Assembly: GCF_000002985.6 (NCBI RefSeq)
Contig: NC_003279.8
Coordinates: forward strand, 11,470,001 to 11,534,000
Direction: 5' to 3'
Length of the DNA stretch: 64,000 nt
DNA from: Caenorhabditis elegans
Lineage: Eukaryota; Nematoda; Chromadorea; Rhabditida; Rhabditidae
Shown here: one piece after another, positions 1 to 64,000 of the stretch
Numbering within the stretch: the stretch's first letter is position 1
Layout: every line of letters begins with the position of its first letter
Made by a program: the position numbers and the translations under genes
The notes under the pieces: generated by a model
The model's database searches: none
What the model was told of the DNA's origin: nothing
What the model saw: the letters and a program-made list of their open reading frames with translations, nothing else

Positions 1-97
1 ATAGTTTTTTGGGGTTTTTAGGGTCTAACAAACAATGTGGAAGCTTTTTGGAAATCCCACGGAAATCCCAATGCCCATGTTTAAGCCTCAGCTTAAG

Positions 98-235
98 ATT
101 CAGCCTAAGCCTAAGCCTAAGCCTAAACCCAAGCCAAAGCCTAAGCCTAAGCCTAAACCTAAGCATGTGCCTAAGCCTAAACCTAAGCCTAAGCCTAAGC
201 GTAAGCCTAAGCCCAAGCCAAAGCCTAAGCCTTAA
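98..235. repeat. Telomere-like (CCTAAG)n tract
   Basis: About 23 units of CCTAAG with single-base variants such as CCCAAG and CCAAAG. It is the complement of the nematode telomere unit TTAGGC, lies upstream of the sulfotransferase exon at 288 and is probably intronic. Confidence 0.9.
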
Positions 236-287
236 CTTAACCTTAAGCAGGGGCCAGGCACGCAATCTTGCTTAAACTATAATTCAG

Positions 288-1584
288 ACGGCTCCGGACA
301 ACAAGCTTATTGCCTGCGAAATCCGGAAGTCTATGTCTCAGCTGACGCTCAACATGATGTGCCTCTTGTACAACGAAACGCAGTACCTACAGGATAAAAA
401 CAATTTCACGAATACTTGGGAGACAAGTACTAGGTAGGTAGTGTGCAGGAACTCAATGCCTCACCTTTTTTTTCCAGGAAATGCACTAGTGAGACAAACT
501 TTGTGACTCCATCCGATTCATTGAAGAACGATAAGGACGCAGTGCGATTTGTGTTCGTGCGGGATCCGTTTCGCCGTTTTGTGTCGATGTACTTGAACAA
601 ATGTGTCGTGTTAGTTGCAAATTCTGAAATAGTCAAAGTTCAAACTGATAATTTTAAGTGAAAAACGGTGTTTCGACTGTGAAACCGATATGCGGTGTAT
701 CGCGAAGAAAACCTACGAGTCATTCGTCGAGATTCAGAATAATGAGACTAAAGCTGCGGGAATTGAGTATGTTGAGGCACATGCTGCTCCAACGACTTGG
801 TGAGTGAGATCTTATTGTGGCACGGCTAAGTATATCAGTAGAAATTTTTCGACCAGATTATTGTTCTGTAAAGTTTCTTTAAAAAGTACTCAATCCAATA
901 CTCCGGCGATGTTTACGGCTTAGGCTTTGGCTTAGGCTTAGGCTTAGGCTTAGGCTTAGGCTTAGGCTTAGGCTTAGGCTTAGGCTTAGGCTTAGGCTTA
1001 GGCTTAGGCTTAGGCCAAGGTTTAGGCTTGGGCTAAGTCTAAGGTTTGTGTTCAGCCACAAGCTTAGGCTAAGTCTTAAATTCAGAAAAACCAAATAATG
1101 AGTTTTGGATTGAGCACTATTTTAAGATTTTATTTTTTCTAGGAACTGTAAATTCAACGAGGGAGTTGAGAACTGGGAGCTGCTGCCTATGGACTCGGAC
1201 CTCAAAGATCGGATTTCGTCGGCTGCTAAATTAGCAGATATCTTAAGAAAGCAAGGCGTCCGTGACACTTTAGTTGAGCAAATTTATAAAGACATTTTGA
1301 GTAGGTTCTTTTTTATTCTAATACTTTATTCTAATAATTTATTCTAATAATTTTTTAAAAAATTTTCTAAAAATTTTGCAGCTACCGAGACTGCTCACTC
1401 TACTCACAAATGGACCAAACGTCTGGAAGCTGAAAAGCAAGTTCGAGAAGATCCGATTGTTCGTGAATACCTGCACAAAATCTACCTCTACGATTATCTT
1501 CTTTTCCCGTTTGACAGAAGCGTTTTAGACCCGGAATATCGGGATATTAACTCAATTTCTTATTTGAAAAAATTCTCCAAATGA
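288..1584 (+). CDS. Carbohydrate sulfotransferase-like protein, 3' part of gene
   Basis: Five exons splice in frame: 288-433, 478-609, 659-799, 1143-1300 and 1382-1584, giving about 259 residues and a TGA stop. The first visible exon opens in phase after a TTCAG acceptor, so the N-terminus lies upstream, probably beyond the window edge. The protein holds the 3'-phosphate-binding style motif [13 protein letters not shown] and then NKCV...KRCFDC, a layout I recognise from the large nematode Sulfotransfer_2-like family of Golgi type II enzymes that move sulfate from PAPS to sugars. The early segment ([20 protein letters not shown]) also fits that family. The intron at 800-1142 contains a TTAGGC tract and the sequence before 288 contains CCTAAG units, so both flanking introns carry telomere-like repeats. 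Substrate cannot be told. Confidence 0.8.
916..1060. repeat. Telomere-like (TTAGGC)n tract in intron
   Basis: At least 17 near-perfect TTAGGC units at 916-1013 followed by degenerate units. It sits in the sulfotransferase intron 800-1142, in opposite orientation to the tract at 98-235. Confidence 0.92.
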
Positions 1585-3277
1585 ACCTTGTAACTTTGAA
1601 CCTTTTTGTGATAATTTTTCTGGAATCTAATTCTCCGTCAGGCTTTTTAATTCAAAATTTTAAAATTTAGCTACAAAATACATTGATTGAGTGGCGATAA
1701 AAAGAGAAATGTGTGCGAGCAACTTTTCGGGAGAGATTAAAATTGAAGATTACCCGAAAATTTAGGACAAATTGTCTGGGAAATTTTAGAAAAAAAGGTG
1801 GCTTTTTGACCTCCGATGTGTGTTGTTTCTAACTTTGATTTGAACACCGTATCTTGTAGGCAGGCAGGCAGGCATTATTACTCATATGGAATATGGAGAG
1901 ATATCGTTTCAGAAAATTTTCAATTTTTATTTTTTCTATTTCAAAAAGATCAGACGGGCATCGATACAAAAAGAAATGAAGAAACACATATAATGAAGCT
2001 TTCAAAATACATTACTATATCTTGTGAAGCTTGGAAAAGGGTTTTGATATTTTTTCAACAAAATGATATAATTTTTGGCTAACAGTTTGCATGTGTAAAA
2101 GTACTGTTTTAACTGAAAAACGCAAATTTTACTCAAATTTTTTGAAATTCTCAGTAGCAATCGTAGATTTTTATGTTATTTTTTAAATGGAAAACATTAA
2201 AATTAATTTATTTTACAAAGTTTCTTCAAAATTGAAGTTTTTTTTTCAGAAAATCTCTCATCTTTCACCACTCCCCTTTCCCCACTCTGCTCAGCTTTTC
2301 CGATCACTTCTTATCACGAGGTCTACGCGAAATTCAGGTGCTTTTTGACGAATTCTGAAAAGTCTCATTTTTCTTGGCTAAAGTTTCATTTGGAAAATGT
2401 TTTTATATAGAATATTGAATCAAACTTTTTAGCTCCATGACCTTTGCTCGTGGATTCTGGGAAAGCTTTCCGGCATTTACCTGCAGCTTCAACAAGACTT
2501 GAGCAAGAAGCTGCCGATCCTACAAGTTTGAATGTAAGAAGTTCTACAAGCCTTTTGTTGAAAATTGTTGAAATCGTCTGAAAATGCACCAAAATATTAA
2601 ATAACCTGTAATTTAGTAATTTGAAATAAATTACCTTCAAAATACACGAATAAATGCAATTTGAAGGTTTTGTAGTCAAATTTTTTATTGCTTTATTAGA
2701 CCCAAAATTGCCTGAAAACACAGAATTTCATAATGAAATTTCTTGGAAACTGCTCAAAAAAAAAAGGTATCGCAGCTCTAAAAATAACCTAAAAATGATT
2801 AAAATTGGAAATTTGACCGATTTGTTGATGTCGCAGCGGCTGGAAATTAATTTCTTTCAAATCACTTTTTTTGAAAACGCAAGATAATTATCATGTACGG
2901 AAATTGCCGTTTTTTCCGGCAAATTCGGTAAATCAGTCTCTTGCCGGTTTGCCGATTTGCCGGAAATTTTCAATTCTTGCAGTTTGTCGGAAAAAACCTT
3001 TTTCCGTGTCGCCGAACTTGTTCATTTGAGCCTAAAAACGTGAATTTCGGAAAGATGACACAAAATATTTCAGTTTTCGTATATTTTCCTCTAAAATTGA
3101 AATCAATATCTGAAAATTTATTCCGTCGAAACAAGGGCATTCTCCAATGGATCACAATCTATTCCCGTCTGACACATTTAAATGCATTTGGGGGACACAA
3201 AAGGCGACGGAAAGTCTACGAAACAAATGTTTATTTGGAACTTTAACGTCTTTTAATATAAAACAAATGTCACAACG
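1585..3277. other. Intergenic; possible two-exon remnant and a CCGGCAAAT repeat piece
   Basis: No convincing gene. AT-rich sequence from 1585 to 2250. Two stretches at about 2250-2337 and 2433-2530 are bounded by TTTTTCAG/GTGC and TTTTTAG signals and join without a stop for about 60 codons in one frame before a TGA; I do not recognise the product. Around 2885-2975 there is a short piece of the GGCAAATTGCC-type repeat that recurs at 4.0-4.7, 40.5 and 45.7-46.5 kb. Confidence 0.4.
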
Positions 3278-5619
3278 TCAAATAGATATTCCAGAATTGA
3301 GCAATAGCTTGATGAAGTCGTGATAGATATCCTGAAACAAAAATTGTCTTTATCCACAAAATTCCAACTTAAAATTACCGATACAGTAACAATTTGCAAA
3401 GTAATATCCCCTATCCTAATTGCAATTTCAAAATCGTCCATTTTTGTCTGTGTCTCATAATAGTTTCTCAGCGCGGAGCAAACTCCTTCATAGTGCTCTT
3501 GAGCAACAATTTTCAGAGCAGTGGAGGTTTTGTGGAATTTCAGATTCCAGATGCAAAACAACTTGAAAGCAGAGTATTCATACATGTTCAATTTCAAATT
3601 TGCCAGGGAAGATCCCAATGTTGTCCTGACCTGGTGAATGAATTCAGAGAGTTTTCTGAAAAATTAGTTTAAATTGTAGCAATAAATAAAAGAAACATTT
3701 CACCTGTCAACTCCAATTTCATAGTGAGCCCCATCTGACATGGAATATTCCCTGACAGAATCCAACCAAACATTCAAAAATTGGAAGTACTTATGTAGTA
3801 CCCTGATATCTTTTTGATGTAACTTAGAAACTCCAGGGCAGTTAATGCATGCTTCCATTGCTGATCCACTTTGATGAGCAGTGATTACCATGAGCTCATT
3901 CATTGATTTAGCATGGAGAATGTTCTGGAATCAACTAGCTTTGTTATGGGACCTGCTGTAAGTAACCCCATAATTTTGGGGTTTCAGATCAGGGGAGGGC
4001 GGCAAATTGATTTGTCGACAAATTCGGCAAATTGCCGGAAATTTTTAATTCCAGCAATTTGCCGGTTTGCCGATTTGCCGGAAATTTCAATTCCGGCAAT
4101 TTGCCGATTTGCCGATTTGCCGGAAAAAATCGTTTGCCCCCACCCCTGTTTCAGATATTTCCTAACATTTTCATTACAAGCTCCTAACTTTTGATATATG
4201 CATTTTTGATGTGTTTTGAAATTGACACTAACATCAATTTGCCATGAAACTGATCGAAAATTATCTTTAAGAAACGGGGAAAAAATTTCAAAAAGGCCTA
4301 GTTTTAAGTGTTTCCGTCTTTTAAAAAATCCCTCTAAAAACTTCCGGCAAGTTGATATCCGGCAAACGGGAAAAATGGACAAATTGGCAAATTACCGAAA
4401 TTGAAAATTTCCGGCAAATCGGCAAATCGGCAACTTGCCGGAATTGAAAATTTCCGGCAAATCGGCAAACCAGCAAGTTGCCAAAAATCAAAATTTCCGG
4501 CAAATCGGCAAAGTAGCAAATTTCTGGAATTGAAAATTTCCGGCAAATCGGCAAACCGCCAATTTGCTGAAAATGAAACTTTCCGGCAAATCGGCAAACC
4601 GGCAATTTGCCGAAAATGAAAATTTCCGGCAAATCGGCAAACTACCAAATTTCTGGAATTGAAAATTTCCGGCAAATTGGCAATTTGGCGAAAATGAAAA
4701 TTCCCGGTACATTGGCAAAACGACACAACTATTTCCCTTTGAAATATAATATCTCGGCTCAATTAAAATATATCAAACAATTTTCAACTACAAAGCTATA
4801 GAAAAAATCTAGCAAATATTTTGTCAGTTGACAATTTTTCAATAAAACAAACGCCATTGAGATATAAGTCGTCAAAGTTTAATAATGGAATTTCAAATCA
4901 AACTCCTGTCAAATTGCCTACCATGTCTCACCTACCTTCGAACTATTCTTCCTCCTGTTGGCTATCGTCTTCTCCACCTCTTTCACATAAAACTGTAGCA
5001 ACTCCTGTGGATATCTCTTCAAAATTTTGCTATACTTTCCAATTGGCTTTTCAATTATTGGAGATACCAAAGGGCTCGATTCGGAGGAGCTGGAGCTGGC
5101 ACTAGATGTGCCAATGGATCCTAGAAAATTTTTAAGGATTAGGGAATAAGTAGTTTAATTTATAACTAACTTGAAGCATCCACGTTAACACATTTTTGTT
5201 TCGGAACATAATTGCTATTGATTTTTCGAATATCTGGAATAAATACCTATTTATAGAAAACCGAAAAAATGTGTATTTTTCAAGTTACTTACAATCTTTC
5301 CTCATTCCAGCTTTGAGGCAATTGTTGTAGCGACAAGCTCGGCAGGTGAATTTCTTTTCTGGAAAATCTTAGCTTAAGACATCATAATTTGATGTTAACT
5401 AACCAAAAGAAATAACACAATCATTATTTGCATTACATGTGAACTGATTCTTAACGGTCCTTCTGAAGAATGCAGCACAAGCTATGCAGCAAGAGGTTCC
5501 GAAGTGAAAGCCGGAAGTTAAGGAGTCATTGCAAATACGGCAGGGGTCTGAAATACATTGTCAAACGAATTTTAAAAAAATAGAAAAAAAATAGTCAACT
5601 AACCGTTTTTATTATCCAT
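3278..5619 (-). CDS. Nuclear hormone receptor, supplementary nematode type
   Basis: Eight exons: 5619-5604, 5547-5404, 5358-5293, 5233-5171, 5120-4936, 3924-3704, 3655-3379 and 3331-3278; predicted 341 residues. The N-terminus is a C4 zinc-finger DNA-binding domain: CRIC, then CCIACAAFFRR as the P-box region, then CNANNDC and CRACRYNNCLKAG. The hinge is Ser-rich. The second half has the nematode ligand-binding core (NCPGVSKLHQKD, KYFQFLNVWLDS, IVAQEHYEG, IRIGDITLQIVTVS). It should act as a ligand-regulated or constitutive transcription factor in the nucleus; target and ligand are unknown. It is a close paralog of the + strand receptor at 7889-9947: both share a 144-nt second exon and a 54-nt last exon. 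Intron 5 (3925-4935) is filled by GGCAAATTGCC-type repeats. Confidence 0.9.
3990..4148. mobile_element. hAT-like MITE with 8-bp target duplication
   Basis: The 159-bp element begins CAGGGGAGGGCGGCAAA and ends TTTGCCCCCACCCCTG, imperfect terminal inverted repeats. It is flanked by the direct repeat TTTCAGAT at 3982-3989 and 4149-4156. CAGGG termini with 8-bp duplications are typical of hAT elements. It lies in intron 5 of the receptor gene; the interior is GGCAAATTGCCGG motifs. No transposase. Confidence 0.7.
4335..4720. repeat. CCGGCAAATCGGCAAA tandem-like repeat array
   Basis: Repeated units of roughly 60 bp containing TTTCCGGCAAATCGGCAAA and its partial complement, in the same receptor intron. 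The open frames across it on both strands are repeat artefacts. Confidence 0.85.
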
Positions 5620-5939
5620 CGCAAAAGCAGACCCACTAGTGGACACAAAATGGAATAGGAATGACTTCAAATCCCCCAAAATGTTATCTACTGGAAATCT
5701 CCGGCGGCCTCCAGTCAGAATCTCTCATGTTTCCATCCCCGAAAGTGCTAGTACGGAATTTAAGAAATTGAAAATTTGTGTTGTACTACGAAGAAACAGA
5801 GTTGCCTACGATGCCTACCTAATTGCAAGACGTACCTGAGATATAGCTAAGACATACCTAAAACGTACCTAAGGCTTATCTAAGCCTACCTAAGCCTACC
5901 TAACACCACAAAAGTAGACAGATTAATGCTGATCAGTTA

Positions 5940-6356
5940 AAGGTGGAGTAGCGCCAGTGGGGATTTTGCTTAAATACACTCATAATGATCCAAAATGACC
6001 GAATATCATAATAAAACACTCCGAAAAATATTTTCAGATTTTTCATAATTTTCGGTCAAATTTTTGGAAAATTGCCAAAATTTTGAAAAATATGAACTTT
6101 TGAGGAAATCCAAAACAATGTCACATGTTTCGACCCTCACAATATTTTAATACAAATAATTAAAACACAATTAAATTATAAAAAAAAAATGCCAAAAAAT
6201 TAAAATTATCAATGGCAAAAACTGAGCAATTGTCACTTTTTTTCAGTAAATAAAAAATGTTCAAAAAATTGCCGAAAAATTTTATTATAATATTCGGTCA
6301 TTTTGGCACCATAGGAGTAGTTTGTAACATTTTCCCCACTGGCGCTACTCCACCTT
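5940..6356. mobile_element. MITE-like element, 'GGTGGAGTAGCGCC' termini
   Basis: Terminal inverted repeats AAGGTGGAGTAGCGCCAGTG at the left and CACTGGCGCTACTCCACCTT at the right bracket about 417 bp of AT-rich DNA. A related internal segment recurs at about 41645-41890. No coding capacity. Confidence 0.7.
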
Positions 6357-6840
6357 GAACTACTAATAGTTTGTTACTTCATACTATAGTTCCAGAAAAC
6401 TTGCCACTAATTATAGCCCCCCAGTCGAGGATATACTAACTTACCTAACCGGAAGCCCTGATGCTGAAAAACAAATGTGTGCCTAATTTTATGACAAAGA
6501 CCTTTTTCTGTTTGCAAACTAAACTATATCCTAAATTTACTTCCTCGTTTTTTCACACAAAACACGGTCTTCTAACTACTTGACCCAAATCGGTCCAGAT
6601 TACGATCATTTTTTTTTGGATGGGGCGATGCATGTTGCGTTTTTGCACAATCTACAGAAGGATAAGGATAAGCTGAGGCGTTGGTCGTGGTGAGACCCAA
6701 TTTGGGTACCACTTGTTGAGCTTCAGCTTTATTGGGCTTTCGATGGAACTAGAAAAGCCTGGAGGTCTACCGTGAACTAGGGACTAGATATGCTCTAAAC
6801 CTTGTCCTAGTTTAGCATAACAATTCCCTAGGTCACGAGG

Positions 6841-6990
6841 GGTCCGAGTGTGATCTACAGTGTGATCTACGGTGTGATCTACAAAACGCGGAAGAATTTC
6901 CAACTGTTGTCGCACGGTCAAGAACGTGCTGACGTCACAATTTTCTGAGCAAAAATTCCCGCATTTTTTGTAGATCAAGCCGTAATGGGA
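6841..6990. repeat. Foldback repeat with GATCTACAAAA arms
   Basis: TGATCTAC is repeated three times at the left, and GCATTTTTTGTAGATCAAGC closes the right. The same family is at 48878-48955, 49658-49812 and 51318-51475. Confidence 0.75.
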
Positions 6991-7049
6991 CAGCCTGGTG
7001 TTCGCATACGTCAAGATAAACCTTCCACGAACAAACAAGTTGCCAAGAC

Positions 7050-7285
7050 CTACTATTCTAAGTTTATCTAAGCCTACCTAAATCTACCTAATACGCACCT
7101 CAGCCTACCTAAGACGTACCTAAGACATACCTGAATCGTACCTAAGTCTTCTTAAGCCTATATATGCTTACCTGAGACATGCCTAATAAAACTTACCTTA
7201 AACGTGCCACCTAATCCTACCTAAGACGTACCAAAGCCTACTTAAGACGTACCTAAGACGTACCTAAGACGTACCTAAGATGAAG
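7050..7285. repeat. CCTAAGACGTAC degenerate tandem repeat
   Basis: Successive 12-18 bp units of CCTAAGACGTA and CCTACCTAAG, also at 5830-5910. They look like diverged CCTAAG telomere-like units. Confidence 0.7.
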
Positions 7286-7888
7286 TGTCTCTAATTCTCT
7301 CCGAGACCTTATATATTTCCCGACGACTACCAACCTTTTGATCTAAAACGAGAAAGTGTGTTTTGTGGTTCCACAGGGGCCCGTGGCGTATCTTTTGAGG
7401 ACATCAAAAAGTCTGCCCATCCAAACAACCAACTTCAGATTTTCAGATGGAAACCTAAATGGGGACTTTTTCTTGAAAATTTTGCTCATATGAGTGAGAA
7501 TCTGTTGAGAAACCCCAGCTCTACCTCAGACCTAGTTGATTTTTTTTTTCTGGAATTTCGGTACAGAAGTCTGTGATGGTTTTCCAATTTGCTTCTACCG
7601 CTAGCTGATGTAAATTCTAGAGCCTTTCTACTGAAATTTCCACAAAAATGTTTCCAAAATTCATAATTTTTATTCTCCTGATATACTAAAAATTTGACTT
7701 CTTGATAGTATCGTTCGATAGCATCTCTTGAGACTCCGCAAGACTTCGGACAGAAATTCCGAAACAGCACAAGTATCAGCAGAAAAGATCAGGAAAGGAT
7801 GAGAATAGCGTCACTTGGATTCTGTTTCTCCGAACGAGAATTTTGGATCGAAATTATTTATTTTGTCTCCTGGCAAGTTTGAAGAAAA

Positions 7889-9947
7889 ATGTCGACAACC
7901 GTAGGGAGGCCGAGTAATGAAATAGGTTAGTGAAGTGAAATTTTTCTCAGAACTTTTGAATTCCCGCCAATGTTTTCTCAAAAATGCGAATTCCCGCCAA
8001 AAAGTGTTTTCTCAGAAAATTTGAATTCCCGCCAATAAAAAAATTACTCAAAAAATTCGAATTTCCGCCAAAAAATTTACTCAGAAAATTTGAATTTCCC
8101 GCCAAAAATATACTCCGAAAATTTGAATTTCCCGCCAAAAATTGTATTCTCAGAAAATTTGAATTCCCGCCAATAAAAAATTACTCAAAAAGTTCGAATT
8201 TCCGCCAAAAAATTCACTCAGAAAATTTGAATATCCCGCAAAAATTGTTTTCTCAGAAAATTTGAACTCCCGCCAAATTTTTCTCAGACAATTTGAATTC
8301 TCGCCAAAAATGTTTTTTTTTAGAAAATTTGAATTCCCGCCATAAAAATTTACTCCGAATCAGAAGTTTTGAATACCCGCCAAATTTTTCACGAAAAGTT
8401 TGAATTTTCCGCCAAAAAATTTTTCTCAGAAAATTTATGTCCTGCCAACATTTTTCAGGAAATTTGAGCTCCCGCCAAATTTTTCTAAGAAACTTTACCT
8501 ACAGTAAAAAAGGTTGCTCCAACGGCTTTTAGCTTTAGTTCAAGCCAATTCTCACAACTTCCAGCTTCCTGCCAAGTTTGTCACAGCACCGAACGAACCC
8601 GCCTGTACTTTGGCATCACCTCCTGCGCAGCTTGTGCTGCATTCTTCCGAAGATCCGATGGGATTCGCTACATGTGCACTGCAACTAACAGCTGCACTAT
8701 TTCTCATGGTAGTTTTAGCTTCTTGAGAAAATCCTTACTCAATTAAATTTCAGATATGAAGTTCTTCTGCAGAGCATGCAGATACACCAGTTGTATTCGA
8801 GCCGGGATGGTCATGAGCCGTAATGCTTTAGCTACTGCTAGAAAAGCACCGAACAACATAATACCACGGGAGCCCACACCAAGAAGCGTGCCGTCACTTG
8901 AGGAAGTAGACGGGTTCAGCAAGATCCTGAACATTTCCAACGGGGATTTGCTCAAGTATTATGTGAAAGAAGTGGAGAGCATAATGGCTCAGCAGAGATA
9001 TGGGGAGCAAAAGGTGAGGATACCTGGCACAGTTAAATGGGTCTACGGCCGTTTCAGTCGGATCTCACCTGGTGTCAGGATGCCCCATTACTCTACTGCA
9101 CACGAAATGGCGGGAAAATGTAATATTTGTGACGTCACAGAGCATTTCGTCATTTCGTGTACAGTAGAGCGATGGGACAACCTGACATCACATGGGTTTT
9201 TGACAAAACCGTTGAATTGTTTTTATGAAGCTTAGCAAGGCTAACCATCTGACTATAATTTCAGAACGCTCTCCAAGTGAAGTCAGTGAACGATCTTATG
9301 ATTGTCACCGCCTACCAAGAAGGAACATCCCTGGAATCGTGCTTCAACTGCCCTGGAGTAGATATACTGTATAATGAAGACGTTGAGGTTGTGCACAAGT
9401 ACTTCAAGTTCTCGAACACCTGGATTGATTCACTCCTTGCACCTACTTCCCCACTGGATCCTAGCTGTAACGAGTGAGCTGGATAATCTTTATTTTCTTT
9501 TAAAAATTTAATATAAATTTTCAGAAGAATCTCTGAGTTCATCCATCTACTCAAGTCAACTCTGGGGAGCACACTTGCCCAGCTTAACCTGAACATCATT
9601 GAATACGCAGCCTTCAAGTCATTTTGCATCTGGAAGCTTGTGTATCACAAAACAAGCATTTCAATGAAGATTGTGGCTCAGGAGCATTATGAAGGAGTTA
9701 CAAGTGCTCTTAGGAAGTATTATAGGGTATGGGATCTACAGTTCATACTACATTTAATTTGAAATTTTTAGAAGAACATTAAAATGAGTGAATTGGAAAT
9801 GGCCACAAGAATCGGGGATATCACACTGCAAATCATCACTGTATCGGTTAGTCTTTCCGAATCTAGGAGCAATTTCGACGTTACGTTATTCAGAATCTCT
9901 ACAATGACATGGCTCGGATGTATCATCAAACTGGGCTTCAACTATGA
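7889..9947 (+). CDS. Nuclear hormone receptor, supplementary nematode type (paralog of the - strand gene)
   Basis: Seven exons: 7889-7925, 8565-8708, 8754-9013, 9265-9473, 9525-9726, 9772-9846 and 9894-9947; predicted 326 residues. The start was chosen at 7889 because its short exon (MSTTVGRPSNEI) ends in phase 1 at a GT and joins cleanly to the zinc-finger exon. DNA-binding domain: CQVC, CAACAAFFRR, CTATNSC, CRACRYTSCIRAG. Ligand-binding part: NCPGVDILYNED, KYFKFSNTWIDS, IVAQEHYEGVTSALRKYY, RIGDITLQIITVS. The gene is the inverted partner of the receptor at 3278-5619, with the three middle exons of that gene represented by one exon here. Intron 1 is occupied by a GGCGGGAAATTC-type satellite and intron 3 by a foldback. 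Confidence 0.9.
7940..8495. repeat. AAATTTGAATTCCCGCC minisatellite in receptor intron 1
   Basis: About 15 units of 35-40 bp with the core GAAAATTTGAATTCCCGCC. It is the reverse complement of the array at 10312-11140. Confidence 0.85.
9075..9190. repeat. Foldback in receptor intron 3
   Basis: Left arm TACTCTACTGCACACGAAATG and right arm CATTTCGTGTACAGTAGAGC, imperfect palindrome with outer TGTCAGGATG and CAACCTGACA. Confidence 0.7.
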
Positions 9948-10157
9948 TGCTATGATTGAAAAAAACTTCTCAATCCCCAATGAAAAGTGAAGCTGTCGAA
10001 AGTGAAACCTTATTCACGTGGTTTTAATAATACAAATATAATTACTTATATATAAAAAAATACAGTTCGTCTGTCCATAGTTTGTAGTCTATGTAGTCTT
10101 TGTAGTCTGTGACGTCACACCCAAAGTCAGTGAGAGTTGTGGGCGGGGCCTGTCACC

Positions 10158-10306
10158 TTCGTGGTGAGACCCATCGTGGTGAGACCCTTCGTGGTGAGAC
10201 CCATCGTGGTGAGACCCTTCGTGGTGAGACCCATCGTGGTGAGATCCATCGTGGTGAGACCCTTCGTGGTGAGACCCATCGTGGTGAGACCCTTCGCGGT
10301 GAGACC
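10158..10306. repeat. 15/30-bp tandem repeat GTGGTGAGACCCATC
   Basis: About ten copies of TCGTGGTGAGACCC alternating with AT or TT. Open frames on both strands are produced by the 15-bp period. Confidence 0.9.
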
Positions 10307-10311
10307 CACAT

Positions 10312-11140
10312 TTTTGGCGGGAAATTCAAATTTTCAGTGAAAAAATTTTGGCGGGAAATTCAAATTTTCAGTGAAAAAAATTTTGGCGGGAAATTCAAAT
10401 TTTCAGTGAAAAAATTTGGGCGGGAAATTCAAATTTTCAGTGAAAAAAATTTTAGCGGGAAAATCAAGTTTTCAGTAAAAAAATTTTTGGCGGGAAATTC
10501 AAATTTTCAGTGAAAAAAATTTTGGCGGGAAATTCAAATTTTCAGTGAAAAAATTTGGGCGGGAAATTCAAATTTTCAGTGAAAAAAATTTTAGCGGGAA
10601 AATCAAGTTTTCAGTAAAAAAATTTTTGGCGGGAAATTCAAATTTTCAGTGAAAAAAATTTTGGCAGGAAATTCAAATTTTCAGTGAAAAAAAATTTTGG
10701 CGGGAAATTAAAATTTTCAGTGAAAAAAATTTTAGCGGGAAAATCAAGTTTTCAGTAAAAAAATTTTTGGCGGGAAATTCAAATTTTCAGTGAAAAAAAT
10801 TTTGGCAGGAAATTCAAATTTTCAGTGAAAAAAAATTTTGGCGGGAAATTAAAATTTTCAGTGAAAAAAATTTTAGCGGGAAATTCAAATTTGCAGTGTA
10901 AAAAATTTTGGCAGGAAATTCAAATTTTCAGTGAAAAAAAATTTGGCGGGAAATTCAAATTTTCAGTGAAAAAAAATTTAGCGGGAAATTCAAATTTTCA
11001 GTGAAAAAAATTTTAGCGGGAAAATCAAGTTTTCAGTAAAAAAATTTTTGGCGGGAAATTCAAATTTTCAGTGAAAAAAATTTTGGCAGGAAATTCAAAT
11101 TTTCAGTGAAAAAAAATTTTGGCGGAAAATTCCAATTTCT
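10312..11140. repeat. GGCGGGAAATTCAAATTTTCAG minisatellite
   Basis: About 20 units of 37-39 bp built on GGCGGGAAATTCAAATTTTC followed by AGTGAAAAAAATTTT, with recurring higher-order variants (AGCGGGAAAATCAAG). Inverted relative to the array in the neighbouring receptor gene at 7940-8495. Confidence 0.92.
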
Positions 11141-11149
11141 GAGAAAAAT

Positions 11150-11440
11150 CGAGAAATGTCTGCAATGTTCCAGAAGTTTCTAGAAAATTCGAGAAAACTC
11201 CGGAATGGTCCAGAATTTTCTAGAAAATTCTAGAAAGTTCTGGAATGGTCCAGAAGTTTCTAGAAAATTCGAGAAAATTCCGGAATGGTCCAGAATTTTC
11301 TAGAAAATTCTAGAAAGTTCTGGAATGGTCCAGAATTTTCTAGAAAATTCGGGAAAATTCTGGAATATTCCAGAACTTTCTAGAAAAATCGGGAAAAGTC
11401 TGCAATGTTCCAGAACTAAAAAATTCGATAAAACTCTGAA
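11150..11440. repeat. TTCTAGAAAATTCGAG minisatellite
   Basis: Tandem units of about 35 bp with GGAATGGTCCAGAATTTTC and TAGAAAATTC, degenerate at the right end. Confidence 0.85.
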
Positions 11441-12379
11441 ATGTTCAATTTCGTGGAAAAATTCAAGAAACTTCTGCAAAGTTCTACACGGGGTTCTGGC
11501 TCGATCCCGCGCTCCATTGGACACTGAAATGGCGGGAAAAAACTTTGAAATCGCAAGAGGAATTTTCACGCAGCGCGTTGAAAAAAGTGTATGCATTTGC
11601 GCGTGACGGTGTTTCTTCAAGTTTTGATACTCCTAGAATATTCTGAAGTTTCAATAATTAAAAAAAAAATATCAAAAATTGTTATAATTTTCAGAAACGC
11701 TCGCCAAAAACTTTCGGAAAGGACCGGAAAATGTTTCATATGATTTGAAGAACATAGAGAAAATTATACGTTCAAGAAATTTAGAAATAGTTCCAGGAAA
11801 CTTGAGGTTTTAAGTTGTAATTGCTCAGAACTTAGTTATATAATATTTATGTTGCTCGAAAATTTCCGGTAACCAGGGAAAAAACGTTCCATCTGCAAAG
11901 AAGGCTTAGAAAATTTAGAATTTGATTTCAATTTTGAGTACGCCAGTCGGAGCACGCGCTTCTGCGCGTGCGAACGGCTGGTTTAATGAATAATGAAATT
12001 GTTATCATTGCTCAATTTTTCTTTTAAATTGTGCATAACAAGTAGTTAAAACTCTGTATTAAAAATCTGTATAGTTTCAGAAAATTTTATTAACCTGATT
12101 TTCAGCTAGCAGACTTTTTTGGAGCATGCTTCATGTTTACAGTGAATTTTGTGAGTACTTGAAATCATGTTAATTATCTAATTAACACAATTGTGAATTT
12201 GAAAAAGTCAACCCATTTAGTTAGAGCTTATCTTAAATCTTTAAAGCACAATTCTGAACAAGTAAGCTTCCTTGATAGTTCTGGACCATTTTTACTATAA
12301 AACTTCACATTGAAAATTTCAAGAAAAAGCAACAGCCACATGAAGAGAAACAAATCCATGCTAAAGTTTTATTGGACCT

Positions 12380-12903
12380 ATTTTCGCTGAATTATGTAAG
12401 TCCGGCTGAGGTCGCCTAGACGGAAGCTCTCGGTCACTTACAAGTCCATACTCATTTCAACAGGATGGATAGTTGAATAAATGCGAATATGATTTCAGTA
12501 GATAGCTTTATTATTTTTAAGGCTTACTAAATATTAAGCTTAGTTAGGGAACAAATTTTTTTTAAGACTACTGGGCCTATAAACTCGAGCCACAGACACA
12601 GACACACAGATTTCCATGGGTGCTCCTCTTAAAAACATGATGCATCGACCAAAAATTTTGTTTAATCTATACTTGAGTAAAACCTTTAAAATCCATTTCA
12701 AGACACAAATTTCACTTAAAAATTCAGTTAAAACCCCTTCCGCAAAATAATTTAGACATGGTGCATCGACAACTTTTTGCCGAAATCTAGGTCCCGCTTA
12801 CCTCACCAGCCTGCTCGTAGGACTGAATAAGGCCCTCAAAGAATTGAGCGTTGACAGCCGACGAAAAACAGAAAAATAGAAGAATTGGGAAGATGAAGCG
12901 CAT
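12380..12903 (-). pseudogene. Decayed member of the small secreted DxDxDG family
   Basis: An intact first exon runs 12903-12802 and encodes a clear signal peptide (MRFIFPILLFFCFSSAVNA) plus 15 mature residues, ending at GAG/GTAAGC in phase 0. It matches first exons of the genes at 22773, 28833 and 29646. No intact second exon follows. At 12445-12403 on the same strand there is a stretch beginning TGTAAGTGACCGAGAGCTT that resembles the TGCAAAGACCGCGATCTTG stretch encoding CKDRDL in the gene at 28941-29646, but it has stops and a shift. I infer a broken copy; the first exon could still belong to an unrecognised gene. Confidence 0.5.
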
Positions 12904-13660
12904 TTTTTGTAGAGGTTTTGATCAGGCTTACTCGGTTTTATGCTGGTTTTTTGTGACGCCGTGAGAAAATCTTAGACAATGGGATCTTTTGTTGAGGTGA
13001 GAGATCAGCTAGAAACCGATTTTCTTTTGAAAGTCAACAATTCAAAACTCTGAAAAAATTTTTAACGATTTTTTCGAAAGGGGCTAGAGGAATACATCAC
13101 TATAGGGGTACCGTGGTGGTACTGTAGGGATACTGTAGAGCTACTTGTAAAATTTTTGAGCAAATTTCCCTCGTACCTCGCCTTCTTTTGATACAACTGC
13201 AGGAATTTCCGAAAAAATTTCCGAAAACTCTTTGAATGTCAAACCACCCGTCTGCTTATCCTTTTCCCGGCTCCGCAGAAAATAGGCGGAGCTTGAATAA
13301 TTATGTGTGCTCACTGAGCCCCCCACTCTCGTGACGAACACTTTCTCTTTCTCTCCGTCTTCTTCTTCTTTCCCCAATCTCTCTGATTCCGATGCCGAAA
13401 CCGTTCCATCTTTTCCGGCTACCACGTGTCGCACGTGCACGCGTTCTCAAATATTTTGGTACTGTAGAATTGTGAGTTTAAGTTTTGCAAAAAAAAAATA
13501 TTTTATTTGCAATTGAGGAAAATGAAATCTGAAGCCAAAATCGAAAAACAAATTAAAACTTTTATTTAAAAATATTGAAATTTTTGAAATTATCAGAGTT
13601 CTATTTTCAAAAATACCGCAAAAAATCCATATTTTGACTGAAAAATTCCAAATTTTTCAG
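12904..13660. other. Intergenic
   Basis: A short TACTGTAGGG-type repeat occurs at 13100-13145. The stretch 13300-13440 is CT-rich. No F-box exon for the following gene is visible here. Confidence 0.5.
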
Positions 13661-14571
13661 AATCCACATCTCCTTATTCTCTAATTTGGCTCTTCAAAGC
13701 TCAAAATCTGTGCTCAAAAAACCTCGAAAATTATTGATTTTCATTGATGGAAAATTCGAAATTTGGCTGCAATTCCGCAGATCTCAGCTTATTTGGACAT
13801 TTATCGATGATGCTGAAATATTATCTGAAAATGGCGGAGCTTTTCGAGTTACAAAATGGTCCGGCTGGGGGTGCAAAGTGTTGGAGGAGTCCTATGAAAG
13901 AAAGTTTGGATTTCGACAAATTATTGATAGATTTTTAGACGTTTTTGAAATTCCAGTTTTTGTAATGACTGTTTCCGATTTTATAGGAAAATTTGATGTG
14001 GGAACTTTGAGAGTTTTATTTGAGAATTTAAAAGTTGAAAATCTAAGACTAGGTTACCTAATTCCCCCGTCCCATGTAAATTTATTGCTAGAACCTCAAA
14101 ATTTGAAAATTTCCAAAAAATTAGTCCTAAAATCCACCCCGAGCACCCCCGAAGATTTAAGTTTTGGCATGGAAGAGCTCCAGATTGAGCACAGCGATTG
14201 GCTTGAGCTAGGGCAACTTTTGAGAATCCGCTGTAAGTCTGTAGATCTTGGATTCACCAGCCTCACTAGCAACAATTGGAATTTGTATCTGAAATTTTGG
14301 AAATCGGCAGCCCTGACTGATATTCGAGAGCTCAAAGCGAGAAGTGAGGATGGATGGAATGTGGAAAAATTGCTCCATGGCTTGGATGCTCGGGAAGTTG
14401 CTCCAAACACTTGGGAAATAATGTAAGTATTTAAAACTACAAAATAAAGTTAAAAAATCAATAATTTTGAATTTCAGAAAAACAACGTTGCCCTGTAAAA
14501 GTACCACCGGGACCATATTTCTTCGAACTTTTGATATTCAATCTGTTTTTGTTTTTTCCGTGACTTTATGA
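13661..14571 (+). CDS. F-box-associated (FBA_2-type) protein lacking a visible F-box
   Basis: Two exons, 13661-14422 and 14478-14571. The first follows a TTTTTCAG acceptor and begins in phase with no ATG, so the start is unassigned. The protein (about 284 residues) matches nematode FBXB-type proteins: the end of an F-box-like helix (SSKSVLKKPRKLL), then a long FBA_2 region with VSDFIGKFDVGTLRVLFENL, SFGMEELQIEHSDWL and SNNWNLYLKFWKSA. These proteins normally pair an N-terminal F-box, which binds Skp1 in SCF ubiquitin ligases, with this substrate-side domain. In the 750 bases upstream I find no LPxLVL-type F-box exon, so the gene is probably 5' truncated or has a distant first exon. The poly(A) region follows at 14583 (ATTAATAAAAAA). 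Confidence 0.65.
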
Positions 14572-14838
14572 ACTTTATGAGATTAATAAAAAATTTCAAT
14601 AAAAAGCCGGCTACTGCATATCGGAGTGCTCAGCGGTTTTTTGCATAGTGGTTTGCATTTTTGAACGATACTTATGTTCCTTGACAGTGTACCTAGGCCG
14701 CCTTAAAGGCAACATGCAGAGAGGCTTTTCTGACTGCGAGGAGAGTAATTGTGCTTTTTGATGAATAAATGAAATTTCAAACTGATTTTATTCATATTCG
14801 ACAGATCAAGTTAATTTTGCCGTTTCGACGATTCATCA

Positions 14839-16410
14839 CTAGAATTTGTGCGGGATCTTGCAAAAGACTTCGACCTGAAAATATTGATAATTTGGTTGAA
14901 AACTGAAAATTAGGGTAAAGTTTAGGCGTAGTCGTAGGCGTAGTCTTAGGCGTAGGTCTAGGTCTAGGTCTAGGTCTAGGTCTAGGTCTAGGTCTAGGTC
15001 TAGGTCTAGGTCTAGGTCTAGGTCTAGGTCTAGGTCTAGGTTTAGGCCTAGATTTAAGCTCAGGATTAGGCTTGAGACTCGCTTACCGATCCATCGTCGC
15101 GGTGAGGTTCACCAGTCACTGGATCATACAAGAATCCGCCCATCTCAAGTCCTTCAAATCCATTATTATCAGTTGGCATGACACATGTGAACAAGTCATC
15201 ATCAACATCATATGTCCCAATGCATTTTCTGTAGTTGGATCCAGCCTTGTATGTCATGAGCACACGTTCTCCGTATCGAACCACGTAATTGCCGGCGTCA
15301 GGCGTCTTGAATGTGTTTTCCGGTCCCGTGCAAACATTATCAAGAGTTTGAGATTTCTTGAATACGGTTTTTTCCAAGCTGAAATTAAAATTTTTTGATA
15401 TTAACTTCAACGCGCCATATCTAGCTTCATTTCAATGATACCAATTAACATTCAATTACAAAACTATAGAGAAATAAATTTTAAACATTTTCTCAGTTGA
15501 ACACTTTTTGCTAAAAGCAAAACCAGCGGAGATATGAGCTCGCAAACAAAACCTACTTGACAAAGTCGGCATTCAACAGGAAATACTCCATATTGCACTT
15601 CTTCACGACATTGATTCCTTTGAACGGCATACAAAAGTTTGACCCGCTTTTTTCCAAGTTTGGAATGTACGTTTCCTCGATTCCGGAAAATGTGAAGACG
15701 CCGTCGAGAAGGCTGAAAAATCACAATAATTTATTCAAAAATCGATAATTTCATCAAAAAATCGATAATTTGCTCAAAAATCAAAAATTTCATCAAAAAT
15801 TTCATCAAAAATCAATAATTTCATCAAAAATCAATAATTTCATCAAAAATCAATAATTTGCTCAAAAATCAATAATTTCTTCAAAAATCAATAAAATACT
15901 CAAAAATCGATATATCCGCTAAAAAATCAATATTTTCCCACTTACATAACGCCAATCATTGCGTATTTATAACTATCCCTGTTGCCTGTACGCAAATTGT
16001 CCACCAAAATCATAGTGTTGTGGAAATCACCTTCGGCCGCCGGAACAACCATCTGAAAAATGGATTTTTATGAGAAATTTCTCAATTAAATTATCGATTT
16101 TCCGAGAAATTTTCGATTTTTTATGAAATTATCGATTTTTCCGGAAATTATCGATTTTTCAAGAATTTATCGATTTTTCAAGAAATTATCGATTTTTCCA
16201 GAAATTATCGATTTTTCTGGAAATTATCGATTTTCCGAGAAATTATCAATATTTTCTCAATGGAGCGCACTTACTCACCGGTTTTTTCAATTCGAAGCCC
16301 ACTTGGTACATCGGGTTGCTGTGCTTTGGCTTCTGGGTCGCCGAGTCTGCTGCCAACGAGAATTGCACAAGTTGGAGCATCAAAAAGACTGCGAGAAATG
16401 ATGACGTCAT
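14839..16410 (-). CDS. Secreted six-cysteine protein, paralog of upstream gene
   Basis: Five exons: 16410-16279, 16052-15946, 15712-15557, 15378-15087 and 14874-14839; 240 residues. The start at 16410 gives a signal peptide (MTSSFLAVFLMLQLVQFSLA). Mature cysteines occur in NFCMPF, KKCNMEYF, DNVCTGP, RKCIGTYD, FTCVMP and VFCKIP, and the same positions are kept in the paralog at 16953-18395, suggesting three disulfides. I do not recognise the family; it is probably nematode-specific and extracellular. The two genes lie head to tail, about 540 bases apart. Intron 4 carries a TAGGTC tract; introns 2 and 3 are occupied by ATCGATAATTT-type repeats. Confidence 0.85.
14930..15065. repeat. (TAGGTC)n hexamer tract
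   Basis: About 17 perfect TAGGTC units flanked by TTAGGCGTAG variants, in the last intron of the secreted-protein gene. It looks like a mutated and re-expanded form of TTAGGC. Confidence 0.9.
15725..15940. repeat. AAAAATCAATAATTTC array in intron
   Basis: Repeated 15-18 bp units AAAAATC(G/A)ATAATTT(C/G) separated by ATC or CTC; occupies intron 2 of the gene at 14839-16410. Related arrays lie at 16085-16250, 16590-16830, 17210-17395, 17555-17770, 62520-63165 and 63640-64000. Confidence 0.8.
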
Positions 16411-16952
16411 CGTGTTGAGGCGGCGAGTTTCGGTTGGTTGGGTTATCCAATTCACACCGATGAAAATCCGATGAATGAAAATCGAATACTGATATCGATT
16501 ATTGATTGATTCGATCGGATTGAACTGATATCGATGATTTGGAAGAAATGACGTGGCTTAATTGTACCGGGGGTTTGGCCGAAAATTGGAATTTTTCCAG
16601 AAAAATCGATAATTTCTTCAAAAATCGATAATTTCATCAAAAATCGATAATTTCCAGAAAAATCGATAATTTCCAGAAAAATCAATAAATTTCTTCAAAA
16701 GTCGATAATTTCATCAAAAATCAATAATTTCATCAGAATTCGATAATTTCCAGAAAAATCGATAATTCCTTCAAAAATCGATAATTTCATCAAAAGTCGA
16801 TAATTTCTTCCAAAGTCGATAATTTTTGAAAACTGTAGATAATATTAGAAAATTAAATTTTCCTTCTTTTTTAAATCAATAAATTGAGCTCCCGTCAATC
16901 AATCAATACTTTATTCAGACCCAAGTCAACCCAAAAATTGCAATAAATAGTT

Positions 16953-18395
16953 CTATTTATTCGTGTAGAATGGCTTCTTGCAGAACACTTCAGCCTGAAA
17001 AAATCGATATTTTTTCGTGTCTGTATTTCTGTCAGGTACTTACATTTCCGTTTCCGAGATGGAATGTGCCAGTATTTTCCTTCCACAAAAAGTTTTGCAA
17101 TTCGAATGGGGACATCTTTTTGGTGGAAGCGTCGTATCGCATGCAGGTGAACGTGTCCGTACGGGTATCATAAGTTCCGAAACACTTTTGGTCGTTTGAG
17201 GTTCTGAAATTATTGATTTTTGATAGGAATATCGATTTTTCAAGAAATTATCGATTTTTCAAGAATTATCGATTTTTCAAGAAATTATCGATTTTTGAAG
17301 AATTATCGATTTTTCAAGAAAATATCGATTTTTGCACGAAATATTGATTTTTCAATAAATTATCGATTTTTCAAGAAATTATCGATTTTTCCAACTTACG
17401 CCTTATAGGTCATCGGAATGCGATGCTTATATCTGTAGACCAGATGATTCTCCGGATCGTCAGAGACAACGAATCCGTTGTTCGCCAAACAAATAGTGTC
17501 AAAAGATGGATCGGCCTGGTTTTTCCTTTCGAACACCGTCTTGACAAGTCTGAAAATTATTGACTTGTTCAGGAAATTATCGATTTGCAGAAAATTATCG
17601 ATTTTTCAGGAAATTATTGATTTTTCAGGAAATTATCGATTTCCCGGGAAATTATCGATTTCTCCGGAAATTATCGATTTTCCCGTCATTTATCGATTTT
17701 TTCCGGAAATTATCGATTTTCCTGGAAATTATCGAATTTTCCGGAAATTATCGATTTTCCCGAAACATATTGATTTGTCCACTCACTTGATCATATCCTG
17801 ATGCACCAAAAAGTACTCGTTATTGCATAAATTGTGCAAATTCGCCGCCATAAACGGTTTGCAGCCCCGATCTCCCTTCTGGAACGCCGAGTCGGGCCAC
17901 GTCGAAAGATCGCCGCCAAACGTGAATTGATCCTCGATCAGCGCCACATACAGCTGTCCGAACACCTTTTCGTCGCGGTTTCCGGATTTTACAGAGTCGA
18001 GCTCGTGGTACACGGCATGGTAGGCGGCTTCGGCGCTAGGCAACACGTGCTGAAAATTGCGAAAAATTTTGAAAAATCGATAATTCGTTGCCACGTGAAA
18101 TATTCGAGAAAAAATCGATATTGTCAAGTAAGAAAATTATCGATTTTTTTTCCAGTATTAACAAAATTTCCGGAAAAATCAATAAATTGCTGTATTATCG
18201 ATTTTTCGCCGGTCCCCGAAAAAATCAATATTCTAGCCGCCACAACTTACCGGCTTTTTGAGGAAATCCTTATCCGACGTCTGCCCGAAGACACTTGAAG
18301 TGAAGAACGCGACGGATAGAATAATCGTCTGCAAAAAAAAATTATTGGTTTTTCTTCCAAAAAAATCAATAAAAACGTACCTTATCAATGAGCAT
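16953..18395 (-). CDS. Secreted six-cysteine protein, tandem paralog
   Basis: Six exons: 18395-18381, 18328-18251, 18049-17787, 17549-17400, 17203-17044 and 16994-16953; 235 residues. The signal peptide is split by the first intron (MLIDK then TIILSVAFFTSSVFG). Conserved cysteines match the downstream paralog: RGCKPF, LCNNEYF, TICLAN, KCFGTYD, FTCMRY, VFCKKP. The shared cores FGTYD/IGTYD and EVFCK support common ancestry by local duplication. Function is unknown; location is most likely extracellular. Four of the five introns contain ATCGAT-type repeats. Confidence 0.85.
17210..17395. repeat. AAATTATCGATTTTTC array
   Basis: Units of 15-17 bp (AAGAAATTATCGATTTTTC) repeated about ten times in an intron of the gene at 16953-18395; a second block is at 17555-17770. 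Confidence 0.8.
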
Positions 18396-19229
18396 GGTAA
18401 ACTCGTTGTTTTTCGTCCACTGGTCGATAAAAATCGAGAACTGATTATTGATTTGGTGATTTGAAAGTTTTGGACTTTTTTGTGCCACGTTTTTTGAGGG
18501 AGGGGAGGGGGAGAAGGCGACCCCGGGCGGTCACGCGGAATTTTAAAATTTTGGAAAGTTTTTTTTTTGAAAATAAAAAAAATAATCTTTTTTTTTAAAT
18601 TAGTTTTTAATCTTCCTGTTCAATTTTCCAAATAAAAATTATATCCCGTGGACTGCAGGAGTACTGTAGTGGTACTGTAGGGGTGCTGTAGGGGTTATGT
18701 AGAAGTACTGTAAGAGGACTGTAGGGGTATTGTAGAGGTACTGTAGGGAAACTGTTAAGGTACTATAAAATTACTATAGGGGAATTGTAGATATACTGTA
18801 GAGGTACTGTAGCATCGCAGTAGGGGTACTGTAAATTCTGAAAACCCCGAAAACTTCTGGAAAACTACGAGGCTTTAAAAAATTCTAGAAACTTCTCGAA
18901 GCTTCTGAATAATTTTTAAATTTTTTTTTGAGAGGTTTAATAATTTCTTGAAAAATTCCGAATAGGTTTAGAAACTTCTGGAAATTTTTTGAAAATTTCA
19001 ATCAGAAAATAATAATTTTAAAAAAACAATTTAATCTCTTCCTTTAAAACAAATTTTTTCAAGAATTGAAAATTTTGTAAAAGTTTTTTTTTGGTTTATT
19101 CCGGAAATTTATGGAACTATTCATAAATATCGACCTGAAACTTGAACAACAGTGGATAATAGGAAAAATGGTTTATTTCTACAAAAAATTTTCATTTCAA
19201 GAAATTTACAGACAAAAAACTCCGAGCAT
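18396..19229. other. Intergenic with TACTGTAGGGG repeats
   Basis: 18650-18835 holds about 15 units of GTACTGTAGGG(G/A) at 12-15 bp period. The rest is AT-rich. No gene seen. Confidence 0.7.
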
Positions 19230-20560
19230 CTAGAGCCGTCTAGCAGCACGTCTTCTGTATCCGGATTGCTCAGCCTGTGGCTGGTCAACCTCTCCGTATC
19301 CGACGGTTCTTGGTGGGCATGGGCAGTAGGCAGCGTCTGGTCCTGGTGCTCCTTCACCTCCGGCCTCTCCAGCGGCTCCATCTGGTCCGGTCTCTCCGTC
19401 TTTTCCTGGTGCTCCGGCGATTCCTTCAGTTCCTTGGGCTCCTGGAGCTCCATCCTCTCCTGGTGCACCGTCTTGTCCTGCAGCTCCGGCTGGTCCTTCT
19501 GGTCCTTGTGGTCCTGGGGCTCCTTGTCCGCGTTGTCCATTCTTTCCAGCGGGGCCCGGGGCTCCGGCCTCTCCGTCTTGTCCAGCAGCTCCAGCATCTC
19601 CTTGTGGTCCGGCCTCTCCTGGGGCACCGTCAATTCCAGCTGGTCCGTCTTGTCCTGGCTGTCCGTCTGGTCCTGGGGCTCCAGCCTCTCCGTCGGGTCC
19701 TGCTGGTCCTGGGGCTCCTGCTGGGCACTTGATGCAGTCGTGTTGGGCATATGCGTCAATTGGGGATGGGATTCCGTCGTGACCGTTGTCTCCGGCCTTT
19801 CCTGGAGCACCGTCGTCTCCTGGCTGTCCTGGCTCTCCTGGTGGTCCTGTAAGGAAGAAATTTCGCATGAGTTCAGGTGAATCCAAAGGGCAAGTAAGTC
19901 AAGCTAGAAGCCTAATTATCTAGTTTTTTTTGCAGCCATGTCCTGCAGACAAGTAGCCCTAGTACAAATTGCTAAGGATCTGAAATAGTCCTCAAGTGAG
20001 CCTACATAAGTTACTAAGTGGGCCTGATTCCGAATACCGCCATATTGGAGGTTTGAAAATATTCCTAGTAGTACTGGTAAGCCAAAGCAATTAGAAGAAA
20101 AAGTACCTTTAAAAAAGTAGGCACCGGATTGCCCAGAGTCCGGAAACCGGAATTAAATTTTAGTCCGTTTACTACCTACTACAGAAACTGGGTTGATCCC
20201 GAAAAAAGCTCACCTGCTGGTCCAGCTGGGCAGTTGCTTGGCTGTGGCCCACAGTTGCATGACGAGCCGGACTGTCTCTTTCCGCGCTTGAACAAGCTAT
20301 CCAAGGTGTTTGGTGCATTGTGCTCAACGGTGATCATCTTGTTCCACGCGTCATCGGCGAGGAGCTGAAAAGTGTTGGAGCTCAGAAAAATTAAATTTCA
20401 AGAATGTCCAGCAAAAACCAACCTTAAACTCGTGCATATCATCCATAACATCAAAGTACAAAGTGTTGATGTCATTGAACAAGACACCGGCGATCACAAG
20501 TGATCCAAGAATCACAATACCAGAAATGGCAGACAAAGTTCCGGCCAAGAAGCGAGACAT
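19230..20560 (-). CDS. Cuticle collagen
   Basis: Three exons: 20560-20423, 20364-20214 and 19846-19230; 301 residues. Order of parts: short cytoplasmic N-terminus, transmembrane anchor (IVILGSLVIAGVLF, about residues 14-30), a stalk, a subtilisin-like cleavage site FKRGKR, a cysteine knot (SCNCGPQPSNC), a short Gly-X-Y block, an interruption with CIKC, then a long Gly-X-Y block (about 45 triplets) and a C-terminal cluster YCPCPPR. This is the standard architecture of nematode cuticle collagens, which trimerise in the ER of the hypodermis and are cross-linked in the cuticle. A TATA-like GCTATAAATA lies at 20621-20630 on the coding strand's upstream side, about 60 bases before the ATG. The long antisense frames across 19.1-19.9 kb are shadows of the G/C-rich triplets. 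Confidence 0.95.
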
Positions 20561-20620
20561 TTTTCAGATACTCCCTTAACGAGAAAAGAATATTCTGAGT
20601 TTTCAGGTGATTTCACAAGG

Positions 20621-20630
20621 TATTTATAGC
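20621..20630 (-). promoter_or_regulatory. TATA-like box of the collagen gene
   Basis: GCTATAAATA on the minus strand, about 60 bases upstream of the collagen ATG. Confidence 0.5.
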
Positions 20631-20944
20631 AAGGTGAGGGGTTTGAAGGCCGATGGTGGAGATAAGGTTGGAGAGGTGACAGGTTGAGAGGGAGAAGCTT
20701 CAGGGAGGCGGCGCAGGCTTATCGGGACACGGAATCTTTGAAAAGTTTGTTGAATAGGAGGGAAAATCGTTTATGGTTCCACAGAAATTTGTTTAATATT
20801 CAGAAAATTGAGCCGGACGGCTCAAACGGAAAAGATACAGCATTTCGTCGGAAAGGTCGGAAAAGTCAAAAATTGGCCTCCTCAGCAAGTAAAACTTTGA
20901 TTCAGTATCCGTTTTTTTCACAATGCTCACGGAGGCACGGAAAA

Positions 20945-21335
20945 CAAGCGTAAGCCTAAGCCATAAGCCTAAGCCTAAGCCTAAGGTTGAGCCTGAGACT
21001 AAGCCTAAGCCTAAAACTGGGCCTAAACCTAAGGCTCAGCCTAAGCCTAGGCATAAGCCTAAGCCTAAAACTGAGCCTGAGCCTATGCATATGCCTGCGC
21101 ATACGTCTAAGACTGTGCCTAAACCTAAGGCTCAGCCTAAACCTAAGCCTAGGCCTAAGCCTAAGTTTAAGTCTAAGCCGAATCAAATGCCTAAGAATAA
21201 CCCTAAGCCTAAGGCTAAGCATAAGCCTAAGCCTAAGCAAAAGCCTAAGTTTAAGCCTAAGACTGAGTATAAGCCTTAGCCTATAACTGAGCCTAAGCCT
21301 AAGCCTAAGCCTAAGCTTAAGCCTAACCTAGGCCT
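20945..21335. repeat. Degenerate (CCTAAG)n telomere-like tract
   Basis: About 60 units of CCTAAG interspersed with variants (CCTGAG, CATAAG, ACTGAG). It lies about 390 bases upstream of the collagen ATG. The Lys-Pro and Leu-Ser repeat frames are artefacts. Confidence 0.92.
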
Positions 21336-22370
21336 GTAATAGTGTTTGCATCCAATTTTCTTATCAACTTTCCTCATCCTTCCGTCACTTTCAACTCGAT
21401 TCTCTTATCACAATCGAAAGTTCTTGATCAGCTGGTTCCTCACTTCATATAGACACATGTTTTTTATCACCTTATCACAACACCTTAACGGTAATTTGAT
21501 CAACCAACACGCTTCTCCTCCGCCACCGCCGCCAAGTTGAAACGTTTGAGATCTTTCGGTAGAGATAAGAAGCATAAACTGGATTATTACGACAGCGGGC
21601 AGGTGTAAAAATAAGGTAAAAAGATTCAAATCGGACTTTTTTTGTTTGGGTGAAGAAAGAAGAAAGAAAAAAACGGAGAAGCTGGGTGATGAATAGGGTT
21701 ACACAGCTGTTTTAATAATTTTGAATTGCAATTACTTTGTTAGTTTTGCACTTAGTTAAATTTGCCGAAAATTAGTTTTTTGCCAGTTTATCAAAAAGTT
21801 ACTGACTGAGAAATATTTGTCATTTGTTTATCTATAATCCTGAAAATTAGAGTGTTATTTAAAACGAGCTGAATTAGAGTAGCGGCACAAGAGATTTGTT
21901 TGGACATGGTGCATCAACAGCGTGAACAGTTCCGGTATTATAAGATAAGTATGCAATAATTTTTTTTAACTGGTAACCGAGGTGAATTTGCATGAAAATT
22001 TGAGGTTCTTGTCGCTTTAATTTCAATTACTTTGATGAAAAGTTTGCAAAGTTGTAGACTAATGGCCTACAACTTTTTAGTTGATCACTTTTTTATATGA
22101 TTTTTTAAGCTGAGTTGTAAATCTCCAAATTTTTTTTAATTTGATGTATACACTTTTTAATGTCTTCTTCAAATTTTGCCCTATAAAAATCTCAAACAGC
22201 TTAATTTATTTTTAGGATTAGAATGTTATTTTTAAGTTTTAATAGATTTTCTGGAGAGAAGCTTTCAAAAAACACGATTCTGCTCATGGTGCATCGATGT
22301 TTTTTGTTTCTAATTTTGGCAGTATTGGAAGTTGTTAAATTTGCACAAGAACTTCATTCAATATCGAAAA

Positions 22371-22773
22371 TCAGGCTCTAAAAATTCCAGCAATAGCTTG
22401 AACAAATGCACCGAATCTTCCCCAAAACGACAAATCAGCGCCTGGTAGTGGATTCCCTTCAGTGTCCCGTTGATCACATCCTGCAGCTTATCAATCACTC
22501 CATACCCGAAACCATAGTCCTGAGAGTCTTCTGGGTGCTTGTTCCATTCAGCACATGCTTCCTGGAAATAAGTGGAAATAAGTGGAGTTAAGTGTTTTCC
22601 TGATAGTTGCTCCAGCTTTGTATGGCGCAGTGGTCTATTTAAGCCCACCTTAAACCCACCTGCGACTTCTCCTCAAACCAGGCGTCCAGTTTGTTCCAAA
22701 GATCCATTAAAATATTTGCATTGACTGTGGAGAATAGGCATAAAATCACAATAAGCGGAAGGAGAAATCGCAT
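22371..22773 (-). pseudogene. Small secreted DxDxDG-family gene with a frame break
   Basis: Exon 1 is 22773-22660 (38 codons): signal peptide MRFLLPLIVILCLFSTVNA then a short helical segment. Exon 2 is 22561-22371, 191 nt, against 192 nt in the related gene at 28450. In the frame set by exon 1 the start of exon 2 reads EACAEWNKHPED, but the family C-terminus (CDQRDTEGNPLPG, then FWGRFGAFVQAIAGIF and a TGA at 22371) is in another frame; the switch lies at about 22476-22484. A single missing base explains both. It is either a recent pseudogene or a sequence error; a shifted C-terminus with its own stop is also possible. Confidence 0.6.
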
Positions 22774-23035
22774 TTTTTGAAGAATTTTTCAGTTGAAAAG
22801 ACTGGTGTTTATGTACTAGTTTTTATAAAGGTTTCTGTACCGTGAGATTTTGTGTTTTTGCTTTGAAAAGTGTTCCATTGTTATTTTTGCAAAATGGATT
22901 GCAGAAGGCTATGCTTGATGTTTCTAGCAACAAAACAATGTCAAAATTGGAAACAGAAAAATTTCATCAAAAACCCAAAAATTGTAACAGAGACAAAAAA
23001 CAATGAAGTATAATATAAAAACAAGTTAAAACAGT

Positions 23036-24419
23036 TCAAATAATTGCAAAAGGTTCCTTTCTAATCTCCAAACCATAAAAAGACAATTCATTGAGACGGA
23101 TGGTAAATTCGTGGCCATGGAAGGTACACTTTATGATGCCACTGATTTCGGGATGTGTAATCGAGATGTAATTCGGATCGAAAATTTTCACAACTTCAAT
23201 AGTCAATAATGTGTAGATGCTTCCGGATTTGAATTTTTCGGACTTCATGATATTCTAAAAAACAATATTCATTATGATTTAAATAAATTTAAATGATTTA
23301 AATTTGATTTAAAAATTTCAATGTTTTGATAGCTCGTGTCTTAAAACGGTTACTCGTGAATTTTTGCGGCAAAACTCCACAACCAAACTTACGGCGGGCT
23401 CTCAAAGATCATGAAAATAGCACTGTAACAAAACATTGAAGGGCCAATTTACCAAATTCACTTTGGTAGCTTATATCTCCGCGGATAATTGTTTTACAGA
23501 AAAGTCTTCAACTAAAAAGCTGTTGATCTTTTTGTAAAGAACAAGTTTGTGGTAAAAAGTTTTTACCAGCATTTTTTTTAGTAAAAACCTTTCAACTACA
23601 AACTTGTTTTTTACAAATAGATCAACAACTTTCTAGTTGATGACTTTTCTGTTAAAAAATTATCCGCGGAGTTTTTTTTTTAAATTTAATAATAATTTAA
23701 TTTTTCATGAAACCTCCAAGCAATGCTTATTCTAAATCAAACAATGCTAATTATAGTGTGAAAAACTTACTTCTCTGATTTCGAAAGCTTGCTCAACTGT
23801 AAGCCGCTCATAATTGACAGTGAACTCCGAGATGTTAATAAGATGTTTGATGGGAACGTCCCTTGTCCTAGCGCCAACTTCCACATACTCGGCCATTTTC
23901 CATTGATCCGAAGTGTAGAGTTCTTCAAGTGTTTCGGCTTCCACAATAACTCGTTTCAAATCTCCTGCTTTGAAAAAACGGAAAAAGCGAGTAGTTTGAT
24001 GCAGGCTCATTGGATGGCTCATCACTCTTGTCAAGTCTTTCATCAGCAGTTCCACAGGAGGGTACACTGATTCTCCAATATAGGCTATATTTTTTTTCTC
24101 GTCATTGACAATACGTGTCAAATATCATCCAGCATCACAGTCCCAGCAGTATCCAAACCGATAATGATCGATACTTGCAATAACTTGGTCAAGACGATCA
24201 ATTGAAATGGAAAGGTCTTTGAAACCGGGATCCATTTCATCGATGATTCCTTTGAACTTTCGGCACACTTTTCGAACGCCCAATCTGAAAATTATTTTAT
24301 CATTTATTGCAAGTCTTTGAAAACTTTGGAAACTATACCGTTTGAATGGGTCAACTTTTTCCAAACATTCATACAGCACAACATATGGTAAGTCGATAAG
24401 TCTCAGATTGGAATCCGAT
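23036..24419 (-). pseudogene. F-box / FTH (DUF38) protein with in-frame stop
   Basis: Exons 24419-24339, 24284-23771 and 23254-23036 join in frame. The first two encode an F-box (LIDLPYVVLYECLEKVDPFK, then LGVRKVCRKFKGII), which binds Skp1 in SCF ubiquitin ligases. The rest fits the nematode FTH/DUF38 domain (FFRFFKAGDLKRVIVEAETL, LYTSDQWKMAEYVEVGAR, ISEFTVNYERLTVEQAFEIRE, and an Ile-rich C-terminal strand region ending in TGA at 23036). Codon 80 of the joined frame is TGA at 24125-24127, between CDAG and YLTRIVND, and the frame is otherwise open. The start exon upstream of 24419 was not found. Probably a recent pseudogene, or a stop that is read through or spliced out. Confidence 0.6.
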
Positions 24420-25473
24420 CTGAAAATCGGTTGAATTAAAGGTAGAGTACAGACAGTAGGGAAATGATTAGAGCCACTTTTCGAGAAATTTACAGCACTT
24501 CTAACGCACTAATATTTCCTTGATTTAGTACTGAATTTCATTAAATTCTTCTCAGACATTGCGGTTCGAAGCTAATTCGGCGTAAACCGGATCCAATTAG
24601 CGGAACTCAGTTCTAAATGTGGTTAACCCGGAGCTGATTAGGAAAAGGGCAAAAAATTGAACCTAATTAAACCTAGTTACACTCGATCTCGGCAGCCGTA
24701 AAACATCGATGCTAATTAGGAGTAGACCGGTGCTAAACCGGCGCTGATCGTGTCTAATTAGGTTCTCAGTCCTCTTCTCAGACAGGTGCGAGTCACGGCT
24801 AACCGACTCAAAATCACTGCTAATTAGCTTTTTGACCAGGGATAGAGTCAACCTGGCTAGCTCTGGTTTTTCGCTAATTAGCTCTGGTTTTCGATACCGA
24901 AAATGAAAAACTTTTTTTGACAGTTTCCTGTCCCCGCAGTTGTTCCCACCTATTCTAACCCTGCCGTCCCATTCTGGGATACCGCGTCTCCCACATCTTG
25001 CTCTCCCTGTCATGTCCGGCTCTGTTTCTGCTCCCAACCCGCTCTTGTCAAATCAAATGTACTTACTGGGGATCCCGCATTGCTTCACACCGAACGCCGA
25101 CGCCTTACCCATTGCGCCGTCGCGCCTCGCGCGAGGCTTCTATCGAAAGAAACTTGAATAACGAGATAATTCTCGTGGAACGCAGCACCTACTCCACCAT
25201 CCAAAATTTGTTTGCGTTCGATTTTGTATGTCATCGATACGAATTGAGCGACACCATTTCTGAAAAGCATTTTGGAGAACTCCTTCTCCGAACATTTTGT
25301 TCACTATAGTGTTCACTATAGCACACTAAAATCTTGATGTATATATCAAGATTTTAGTGTGCGAGGAAAAGCACCCAAAAATCCTATGTGCTATTACGAA
25401 TCATCCCCCGAACAAATAATAAAAAAAAAAAACAACAGTTTTATTTTGATAAAAATGGAACATTTAATAGTCT
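24420..25473. other. GCTAATTAGC-rich region and left part of inverted-repeat interval
   Basis: 24540-24900 has many TAATTAGG/GCTAATTAGC motifs, with the left inverted repeat at 24777-24828. 24930-25200 is GC-richer and open in places, but I recognise nothing. A perfect hairpin is at 25321-25362. Confidence 0.6.
25321..25362. repeat. Perfect hairpin, 18-bp arms
   Basis: GCACACTAAAATCTTGAT, a 6-base loop GTATAT, then ATCAAGATTTTAGTGTGC. It lies about 110 bases downstream of the S27a-like pseudogene. Confidence 0.9.
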
Positions 25474-26279
25474 ACTTCTTTCCTTCCTTCTCGTTTGAAG
25501 TGGCAGCGGCAGTAGAGGTGTCAACGACAAGGATGTTGGGACATCTTCCGTAGTGTGGTGGGCTGGGTCATGAAGGCTTCCCTCTGAATGCTGACTGTTG
25601 GTATCCCTGTTGGTAGACGGCTGATCTTGCCGTTCTCGTCGATCTGAAAATATTGAAATTTGGTTTTGGCACCATATCAAGATATTAATCGTCCCAAACT
25701 TTCTAGCCGGAGCTGATTCTTCTGGAAATAGACACTTCACTTACTTTGAAGTACTTGGGGGACGGCGAGCTTGACTTCCTTTGGCTTATATTGTTCTTCT
25801 TTGGAATGATGTAGACCTTTTTCTTTCTTTTCTTGGCTCCTCCGAGAAGCTCACAGTTGACGTAGATGGTAGCTGCAGCCTTGATTCCACAATCGCCTTT
25901 CCCAGCTGACAACTGAAACAGGTATATATTATAAATGCGTCCGGCAGAGTCGTACTCAAAGCAGCCCGAGGAATGTCAAGCTCAGCTTTTCGAGAATCGA
26001 TGTGAAAGGAAAATTACCGGCATAGCAGAGTCTTTGCTCCTCCTCTGAAATAACATGTTTCTGTGATAAATAAAACAGCAGATAGCTCTACCTTTACAAG
26101 TGGAGCCGTCTTTGAAGGGTGAAATGAGTTTCTGCACAATTGAGGATTTTCGTTGATTTTTCGGCATTAGCCGAACAAACATCTGTAGTTTCTTCCTCTT
26201 TTTCTTCTCTTGAGTTGTTCGTGGCTGGCGGCATGAATTCTCCATCGTCTAGAGGAACTTCCTTCTCCCCATTTGAAAT
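25474..26279 (-). pseudogene. Decayed ubiquitin-like/ribosomal protein S27a (ubl-1-like) copy
   Basis: Exon-like blocks: 26279-26088, 26044-26018, 25912-25745 and 25643-25474, each with splice signals. The third block encodes ELLGGAKKRKKKVYIIPKK, the junction between the ubiquitin-like part and the ribosomal S27a part, and continues into KYFK; the fourth begins IDENGKISRL. This matches S27a (KYYKVDENGKI). The middle KPKEVKLAVP segment is readable only in another frame, and after SRL the zinc-ribbon region is frame-shifted: TTCATGACCCAGC and GGAAGATGTCCCAACA correspond to FMAQ and GRCHNT. A VVDTSTAAATSNEKEGKK tail with a TAG at 25474 is in yet another frame. The upstream Glu-rich block 26279-26088 is of unknown origin. 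Introns are retained, so this is a DNA-level duplicate, not a retrocopy. Confidence 0.65.
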
Positions 26280-28449
26280 CTAGAATTATACAAAAAACTA
26301 TTTAAAAAGTTGAGCAAGTTCAATGACACACGGTAATTATGAATAAACATTAAAAATAAATAAATAAGTTATTAAAAAGCAGGTTTATAAGATCAAATGA
26401 AAGAAAACAAAAATCAATATTAATTGCTAATTAGCACGGATTTTCTGCTAATTAGCAATGGTTTGCTAATTAGCCGTGGTTTTAAGCTAATTAGTTCTGA
26501 TTTTTTGGCGTTTTGCTAATTAGCATTGATTTTGAGTCGGTTAGTCGTGACTCGCACCTGTCTGAGTTGAAACTTGCGAAAATCGATAATTGACCGAATG
26601 ACTTTTTCGTTCGCTTTTTGTGGTTTAATTTTCAATTTTAAACTTTTATATTGCATTTTATGTTTTCACCGTTATTTTTTATGTTTTCTCTTTGTGAAAA
26701 TATAATTTCTTGTTTTAATGCATCAAAAAAAACTATTTTGTCCAACTGAATTCTTGTTTAATAGTATTTCGGGTTTGATAATTTGCATAAAAGGAAATTA
26801 ACACAACATTTTTGCTTGTGTTGTGTTAAAAGTAGTTTGAATCGTTTAATTTTGGGAGCAAATTTGAGAGTTTGAGAATTAGTAGTGTAATAGTTTTGAA
26901 TTAAGCTATGGACCGTCCTCAGATACAGCATTTTCTTTTAAATATTCCTCAAATTCAATTGAAATGGCTGTAAATAACAATAACATTATTATAGAGTTCA
27001 AATATTTCTTCCCCAGAGTAAGGTTGTAAATACGACATGACCTGATCAGGGTTTTACGACTGCATATCGTCTCCTATTTTTCTTGATGACAAACAACTGA
27101 TTCAAATATGTTTAAACTGATTGTACTTTCATCACTTTATCTAACAGCAAAAACATTTATTTATCAGTATCAGCTATATCGGTCACCTTAAAATCATTTC
27201 CCATCAGGAATTCGAAACGCGATGTCTGAGTTTTTGGTTTTTCAAATCATATAGCATGCTTTGAACACAATTTTTGTAGGTACTTTATTGCTACTACGTT
27301 AAATAAATAACTTCGACATATTTGAACAAATTAGGACAAAAGACATTGTGGTCAATTTCTCAGGAAAAAAAAGAAAAAAAATCAATTTCAACTTTGATGA
27401 ATCAGTTAATTGGTATGTTTTTCATATGAAAAACTTATTTAAAATTTATGATTGTTACTTTGAAATATTGAAGTAAACTTAGTTGAAAACAGTAGTTTTA
27501 CATAGGCAAACTGTTATATCTCAAAGGAAATACATATAAATTTGTTGAAAAAATATCAAAAACAGTTCCATAAATTTTACTTTCAGAAAATACTTTTTAA
27601 ATTCATGTAACTAATAAGGTTTTAAAGTTACGTCAGTTTTGATCAAAGGAACCCTTTTACAGCCATATAAATTGTTTTTTGATTGACTACTTTCAAAAAA
27701 AAAAAGATTAAACTGGGTTTCCATCCTCTTTTCGGATTTTTATATTAAAAATTCTTACATTTTCATGGAATCCAGATTTTTGTTCACCTCGTCGAGATCA
27801 TCTTTCTTTGCCATTTTGACCTTTCTATCAAATTCCTACTTCGAAAATTTTACTGAAAATTCACGAAAAATAAACGTCGGAATTAAAAAAAAAATTAACG
27901 GAAAAAAGGTCTGTATAACAGATAATTTTTAATCGATTATTTTCAAACAAAAAGAATCAGATAAATCATTGGAGATTGCTGGCGCATTTTGCGTGCTGGT
28001 GTATTTCTTGTTCCGGCGTCTCCGCTTTCTGCACACACACTCTCCGTGTCTAACTTGATTTTTCTAATACGAAACTCAGCAAAGTCACAGTTTGGTGAAA
28101 ATTCTGAGTTTTCAGGATTATCTGGAAAAATAAAAAATAGTATAGCTATTTCTATTTGAAAAAAAAAACAATATCAATTTTAAAACAAAAAAATAGCGAT
28201 AAAAATTGTTCTACTATTTGTTTTTCGGAGTGGGTAAATGAATTATGTTCAAAAAAGTCATAATATTTTTTGAAGCTCAATTGAATTTTTGGTCCTTTGG
28301 CAAAAAAGCGAAATTTCACATGCAGATTATTTGGAACTCGGCCATAACCTTTTTACTTTTCCCCTGTAAACCTATAAAAATTTCAGACTTGAGAAAAACT
28401 ATGCAGAACGATTCATTTATAGTCAAATAAACTTTTCATGATTAATTAT
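26280..28449. other. AT-rich intergenic region with two possible minus-strand exons
   Basis: On the minus strand a TTTTTCCAG-bounded block at about 28122-27937 is open for some 60 codons (contains NPENSEFSPNCDFAEFR), and a short ATG exon at about 27814-27757 reads MAKKDDLDEVNKNLDSMK before GTAAGA. I cannot join them in frame or recognise a family. The rest (26600-27700) shows no gene. Confidence 0.4.
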
Positions 28450-28833
28450 CTAAGATCTGAACATTCCCGTGATAGCCTTCATAAAAGTTCCAAGTTGTCC
28501 CCAAAAGTCAGCTCCGTCCTCTCCGGGGAGCAAAAGTCCATCCAAGTCCCGATCGAAGCATCTGTAGAATACATCCGTGAACCCAATGTACTGTTCGGCA
28601 GGTATCGGGCTACGGTTTCTGTTTGATACCGAACAGTATTGCTGAAAACAAAATTGGTTAGGCATTGAGGAGGCGTAGAGTAACTCACCACTGCAGATTT
28701 TTCATGCGAATCCATTATATCCTCCCAAATAGATGAGAAATTTTTCACAAGATTCTCTAAAGGTGTTCTCCCTGCTGCGTTTGAAACTTGAAAAAGGCAA
28801 AAAAATCACAAGAAAACAGAAAATAAACCGCAT
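28450..28833 (-). pseudogene. Small secreted DxDxDG-family gene with a homopolymer frame break
   Basis: Exon 1 is 28833-28689 and exon 2 is 28641-28450. The ATG at 28833 opens MRFIFCFLVIF, but the mature family sequence (AGRTPLENLVKNFSSIWEDI) continues one frame over. The switch is at a run of seven A (seven T on the coding strand) at 28799-28805; six would give an uninterrupted signal peptide ending VSNA. Exon 2 is intact: QYCSVSN, then CFDRDLDGLLLPGED, which fits a 12-residue EF-hand loop (D1, D3, D5, G6, E12), and FWGQLGTFMKAITGMF before TAG. Probably secreted when intact. A pseudogene, a slippage allele or a sequencing error in the homopolymer are all possible. Confidence 0.6.
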
Positions 28834-28940
28834 TTTTTGTGATTTTGTGAAGTTTTACAGGGAATTGAGAGCTTTTATATGTATATCATCAAGAACCAAT
28901 GTTCAGACCTTTTATCAAAAAAAGATCAAATAAAGACCAT

Positions 28941-29646
28941 TCAAAAGTACAAAGAAATCTTATACATTCCGGTAATGGCCCTCTCGAAGATTCCATAAAA
29001 TCCCCAATAGTTCTCGTTGATACCTGGCAACAGGAATCCATCAAGATCGCGGTCTTTGCATCCGTAGATCCATGGCAAGAAGCCATCGTAGGCGTTGTTT
29101 GGTTGTGGCGTATGGTTCATGTTCTCTTCACGGCAGAAGTTCTGGAAAATAGTTAGCGCAATTTTCGACTAGAAAAAACTTATAAAGCCTAAATGCCTAT
29201 CCGGGGGTTCGAACCTGTGACCTTTTTCTCCAAGTTTGCGTCTGTTACCTACTGAGCCAACGCGATCCCTCGCCACTTATCTCAGCGGCGCCGATGGCGC
29301 AGCAGGTAAGAGAGGTGATCATGGCGCACGAGGCGGCCCCAGGTTCGAACCCTGGTTAGGTTTTTCGACGAACTCACCCTTGCCCTATCTTGAAACCAGT
29401 CCGAATACATTTCATAGTAAGTCTTGAGGCATGTGATCAACTTGCAATCCAAGTCGTACTGAAATTTTATCTAATAATTTAACAGACTCGAATTCAACTT
29501 CCAACTTTTGTGTCAATATAAAAATTTTCTGGTGGATCGATGAAGTCAATAACAGAATTCCAAATGTTTTTAATTTCTTCAAAAATATCAGCATCGACTG
29601 TTTGAAGAAAGCTGAAGACCAGAAGAAAAGCTAGAATTAAACGCAT
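28941..29646 (-). CDS. Small secreted protein with EF-hand-like DRDLDG loop
   Basis: Three exons: 29646-29506, 29458-29378 and 29141-28941; 140 residues, all junctions in phase 0. The signal peptide is MRLILAFLLVFSFLQTVDA. The mature part is rich in aromatic residues, with cysteines in LDCKLITCLKTYY, NFCREE and YGCKDRDLDG. The loop DRDLDGFLLPGI has D at positions 1, 3 and 5 and G at 6 of an EF-hand loop but Ile instead of Glu at 12, so calcium binding is doubtful. It is the only family member in the window without a visible defect. Intron 2 (29142-29377) contains a tRNA-like palindrome. Not recognised as a named family. Confidence 0.75.
29180..29372. repeat. tRNA-like palindrome 1
   Basis: Left arm is an antisense tRNA-like unit (GGGGTTCGAACC at 29206, GAGCCA); right arm is sense (GGCGCAGCAGGTAAGAGAG, GGTTCGAACCC). 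It lies in intron 2 of the small secreted gene. Confidence 0.8.
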
Positions 29647-30084
29647 GTTTTCTGTGCAACATTGAGAAGAAAAGTTTGTTTTATAGGACCTTGAGTTGCA
29701 AAGAATAAAATATATGTTTGCAGTTTTGGAATTTTGAATAAAGATCAGTGGTAAACCGAATTCTCTGCAAAAAGAAATACGAAACCATTTTCTTAGAGTG
29801 TTGTATTTTGATCTTTTATATCATGTATCGATGCGTCATGACTCGATGCACCATGACCCAATGGTCCATAAAACTTGGTTTCTAAGTTCCCGAACAAGGC
29901 AACAATGTATTAATAGACTTTCAAAGGTCAGAACTAGACTATTTTCCGCATAATCTTCGCACTTTCTTCTAACAAAAAGAGTTTGATGTTTCAAGTATCC
30001 TCGAAAATTGAATCCAACGGCAATTGTTGGTCTAAATGATCTGGTTTGATGGACTGGGCAGGTGTTGAATAAGCCTTCAAGCTA

Positions 30085-30175
30085 GCTAAGCCAAATATGC
30101 GTTACTGGGATTCGAACTTTGGTTGCTTGTACCAAGTTGACACCTCTTACCGACTGCGCCAATTTTCGTAGCACA
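30085..30175 (-). repeat. tRNA-like half unit (antisense)
   Basis: GGGATTCGAACTTTGG and CCGACTGCGCCA: the complement of B-box and A-box-like sequences. No clear right arm. Confidence 0.6.
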
Positions 30176-30307
30176 GTAGCACTTAAAATTTACTTGTTGA
30201 GAAACAACTCAATTTTCTCTCTCTAAATGGTCTTGTTTAATGAAAAATTGGATTTCCAGGCCAATCTCTTCAAACTGAACAAGCTAAACATAAAGCTTCA
30301 GTCCAAC

Positions 30308-30452
30308 AAAGCCTAATGGGCCTTCCCGGGGTTCGAACTTTGGTTGTTTTCATCAAGTTGGTGCCTATTACCGACTGCGCCAGTTAATATGGCGCAGTGG
30401 CTAATGGAGGCAAACTCGGAAAAAGAGGTCTCTGGTTCAAACTTCTCAAAAA
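30308..30452. repeat. tRNA-like palindrome 2
   Basis: Antisense GGGGTTCGAACTTTGG ... CCGACTGCGCCA, then sense ATGGCGCAGTGGCTAATGGAG ... CTGGTTCAAAC. Confidence 0.75.
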
Positions 30453-30814
30453 AATTGATTTGAAGGAATGAATTCTTCGTCCAAAGTGCGCTGATTCGCA
30501 ACTTTTCATCTACAAATCCGGGAATCCTTGACAAAAAGTTGATTAAAACTGGTAACGGATCCACACCCTCCTCTCGGCAGAACGGGAGGAGGCTGTAGAC
30601 CCCTCTATTGTTTGAAGAAAGTTGGCTGAAGGGAAGGATAATCGGCTTTGGCAGGCACCTTTCTCCCGATTAACCTGGATTCCTCAGGGCTTGCTAGGCT
30701 TAGAAGCCGCCTTCATTTCTTACTTCAGTGACTTTGGAGAGTCAAAAAGCTTTGCGGTTTTGCCAATTCTCTTTTTTTACACAGTTCTCGAACTCCACGT
30801 TTCCCCACCAATAA

Positions 30815-30985
30815 AACCTAAACACCACCCCTGGGGCTCGAACCCCCGACATTTTGCACCAAGTCCATCCGTGTTAGCCACTGCGCCATGCCTTGCCAGG
30901 ACACCTGCCGTCAGCTAGCTCAGTGGCTAACGCAGAGGAACATGGAGCAATAGGTCACTGGTTCGACCCCCGGGTTGGATATTGA
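30815..30985. repeat. tRNA-like palindrome 3
   Basis: Antisense GGGGCTCGAACCCCCGAC ... TTAGCCACTGCGCCA, then sense TAGCTCAGTGGCTAACGCAG ... TGGTTCGACCCCCGGG. The A box resembles a true tRNA (TAGCTCAGTGG). Confidence 0.8.
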
Positions 30986-31419
30986 CTTTTTTTCTGGCTG
31001 TAAATCATATAAAAACTTTCTTTCTAGCTATTCTCCCCTTCTAGTATGTTCGGAAGTATGTCTACACATACTTCATCATGACAAACCAAAGAGGTGTCAT
31101 CTTCATTGTCGCTCAATTAAATTCTCCTTCTCCTCATGTTCCTCCTTTCCATTCAGTTCTTACTTTATCCCCCAATTCCCTTTGTTATATACATATTGTG
31201 CGATATCGGGCAAAGTTCTCCGCGACCGGAGGGGGGATAATTTCGATTTCGGGGGAGACGCCTGCTTCTTCCGGTCACTTTCCCCACACAAACTTTCTCG
31301 GCTTTCGCAGGAAAATTGCTTTTGCACTTCTTTTTCGCACTTTTAGATTGATCCTTTGTGACTTTTGATGGGCTTTTATTGATTTAGATCGTATAGATTC
31401 TAGCTTAAAGACCAAGTAA

Positions 31420-31600
31420 AAATTATTTACCCTACCAGGGGCTCGAACCTCTGATCCTTTGTACCAAAGTCATCTGCTTTACCGGCTGCGCCATTCGCCA
31501 ACCTGCCTCACCCAGGGTTTGGCTTGAACGGCGCATCCGGTAACAGAGACAAACTCGGTGAAATAGGTCACGGGTTCGAGCCCAGAGAGCCATATTTATC
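31420..31600. repeat. tRNA-like palindrome 4
   Basis: Antisense GGGGCTCGAACCTCTGATC ... ACCGGCTGCGCCA, then sense GGCGCATCCGGTAACAGAG ... GGGTTCGAGCCC. It sits just upstream of the PAN-domain gene. Confidence 0.8.
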
Positions 31601-31611
31601 TTTTATCACCT

Positions 31612-31624
31612 CTAATTTTTTCAG
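31612..31624 (+). promoter_or_regulatory. Likely trans-splice acceptor of the PAN-domain gene
   Basis: TTTTTTCAG precedes the start codon at 31638 by 13 bases, with no upstream exon needed. This is the usual position of a spliced-leader acceptor in nematodes. Confidence 0.5.
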
Positions 31625-31637
31625 AGCAACATTTTTC

Positions 31638-34600
31638 ATGCTTCTCCTCTACCTTTTCTACTTTTTGAGCCCATCTTGGGCTCAAAATCTCACTGATATG
31701 ATTGCTCAAAACCCGCTGCTCGCAAAGATGTCAATGTTCCAAGAGTATCAGGAAAACTCCACAATCCCATTGCCATCCTCTCCGGAGGATAGTGATGAGG
31801 AGGATTTTATCAAGAAAATGGTTAGTTTAGGTTTTTTGAAAGTAGAATTTTTGAATTTATCGCATAGAAAAACCTAAATGCCGCTCCGGGGGTTCGAACC
31901 TGTGACCTCTTGCTCCACTGGCCTCTCTCTTACCGCCTGAGCCACTGTGTGCCGCGCGGGCGCACCACACCGCGTCACCAGTGGCGCAGTCGGTAAGAGA
32001 GATGCCTATGGCGCCAAAAATATTGTAAAATTCGATTTTTGCATTAAAAATAATACAAAATCAACTCATTTTTTCCAGAGCACAAAACGTTCTTCATCCC
32101 GTGAGGCCGTATCCGACAATTTTGATCAGCGCTACCACCAAATGAATAGGTCGCTTTTCGATCAAGCAGATCTGGAAATCGGAGATCTCGACTATCGGGA
32201 AATGACAGTGACGTCATCATCAGTGTTCCCAAGTACCTCTACAGATGACGTGGATCTTCAGAGAGCACTGGTGGATGAAGCTTCAGAGTTTGTAACTGAA
32301 TTCCAGCCGGAATCTGAATCTGAATCTGAATCCACATCACCATTTTCTGCAAGTGCTTCAATTTTTGCGACACCTATTGCTACTTCAACAGAGGGTTTTG
32401 AGAAAAACTCATTTTCTAGAAGCTCCCCATACTTCAAAGCTTTTCCAACGGCAGCTACGTCACAATTTGTATCTTCACATGTTGCCACGTCACAAAATTC
32501 ATTTGCCACGTCATTCAATGACGTCACCGCTCCCGACTTTTCAACTGAAAACCCATCAACTCCAATTATTCTATCACAGACAACGTCCGACGAAGAGGAG
32601 AAGTTCTTCACGGAGCCCGAGGATTCGGACACTGACGTAGAAGATATTTCGTCGAAAGCAGGGATGCCTACGTCATCTTTCCAAGGTACAAGCCTGGCTA
32701 AGCTCTCAGAGCTCAAGCCTGAAGAGTTTGAGTTCCACCAGATTCAGAAGAAGAAGCAGGATGAGAACGAGGTGGTGCAGTTTAATGGTGAGTTGTCGAT
32801 GAAAATAAAGTGAAAAATCGAATTCCTTGCATAGAAAAACCTATAAACATGTTACGGGGGTCGAACCCGAGTCCTGTGCGCCATAGCCATCTCTGTTAGC
32901 CATTGTGCCACGGTGTACAGCGCAACCCACTGGAGGTGTACCGCGTGGCGCAGTGGCTAAGGGGGTTGGCTAAGACTCAGAAGGCCGCGAGTTCGACCCC
33001 CACCTAGTGTGTTGGGTTTTTTACACCGCGAATTTCCCATTTTTCTAGGCCGCTACAGTGTCTCCGCCACGAAATACTACGTAGACAACCGCATCGACGG
33101 CGAGCACTACGAAAACTCGCCTTCTGTAGAAATCGAGGATACGATTCAGGAAAATGGTGTGGAGGAAGTGGTAAGTACTGTAGATAGAGAAAAGTTACAG
33201 TATTTCGTTGCAGGACCCATTCGCCGTGGAGCGGGAAATGCGGAAGATGGCGAGGATGCACGCGGCGAAGACTCGAACTTTTGATGATCCTTTGAAGGGG
33301 TTGGAGGTACTGAGGGTTATTGTATTCTTTACAAAATTGTGATAATAAAAACATTTACAGTTTCTAATGGAGAAGGACCAAGAACGCCGCCGGCTTTCAG
33401 ATGAGCTCCCGGACACTGAGCTGGTGTCAATGGAGACTGACAAAAATGGGAAAACATTTGAGCAGAGACAAACTACGCATGAAGGAAGGAAGGTAGGTGT
33501 CTGCAAGAACGAATTTTTTGAGAAAAAGTACATTTTTGCCCATTTTCCAACGTTTCAAATGTAAAATCCTAATTCACAGCCCCTGAAAACCTCTAAACGA
33601 CGCCAGAGACTCGAACCCTTGACTTTCAAAGCCATAGCCACCTCTCTTACCGCCTGCGCCATGGTGCATCAAGCTGCCAGCGCGCCTGTGGCGCAGCCGG
33701 TAAGAGGGGAGGTCCTGGCTCTGAAGGTCAAAGGTTCGAACCCCCGTGGCTTTTATAGGTTTTGCAAGACGAGGAAAACAATTTTCACACTTTAAAATAT
33801 GAAATAGTTAGTTGAAAATAGGATTTTTAGATTTCTAGCGAGAAAATTTTCTTACGCCTTCAAACTTTTCAGACAATTGTCAACCTATACAACAAGAATC
33901 TCTATGGTCATGACCTTATGAGATTCCCTGGCGCAATTTTCGACGATAAAATCGATGAACCACGGCAAAAATCTGACAAACGGCGGACGGTGGCTTCACG
34001 GATAGTATTGTCGAGTGATGAGTTCTCCCGTAAGTTGATTTTCCCTCTAAAACGTTGAATGTATTTCTTTGATTGTTGAAAATATCAATTTTCCACACTG
34101 AAAAAGATAAAGACCACGTTGGGGGCTCGAACCCCGGACCTCGTGCGCCATATGCATCTCTCTTAGCCACTGAACCAGCCACTGTAGTGGAGAGGACGCG
34201 CACTTGCGGAAAGTGGCGCAGTCGGTAAGAGATGTGACTTTGGCGCAGAAGGTCAGGGGTTCGATTCCCGGTGAGCGGATTTGGGTTTTTCTGTGTGAAA
34301 CGCTTGGATTTTTAACCTTTTCGGTGGGTTTCCACATCGAAAATCGAAAAATAAATTTCAGATATTAATCCAACATCTCCACGGCTCCGGAAAGTGGTCG
34401 CCGGGGTGACAACAAATGTGAAAACCGACAAAAATATGTTTGTAGATGCAAAGATTCAGAAGACTACGGTAACTTAAAGAAAAATTCCGAAAAAAAATCA
34501 ATTATTTTCCAGGAAGACGTCGAATCAGTGTGCTACAACTCGAAGAAAAACACCGCAATCACAAAAATTCGCTCATTTGAAACCGATGATAATTTGTCAA

Positions 34601-34948
34601 AGTTGGAGTGTCTCATAAAATGTTCCAGGTACAGTAACTTCGCGGCGAGGCCTCGAAATATTTAAATTTTTGAAACCAGCTTGAGCCGCCGACGTTATAA
34701 TTTTTCAAAAAGCAAACCTTCTTGCCAGAACGCCTGCCTGCCTAGCCACTACCTACTCCATGCCACTTGCCACGTGTGCAATGTATGAGGAAATCAAGAA
34801 TCTAGCTGGAAATACGATAAGAAGCCAGGGGCATAGTTTGCATAGAAAACTGTCGAAAACTACGGCGAGATGTGTCAGAATGTTTGTGTCGAGGGAAGTT
34901 TTTGGAGATTTGGATAAGGATTCAGAGGAGGAAGAGTTTGAAGAGTGA
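31638..34948 (+). CDS. Secreted Ser-rich protein with PAN-like domain (first part)
   Basis: Nine exons: 31638-31820, 32079-32787, 33049-33170, 33214-33306, 33361-33492, 33873-34029, 34362-34468, 34513-34628 and 34729-34948. The start gives a signal peptide (MLLLYLFYFLSPSWA). Residues 62-300 are Ser/Thr/Asp/Glu-rich, low in structure. The last exons form a PAN/apple-like cysteine pattern (SVCYN, LECLIKCSRTPACLATTYS, ATCAMYEEI). Exon 9 either runs into a TGA at 34946 (612 residues) or splices at GA/GTGAGT at 34944. The exons at 35692-36983 encode two more PAN-like units and have no start of their own, so I think both parts form one gene, but the phases at the 34944-35692 junction do not match directly. 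Four of its introns, plus the one after exon 9, carry a tRNA-like palindrome. Confidence 0.75.
31868..32025. repeat. tRNA-like palindrome 5 (intron 1 of PAN gene)
   Basis: Begins at CATAGAAAAACCTAAATG; antisense GGGGGTTCGAACCTGTGACC ... CCGCCTGAGCCA, then sense AGTGGCGCAGTCGGTAAGAG. The right arm is truncated before its B box. Confidence 0.8.
32829..33025. repeat. tRNA-like palindrome 6 (intron 2)
   Basis: Outer ends GCATAGAAAAACCTATAAAC and GTTGGGTTTTTT. Antisense GGGGTCGAACCCGAGTCC ... TTAGCCATTGTGCCA; sense GTGGCGCAGTGGCTAAGGGG ... GAGTTCGACCCCC. Confidence 0.85.
33580..33765. repeat. tRNA-like palindrome 7 (intron 5)
   Basis: Antisense GAGACTCGAACCCTTGAC ... CCGCCTGCGCCA; sense TGGCGCAGCCGGTAAGAGGG ... 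AGGTTCGAACCCCCG; outer AAAACCTCTAAAC and TATAGGTTTTGC. Confidence 0.85.
34095..34300. repeat. tRNA-like palindrome 8 (intron 6)
   Basis: Antisense GGGGGCTCGAACCCCGGACC ... TTAGCCACTGAACCA; sense GTGGCGCAGTCGGTAAGAGA ... GGGGTTCGATTCCCGG; outer right TTGGGTTTTTCTGTG. Confidence 0.85.
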
Positions 34949-35064
34949 GTTGTTTGATTTTCTTTTTCCTTTCAGTAAAAACTATGGAAAAATTCTGGGA
35001 AAAATCTGAAAATTCAATTTTGAACTAGCTATTTCACCTTTGAAAGTGTGAAAATCGTTTTTCA

Positions 35065-35260
35065 CCCCTTGCAAAACCTATAGAAGGCATCGGGGACTCG
35101 AACCCCCGACCTTCAGATCCGCAGCCTGCCCTCTTACCGGCTGCGCCAAGGTGCGCCGCCAATTCGGTGCACCATGGCGCAACCGGTAGGAGAGATGGCT
35201 TGTGGTCTGGAGGTCAGGGGTTCGATCCCGCGAGCCTGTATTTAGCTTTTCTGGGGTGGA
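35065..35260. repeat. tRNA-like palindrome 9 (intron after exon 9)
   Basis: Antisense GGGGACTCGAACCCCCGACC ... CCGGCTGCGCCA; sense ATGGCGCAACCGGTAGGAGA ... GGGTTCGATCCCG; outer GCAAAACCTATAG and TAGCTTTTCTG. Confidence 0.85.
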
Positions 35261-35550
35261 GAGTTCGATTTTTAAACTCTAAAAATGAAAAAATTAGTGG
35301 AAAATCGAGATTTTCGAAATTTTTACCTTATTTTCACGTGAGGATATTGAATTTCGTCTAATTCTGTTTAAATTTGCCGCCGTTCCATTCACAAATTCCA
35401 TAAACACACTCTGCAAACAGAGAAAACAAACCAATTCAGTTCTCCCACCTTCCTGCGTCTCGTCGAAAAAGACTCCAGTGTCTCATCGTCTCTTCTTTTT
35501 TCTCAACGCCGTAAGTTTCCTGTTAGGCCTTGCATTGCAAGTTTTCCATC

Positions 35551-35622
35551 GGGGGTATAGCTCAGTGGCAGAGCATTCGACTGCAGATCGAGAGGTCCCT
35601 GGTTCAACTCCGGGTGCCCCCT
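35551..35622 (+). tRNA. tRNA-Cys (GCA)
   Basis: A 72-base cloverleaf: acceptor GGGGGTA pairs with TGCCCCC; D arm GCTC...GAGC; anticodon stem TTCGA/TCGAG around the loop CTGCAGA, anticodon GCA; T arm CCTGG-TTCAACT-CCGGG; discriminator T. A T-rich stretch follows. Unlike the palindromic tRNA-like units around it, it has a full acceptor stem and no mirror copy. It lies between the two parts of the PAN-domain gene, in the same orientation. Confidence 0.95.
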
Positions 35623-35691
35623 AAATAATTTTGCAATTTTTCATTTTTTGAAATGTTTTTTTTTTTGAAATATAAGTTTCCCAAGTTCCAG

Positions 35692-36983
35692 CAAAGTGTC
35701 CCGATGGTCAGGATGTAATTTTTGTGCGGTCTAATGACGTGGAATCCAGTAATAATCACCAAAACTATGTGGAAATCACCGAAGACGATTGCGTTTTTGC
35801 GTGTCTCACAAATTCCCGTCCAGGCGGGGGAGCTTCAGATTGCACAGCTCTTGAGTATGACAAGACACGTGGATTCTGCTACTTGATGACGTCACCGCCG
35901 GCAGATGACGTGGCAATGACACCTAGGCCAAGGAACCCAGTGACTAGTTATGAGAAGATTTGCATACAGAGTTGGTTTGCGTTTTCTCATTTTAGTTTTT
36001 AATTTTCCCCTTAAAACCTCAATTTTCGAATTCCCCTGTTCAGCAGCTTCAAAATAAGTATAATCATGACCCACTTCGGAACAAAATCAATATTAGCTCC
36101 GCCCCCTCCCTAGCTACCGTACCCTTCGTGGTGGGACCCACCGAATTATTTAACTTGATGGAACCTAGTCATGTGATATGCTGTTAAAAAGCTCTTGGCG
36201 AGCTGAATTCAAATTTGTAACTTAAATTTGAAAAAAGTAAAACTTTTGTGCAGAATCCTCGGCAAACAAGTGCTCAGGAGGCCAGCCAATTCGCTACCGT
36301 CAAAAAGTGCTCATTGGGCATCTTGTGGATGCTCATTCAGTGGGCTCTGCTGCGGAATGTATTGATTTATGTATAGAGAAGCACATAATTGGATGTGTTA
36401 GTGTTATGTTCTATGCGAAGGTGAGAAATGGCAACCGGATGAACTGAGGCTTTTTTTTTTTGCAGGAAACCACTCTGAACTGCATTTTGAATGATTCTAC
36501 AAATCTGGAGGATCCCGCTTCATTCTTTGATGAAACCGCCACTATCGTTGACTTTTTCTCTATTCAGGATTGCCTAGGGATTCGGGAAGTCAACAGAAGG
36601 GCTAAGAAACGGTGATTAGTGTCTTTTTCAGGCTTATGAAATAGGAAAAATTGCATTTCTCGTATAGAAAAACCTAAATAGCCTTATTGGGGTCGAACCC
36701 GTGACCCTCTGCGACATAGCCACCCCTCTTAGCCACTGCGCCACCGGGGGCAGCTCGACCCGGCGCGCGTTGCGCAACGGCTAAGAGGGGTGGCTATGGC
36801 GCAGAAGGGCGCGAGTTCGACCCCCGAGAAGGTTTTATAAGCTTTTCTATGCGAGGAAATCGATTTTTCACTTCATTTTCTTGTGAAAGTAACCTGTAAT
36901 CCTACAATTAAATTGTTTCCAGAAAAATCCAAAATCGAATTGAAAAATTGGCGAGATTACGGAGGAAAATGGCACGAATGTAG
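35692..36983 (+). CDS. PAN-domain protein, C-terminal part
   Basis: Exons 35692-35970, 36254-36420, 36466-36611 and 36923-36983; about 216 residues to a TAG. Two PAN/apple-like units: KCPDGQDVIF, EDDCVFACLTNSR, SDCTALEYD, GFCYLMT, KICIQ; then NKCSGGQPIRY, AAECIDLCIEKHIIGCVSV, LNCILN, QDCLG. These cysteine-bridged modules occur in extracellular and cuticle-associated nematode proteins and bind proteins or sugars. The C-terminus is basic (RIEKLARLRRKMARM). No start codon fits, so it is most likely the 3' end of the gene starting at 31638. A candidate linking exon is 35413-35512, but I could not prove its phase. Confidence 0.7.
36657..36853. repeat. tRNA-like palindrome 10 (last intron of PAN gene)
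   Basis: The clearest copy: outer ends TCGTATAGAAAAACCTA and GCTTTTCTATGCGA; antisense GGGGTCGAACCCGTGACC ... TTAGCCACTGCGCCA; sense TTGCGCAACGGCTAAGAGGG ... GAGTTCGACCCCCGAG. The two arms would pair over some 80 bases. Confidence 0.9.
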
Positions 36984-38194
36984 ATTTTACTAAACAAAAA
37001 TTAATTTTTTTTTCCGGAAAAAATTGCATATGACAATATTGATATCAACAGCTGAAATCGGGTCCTGATTTATTAATTTTTTGTAATATTTTTTCCTAAA
37101 TAATATTAAGTGCGTAGTTATGTGCGTTTTATGTTTTTATTTTCTAATAATAAATTTTTAAAAAACTATGAAGAAGTAAACGAGAAAATTTATTGGAAAA
37201 ATTTCGGAGACAAAAAATTCGAAAAAAATTTTTTTTGACATTTTTTTCGAAAATTATATTCTTCCGATTCTTTCAAACTTGTGAACATTTTTATAACAAT
37301 GTAACCCGCCATATCTTCAAATTGAGCAGTTTTATATAGGAAAATGTGTTGGTCACCATGGCAACCGCCCGAAATTGTATACGGATATAAGAATTTGGGA
37401 CACAAGGGATTTGTACTGATTTGATTACTTTTTTATCAGTTTAGTACATTTTTTTAACGTTTTACTATTTATAATTGTTTTAAAATTACAAAAATATTAA
37501 ATAATTTTTTTTCCGAAATGGAAAAAAAATTTGAACAATTTTTTAGAATATTCTTTTTTCTTCAAAAAATTATCTTTTCAAGGTCTTCCTTGTCTCGATG
37601 ATTCTTTGTAATATTGAAATTCTTCATTATTTTTTAGTAATATTAAAGATCTTGGGATTAAGACTCATTTTTAATAACATTTACATCGGAAATGTGGGAG
37701 TTCTGGACTTTTTTTTGCTCATTTTTTCCGGTTTGTAGAGTTCTAGAAATATACTAGGTGGTCGGATTTCTATTTCGGATTTATCTTATTTGAATATTAA
37801 AAAGTTAAAATTACAAAAATAATTTCGATTAAAAAATTTGATATAATTTAGTTAAATTTATCTATTAAAAACGGAGTTTGCAAATTTTCCACAGAAAGAA
37901 ACATATTTGTACTCTCTGGGGCTCAAACCTGTGACCTCCACAGGTGATTCGCCACGGACGCATAATGCTTCAGACGCGGTTCGCGCACGCTTTGAGAAAG
38001 TACACGAAAACACTGGCATAGTGGGGGCACTATGCGCGTTTTTGCGAACAGACGTGAGACGTGAACATGAGATTATGCGCGCATTGCGAAAACAATTTAT
38101 GCTTCCTTTTTTCACTTATTTCAGCTGAAAAATTTTAAAATTTAACTTCAGTTCTTGTATAAGCCACCCCACCCCAAGACTTGGAAAGGATTTT

Positions 38195-38285
38195 CTGTTA
38201 CCATCCGGAGTCGAACCACTGACCTGTTTCTTCGAGTTCTGAAAGTTTACCTGTTGACCAATCCCGCGCGCACGTTCGTTAGTTG
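38195..38285 (-). repeat. tRNA-like half unit (antisense)
   Basis: CCGGAGTCGAACCACTGACC ... ACCTGTTGACCAA, the complement of a B-box/A-box pair. No mirror arm. Confidence 0.55.
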
Positions 38286-39289
38286 CAGATCGATTTAAGT
38301 AGTTATCTAGGGCATCTCACTGCTAGTTATCTCGCGCATCTAGCTCCATCATTCTGATACCTGACCCAAATTTATCTAAAATAGTTCTCAAGGCGATCCA
38401 CCGTACCAGGTTTTCAAGAAAATGATCCGTTTTCATGTTATGCTAGTGGCCGAGTCTTCTCCCACTTTGCAAAAACCGCTTGTGACAAAGGTTCTTTGCA
38501 AAGATCTTTGGAGATAAAGTATCCAAAGTGACAAAGTGGGGTGTACCTTGGTGGGGCTAGGATCAATGGTGACAACTTTTTTCAACTAGTTCAACTAGAT
38601 ATGTATTTTTCAACTAATTTGTGTTCATATTTCACAACTTTTTAAATGCAATTTTCAATGGATTTTCGAATTCACTCACAATTGAATGTATTAACAATTT
38701 TCTTTTGGGAAAAGGGTGTAAAATGTCCTACTAGCTTGGAATACTATAAGGCTCATTTTATGATCTGATTATTCTGACTTACGATCTCGATATTCAGCTC
38801 AGAAGGCTCATAAAAGATAAGGGTCCTCTTCTAATCTGATTCCTCCGATCTTCCGATTTTGATGATAAGGGTTGAAAAAATTATGGTTGAAAAACAATTT
38901 TTTTTGGAAATTTTATTCAAAAACTGTTCAACTTTATAAAAACACCACAATTTTGGTAGTTTTTACAAGTTTGGACTTTTATGTTGCATTTTGAGTTAAA
39001 CTATGACTTAAATTAGAATTGAATGAGCATATAGACATCTTACTTTCAAAGACTTATAACTCTGTTGGCGTTTAAATTAATAAAATGAAGTGAGCTCCGA
39101 AAGATGACCAAAAAATTCTAGATCTGTTCTCAACAATATCTCAGTTCTCGATAAAGGTGAGAAAATGCTTACAACTATGAAAACGTTTATTGTTTTAAGC
39201 TTGACTATGTTGTAATTGACGGCTTTTTGATACCTCGCCTCTAAAATGAGATACATCCTTTTTAAGACATGAGGTTTTATTGTTCAGTG

Positions 39290-39465
39290 TCCCAAAGAAT
39301 TCCGTTTTGACTCATCGAATCCTGCGCCGAGGGCATCTCTCTTACCCACTGCGCCACCGGGCATCTTCGCTGTTGAACGGGCGCTTTCACCGTGGCGCAG
39401 TGGGTAAAGGATATGCCTATAGCGTAGAAGGCCACAGTTTCAAACCCTGGGTTGATTTTTATGTT
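39290..39465. repeat. tRNA-like palindrome 11
   Basis: Antisense TTACCCACTGCGCCACCGG; sense CGTGGCGCAGTGGGTAAAGG ... CAGTTTCAAACCCTGG. A further half copy (GGCGCAGAAGGTCACAAG ... TTCGACTCCC) is at 39545-39590. Confidence 0.75.
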
Positions 39466-40065
39466 TTTCTAAACTTTTTATTCAACTTGACACCTCTAAA
39501 AGTGATGAATATCTGAAGAAAACCCCCGTTCTCTCAAAATTCCCAACCTATGGCGCAGAAGGTCACAAGTTCGACTCCCAGAAGCGGCAGCTAATTTTTC
39601 CAAGCCGTGAGAACTCTAATAATTTCATTTTTAGATTGTTTTCCGTATAGTAGTAAAAAATTAGTTTCGCCGATCACAGTTTTCTGCGACGAATAGTAAA
39701 TATTTGTTCAGACATCAAAAAATTGGATTTAGGGCTACAAGTTTATTGAACTAGATCTGTAAAGCTTAATCGTCATGGAAAAGTGCAAAGTTTTGAATTT
39801 TCTTTTCTTGAAAATCCCTATCTGTGAAGCCATAGCTATATATAAATTTTTAAAAATTGACTCCCCTCCGCCCATTCTTTTCCTATTTCATGCCCCATCA
39901 ACTAGACACACAGAAGCCAAGCATTTTTATTTTGAAAAAAATATTATATTTTATAGCCAGATGGTGTGGATTTTTTGACCAAAATTTAAAAAAAGATGTT
40001 CCAAAATTTATTTTTTTTTTTCAGATTTCGCCGACTTTTTTTTTGTGGGATTTTCCCAAAACCAG

Positions 40066-42769
40066 ATGCGTCTACACGCGAGCAACATGTATTTCCTGAT
40101 ATTCTACGTTCTAATCACAGTTTTTTTATTTGTACAATTCCAAAAACACACAAAATTCAGCGAAGATGACTTGATCGGAGTGAGCTTTTTTTTCTTATAA
40201 AAATCAATAATTATGGACTTTTCTTTCAGGTAAACCCTATATTCCAGCAGCAAGTGATCCCAGTTGCCGACAAAAAACTGGAATTTCTCAAAAATTGCGG
40301 GTGTAAATCTACAGTAACCGGGAAATTATACGATTTCTGTTATAAGTTGCCAGAGGTAATGCCAGAAGGGAAATTATTGATTTTTCTCAAATTTTAGGAT
40401 GAAAAATCGATTGGCAAGAAGTTTGACTGCAAGTTCGTGGAAGAATGGGAGAAAATTGGTAAGTAACAGTACCAGGGGTGGGTGGCAAACGATTTTTTCC
40501 AGTAAATCGGCAATTTGCCGCAAATGGAAATTTCCGGCAAATCGGCAAACCGGCTAATTGCCGGAGTTGAAAATTACCGGCAAATCGGCAAACTGGCAAT
40601 TTGCCGAAAATGAAATAAAAAAGAAAATTTTCGGCAAATCAGCAAACCGGCAAATTGAGCAGTACCAAATTGCCGACAAATCAATTTGCCGAACGGCAAT
40701 TGCCGCCCACCCCTGCACAGTTCCATATTGGCACAAGTACATAAAAACTATCGATTTTCTTTCAGAATCTTCCACGAAATTCGTTGATTTACAAAATGAC
40801 AGTTTACCGGAGCCAGTTTTTGTTACAGCATTCAATAATCCTTTTATTAGAAATGGAAAACGATTGGTAAACTTTAAAAGTAGAAAATTTCAGTAAAATT
40901 GTAATAGTAATTTTTCAGATATCCTCAATTCGAAGACTTGGATTTCACAATAAAATTATTTTATACAACTTAGGGATTGAAAAGGAGAATTTGAAGGCGT
41001 TGGAGGTGAGCTATTCTCCTAGCTCCTCTAGATATCAAAAACTTACTCTTTTCAGAACTCTTGCATTCTAGAAATTCGTCACTTCAACTTTACCAAATAC
41101 CCTGGCTACGTGCGAAATCTGAAAAGTTATCGCTGGAAACCTATTGTTATAGCTGAAACTCTACGAGAATTTGGAGCAATTTGGTATCTAGATTCTTCAG
41201 TGGTTTTTGAGAAGAAAAATGTGTCTCATATCTATGATCTTGTGACTTGTCACGGGAAAGTTAATGGGACAAGGTGAGCTGGTAGATGATTTTCAAAGTT
41301 AAATGAAGTTTTCAGAGCTCCACTACTATCGAGCTCTGCACGGGATCTGCGAGAATCTCGAGAACCTCATGAGAGTGGATGGAATCTGGATGTGTGGAAG
41401 AGAAACTTGAATGAGTGTCGGAAGGGACAGTATCTGCTGCATGGGTATAGTGGGCATGGGATCCTGTCCGCCACAAATCCAGGTAAGAGGCATGGTGCGT
41501 CGAGGGATTGTGCATCAAGTCATGTATACAGGGCTGGGACCAAAAAAAATTTTTGGACCAAAAAACAAAAAACAAAAAATTGAAGTTTTTGAAAAACCAA
41601 AAAAAAACCAAAAAAAAAAAAACAAAAAATTTTTGATGCTGAAAGGGGGAGTAGCGCCAGTGGGGATTTTGTCTAAATGCACTTATAATGATACAAAACC
41701 AACCGAATATCATAATGAAACACTCCATAAAATTTTAGATTTTTCATAATTTTCGGTCAAAGTTTTGGCAAAGTACCAAAATTTTTTAAAATACGAGCTT
41801 TTGAGGAAATTTAAAGAAATGTCGCATGTTTCGATCCCTACAATGTTTTAATACAAATAATTTAAACATAATTAAAACTTTAAAAAATGTCGAAAAAAAA
41901 TTTTTTTTTTGGTCGACACTTCCAAAATTTGGTTTTTTTTTGGTCCCAAAAAACCAAAAAAAAACAAAAAAAAAAACAAAAAAAAACCAAAAAATTCTCA
42001 GCCCTGATAGTACATAAAGACATGGTGCATCACAATTTATCATAGTACATCGATACTTGGTGCATTATAACATGGTGCATCGGGCCTTAATACATCAAGT
42101 CATGGTGCATCGAGACGTGGTGCACCATGACGCTTTGGCTCATAGTGCATCGCTTCATAATTCCTTTTCAGCCGTCTACAAATACTTCCCGACAAACCCG
42201 GCGGAACTCAAAAAGCCCAAAGCAAAAATGTACGATGCGGGATTTGTGTACGCGGTGGCCACCCGACAGACCATGTTGGATATCGTGAAATGGTACCTCA
42301 AACTAGGCTTCTTAATATTTTTTGGAACTTAAATTCCAGGTACTTCTTATGTGCTCTTCAGGAAGATTGCATGGCTCCGAAGGATGCCGTCCTGCGATGT
42401 ACATTCGAGAATGGAGACCGGTTTTCAAGTTATGCCGGGTGTCATAGGTACTTCTTTGTTTCAAAAACTAGGCCACCCAGCAGGAAAGCTAGGCCACCCA
42501 GCTAAAACTCTTGCGCCACCCAAGAAGATAATTTCTAAACCGTGCAACTTTTGCCATTTCAACAATTTTTAACAATTTCTGGCAAATTTTAGCCTATTTT
42601 ATTCCAAATTTTCCATATTTTCAGATACGACCAATCAATAATCAATCTGGTGCTTGCCAACCAATTCTGGTACGATCGAAGGTACTATGTCAGTGAAATC
42701 GTGGACTTTTTCCATATTGATCGGAGTGGTTCGATAGGTCAAATTGAGGACCAGAGGCAGTGTATTTGA
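40066..42769 (+). CDS. DUF1647 family type II membrane protein (glycosyltransferase-like)
   Basis: Ten exons: 40066-40179, 40230-40355, 40398-40458, 40766-40866, 40919-41005, 41056-41273, 41316-41482, 42172-42292, 42340-42447 and 42625-42769; 415 residues. The start at 40066 follows a TTTTTTCAG acceptor by about 40 bases and gives a short cytosolic tail and signal anchor (MYFLIFYVLITVFLFVQF). Family hallmarks: FNFTKYPGYVRNLKSYRWKP, IVIAETLREFGAIWYLDSS, the HGYSGHGILSATNP loop, and W-Y-x-C-A-L in exon 9. DUF1647 proteins are nematode-expanded and thought to act in the Golgi as transferases, but the reaction is not known. Introns 3 and 7 hold inverted-repeat elements. Confidence 0.85.
40473..40715. 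mobile_element. hAT-like MITE, CAGGGGTGGG termini
   Basis: 243 bp from CAGGGGTGGGTGGCAAACG to GGCAATTGCCGCCCACCCCTG; flanks AACAGTAC and CACAGTTC agree in 6 of 8 bases, a likely decayed target duplication. Same family as 3990-4148. It lies in intron 3 of the DUF1647 gene. Confidence 0.65.
41529..42006. mobile_element. MITE with CAGGGCTGGGACC / CAGCCCTG ends and A-rich arms
   Basis: Left CAGGGCTGGGACC plus A-rich AAAAAACCAAAAA runs; right mirror TTTTTTTGGTCCC ... CTCAGCCCTG. Inside, 41645-41890 is a piece of the GAGTAGCGCCAGTGGGG element also at 5940-6356, suggesting one element inserted in another. It lies in intron 7 of the DUF1647 gene. Confidence 0.6.
42016..42155. repeat. CATGGTGCATCGA cluster
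   Basis: Six to seven copies of CAT(G/A)GTGCATC within 140 bases in intron 7 of the DUF1647 gene. Single copies are dispersed across the window. Confidence 0.75.
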
Positions 42770-42939
42770 GGCGAGTAGGCATGCCTGCCTACAGTTGTTT
42801 TGCATTTTTTTTTTGTTTCCTGTGACGTCATTTATTTATGGGTACCCACTTTATTTTGCTCACATAAAAAAATTAATCTTACTATTTTAAACATTCTTAA
42901 AAAAATCTCGAGTTTTGAAAAAAAAAAAAGAAGTTGAGC

Positions 42940-43813
42940 TTAGTCGAAATGCTGGGCAATAGTCTCAATGGCGAGCTCGTCTTGGAGAAGCTGGTGAACA
43001 CGCTGAAAATGCACAAAAATTCGAAGTAAAGGCTGAACATTCCATACCAAGTCAGCCGATGGGAGGTACTTTTGAATATTGGCAAAGTGAGCCGGTGAAA
43101 TCGAGCCGCGGAGCACTTTGAGCAGCTGAGCAGTCTCTCCGGTGAGCACGATTGCGTTGGCCATGTGGATTGCGCCGAGCTCCTCGGTTTCTTCTGGAAA
43201 ATTCATTATGTAATTTTGATGCAAAAAAATTTTGAAATTTTTGCGTTAAAACTGTGGAATATGTCCTCTCCAGGTCAGTAGCTCCGCGAGTTTTGAAGAT
43301 ATCAAAAAAGTATAAACTAACAAAATGTTAAGCGTAAAATTTGCTTGTAGTTGAATACTTTTTAATATCTGTAAAATTTGCTGAGCAACACGGCTGCAAA
43401 CATAAGCAAAATGTTTTTTGAGAATTTATTTTTCAAACTTCCCTAACTTTGTGAATTTTCAACATTTTCCTTACTTTTTTATGCCAAAATGCTCAAAATT
43501 TTCTCATCTACAACTCACCATCCTCCAAATAAGCTTCCCCCAAATCCATCTGCTCCATGAACAGCTTCTCGCAGACTCTTCTCACATTTTCATCCTCAAT
43601 ATTGAACTTTGCCTTCGAATCGGCTCCTCCATCGGCTCTGGGCTCCGATGATGACATCATGACAACATCGTTGGACTCCGATGACGTGGCAGATGAAGTA
43701 TCAGAGCTTTTCTTTTTCTGGCTCCAGTAGTAGTAGGCGGCAATCGCCAGAAGAGCGGCTCCGCCGACGACGACGCCGGTCACCAAGACTGGGCAACGGA
43801 ACGGGCGGTGCAT
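42940..43813 (-). CDS. Tom20-like mitochondrial outer-membrane import receptor
   Basis: Three exons: 43813-43519, 43193-43048 and 43002-42940; 167 residues. The N-terminus is a signal anchor (VLVTGVVVGGAALLAIAAYYYW, about residues 9-30) followed by KKK, as in Tom20. After an acidic Ser-rich linker comes a TPR-like domain: KLFMEQMDLGEAYLEDG, ETEELGAIHMANAIVLTG, TAQLLKVLRGSISPAHFANI. Tom20 binds presequences of mitochondrial precursors at the TOM complex. The sequence differs from the main nematode Tom20 in having a long acidic linker, so it may be a paralog rather than the housekeeping gene. Confidence 0.85.
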
Positions 43814-45126
43814 TTGTTTTCGCGTAGAAATTATCGATTGATTATTTCGAAATAAATTTGAATTTGAAAATTCCAACAGTTTGGTGTTTTGCTACGTGGC
43901 ACGGGAGAAATTTATTTTTGAAAAATAGATTCACGGGGGGGGGGGGGGTCACGAAATTTCAAAAATAATTTTTATTTAAAAAATATGTTTCAAGAATTTT
44001 TAAAACCATTTTTGCAAAAGATTACTGTACCTTTCTGTAGCCTACACTAAAAAAATTTTGGAAAAAAAAATGCTGAGTTATATGTATGAATAGACAATTC
44101 TGCATGTAGACAGATATTGGTTTTTGGATTTTTGAAGGGGGTTTGGGCATGTAGATGTTTAAAAATCAGTCTGAAAGATTGTCGATATCCGGAAATTCAC
44201 AAAACCGGCAATTGCCGGAATTGCCGATATTCACAAAACCGGCAATTGCCGAAATTGCCAAAAATTCACAAAACCGGCAATTGCCGGAATTTCCAAAAAT
44301 TCACAAAACCGGCCATTACCGGAATTGCCGACATTCACAAAACCGGCAATTGCCGAAATTGCCGGAATTGCCAAAAATTCACAAAACCGGCCATTGCCGG
44401 AATTGCCAAAAATTCACAAAACCGGCCATTGCCGAAATTGCCGATATTCACAAAACCGGCGATTGCCGAAATTGCCGAAATTGCCAAAAATTCACAAAAC
44501 CGGCAATTGCCGGAATTGCCGATATTCACAAAACCGGCAATTGCCGAAATTGTCGGAATTGCCGATATTCACAAAACCGGCAATTGCCGAAATTCCGAAA
44601 TTGCCAAAAATTCACAAAACCGGCCATTGCCGGAATTGCCGGAATTGCCGAAAATTCACAAAACCGGAAATTGAAGGAATTGTCACAAATTTCCAAAACC
44701 GGCAAGTGTCGGAATTTTTGCCGGAATTGCCGAAAAATCACAAAACCGGCAATTGCCGAAATTAAAAATTCTCTATATGATCAAAATTATCTTCAAAAAA
44801 CTGAGCAAACTGCTTTAAATTTGCAAAGAAAAAGGTACTACAGGGTAAAAACCGATTTGAAGGCTTCTAAAGCATACCTGCCTGCCTATGGCCTACCCCT
44901 TTGCTTGTAGGTTTTCGGGGAGTGTAGGTAGGTACGAGGTAGGCAGCTAGATACCTCTAAAATCTTGAAATTTTCCCACGCCAGATCACGATGAGACGAG
45001 ACTCTGATCTTTCCTCCATTTTGCTAACAGACAGACCGCCCATTAAAATGGAAATTTCAAATGGTCGCTGATCACAAAGAACGAAATAAAAGCCCGGGAA
45101 AAGCTCTGCTGGAGATCATCGGAAAA
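43814..45126. other. Intergenic, dominated by a CCGGCAATTGCC satellite
   Basis: A run of 13 G at about 43937, AT-rich DNA, the array at 44195-44765, then unique sequence leading to the hydrolase start. Confidence 0.7.
44195..44765. repeat. ATTCACAAAACCGGCAATTGCCG satellite
   Basis: About 20 units of 21-36 bp: TTCACAAAACCGGCAATTGC plus one or two extra GGAATTGCC or GAAATTGCC. The long frames it opens in all three + frames are repeat artefacts. Confidence 0.95.
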
Positions 45127-47108
45127 ATGAACTCCAAACTTCTCAACCTTGCTCGCCGCTTCCCTCACTCGGATTCCACGTCTTCAGTGAGTCAAAATCA
45201 ATAATTAAATACAATTTTTAGCTCTAGATTTCTCGATATTTCAGATGATGCTGGCGAATCTCACATTTGGAAATATGAGATCCAAAGGAACCCCACTAAT
45301 CCTGGTACCTGGGCTCTTTGGAACAAAAGAAAACTGGATCCAAGTCGGCAAAGATCTCAGTCAACGTCTCGGATGCATGGTGTTCGCAGTGGAGAACCGA
45401 AATCATGGGAGCTTTTCCAAAGCGGCATCGATGACTTACGAGGAGATGGCTGATGACTTGGTCGGATTCATTGATTGGGTTCGGAAGATTACTGGAGAGG
45501 ATAAAGTGAATCTTCATGGACATTCGATGGGTGGAAAGGCGGTTACACAGCTGGCGACAACACCAGAATATTCTTCGAGGATTAAGAGTTTGATTGTCGA
45601 GGATATGTCACCGTTGGGGTATCCGTTGAAGAGAGCTGGTAGGTCCATGGGCTCCCATGGAGTGTATTTAGAAGAGGCTGGGCGGCAAACAATTTTTCTG
45701 GCAAATCGGCAAATTGCCGGAATTAAAAATTACCGGGAAATGGGCAAATCGGCAAATTGCCGGAATTAAAAATTACCGGGAAATGGGCAAATCGGCAAAT
45801 TGTCAGCGGAATTCAACTTTCCAGAAAATCGAAAAATTGCCGGAGTTGAAAATTATCGGCAAATCGGCGAATTGGCGGCAACTTTTCATATCCGCCAATT
45901 TGCCGATTTGCCGAAAAGTTTCAATTTTGGCAGTTGCCGATTTGCCAAAAAGTTTCAATTTTGGCATTTGCCGATTTGCCGGAAATTTTGAAATCAGGCA
46001 ATTTGCCGATTTACCGATAGGCCGAGCATTTTCAAATCCGGCAATTTGCCGATTTGCCGGAAATTTCAACTCCGGCAGTTTGCCGATTTGTCGGAAATTC
46101 TATTTTCGGCAATTCTCCAATTTTCCGATAAGTTTCAATTTTGGCAATTGCCGATTTGTCCATTTGCCGGAAATTGTCCAATCCGGCAATTTGCCGATTT
46201 TCCGGAAATTTCAATTTCGGCAGTTTGCCGATTTGCCAAAAAGTTTCAATTTTGGCAATTGTCGAATTGCCGGAAATTTTGAAATCAGGCAACTTGCCGG
46301 AAATTTTCAATTCCGGCAATTTTCAATTCACGCAGTTTGCCGATTTGCCAAAAAGATTCAATTTTGGCAATTGTCGATTTGCCGGAAATTTTGAAATCAG
46401 GCAATTCGCCGATTTACCGATAGGCCGAGCATTTTCAAATCCGGCAATTTGCCGATTTGCCGGAAATTTCCACTCCGGCAGTTTGCCGATTTGCCGGAAA
46501 TCAATTCGAAATACAACTCCCCAATTATTCCAGAATACCTCGAATGTATCAAACAAATGATCGCCACTGATATGAACAAATCGCGAAGCGAAGTGATGGC
46601 GGAGCTCGGCGAAAAAGTGTCAAAGGTGCTGCTCTACCAATTTGTGCGCGGAAATTTGGGTGAAGATGTGAACGGAAAAGCTCATTGGATATGCAATCTG
46701 AATGTTATCGATGAGACATACATTTATCTGCTCAGCCACGACATTCGGTTCGGAGTTTTCGATGGTCCGACTCTGTTCCAGCGGGCTCCTGGCTCGGGAT
46801 TCCTTCCGGCGGCTCATAAGAATCGAGTAGAGAAAATGTTCCCAATGGTAAGGAAATATAAGGTTTTCGACTAGTTTGATCTTTAAAAATGGCGGGAAAA
46901 TAATCTAGAAGGGTGTGAAGACAAGCAATAGGCTAAAAATCGATAAATTTTGAAAAATAAGCTCAAAAATTCAAATTCACAGGTGCAATTCGCCGAAACT
47001 GCCTGGTCGAACCACTGGATTCATGCTGATGACCCGAAATTCTTTGTCGACTCGATTTGCGAGTTCCTGGAGGAACCTGATCAGCTTGGAATGAGAGCTT
47101 ACATTTAA
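45127..47108 (+). CDS. ABHD11-like alpha/beta hydrolase
   Basis: Four exons: 45127-45186, 45245-45638, 46534-46847 and 46983-47108; 297 residues. The N-terminus (MNSKLLNLARRFPHSDS) is basic and Ser-rich, fitting a mitochondrial targeting peptide. Core motifs: LVPGLFGTKENW (oxyanion region), VENRNHGSF, the nucleophile elbow HGHSMGGK (Ser), EDMSPLGYPL, and a C-terminal SNHWIHAD with the likely catalytic His. This matches ABHD11, a mitochondrial hydrolase linked to lipoyl-enzyme protection in animals. Intron 2 is filled by GGCAAATTGCC-type repeats (45672-46505). Confidence 0.88.
45672..46505. repeat. GGCAAATTGCCGG repeat block in hydrolase intron 2
   Basis: Left end GGGCGGCAAACAATTTTT, then sense units (CGGCAAATTGCCGG) up to about 45890 and mainly reverse units (TTTGCCGATTTGCCGG) after it, so the block is a large imperfect palindrome. 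Related to 3990-4720 and 40473-40715. Confidence 0.8.
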
Positions 47109-47565
47109 ATTATGAAATTTGACATGGAATTCCAGCAGTTTTAGCAGTTTTTCCTCAATTTATTCGATAAATTTCTTGAATTTTACATAATTCGTTTATA
47201 ATAAATGGGTTTTCTCTTATTATTCGTTTGAAAAATTGCGTTTTTGGCCTGCAAAAATATTCTAATTTGAATCTCCCTCGCTTTTCACGAAACGCGCCAA
47301 CCAGTGGTTGCTGGCGCGTTTCTCGTGAGCTTGCGCGAACGCTGCGCATTTCTTTTTTTCTCATTTCTCATCTTTTCTGCGTAAAATTATCCAATTTTTC
47401 TCTTTTTTTTTAAATTTTTCACGCCAAATTAAGAATTTGCTTACGTGGCAATCGTTTGAACCGCCTAAAAAAAAGCCCGTTATTTTCGTCGAAAATCATG
47501 TTGTCGCCGAGTTGGTGTTTTATCGATTTTTTTCCACCGAAAATTTTCGATTTTCAGAGCAAAAT
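47109..47565. other. Intergenic between hydrolase and SAFB-like gene
   Basis: AT-rich, with a GC-richer patch at 47280-47345 containing GCGCG-type motifs. Probable spliced-leader acceptor TTTTCAG at 47551-47557, just before the next ATG. Confidence 0.55.
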
Positions 47566-50500
47566 ATGCCGTTGGAAAGCGGAAAATTGATCAATGACTT
47601 GCGTGTTAGTGAATTGAAGGTAAGTGAATCATTTTTTCCACTGGAAATTCCCTATAAAATGCACTTTTTGCAGACAGAGCTCGAGAAGCGTGGTTTGAGT
47701 ACTCAAGGAGTCAAGGTTGTGCTCACTGTTCGTTTGAATAAGGTAAAAATGTGTGATGTATTTATTTATCGTCGAATCTCCTGTCAAAATTGAAAAATTA
47801 CAAAAAAAAACAATTTATTTGAAAAATGCAATAAAAGTCCACGTTGCTAGTTGCTACCAGTGTCCGATGGAGGGCAAAGCTGCAAAAAAATCGATATATA
47901 AATTCGGTTTCCCACCAATTGAAAGCGATACTTCTCGAATTTCCGGCCCAACTTTCCCGGAAAAAAGAAAAAGGGCTCCCCTCCCCCCATAAATTGTGCA
48001 TTCTATTCACCACTTGTGTGATCAAATTAGCGTCTCAAAATGCATAGAAAAAGGGCGCTGGCTAATGAGATGAACGGAACTTGAAGAAGAATTGGCTGCT
48101 TTTTTTCCGGCGAAAATCCATTTCCAACGGCTCAGACATTTTCGAGCTCCCCTTGTGAGCACACACGTTCCGGTGGAAGAGCACGTAAAAGCGGGGGGAA
48201 AAGAAGATGAAGCCGCCCGTGATTTGATTTGAAGGGAAAATTGGAAGAAGAAGAAGAAGGAAAAAGCTTTTAAGCGGATAGAGACAAAGTTCCCTTTTGT
48301 TCACCTCACCAACTTCCGGGAAAAGTGGCGTTACTGGACGAATTGTGGGGGTTTCTACAAGCTAATGCAATGAAAATGACGAATTTTGAAGGAAAAATCA
48401 ACTAATTTGATGTTAGCAGGGAAATTTTCCGACGTTTAGTGTTTTTTTTTTCACAAAAAAAATGATTTCCTAACATCAAATTAGACCAATTTCAATTCAA
48501 AATTCGATATTCTCAGCTCTAACTTTTTTCATCGTCAATTTCCTACCTTTGGCTGTCGATGGAAAACAAATTGAGAATGATGAATAAATTGCGAGTCATC
48601 TTTCGCCGCATGTTTTGGCATCTCGGACGGCGCAAATGTGTTGGAATGAATAAGTCGGTAGCCGGAAGACGCGAGTTGGTCGAACGCTTTCTCTAAGTTG
48701 CTGTGTTTTAGGAAGAATCTGGAAAGAGAGGATTGGGTTGAAGCTTTGAAATCTGGTTAACTTGTCATTTGGTAGTGCTGAAATACCAATCGTTCTGCTC
48801 AAATATTATGTTTCAAAAAGAGCTTATGAGCTCTTCTTGTGAAACTGTCGATTTCCGCTAGTGTACTCCCCCGTGTGGTGTGATCTACAAAAAATGCGGA
48901 TATTTTTCCCCAAAAAAATTTCACGTCAGCACGCATTTTTTGTAGATCAAACGGAGACGGAACATTTTTTAATGGTTCAGAAATCAGCTATTATAGCTAG
49001 AAACTGTAAATTTCGCGTAAATCTACATGACGGGTTTTCAGTATTTCTGGCCGCGAAAAAGCCTGTCTCTACCTAGAAGTGTAGCGATCCATCTCGAAAT
49101 CCGTGCCTCCTCCGTCTCTACACTCGTTCAACGAATCGCCGAACACTGCTCGGCACATGATTACTTTTCCGGATACGACGATTCGTAGAACCTGAAAATA
49201 TCCTTTTTCTCGACGTCAAAAATGATGAGCATTTGTCTGTGTGTGTCTCTCTTCTCTTAACATACATATTCCCCTATTGCTGTATTCATAAGCAATAATA
49301 GGGGAAAATTGATGGGAGAAAACCGCAAGAGAAATGAACAGAAAAAAGGAAAAAAAAACGAGAGCAGGAAAAATGGGCTTGTTGTTGTTCCCTTTACTGG
49401 TTCGGGATTTGATGACGCGAAAGCTTTTCCTGTTGTTTTTTGAGCCATAAAATGGATATTGTGTACCTTTCGAAACGTGACTTCTGGATTGATACGTCCG
49501 GTTGAGAGAGCCGCATGACAAGAGATGCTAATGGTTGACGGGCAGGCGGCCTCCACAAATGAAATGAGCCCAAGACGTTTGGCCTGGAATAAAGAGCAGC
49601 GATTCTTGGTTTCGGTGCATTTCCTGCTTTATCGTGAACACACGTGATGCCAGGCTGTCCCATCACGGTTTGATCTACAAAAAATGCGGGAATTTGTTGT
49701 CCAAAAATATGTGGCATCAGCACGTTCTTAACCATACGAAATCAGTTGAGAATTCTGTGTCTCTTCTCCCGCATTTTTTGTAGATCTATGTAGATCAATC
49801 CCATATGAGACACTCTGACACCACGCGTGAACGTTCAATTTTCCCACGGCAAGATTATGCCAAGATCTTATTCTGCGTTCAAGGATGATCGAATTCACTA
49901 CCAGAAAGCTTAATAGTGTGTTCCCCAAGTAAACGATAATTTTTTTTTGAAATTTTGTCCTAAAATATCCAAAATAGGAGTTTTGAGACAATTTTGAGCA
50001 TTTTTGAGCATTCTAGCTCCCATTTTCGCCAATCAATCTGGTAATTGAGCTTAGGGGGAATTTTTATGCTGGGGAACGAAAAGCTAAATTATGCATTTCC
50101 ACGGTGAAATGCTCATTATCCTAATTGAGCTCCATCTAGAAATGACAGAATTATGGGATTTTTTTAAATCTCGTATAGCTCTTTCTCATTTCGGAATCCA
50201 TAAATCCAAAGCAGCCGAGCTCTTACAAAAAGCTTCCATTAACTGCTCGCGGAGCCCATAGACTCACCTCAACGGCCAATCGGGCCCACTGATCGAAAGA
50301 TTCGGAGACGATAATGCTCATGTCACTGCGACGAAGCGCCTCGACGAGGATCCGCACAATCTTGTCATCTGAATCAGACGTTGCGTCGGGCGAAGTGGCG
50401 AGCAACGATTGTGGAGCACGTTGAAGTGTGGCACGAGTCGTTGAAATTGTTGCTCCGTGAGCACAAATAATTTGTGCAACTTGCATGTATGTGTGTGTGC

Positions 50501-53500
50501 GTTCACTTCTTCGTTTATCTCTAGTGTTTGTTAGCAGAAAGAAAGAAGAAGAATAGGAGGCAAAAGAGGACGTCAAAGACTCTTCAGAAGACTGAAGAAA
50601 ACCCGCAAAACGGGAGAGGAGCCCCCCAAGAAGAAGGCCACGCCCAATTTTGTGCTCCATTTCTGTGTCTCTTCTCTCGTGTGCTCTCCCAGTTCTTTTT
50701 TTGAATGTTTGGGAGATGCGCGAAAAGTCGAGTGTTTACAGTGGGAATAATGATTGTGGAAAAATAAAGTTTTTCTCCATTTTCCGATATTGGTATTAGT
50801 TTCAGCTCCGCCGACGAGCTAAATAAATTTTGTTTGACTCAGCGCCTTGGGGGGCCCGCTTTTTGTTTTTGTTCCAGCAGCGGCACCAGAGCTCGCGTGA
50901 AGCTCCAGACTCGATGTCATTGGCACGTCTTCTTCTTCTTCTTTTTCTTTTTTTTCCCCTTTTTCACCCCGTCTCATCTAAAGTTTGTGTACATATATAC
51001 ACATACATAACACGGAGGAGAAATAGAGAAGGATGGCGGCGCAGTTGAGGAAAAATGATGAATTATACTGCTTCTTCTTCTTCTTTTGCCACCATTTTTG
51101 CAAAGGGTGTTCGGAGAGAGTTTACGGGATGAAGAGACGCAGGAAACTCGGAGTTTCTTAACATGGCGCTCTTCGTTCTTTTTTTTTTTTGGTGCTTTTG
51201 GTGAATGGGTGGGTGGCAATTTGTCAGCAGTCAGTCACTTTTGAAGTTTCCGGCGGCGAGATTTCTATCTTTGTTAGCTGCTGGGTTCCGGTTGTCTCGT
51301 TTGTCTCGCGGAGCCCGTTTTCCCATTACGGTTTGATCTACAAAAAATGCGCGGGAATTTTTGGCCCAGAAAATGTGACGTCATCGCGTTCTGAACAGTT
51401 TAGATTTATGCGTCTCTTCTCGCGCATTTTTTGTAGATCTACGTAGGTCAAGACGAAATGGGACACTCTGACACCACGTGTGAAATGAGAAGGCACGTGG
51501 ATTCCAGGCTTTGTCGATTTACGCAGCTCTCGTGTACTCCTCCTGAGGAAGAGATATTTGAACGTTTTTGGCGAAAAATTGTTGATTTTTAATCATAATT
51601 CTGGTCATTTTACCCTTTAATTATAGGGTTTTAAGTGGAAATTGATTTTTTGTTCCACAGTAAATACATCGATTTTCACTTAATTTCCTACAGGATAAAA
51701 TGACCATAATTATGATTGAAAATCGACCATTTTTCGCCAAAAACGTTCAAATAATCTCAAAAAAAAAATTTCTAAATTGACATACATAGCCTTCAAAATT
51801 TAATTTTTAAGCCTAAAACCGCATTTTTCAGGCTCTCCGAGATGAGGGACTCGATCCAGCAGATCACGTATTCGAGCATGCAGTGAGCCCGATGAAAAAG
51901 AGCACACGCCGGAGCAACGAAATGGCACGAGCAGCGGCTGCAGCAGCAGCAGAAAAAGTGGAAAAGGGTGCAGGAGACGAAGGAAATGATGAGAATGGTT
52001 GGTTTTTTAGGCTTTTTTTTTTCGTTGATTTTTTGGTGGTTTCTTCTATTGTTGGAATTAGATTTACTTGATTATTGGGGGGTCAGTTTCATCAGGAACA
52101 ATCAATGGAGTTTTTTTTTGTCAGTTTTAGTCGAGGAGAAGGAAGAAGAAGAGGAGGAGGAGGATTCACACGATTTGCAAATTATTGAGGATCATGAGTT
52201 GGAGGTGCCAAGTGATGAGAAAGATGATACATTGGTGGAGGATGAAGAGTTTGAGGAAGCTGAGCAAGTTGAGCCGGAGCCTGAGGCCGTGGAGCCAGTT
52301 GTCGAGGAGAAGCCCGAGGAGAAGCTTGAGGAGAAGCCCGAGGAGAAGCTTGAGGAAAAGCCCGAGGAAAAGCCTGTTGAGCCAGAAGTCGTTACAGTTG
52401 AGGAGCCGGTGGCAGAGGTTATTGAGGTGGAAAAGGCAGTCGCGGAGCCTGTTGAGCTGAAAGAGAAGCCGGAAAAGGAGCCGGAGGTTGTTCTTGTCGA
52501 GGAGCCCGTGGAGCAGCTGGAAAATGAGCCCGAAGTGGTGCCAATGGAAGTTGAAGAAGCAAAGAAATCGGATGAGCAAGACGGTGAGGACGAGTTTGAG
52601 GAGGATGATTCATCGTCGGATATTGAGATTATTGAGCCAACTCTACAAGAATCGGAGCCGCTAGCGGAGGAGAAAGTGGAAAAAAAGGAGAAGAAGCCAG
52701 AAGAAATTCCACACAATTTGGAGCAAAATGAGCCAATTTCTATGGAAACTGAGGAGAAAGTTGAGGAAGAAGTGATCATTCTCAACTCATCGATCAATAA
52801 TGTCAGTCAGGATGATGAGATTGTTTTGGACTATGAAGAGGATTTGCTCGAGGATCCACTGGATGAGCCCATTGAGCAAAAGGAGCCAAAAGCCGCTGAG
52901 CCAACACCGAAACAATTGCAAAAAGTGGAGGCATCAACTCCACAGGCAACACCATCAAAAGCAGCTTCTTCATCTGCCGGCAGTGGAAAATCGATGCTCT
53001 TTGGAGATGACGTCAAGAAGACGTCGATATGGATTCGTGGAATGACTCCGGCGACGAAGGCTTCAAGTGTCAAGGTAATCGCCTCGCGAAACTGTTGAGC
53101 TTTTTTTTGAGAGGAATAGCGTTAAAAAACTGAGCCAAATTTGGAGCATTTTGAGCAGAATTTGGCTCAAAACTGCTGAACATTTTGGTTTTAGACGGTG
53201 AAAATTGAAGAATTTAGATTTTTCTAGCAAAATTGAGCCAAAAGAGCATCCCCTGCTCACCCCAATTACCGCCTAAATTCGCCCCAAGATTTTGAGCATT
53301 TCGGAAAGAGCTGCGAATTTTAGTGACCACTGAAACTTTTTCCCCAAAAAAAGCGCCCTGAAGCGGAATTTGGAGCATTTTTGTGCTCCAAGTTTCGTTA
53401 AAATTCGCTCAAATTTGCACGGTTGCCAATATCAACTTGATAGTCGCAGAATTTGAGCAAAAATGCTCCAAAAACGGATCGAGGCTCTACGTGGAGCACA

Positions 53501-56500
53501 ACACTCTGCACTACAACTGAAAATTTGAGAATTTGGCTCAAAATGTGCTCGAAATTTGCTCGGCTGAAACTTGTGCTGCGAATTTAAAAGAAATTTCAAG
53601 TTTAAGCCAGATTTGGAGCATTTTGAGCTCCAACATGCTTCAAAATCGCCGAAAATCGCTGAAAACGGATCGAAGCCGCCAAGGATCATCCCGAAATGAC
53701 GACATTCGGAGCTCATAGAATTTTGAAAATTTAGAAATTGAGCACACTTTTTCTGATCTCCGCAACCCGGGCTCGAAAATCAATGAAAATCCGCAAAACT
53801 CTCGTTTTTTTTCCAGCAACTCGCGAGCCAATACGGAAAAGTGATCCAATCGAAGATTTTCAATTCAAAGGCTGCCGACGCGAATGGAGACGTCAAAAAT
53901 TGCTTTGCACTCATCCAATTTGCTGACGTCACTGCGATGGAGCTGGCGATGACGTCACTTCATCAGAAAAACTATCAAGGACGTGTGCTTCGAGTTGAGA
54001 AGGTAGCGGTTTTTTTTACTTTAAAAAATTGATTTTTCTGCTTTTCTGAGCCAAATTTTATCATTTTTCAGGTCTCCGAGTCTCATCTTACTTCATCGGC
54101 TGAGAAACTGGCTCGGGAGAAGCATGTTGCTGAGGCGGCGAGCACAATGAGCACTTCCCCGGCACCGACGCCAACCCCGGAGCCTGTTGTCACTACTACG
54201 ACCACAACGTCAGCTGCTCCAAAACGAAAAGAACCAATTCATGCTCCAGAATCGTCGTCGTCTGAAGGACAACGAGCCAAACGTCGTGCGATAGAGGCGC
54301 CGGTTCGAAGCAGAAGTAGAAGCCGTGGCGGCGGCGGTGAGCCGAGAAGCAGCCGAAAGCCGATAACTTTTGATCGGGAAGAGGAGTCGAATCGAGATTC
54401 TCGTCGAACAATTGCGGCGGCACCACCGGCGAGAACGTCGAGAATGGCGAGATCTCCGTTGAGAGCTCCGTTGAGAGCCGCGAGGGGATCTGAGAGCTCG
54501 AGAAGTTCGACCAGAGGTGGTGGTGGTGGTGGAGAATCGTTGACCATCTCGTCCAGAGTTGATACTAGGTACATTCGGTTCAAGCTAAACAAAAAGAGCT
54601 TTTTTGGAGCAGTTTTGAGCAATTTTGACGAATTTTGAGCTTTTTCAAGCAAATTTAAAGCAATTTTGAGTTTTTAAAGTTATTTTGAGCCATTTTAGGG
54701 TTTTTAAACCAATTTTGGCCCATATTAGGGATGTTTTAAGCAATTTTGAACCATTTTAATGCCATTTTCCGCTAATCCTCCAATCTCCCAATTTTTCAGC
54801 GGCTGCCGTGGTGGAGCAATCAAGCGATCCGTTGAACGTTCGGTTCCCAACAACATTAGCACTTCGGAGCTCCGTCGTAAGCATCATCAAATCCATGTGA
54901 CTGTTCAACAAGATGCTCCACGAGCATCGTATCAAACGGAGCAATACGCCAGAGAGCGTTCCTCTTCTACTACTACTTCTTCGAGAAGACGTCAAGTATC
55001 ACCGGATCGTTCGGAACAGCGTCGTCATCGAGATGAGCCGCCGCCGCGTCGAGCTCCACAGGAGCAACCATCTCGACGTCGTGGAGCTTCTCCTCCGGAG
55101 CCACCTCGTCGTCAGGAAGGAGCAAGAAGATCGGAAGAGCCGGAGAGAAGACGTCTATTTGATGAGCGTGAACAATTGGCTCACATAATGGCAGCAAAGG
55201 ACATGTATGCGGAACAGCAGAAGATCAGAGCCGAAAAAGCACTTATAGCTTTTCAAATGCAACAATTGGAAAAGAAGAAGCTTGAAGCGGAGCTCCAAAT
55301 AGCTCAAAAAGCTCTGCTCATGCAACAGGCTGCACTTGGCGGTGGCGGAGCACTAGTCGTCGACGGTGGAGCTCTTGTCGCTGGCGGTGGAGCCGTAGGA
55401 TATCATCACCAGGAGCATCGTTCGAGTTATGGTGGTGGTGGAAGCAGCAGCAATGGCGGCAGCAGCAACAGACGTCGCCAAACTCGGAGATCACCATCAC
55501 CACCGCAACAGCATCACAGTAGTTCGAGAAGACAGCGAAGAGATAGCGGCGGAGCAGGTGAGCCCGGGAGCCGGGAAGCAATTTTGGATGGAAATCTCAC
55601 CTTTGGCCAATTTTCCAGCACATTTTCAGCTTTAATCGGCTGAAAATGTTCGAAATTGAGCCTCAAGGTGACATTTTCAGTGAAATTTTGCTAGTTTTTA
55701 GATAATTTTAGACAAAAATCTCTAATTTTCAGGCCGTTATCGCCAGTCTACTTCCTCGTCGAACTCTAATCGCAATAGCAACAGCGGCGGTCGTAACCTT
55801 GTAGTCACTGCCACCACCACCAACAACACCAACGCCACCAATGCTGGAAGATCTTATGGGATTCAATCGGTGCCAGACGCTAGCTCGTACTCTACCAACA
55901 ACTATCAACAACGATCGTCGGCCGCTTCTGCCTATGATCTACAGATTACTGCAACTATGCCACAAGCTGGAGCCGCCAATTCTGGAGCAGCATATCATCA
56001 GCCGTATGGAAATGTTTATCAGCATAATACTGGTGAGCGTTTTTTTTTCTAGGCGAAAATTGATGGATTATTGATTTTTCGTCAGAGTTATCGATTTTCT
56101 GATAAAAAAAAATCAATTTTTCACTAAATTATCGATTATATGACGAATTTATTGATTTTTGAGGAAATTCTCGATTTTGACGAAATTATCGATTTTTGAC
56201 GAAAATTTCGATTTTTTCATGAATTTATCGTATTCATCTCCTTTAAACTAAATTTTTGACCATCTTTTGTGACAATATCGATTTTCAATACAAATTTCCT
56301 CCTAATTTACAATTTTTCAGCCGCCTATCCAGTGTGGGGAGGACTTGATGCTCAAGGACACATGGCAATGGACACTAATTGGTCTCAAAATGCTGCAACT
56401 CCATCGACATCTACATCTTCTGGTGGTGGTGGTGGACAACAATGGCAACAGCAATCTTATGGAAGTAATCAACATCAGCATCATCAGAACAATAACTCGT

Positions 56501-56562
56501 CTCAACCATCTTCATCGAATCGACGCGGCAATGATTATGGAAATTATCGCGGAAATTATTGA
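47566..56562 (+). CDS. SAFB/SLTM-like protein: SAP domain, acidic region, RRM, coiled coil
   Basis: Nine exons: 47566-47619, 47674-47742, 51832-51997, 52125-53074, 53817-54002, 54072-54568, 54800-55557, 55733-56032 and 56321-56562; 1073 residues. A SAP DNA-binding motif spans residues about 8-45 (INDLRVSELKTELEKRGL, then LTVRLNKALRDEGLD) across exons 1-3. Residues about 100-370 are Glu/Pro/Val repeats. An RRM lies at about 391-475 (SIWIRGMTP as RNP2, CFALIQF as RNP1). Then RS/RG-rich sequence, a Arg/Gln/Glu coiled coil at about 750-820, and a Gly/Ser/Asn/Gln-rich tail. This order matches scaffold attachment factor B, a nuclear RNA/DNA-binding regulator of transcription and splicing. Intron 2 is 4.1 kb and hosts a nested KCTD-like gene. 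It converges on the dystrophin gene. Confidence 0.85.
48535..50486 (-). CDS. KCTD8/12/16-like protein, nested in the SAFB-like gene intron
   Basis: Three exons: 50486-50268, 49191-49073 and 48718-48535; about 173 residues if translation reads into TGA at 48535, or longer if AAG/GTAGG at 48546 is used as a donor. Exon 1 has a T1/BTB-like start (ISTTRATLQRAPQSLLA). Exons 2-3 match the C-terminal H1 domain of KCTD8/12/16: LRIVVSGKVIMCRAVFGDSL, NECRD, DRYTSRFFLKHSNLEKAFDQ, LASSGYRLI, FIHHSQFVFHR. In animals these proteins bind GABA-B receptors and G protein beta-gamma. Both reading-frame junctions are clean. The T1 part is short and diverged. It lies wholly within intron 2 of the + strand gene. 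Confidence 0.7.
48878..48955. repeat. GATCTACAAAAAATGCG foldback (short copy)
   Basis: TGATCTACAAAAAATGCGG ... GCATTTTTTGTAGATCAAAC, 20-bp arms, in the SAFB-like gene intron 2. Confidence 0.85.
49658..49812. repeat. GATCTACAAAAAATGCG foldback
   Basis: GTCCCATCACGGTTTGATC, TACAAAAAATGCGGGAA ... TCCCGCATTTTTTGTAGATC, ATGTAGATCAATCCCATATG. Same intron. Confidence 0.85.
51318..51475. repeat. GATCTACAAAAAATGCG foldback
   Basis: TTTCCCATTACGGTTTGATC ... GCGCATTTTTTGTAGATCTA, closing GACGAAATGGGACACTCTGA. Third copy in the 4.1-kb intron. Confidence 0.85.
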
Positions 56563-57076
56563 TTTTTTTATTCTATTGATTTTTTTGTTCTTTTTTTCGT
56601 TCCTCTTACCCAACTTCCCCCCCCCCCCCCCCTGAAAATCCCGGCTTCCCTGTATCTCTATGATATTTTTTCTGTTGAAAAATATACCAAATTCCCCCTC
56701 ATTTCCACACTTAAAATAAGAATCTTAAAATGTTTTTTTTTTGTAATTTCTAGCTCTGTCCCCATTAGAATCTCGTGTTCCCCCATTTTTTTTTGCAATT
56801 TAAGCAATTTAAATTTAAATCCCCCCCCCCCCCCCCCCCCCACCTCTGATGCTTTATTTGTCTTTTGTTCGTCCCTCTCCTATCCGCATAACTTTTTATT
56901 CAAAAAATTGATGAATAAATCGAAAAAATGGTTTATTTGTCGATGAAAAAATTCAAAAAATATATAAATATTTAGTTTCGTATATTCGTATATGGGACTA
57001 GAGATTTTGTGTGTCTTTTTGGATAAAAAAATTCGAAATGGTAAAAATCAACAAAAAATCGATAAATCAATAAAAA
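56563..57076. other. Convergent 3' intergenic region with poly-C runs
   Basis: Separates two convergent genes. Runs of about 14 C at 56619-56632 and about 20 C at 56821-56840. T-rich elsewhere. No gene seen. Confidence 0.7.
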
Positions 57077-60000
57077 TCAATCATTCTCCTCATCATCGGA
57101 ATCATATACAACAGACACCACCAGGGATTCCATTGCTTTTCCTAAATCATCACAAGCTGTCATTAGATTTTGCATTTGTCCGACACTGCTGCCACGTGGC
57201 CCACCACCGGCTCCGCCAGCTTCATCCGATGAGTCTTCAGCTCCGCCGCCGGCCGCTTCTGCCTGCTCCTGATGACGACTACTCACAATAAGACCACGAT
57301 CCAGTGTGCTCGCGGAGCCCGAACGAGCACGTTCGGGGCTCCATGGTTGATGATGACTTCCGCGGAGCAACGAGTTGGTTGAGAGGGGAGCTTGTTGCTT
57401 TTGCTGAAACAGGAAAAATCAAAAAAAAAAGATAATTATAGCGGAAAATCGATTTTTTATCGATTTTTTACGGGAATTTTCAGTTATATTAAGAAGATTT
57501 AATGAAGAACTCGTTTTTGGCGCAAAAATCGAAAAAATCGATGAGATCGGTTTTTCGATTTTTTATTGACCGGCGGACTATGTGGAAAAATGCGCCGGCG
57601 CAAGCGTATACAATTTGCGCCGGCAGAAAGTTTTCACACGTTCAAAAAAGCGAAAAATTGATAAAGTATCGATTTTTCTAATATAAAATGATTTTTTCTT
57701 AAAATTTCCATCTTTCCGCTGCGAAAAAATGTTGAAAATCGAAAAAATCAATAAATTTTCGATTATACCGGTAGAAAATTGAATAAATCGATAATTTATC
57801 GATTTTTAAAAGGCATGTATGAAAAAATGCTTCTGATTTATTGATTTTATCTTCACAACAATTTCAATTGTTTGAAAATATTAAGCATGTTATGCTCCGC
57901 CCCTTTCGGAGTAAACATCAATAACTCATCGATTTTTTCTTTAGATTTTCTGGAGAATTGATGTTTTCCCTTTCAATATCAATAGTTTTTGTTATTTTCC
58001 GAAAGAAATTTTTAGAAAAAGTGTGCTCTGTTAGCGGCGGGACCAAAAATCGATAATTTATCGTTTTTTTTTCAATATTGTTCGATATTGACAGAACATA
58101 GGCATTATAAAGGTCATTCGATAGGTAAACTCAATGACAAAAACATCAAAACTCACCGCATCTATAACTTTCTTCAACCTTTGCAGCTGCATCTCGAGCT
58201 GCTCATTTTGCTGCTCTAGAATTCGAGAGCGATGCTCCAAACGTTGCTTGTGGAGGCGTAGGGCTTTCGCCTCGTCCATTACCTGACAAATTTATTTTTA
58301 AAAAATTATTATTCATTAGACTCTTAAAAAATTATAAATTTTCAGATTTTTGAAAAAAAAATTTAAAAAAATTGGAAATTTTTTTTTCGCAAAAAATTTT
58401 TTCCCTAAAAATTTTTCACAACAAACATGATTATGAATATTGTAAACTTACGTCATTCTGGCTCTGTGTGCTCTTCAATGACACTACACTTCTACCATTT
58501 CTCAATGGTAACGTTCCTCCCCGACTCTCACTCTGATGTCGTTCCTGATGACGTTTTGAGCTTCTAAAAATGTTTTTTATTGATTTTTTTGGAAGGCAAT
58601 ATTACTTTCTAAGTAATTATATTATTTTTGTAAAAGTCTGAAAAATGTACAGAAAATGTAGCAGGAAATACGGAAAAATTTGCAGAATTTAGGATATTTG
58701 GGTGAAGTTTGCTTTAGAGCACAGTTGCTACATGAAGGAACTTTGAAAAATTTTGGGTTTTATGTAGAAATTTAAGAGCAAGTGTTTCAAAAATATTAGC
58801 TTTTGAGTTTTGGGAAAAATCTTGAAAATTGACAAAGTTACGGCGTTTTGAAATTTTTTAGTTTTTAGAAAAATTGTTTAGAAAAAAAAATTCCAAAATT
58901 TTTAAATTTGTTTTTCAATTTTCTTCCAGGCCTTAAACTTCTAAAACCGTACCTATCAATTTCCATAGTACTAGCTGCACCTCGTTTCCACTCGAGCTCC
59001 TTTCTCAGCTGCTTATTCTCGAATTGCAGACGGTGAAGCATCTGGTCCATTTCATCCCGTTGCAGTTGTTCTACCTGAAAATTTTGTCAGTTTTAAAAGG
59101 GAAAGATATATTGAAGCTGGGGTAAACTTTGAATCTGATATTTTGAAACAAAAATTGCGAAAAATTATTTTTTAAAAATTTTAGAATTTTTCTCCGTAAA
59201 ATTTTTTTTTTCAAAAAATTGGTATTTTTCAAAATCTCAAATTTTTGTCAATTTTCAAGTTTATTTGAAACTTCAAAAACTATCAGATTTTACATTTTCC
59301 CGCGCTAAATTTGAATATATTTTCAATTAAAAAAAAAATTTCCACGCGGTAGTAAACGCGCTCCAATGAGAAACCCTTTAAATTGCCATTTTCATTTGTT
59401 TTTCAGTGGTTGTTGGAAGGAATATTACTTTTAAAAATTTGATTTTTAAGTGGCAATAGTCTAATAAGCAATAACATTATGTATTTGAGTATTTGGAGAA
59501 AAAATGATTTGTTGTAAAAAAAATGAGTTTCCCTAAAAACTCTACCGTAGTCTACCGTACCCAGTGTCTCTTGCATTTGCACTGCTCACATTTGATATAT
59601 CGCTCTATTGGGTCATCATCAGATACAGATTTTCCAGATATTTTCAGCAATTTTAGCAGGCTACACATTTTATTCTCGAAAAAAAAATTTCAAAAAATTT
59701 TAAAATTTTTTTTTCCTCAAAATTTAAAATATTTAATTTTTAAAGCTAAAATATGCTGAAAAATCAAAAAATTAACCAAAAATATCGAGAAAAGTCACAG
59801 AGAAAACAGTATTAAGATCACTTTTTGGGGAGGGTGTGGTGGTCAAGAAGAAGAAGAAGGGATGGGAGAAAAACGGTTTTCTCTGGCCCTCTGCGTCTCT
59901 TCTATTTCTCACTTTTTGCCATTTTTCTCACATTCCCCCCACTTTTCTTTCCATTTTCTAACGGTCTCGGCAAGGTGACAAAACGCATGTGGAGGCGCAG

Positions 60001-63000
60001 AGAAATCTGTAGCCTGAAACCCCCAAACTAGTTTCTATAAGGTTGAAACCCAAATTTTCGACTTCTCCAGAGCTAGAGCTTTCACTTAAGTATAATCATG
60101 ACTAGATTCGGAAGATTTTAAAATTTAGGTCTGCCATGCGCCTTTAAACTACAGTAACCTCTGCGATTTTCGCGTCAGGACCTTGAGAACTCTTGGCCTA
60201 GTGGCTAACAGACATGCCTAGCAATTTCAACACCGGGGTTCGAGCCCCCACGCTGGTGGAAATTTTTCTTCTTTTTTCCTCACCTGATTAATAATCTGAA
60301 GGGGTGATTGCACGGGCTCCATGTGCTCGGCGCCTCCACCGTGCTCTGCCGAGAGCTTTGCAAGATGTGCAGTCATTTGAGAGGTGTCTGCGTTCATTTG
60401 CTCCGTGGCCTGGTTGGTGACCTTTGCCGGGGGACATGTAAGAGGGATGCCTTCTTCGGCCACCTGGAATCGGAAAATTAAGTAGATTTTTGAGTTCAAG
60501 CTCTTAGAGCAGAGCGGGGGAAAGAGCTAGAAAAAAGTTGCCAACTAAAAAAATGCAAAAAAATATGTGCAGATTATTTTGATTGTTAAAAATTTTCTGA
60601 TATCTCTAATGTCTGTGGAGATATAGTACGAAGTAAATTGACAACATTTTTTGCTCATCGATTTTGTTATGCTCAACCTAGCGTAACTTTTGAACGGAGC
60701 AAGATATAAAAAAGTTGTCAACTAACAGAACGTGCAAAAATATTTTTTAATCATTTTGTTAGTTGACAGCTTTTTGATATCTTGACTCACAACTGAGATA
60801 CAGGACTTTTAGCTTTAGCTACCTCCCTTTATTTTTTCAACCGGCTTCAAGAAATTCAAACTTTTATAACTTTTTTACGGTAAACGTTATCAAAAAATTT
60901 TCAACTATTGAAATGTGCACAAATATGTAACAAATATTTTTGAGTTAACAAAATTTTGATATCTCCAATTTCTCCAGACTTACATCAATCGGCAAATACC
61001 CCTTCTGCCGTTTCGACGCCCGGAACTTATTCCGAATCATTTTCGCGAAATCCCTTGCGTCATCGGATGACGTAGTTTTTTCACAGTACTCCTGCATTGG
61101 ATGATTTGTTCGATGACTTTTTGCAGTTCTCTGACTGAAGAAACAATTCTGGCAGAGGTCACAGTTGAAGCAGGTGAGGCATCGGTAACGGATGCCGATG
61201 ATTGGGAACATTTTGCACACGTTGCATTTGGACTAAAATTGTTTTAGTTTTTAAATAAAACATGAAACTGGTTGTTTTGCAATTAAAATTATTTTTACAG
61301 AATATCAAAATATCGAATTTAAGCCAAGTTATGGGTCTTCAAAGTTGATGGCCTAGAAATCCAAGTTTAAAAATTTCTAGGCCACCAAGAGTTAAGTAGC
61401 CAAAACAAGTGCAAAATTTCTAGACAATGTTATTGGTCTTTAAACCAGTGAAAACGATCAAAGTTGGTGGTCTAGAAATCCAAATTTAAAAATTTCTAGG
61501 CCAGAAAAAATTAAAAAACCAAAAAATTTGCAGAATCTCAAGATCATGTTTTTGGTTCTTGAAACAGTTTAACATATTGATTTTGGGCCAAGTTACGGAT
61601 ATTTGAAGTTTGTGGCCTAGAAATTTCCTAGGCCAACAACTGAAACTGGGCATAACTTGGCTGAAAATTGGAATTTTTTTGTGATTCCAAAAGTGACAGC
61701 ACTACGTTGCAATTTTGCATCATTTTAGGTTATTTAACTTTATGTGGCCTAGAAATTGCAAATTTGGATTTCTAGGCCATCAACTTAAACCGGCATAACT
61801 AGGCTCAAAATCAATATTTTTCAGTTTTCTCAAAACTCCTAGAACTGCTTTAAAATTATCTATCATTATGCCTCTCTTTGGCCTAGAAATTGCAAATTTT
61901 GATTTCTAGGACACCGGCTCAAAATCGATATTTCTCAGCGATAAGGCTTACCGCATGCTTTGTGCTTTCGGAGATGACTAATCGATGCATGACAGCTAGC
62001 CAGACTATTGATTGAGGTTCCTGAAAAACAAAAATTTGAAAGGAAAAACTTTTGAAAAAATCACCTTCTTGACCCAATCGATAAAAGCGCCTTCCGATAT
62101 TGTTGGCGCCAATCGTACAGTTTCGAAGCACGATCGGACCGATGGCTCCACATTGGTACCTCCAAATGCGGCGGATTCACCGACCAAACGAGGAATCTGA
62201 GAGTCAAAAAAATCGATAATTCACCAAAAATCGATTTTTTTTAAAAACCAAAATGAATTGTTACCTAAAAATAAATCAATAAAACACTTACGTGGATAAG
62301 ATCATATAAAAGCAATGCAATTTGTTTTTGGGTCGCATGACCGTCCTGGGAAACTAATTTGAAAAGATCTGGAAATTAAAAACCGATTTCAAGGTACAGG
62401 GAGTCAGAAAAAAAGCGTACATCTATATTTTTCCTCTAATGGAATGTTCGAGAATACGATCATGGCAATTTTAAAGGAGAGAACACGCATTATTCCGTCG
62501 CGGGATCTGCAAAAATATGTTAGTTAGTTTTAAAAAAAAATCGATAATTTTGTCGAAAGGCGGAATTTTTATCGGAAATCCATAAATTTGCCGGAAATAT
62601 ATGATTTTCTGGAAAATCGATAATTTCTCATAAAGTCGATAAATTTCACAAAAATCGATAATTTTGATGAAAACCAATAATTTTCACAAAAATCGATAAT
62701 TTTCACAAAAATCAATAATTTTCACAAAAATCAATAATTTTCACAAAAATCGATAATTTTCACAAAAATCAATAATTTTCACAAAAATCCATCATTTTGA
62801 CGAAAATCAATAATTTTCACAAAAATCAATAATTTTCACAAAAATCCATCATTTTGACGAAAATCAATAATTTTGACGAAAATCAATAATTTTCACAAAA
62901 CTCGATAATTTTCACAAAAATCAATAATTTTCACAAAAATCCATCATTTTGACGAAAATCAATAATTTTGACGAAAATCCATCATTTTGACGCAAATCAA

Positions 63001-63608
63001 TAATTTTCACAAAAATCGATAATTTTCACAAAAATCAATAATTTTCACAAAAATCAATAATTTTCACAAAAGTCAATAATTTTCACAAAAATCGATAATA
63101 TTGATGAAATCCAATAATTTTCACAAAAATCGATAATTTTGACGAAAATCGATAATTTTCCGAATTTTTTTTTAATCTATAAATTTCAAGAAAATCTATC
63201 ATAATTTTTTTAAAATTTTTTCCTTCACGTTCAAAAATTATCAAATTGTAAAAATCGATAACTCACTGATCAAAAAGGTTCAACAAGAAATTAATGCAAA
63301 TATCGACAGCCAACGAGACACTTTGCACTTGATTTGGATATTTTGCATGAAGAGCTTCATACATCGGCAGCAGAGCACAAACCATACCCTCCAGTCCCGG
63401 ACATTCTTCAGCTGAAAGTCCTTTCAGTCGAACAAACGCCTTTTCCAAAAGTGTTAGGTCGACTAGATCGAGACAGAGCCGTTTTTGAAGGGCTCGGAGC
63501 TTCATGGCGGTACGGTAGGCGAGGAATTTGACGCGGTTGAATTGTGAGAGCTCTTTTACGATTTCCACCCATACTGGATGCTCCCATTGTGTTTTTTCAC
63601 TGGTTTGT
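57077..63608 (-). CDS. dys-1: Dystrophin, C-terminal part (continues beyond window)
   Basis: Eleven exons visible: 63608-63267, 62506-62421, 62368-62292, 62196-62065, 62020-61952, 61232-60984, 60463-60284, 59074-58953, 58563-58452, 58282-58157 and 57403-57077; 606 residues, the gene's start lies beyond 64000. Order: end of a WW domain ([10 protein letters not shown]), EF-hand-like domain 1 ([34 protein letters not shown]), EF-hand-like domain 2 ([34 protein letters not shown]), a ZZ zinc finger ([30 protein letters not shown]), then coiled coils ([34 protein letters not shown]) and an acidic tail [23 protein letters not shown] and GYLP are diagnostic for dystrophin rather than dystrobrevin. 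It binds dystroglycan and dystrobrevin/syntrophin at muscle membranes. Introns carry ATCGAT arrays. Confidence 0.93.
60180..60250 (+). repeat. tRNA-like half unit in dystrophin intron
   Basis: TTGGCCTAGTGGCTAACAGA (A-box-like) and CGGGGTTCGAGCCCCCACG (B-box-like) without a matching acceptor stem or mirror arm. It is an isolated relative of the 29-40 kb family. Confidence 0.65.
62520..63165. repeat. AAAATCAATAATTTTCAC tandem array
   Basis: About 35 units of 17-18 bp, CACAAAAATC(A/G)ATAATTTT, with GACGAAAATCCATCATTTT variants recurring as a higher-order period. It lies in the dystrophin intron 62507-63266. Confidence 0.95.
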
Positions 63609-63639
63609 CTGGAATTTGTTCACATTCGGTTATTTTTCC

Positions 63640-64000
63640 AAAAAATAAATTTCTGGAAAATCGATAATTTCCCGAAAAACCGATAATTTTCCGAAAAATC
63701 GATAATTTCCGGAAAAAAAGTCGATAATTTCCCGAAAAATCGATAATTTCCAAAAAAATCGATACTTCTCCGAAAAATCGATAATTTCCCGAAAAATCGA
63801 TAATTTCTCGAAAAATCGATAATTTCCAAAAAAATCGATACTTCTCCGAAAAATCGATAATTTCCCGAAAAATCGATAATTTCCCGAAAAATCGATAATT
63901 TTCCGAAAAATCATTAATTTTCAGAAAAATCAATAATTTTCCGAAAAATCGAAACTTTTCCGAAAAATCGATATTTTCCCGAAAAATCGATAATTTCCGG
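63640..64000. repeat. AAAAATCGATAATTTCCCG tandem array
   Basis: About 20 units of 17-18 bp, GAAAAATCGATAATTTCC, in the intron upstream of the first visible dystrophin exon; runs to the window edge. Confidence 0.93.

Follow-up and report, generated by a model that had tools for sequence, protein, structure and literature searches.

Head-to-head pairs of tRNA-promoter-like modules in Caenorhabditis elegans as candidate TFIIIC docking elements

Introduction

Extra-TFIIIC sites are known from yeast to human and are suspected boundary elements; in C. elegans, they were reported to be bound by TFIIIC without Pol III and TBP in embryos, and 214 of 504 overlap the CeRep3 "tRNA pseudogenes" (PMC6950938). 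According to the same report, Box A is present in 90% and Box B in 87% of these sites, which are enriched in introns, form dense clusters with a median interval of 1207 bp, and are over-represented on five chromosome arms: I right, II left, III left, IV left, and V right (PMC6950938). The mechanism that keeps TBP and Pol III off some TFIIIC sites was introduced there as unknown, and Stutzman et al. raised the possibility that extra-TFIIIC sites serve to mark or insulate the heterochromatin of lamina-attached chromosome arms (PMC6950938). Intronic elements with A and B boxes that are independent of the host gene were also described in the Pol III-made mir-1829 family; in the mir-1829b locus, which is Pol III-transcribed, Box A is predicted to pair into a hairpin with a second, degenerate one (PMC12157501). 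Long inverted repeats were reported to be actively maintained in Caenorhabditis (PMC1803023).

The near-palindromic units described here lie in a 64,000-nucleotide stretch of C. elegans DNA (the window). They resemble extra-TFIIIC sites in combining an A and a B box, in their dense local clusters, in their enrichment in introns, and in the five chromosome arms on which A-box matches of the family cluster. A head-to-head layout is not described in the main text of the extra-TFIIIC report in palindromic, inverted, hairpin, or orientation wording (PMC6950938). In description, the units are also like CeRep3, an interspersed tRNA-like repeat of suspected tRNA pseudogenes. In the mir-1829 family, the boxes are followed downstream by a transcribed miRNA hairpin (PMC12157501), whereas here two full modules, each with an A box, a B box, and a T-run, are the arms themselves. 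The same three elements are shared with tRNA genes, but the units have no acceptor stem; two arms elsewhere in the genome do pass ARAGORN.

Results and discussion

Units in the window

An arm model built on 19 arms from the window gave 28 matches there. Twenty-four scored at least 29.4 bits, all within 29179-39604, and the remaining four scored 12.8-22.9 bits, one of them being a tRNA-Cys gene. Of the high-scoring arms, 22 form 11 divergent units spanning 29179-39471, and seven of these are intronic, six in a PAN-domain gene and one in a neighbour gene. The original prediction of about eleven palindromic units with opposed tRNA-like arms was confirmed by the arm-model matches and by pairing, and the arms were alignable over most of their length rather than being unrelated chance tRNA fragments. 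The features of the cluster were as follows, with the A-A gap being the distance in nucleotides between the two A boxes of a unit.

29179..29365, strand., unit 1: in a 236-nt intron of the neighbour gene (minus strand); A-A gap 35
30089..30161, strand -, unpaired single module (arm-model match)
30303..30442, strand., unit 2: degenerate; intergenic; A-A gap 7
30809..30995, strand., unit 3: intergenic; A-A gap 27
31413..31608, strand., unit 4: directly upstream of the PAN gene; A-A gap 35
31864..32017, strand., unit 5: intron 1 (31821-32078); right arm ends after the A-box half; A-A gap 37
32831..33023, strand., unit 6: intron 2 (32788-33048); A-A gap 35
33583..33768, strand., unit 7: intron 5 (33493-33872); A-A gap 27
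34098..34294, strand., unit 8: intron 6 (34030-34361); A-A gap 36
35068..35254, strand., unit 9: intron after exon 9 (34945-35691); A-A gap 26
35694..36420, strand +, PAN-domain coding pieces of the host gene: PAN_1 matches at 35694-35975 and 36256-36420
36665..36850, strand., unit 10: last intron (36612-36922); A-A gap 26
39320..39471, strand., unit 11: downstream of the PAN gene; truncated left arm; A-A gap 36
39548..39604, strand +, partial module, B-box half (arm-model match)

Module architecture

Each unit consists of two homologous, divergent modules in which an A box is followed by a B box, at tRNA-like spacing, and then by a T-run. Among the 19 window arms, the invariant or near-invariant columns sit in the A box, around the B box, and in the T-run. 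The same three blocks hold most of the information in 124 paired arms, a set in which A-box conservation was favoured because the cluster loci were selected through A-box matches; certain single columns between the boxes were also conserved, and most other positions were freer to vary. Box B was in place in 106 of the 124 paired arms. In 88% of 166 arms, a T-run of at least four started about 20 nt past the B box, within positions 70-79; the share was 0-3% over positions 0-59 and 12-49% past position 80, in the AT-rich flank. Such conservation of the T-run would be odd in an element that is never transcribed.

The acceptor stem was absent, with a mean of 2.88 of 7 pairs against 2.63 in shifted controls (148 of 168 arms, 20 having been removed by an anchor or length filter). 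This count, together with the alignment, bore out the earlier description of A- and B-box-like promoters lacking that stem. ARAGORN called two arms as tRNA across 20 cluster loci and none in the window, where the sole tRNA gene reported was tRNA-Cys. At a permissive threshold, Rfam returned, in addition to tRNA-Cys, 22 matches in the window, all below their gathering scores and mostly of miRNA type, which were read as chance. With their A and B boxes, the modules have the internal Pol III promoter of a tRNA-derived SINE, but a transcript would end before any A-rich or LINE-related 3' tail because of the T-run.

Head-to-head layout and core

Divergent orientation was found in 55 of 57 neighbouring arm pairs no more than 80 nt apart among the 150 best matches, and in 23 of 34 neighbouring pairs no more than 90 nt apart in hold-out loci. 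The A boxes of a unit are separated by 7-52 nt, mostly across a GC-rich core. Core GC content was 67% (60 units with a gap above 20), compared with 28% upstream of 43 single modules, 31 of which came from three loci, and with 45% for the DNA preceding 18 real tRNA genes; hold-out cores reached 66% (18 units). The motif GCGC occurred in 52 of the 60 cores (21.6 in letter shuffles) and in 14 of the 18 hold-out cores (6.6 in letter shuffles). Among the papers listed by literature searches, with older CeRep3 literature outside their scope, there was no palindromic tRNA-like worm repeat and no head-to-head extra-TFIIIC site.

The A-A gaps of the 62 discovery units fell into classes of 7, 26-27, 34-37, 44-48, and 51-52 nt, with one of 40, and had a best period of 9.9-10.5 bp that none of 5000 smooth-null draws reached; the period stayed beyond the null when each core homology group was represented by a single unit (n=33). 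Hold-out loci were evaluated with 22 units, after removal of a 118-nt pair and of one member of a near-identical pair of units, and with 30 or 34 units, the added ones including III:1981604, inside a discovery locus; III:1005606, a unit with a gap of 36, was left out of the hold-out phasing set. Null draws (of 20000) reaching the observed value at 9.9-10.1 bp numbered 1629-2749 (n=22), 412-842 (n=30), and 1780-2687 (n=34), and at 10.5 bp 4014-4754, 1052-1662, and 3226-4087, respectively. Helical phasing of the gap at about 10 bp, strong in the discovery units, was not confirmed in the hold-out loci and is unproven.

The units as probable TFIIIC docking elements

The combination of boxes, layout, and chromosomal distribution suggested that the units are TFIIIC docking elements of the extra-TFIIIC/CeRep3 kind in a head-to-head form, a reading to which we assign a probability of roughly 0.6. 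Each module would bind one TFIIIC. In other species, TFIIIB, which includes TBP, lands upstream of the A box to recruit Pol III. Two TFIIICs would fit on a unit and TFIIIB would not, because the landing zone upstream of each A box is the core or the partner module. By blocking TFIIIB, and hence Pol III, the paired layout could make the unit a silent TFIIIC anchor, which may mark or insulate heterochromatin in lamina-attached arms, and the RNA hairpin would be a side effect of having homologous arms that face opposite ways.

The more specific proposal, that back-to-back TFIIICs around the GC-rich core cover each other's TFIIIB zone and so create a transcription-free TFIIIC anchor, is tentative, and we regard it as less likely than not. 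Such mutual cover would be unneeded if the single and tandem modules of the family were equally Pol III-free. Since mir-1829b is Pol III-transcribed, placing a weak second Box A opposite Box A is not enough on its own to stop Pol III (PMC12157501). If the proposal is true, it would provide a sequence-level reason for the lasting absence of TBP and Pol III from some TFIIIC sites, and the layout would bear on the question of what separates extra-TFIIIC sites from tRNA genes with the same boxes. Were worm sites mostly head-to-head with a GC-rich core, and the Pol III-bound ones single, the difference would be written in the DNA. The intronic clusters in ordinary genes offer compact test loci.

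Alternatively, Pol III might transcribe the modules outward, yielding short RNAs of about 80-90 nt that stop at the T-run, possibly in tissues or stages missed by sampling embryos. The A box, B box, and T-run are all conserved, and the mir-1829 family demonstrates that intronic A/B-box Pol III units are real in C. elegans, mir-1829b even having the predicted hairpin between its Box A and a degenerate second one (PMC12157501). However, published extra-TFIIIC sites were without Pol III and TBP in embryos (PMC6950938), and paired modules have a GC-rich core and a partner module upstream, so that we consider outward transcription unlikely.

A family across the chromosome arms

The units are part of a larger family, with hundreds of modules in the genome. 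The A-box pattern TGGCGCAGTNGGTAAGAG, with up to two mismatches, had 263 matches in the genome against 6 for the reversed pattern, and the B-box context had 217 against 0 for the control. Of the exact A-box matches, 33 of 34 lay on the five extra-TFIIIC-rich arms named in the Introduction, each taken as the terminal 30% of its chromosome, and the complete list of 34 had none on contig 6; of the first 100 listed among the 263 matches with mismatches, 90 lay on the same five arms, against an expectation of 24.7% from their share of the genome. These limits of 30% were our own choice rather than those published. Listed copies were locally clustered. The family also includes single and tandem modules, which accounted for 44 of the 168 arms found in the cluster loci and for the majority of the 137 hold-out arms, some of which may have partners beyond the ends of the short stretches used there. 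The cores of the 62 units formed 33 homology groups. Some neighbouring units are inverted duplicates of each other, with reverse-complementary cores within three loci (L017, L025, and L026).

The 33 core groups and the inverted duplicates speak for dead relics: an inverted tRNA-pseudogene dimer would have been duplicated locally, the copies would have no function today, and their boxes would have stayed alike since only working-promoter copies once spread. Uniform decay, however, would not leave the A box, B box, and T-run far more conserved than most of the remainder, and sites of a similar kind were reported to be TFIIIC-occupied (PMC6950938), which makes this explanation improbable.

Folding and arm pairing

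The expectation that the units can fold held in a folding run, all 11 doing so better than their shuffles (z from -2.5 to -12.5; 60 dinucleotide shuffles each). Arm likeness was compared in 50 of the 62 units, those in clusters of at least three (8 clusters), and arms of one unit resembled each other no more than did arms paired at random within a cluster (0.680 vs. 0.678; 787 of 2000 shuffles reached the value), nor was there a whole-arm excess in a second test (256 of 2000). The stretch between the boxes showed a marginal own-arm excess over all clusters (66 of 2000; second test, 57 of 2000). In the window alone, one of the eight clusters, own-arm likeness was clearly above chance (15 of 2000, uncorrected for the number of clusters), and own arms folded better than swapped ones, with 76 of 4000 permutations giving a value as low; when the 39 units of the seven other clusters were pooled, 3593 of 4000 did so. 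Homogenisation of the arms, as originally suggested, is thus consistent with the window but did not hold as a general rule. Unit-specific hairpins were likewise rejected as a general feature, as own arms paired no better than swapped arms outside the window. Another improbable reading is a foldback element retained, with arm-to-arm correction, for the hairpin that it forms as RNA or DNA (intronic dsRNA, an ADAR/Dicer substrate, or a cruciform), for which the folding of all units, the window's own-arm matching, the marginal between-box excess, and the active maintenance of long inverted repeats (PMC1803023) are outweighed by the equality of swapped arms in seven clusters, the lack of whole-arm excess over all clusters, and conservation that peaks in the promoter boxes and T-run and not along the stem.

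Outer ends

The outer ends that had been proposed as shared were rare in the genome: the 16-mer TTTAGGTTTTTCTATG, which contains the 14-mer first noticed, had 29 matches with up to one mismatch against 18 for the control, and three of the 29 fell in the window cluster. For this outer 16-mer, to which the terminal-repeat comparison was confined, no family-wide terminal inverted repeat was found, which argues against an inverted MITE with these ends as its shared terminal repeat. The units show no clear boundary of the kind at which a target-site duplication would lie.

Host genes and introns

An exon model of the PAN gene was made by hand (31638-36983). Exons 1-8 gave a single open frame when joined, and from exon 9 onward no consistent frame was obtained (0 solutions). 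The model agreed with the reported placement of one unit each in introns 1, 2, 5, and 6, the intron after exon 9, and the last intron, which are 258, 261, 380, 332, 747, and 311 nt long, respectively; the other six introns (43, 54, 44, 51, 279, and 45 nt) were without any unit. The unit assigned to the small neighbour gene was found in its intron at 29142-29377. The intron after exon 9 also holds the complete tRNA-Cys gene, alongside unit 9.

Paired promoter modules in the window

The genome searched comprised 100,286,401 bases in 7 contigs, with the window at G000:C1:11470001-11534000. Matches to the arm model in the window defined the following cluster:

29179-39604: eleven units, each nearly palindromic, plus two pieces without a partner

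The original prediction of about eleven such units was recovered, and unit-to-unit intervals ranged from 451 to 2655 bp. In 11/11 units the left arm pointed left and the right arm pointed right, which leaves two promoter modules facing away from a short core. The predicted intron placement was also found: six units lay in the PAN-domain gene, one per intron, and one more in an intron of the small secreted neighbour. Units occurred in 6/7 PAN-domain gene introns longer than 250 nt and in none of the five introns of 43-54 nt, indicating that the units explain most long introns. A weak isolated module (22.9 bits, 60194-60267) lay far from the cluster.

Alignment of nineteen window arms gave the A box TGGCGCAGTNGGTAAGAG and the B box GGTTCGA, with its TTC placed 46 nt beyond the first base of the A box, which is the tRNA spacing, and a T-run near arm position 73, some 20 nt beyond the B box. 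The A box, the surroundings of the B box and the T-run held the invariant or nearly invariant columns. Across 124 paired arms most information lay in the same three blocks, with some single between-box columns conserved too; A-box conservation in the cluster loci is partly selection bias, because these loci were picked by A-box matches, a choice that leaves B-box and T-run conservation unaffected. T-runs of at least 4 started at positions 70-79 in 88% of 166 arms, compared with 0-3% at positions 0-59; past 80, where the flank is AT-rich, the share was 12-49%. No acceptor stem was found in the 148 arms in which one was sought (2.88 of 7 pairs versus 2.63 in a shifted control), in agreement with the expected A and B boxes lacking such a stem. 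Within 20 cluster loci, ARAGORN accepted two arms as tRNA.

Relatedness and layout across the family

The copies were related rather than chance tRNA fragments: allowing up to 2 mismatches, the A-box pattern had 263 genome matches versus 6 for the reversed pattern, the B-box context had 217 versus 0 in the control, and nineteen arms could be aligned. Half-boxes in divergent orientation, 22-52 nt apart, were found at 33 genome places versus 0 in the control; three were second matches of units already counted, leaving 30, and those at III 256-280 kb matched an inner half-box of units with a true gap of 7. Four further variants gave 17, 7, 12 and 2 places, each versus 0.

Searching the 20 cluster loci and the window with the arm model yielded 178 matches. 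Among the best 150, 110 were in divergent pairs, and neighbours within 80 nt were divergent in 55/57 cases (one plus-plus, one minus-minus). Adding 18 weaker matches gave 168 arms, forming 62 units and 44 unpaired arms. The hold-out contained 137 arms in 60 short stretches, where 34 neighbouring pairs lay within 90 nt: 23 of these were divergent, 3 were convergent and the others shared an orientation (6 plus-plus, 2 minus-minus). Single and tandem modules were common there, chiefly at V 19.35-19.62 Mb and II 2.7-3.3 Mb. The head-to-head pair is thus one family form among others. The family also takes another architecture, with tandem same-orientation modules spaced roughly 120 to 165 bp apart, at loci L072 (V 19.52 Mb), L074 (V 19.56 Mb), L068 (V 17.77 Mb) and L091 (II 2.96 Mb). 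Units with only 7 nt between A boxes (L054, L055 and L056 at III 0.27-0.28 Mb, window 30382, and L020 at 3500) are a tight class, distinct from gaps of 24-52 nt. Locus L028 (V 20.118-20.128 Mb) held nine paired units within about 7 kb, at intervals of 562-1469 bp.

A GC-rich core between the A boxes

The cores of the 62 units made up 33 homology groups. Core GC was 67% in the 60 units with a gap above 20 nt and 66% in 18 hold-out units, compared with upstream GC of 28% at 43 single modules (31 of them from three loci) and 45% at 18 real tRNA genes, a convenience sample. DNA flanking the units on the outside was 30% GC, indicating that single modules simply have background DNA in their AT-rich upstream stretch and that what stands out is the GC-rich core. 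GCGC was present in 52/60 cores versus 21.6 in letter shuffles, and in 14/18 hold-out cores versus 6.6. Some neighbouring units had exact or near reverse-complement cores (L017 4074/4384, L025 4311/5086, L026 4064/5333), the product of local inverted duplication or flipping of entire units.

Folding and arm homogenisation

The window units folded well, as anticipated (z -2.5 to -12.5). The further proposal, that arms are homogenised and pairing is kept within each copy, failed in general, with a clear excess in the window alone. Over 50 units in 8 clusters, own-unit arm likeness was 0.680 versus 0.678 for neighbouring-unit arms, a difference reached by 787/2000 shuffles (256/2000 in a first version), with a marginal own-unit excess in the between-box stretch (66/2000; first version 57/2000). 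In the other seven clusters, own arms had no folding advantage over swapped arms (39 units, 3593/4000 as low). Two homologous modules set back to back therefore account for the palindrome, with no need for selection for pairing. In the window, own arms were more alike (0.583 versus 0.544, 15/2000, an uncorrected figure for one of 8 clusters) and folded better than swapped arms (76/4000); something local may be going on in the PAN-domain gene.

Likely identity and a possible mechanism

Exact A-box matches fell in 33/34 cases within the terminal 30% of five chromosome arms (I right, II left, III left, IV left, V right), with none on contig 6, which we take to be X. Among the best 100 of 263 mismatch places, 90 lay on those five arm ends (24.7% expected). 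A-box matches come clustered, making the counts non-independent; as these 100 were ranked first by mismatch, with contig as the second key, and end within contig 5, X is informed by exact matches only. According to Stutzman et al. 2020 (PMC6950938), 504 sites in C. elegans embryos are bound by TFIIIC without Pol III or TBP, with Box A in 90% and Box B in 87%. These extra-TFIIIC sites are over-represented in introns, form dense clusters (median interval 1207 bp) and are enriched on the same five chromosome arms as named above; CeRep3, suspected tRNA pseudogenes, overlaps 214/504. The units parallel the boxes, intron location, clustering and five arms reported there, and on this likeness the window units are most likely extra-TFIIIC sites or of the same kind. 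The element kind is already known, and CeRep3 may have been described earlier as an inverted repeat. A word search of the main text of PMC6950938 returned no mention of the head-to-head layout, GC-rich core or single-module contrast, nor were these found in the literature searched, which covered few subscription journals.

The units combine this layout with conserved boxes, a T-run and a GC-rich core. In other species, TFIIIC bound to the A and B boxes sets TFIIIB in place ahead of the start site, tens of bp upstream of the A box. Where two A boxes are separated by 7-52 nt, the TFIIIB zone would fall within the GC-rich core or the partner module, which would make TFIIIB loading impossible and leave the unit a TFIIIC anchor. 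Exclusion of TFIIIB by layout is thus a candidate DNA-level reason for Pol III-free TFIIIC binding, the mechanisms of which remain unknown according to PMC6950938. Counting against exclusion, the family includes single modules that may likewise be Pol III-free, and the kept T-runs hint at transcription, present or past. The Pol III-transcribed mir-1829b locus, as described in PMC12157501, has a second, degenerate Box A and a predicted hairpin with Box A, suggesting that a weak opposed Box A alone is no bar to transcription.

The PAN-domain gene intron of unit 9 (35068-35254) also held a complete tRNA-Cys(GCA) gene (35551-35622), 297 bp downstream of the unit, so that an apparently intact tRNA gene stands beside a probable silent TFIIIC site.
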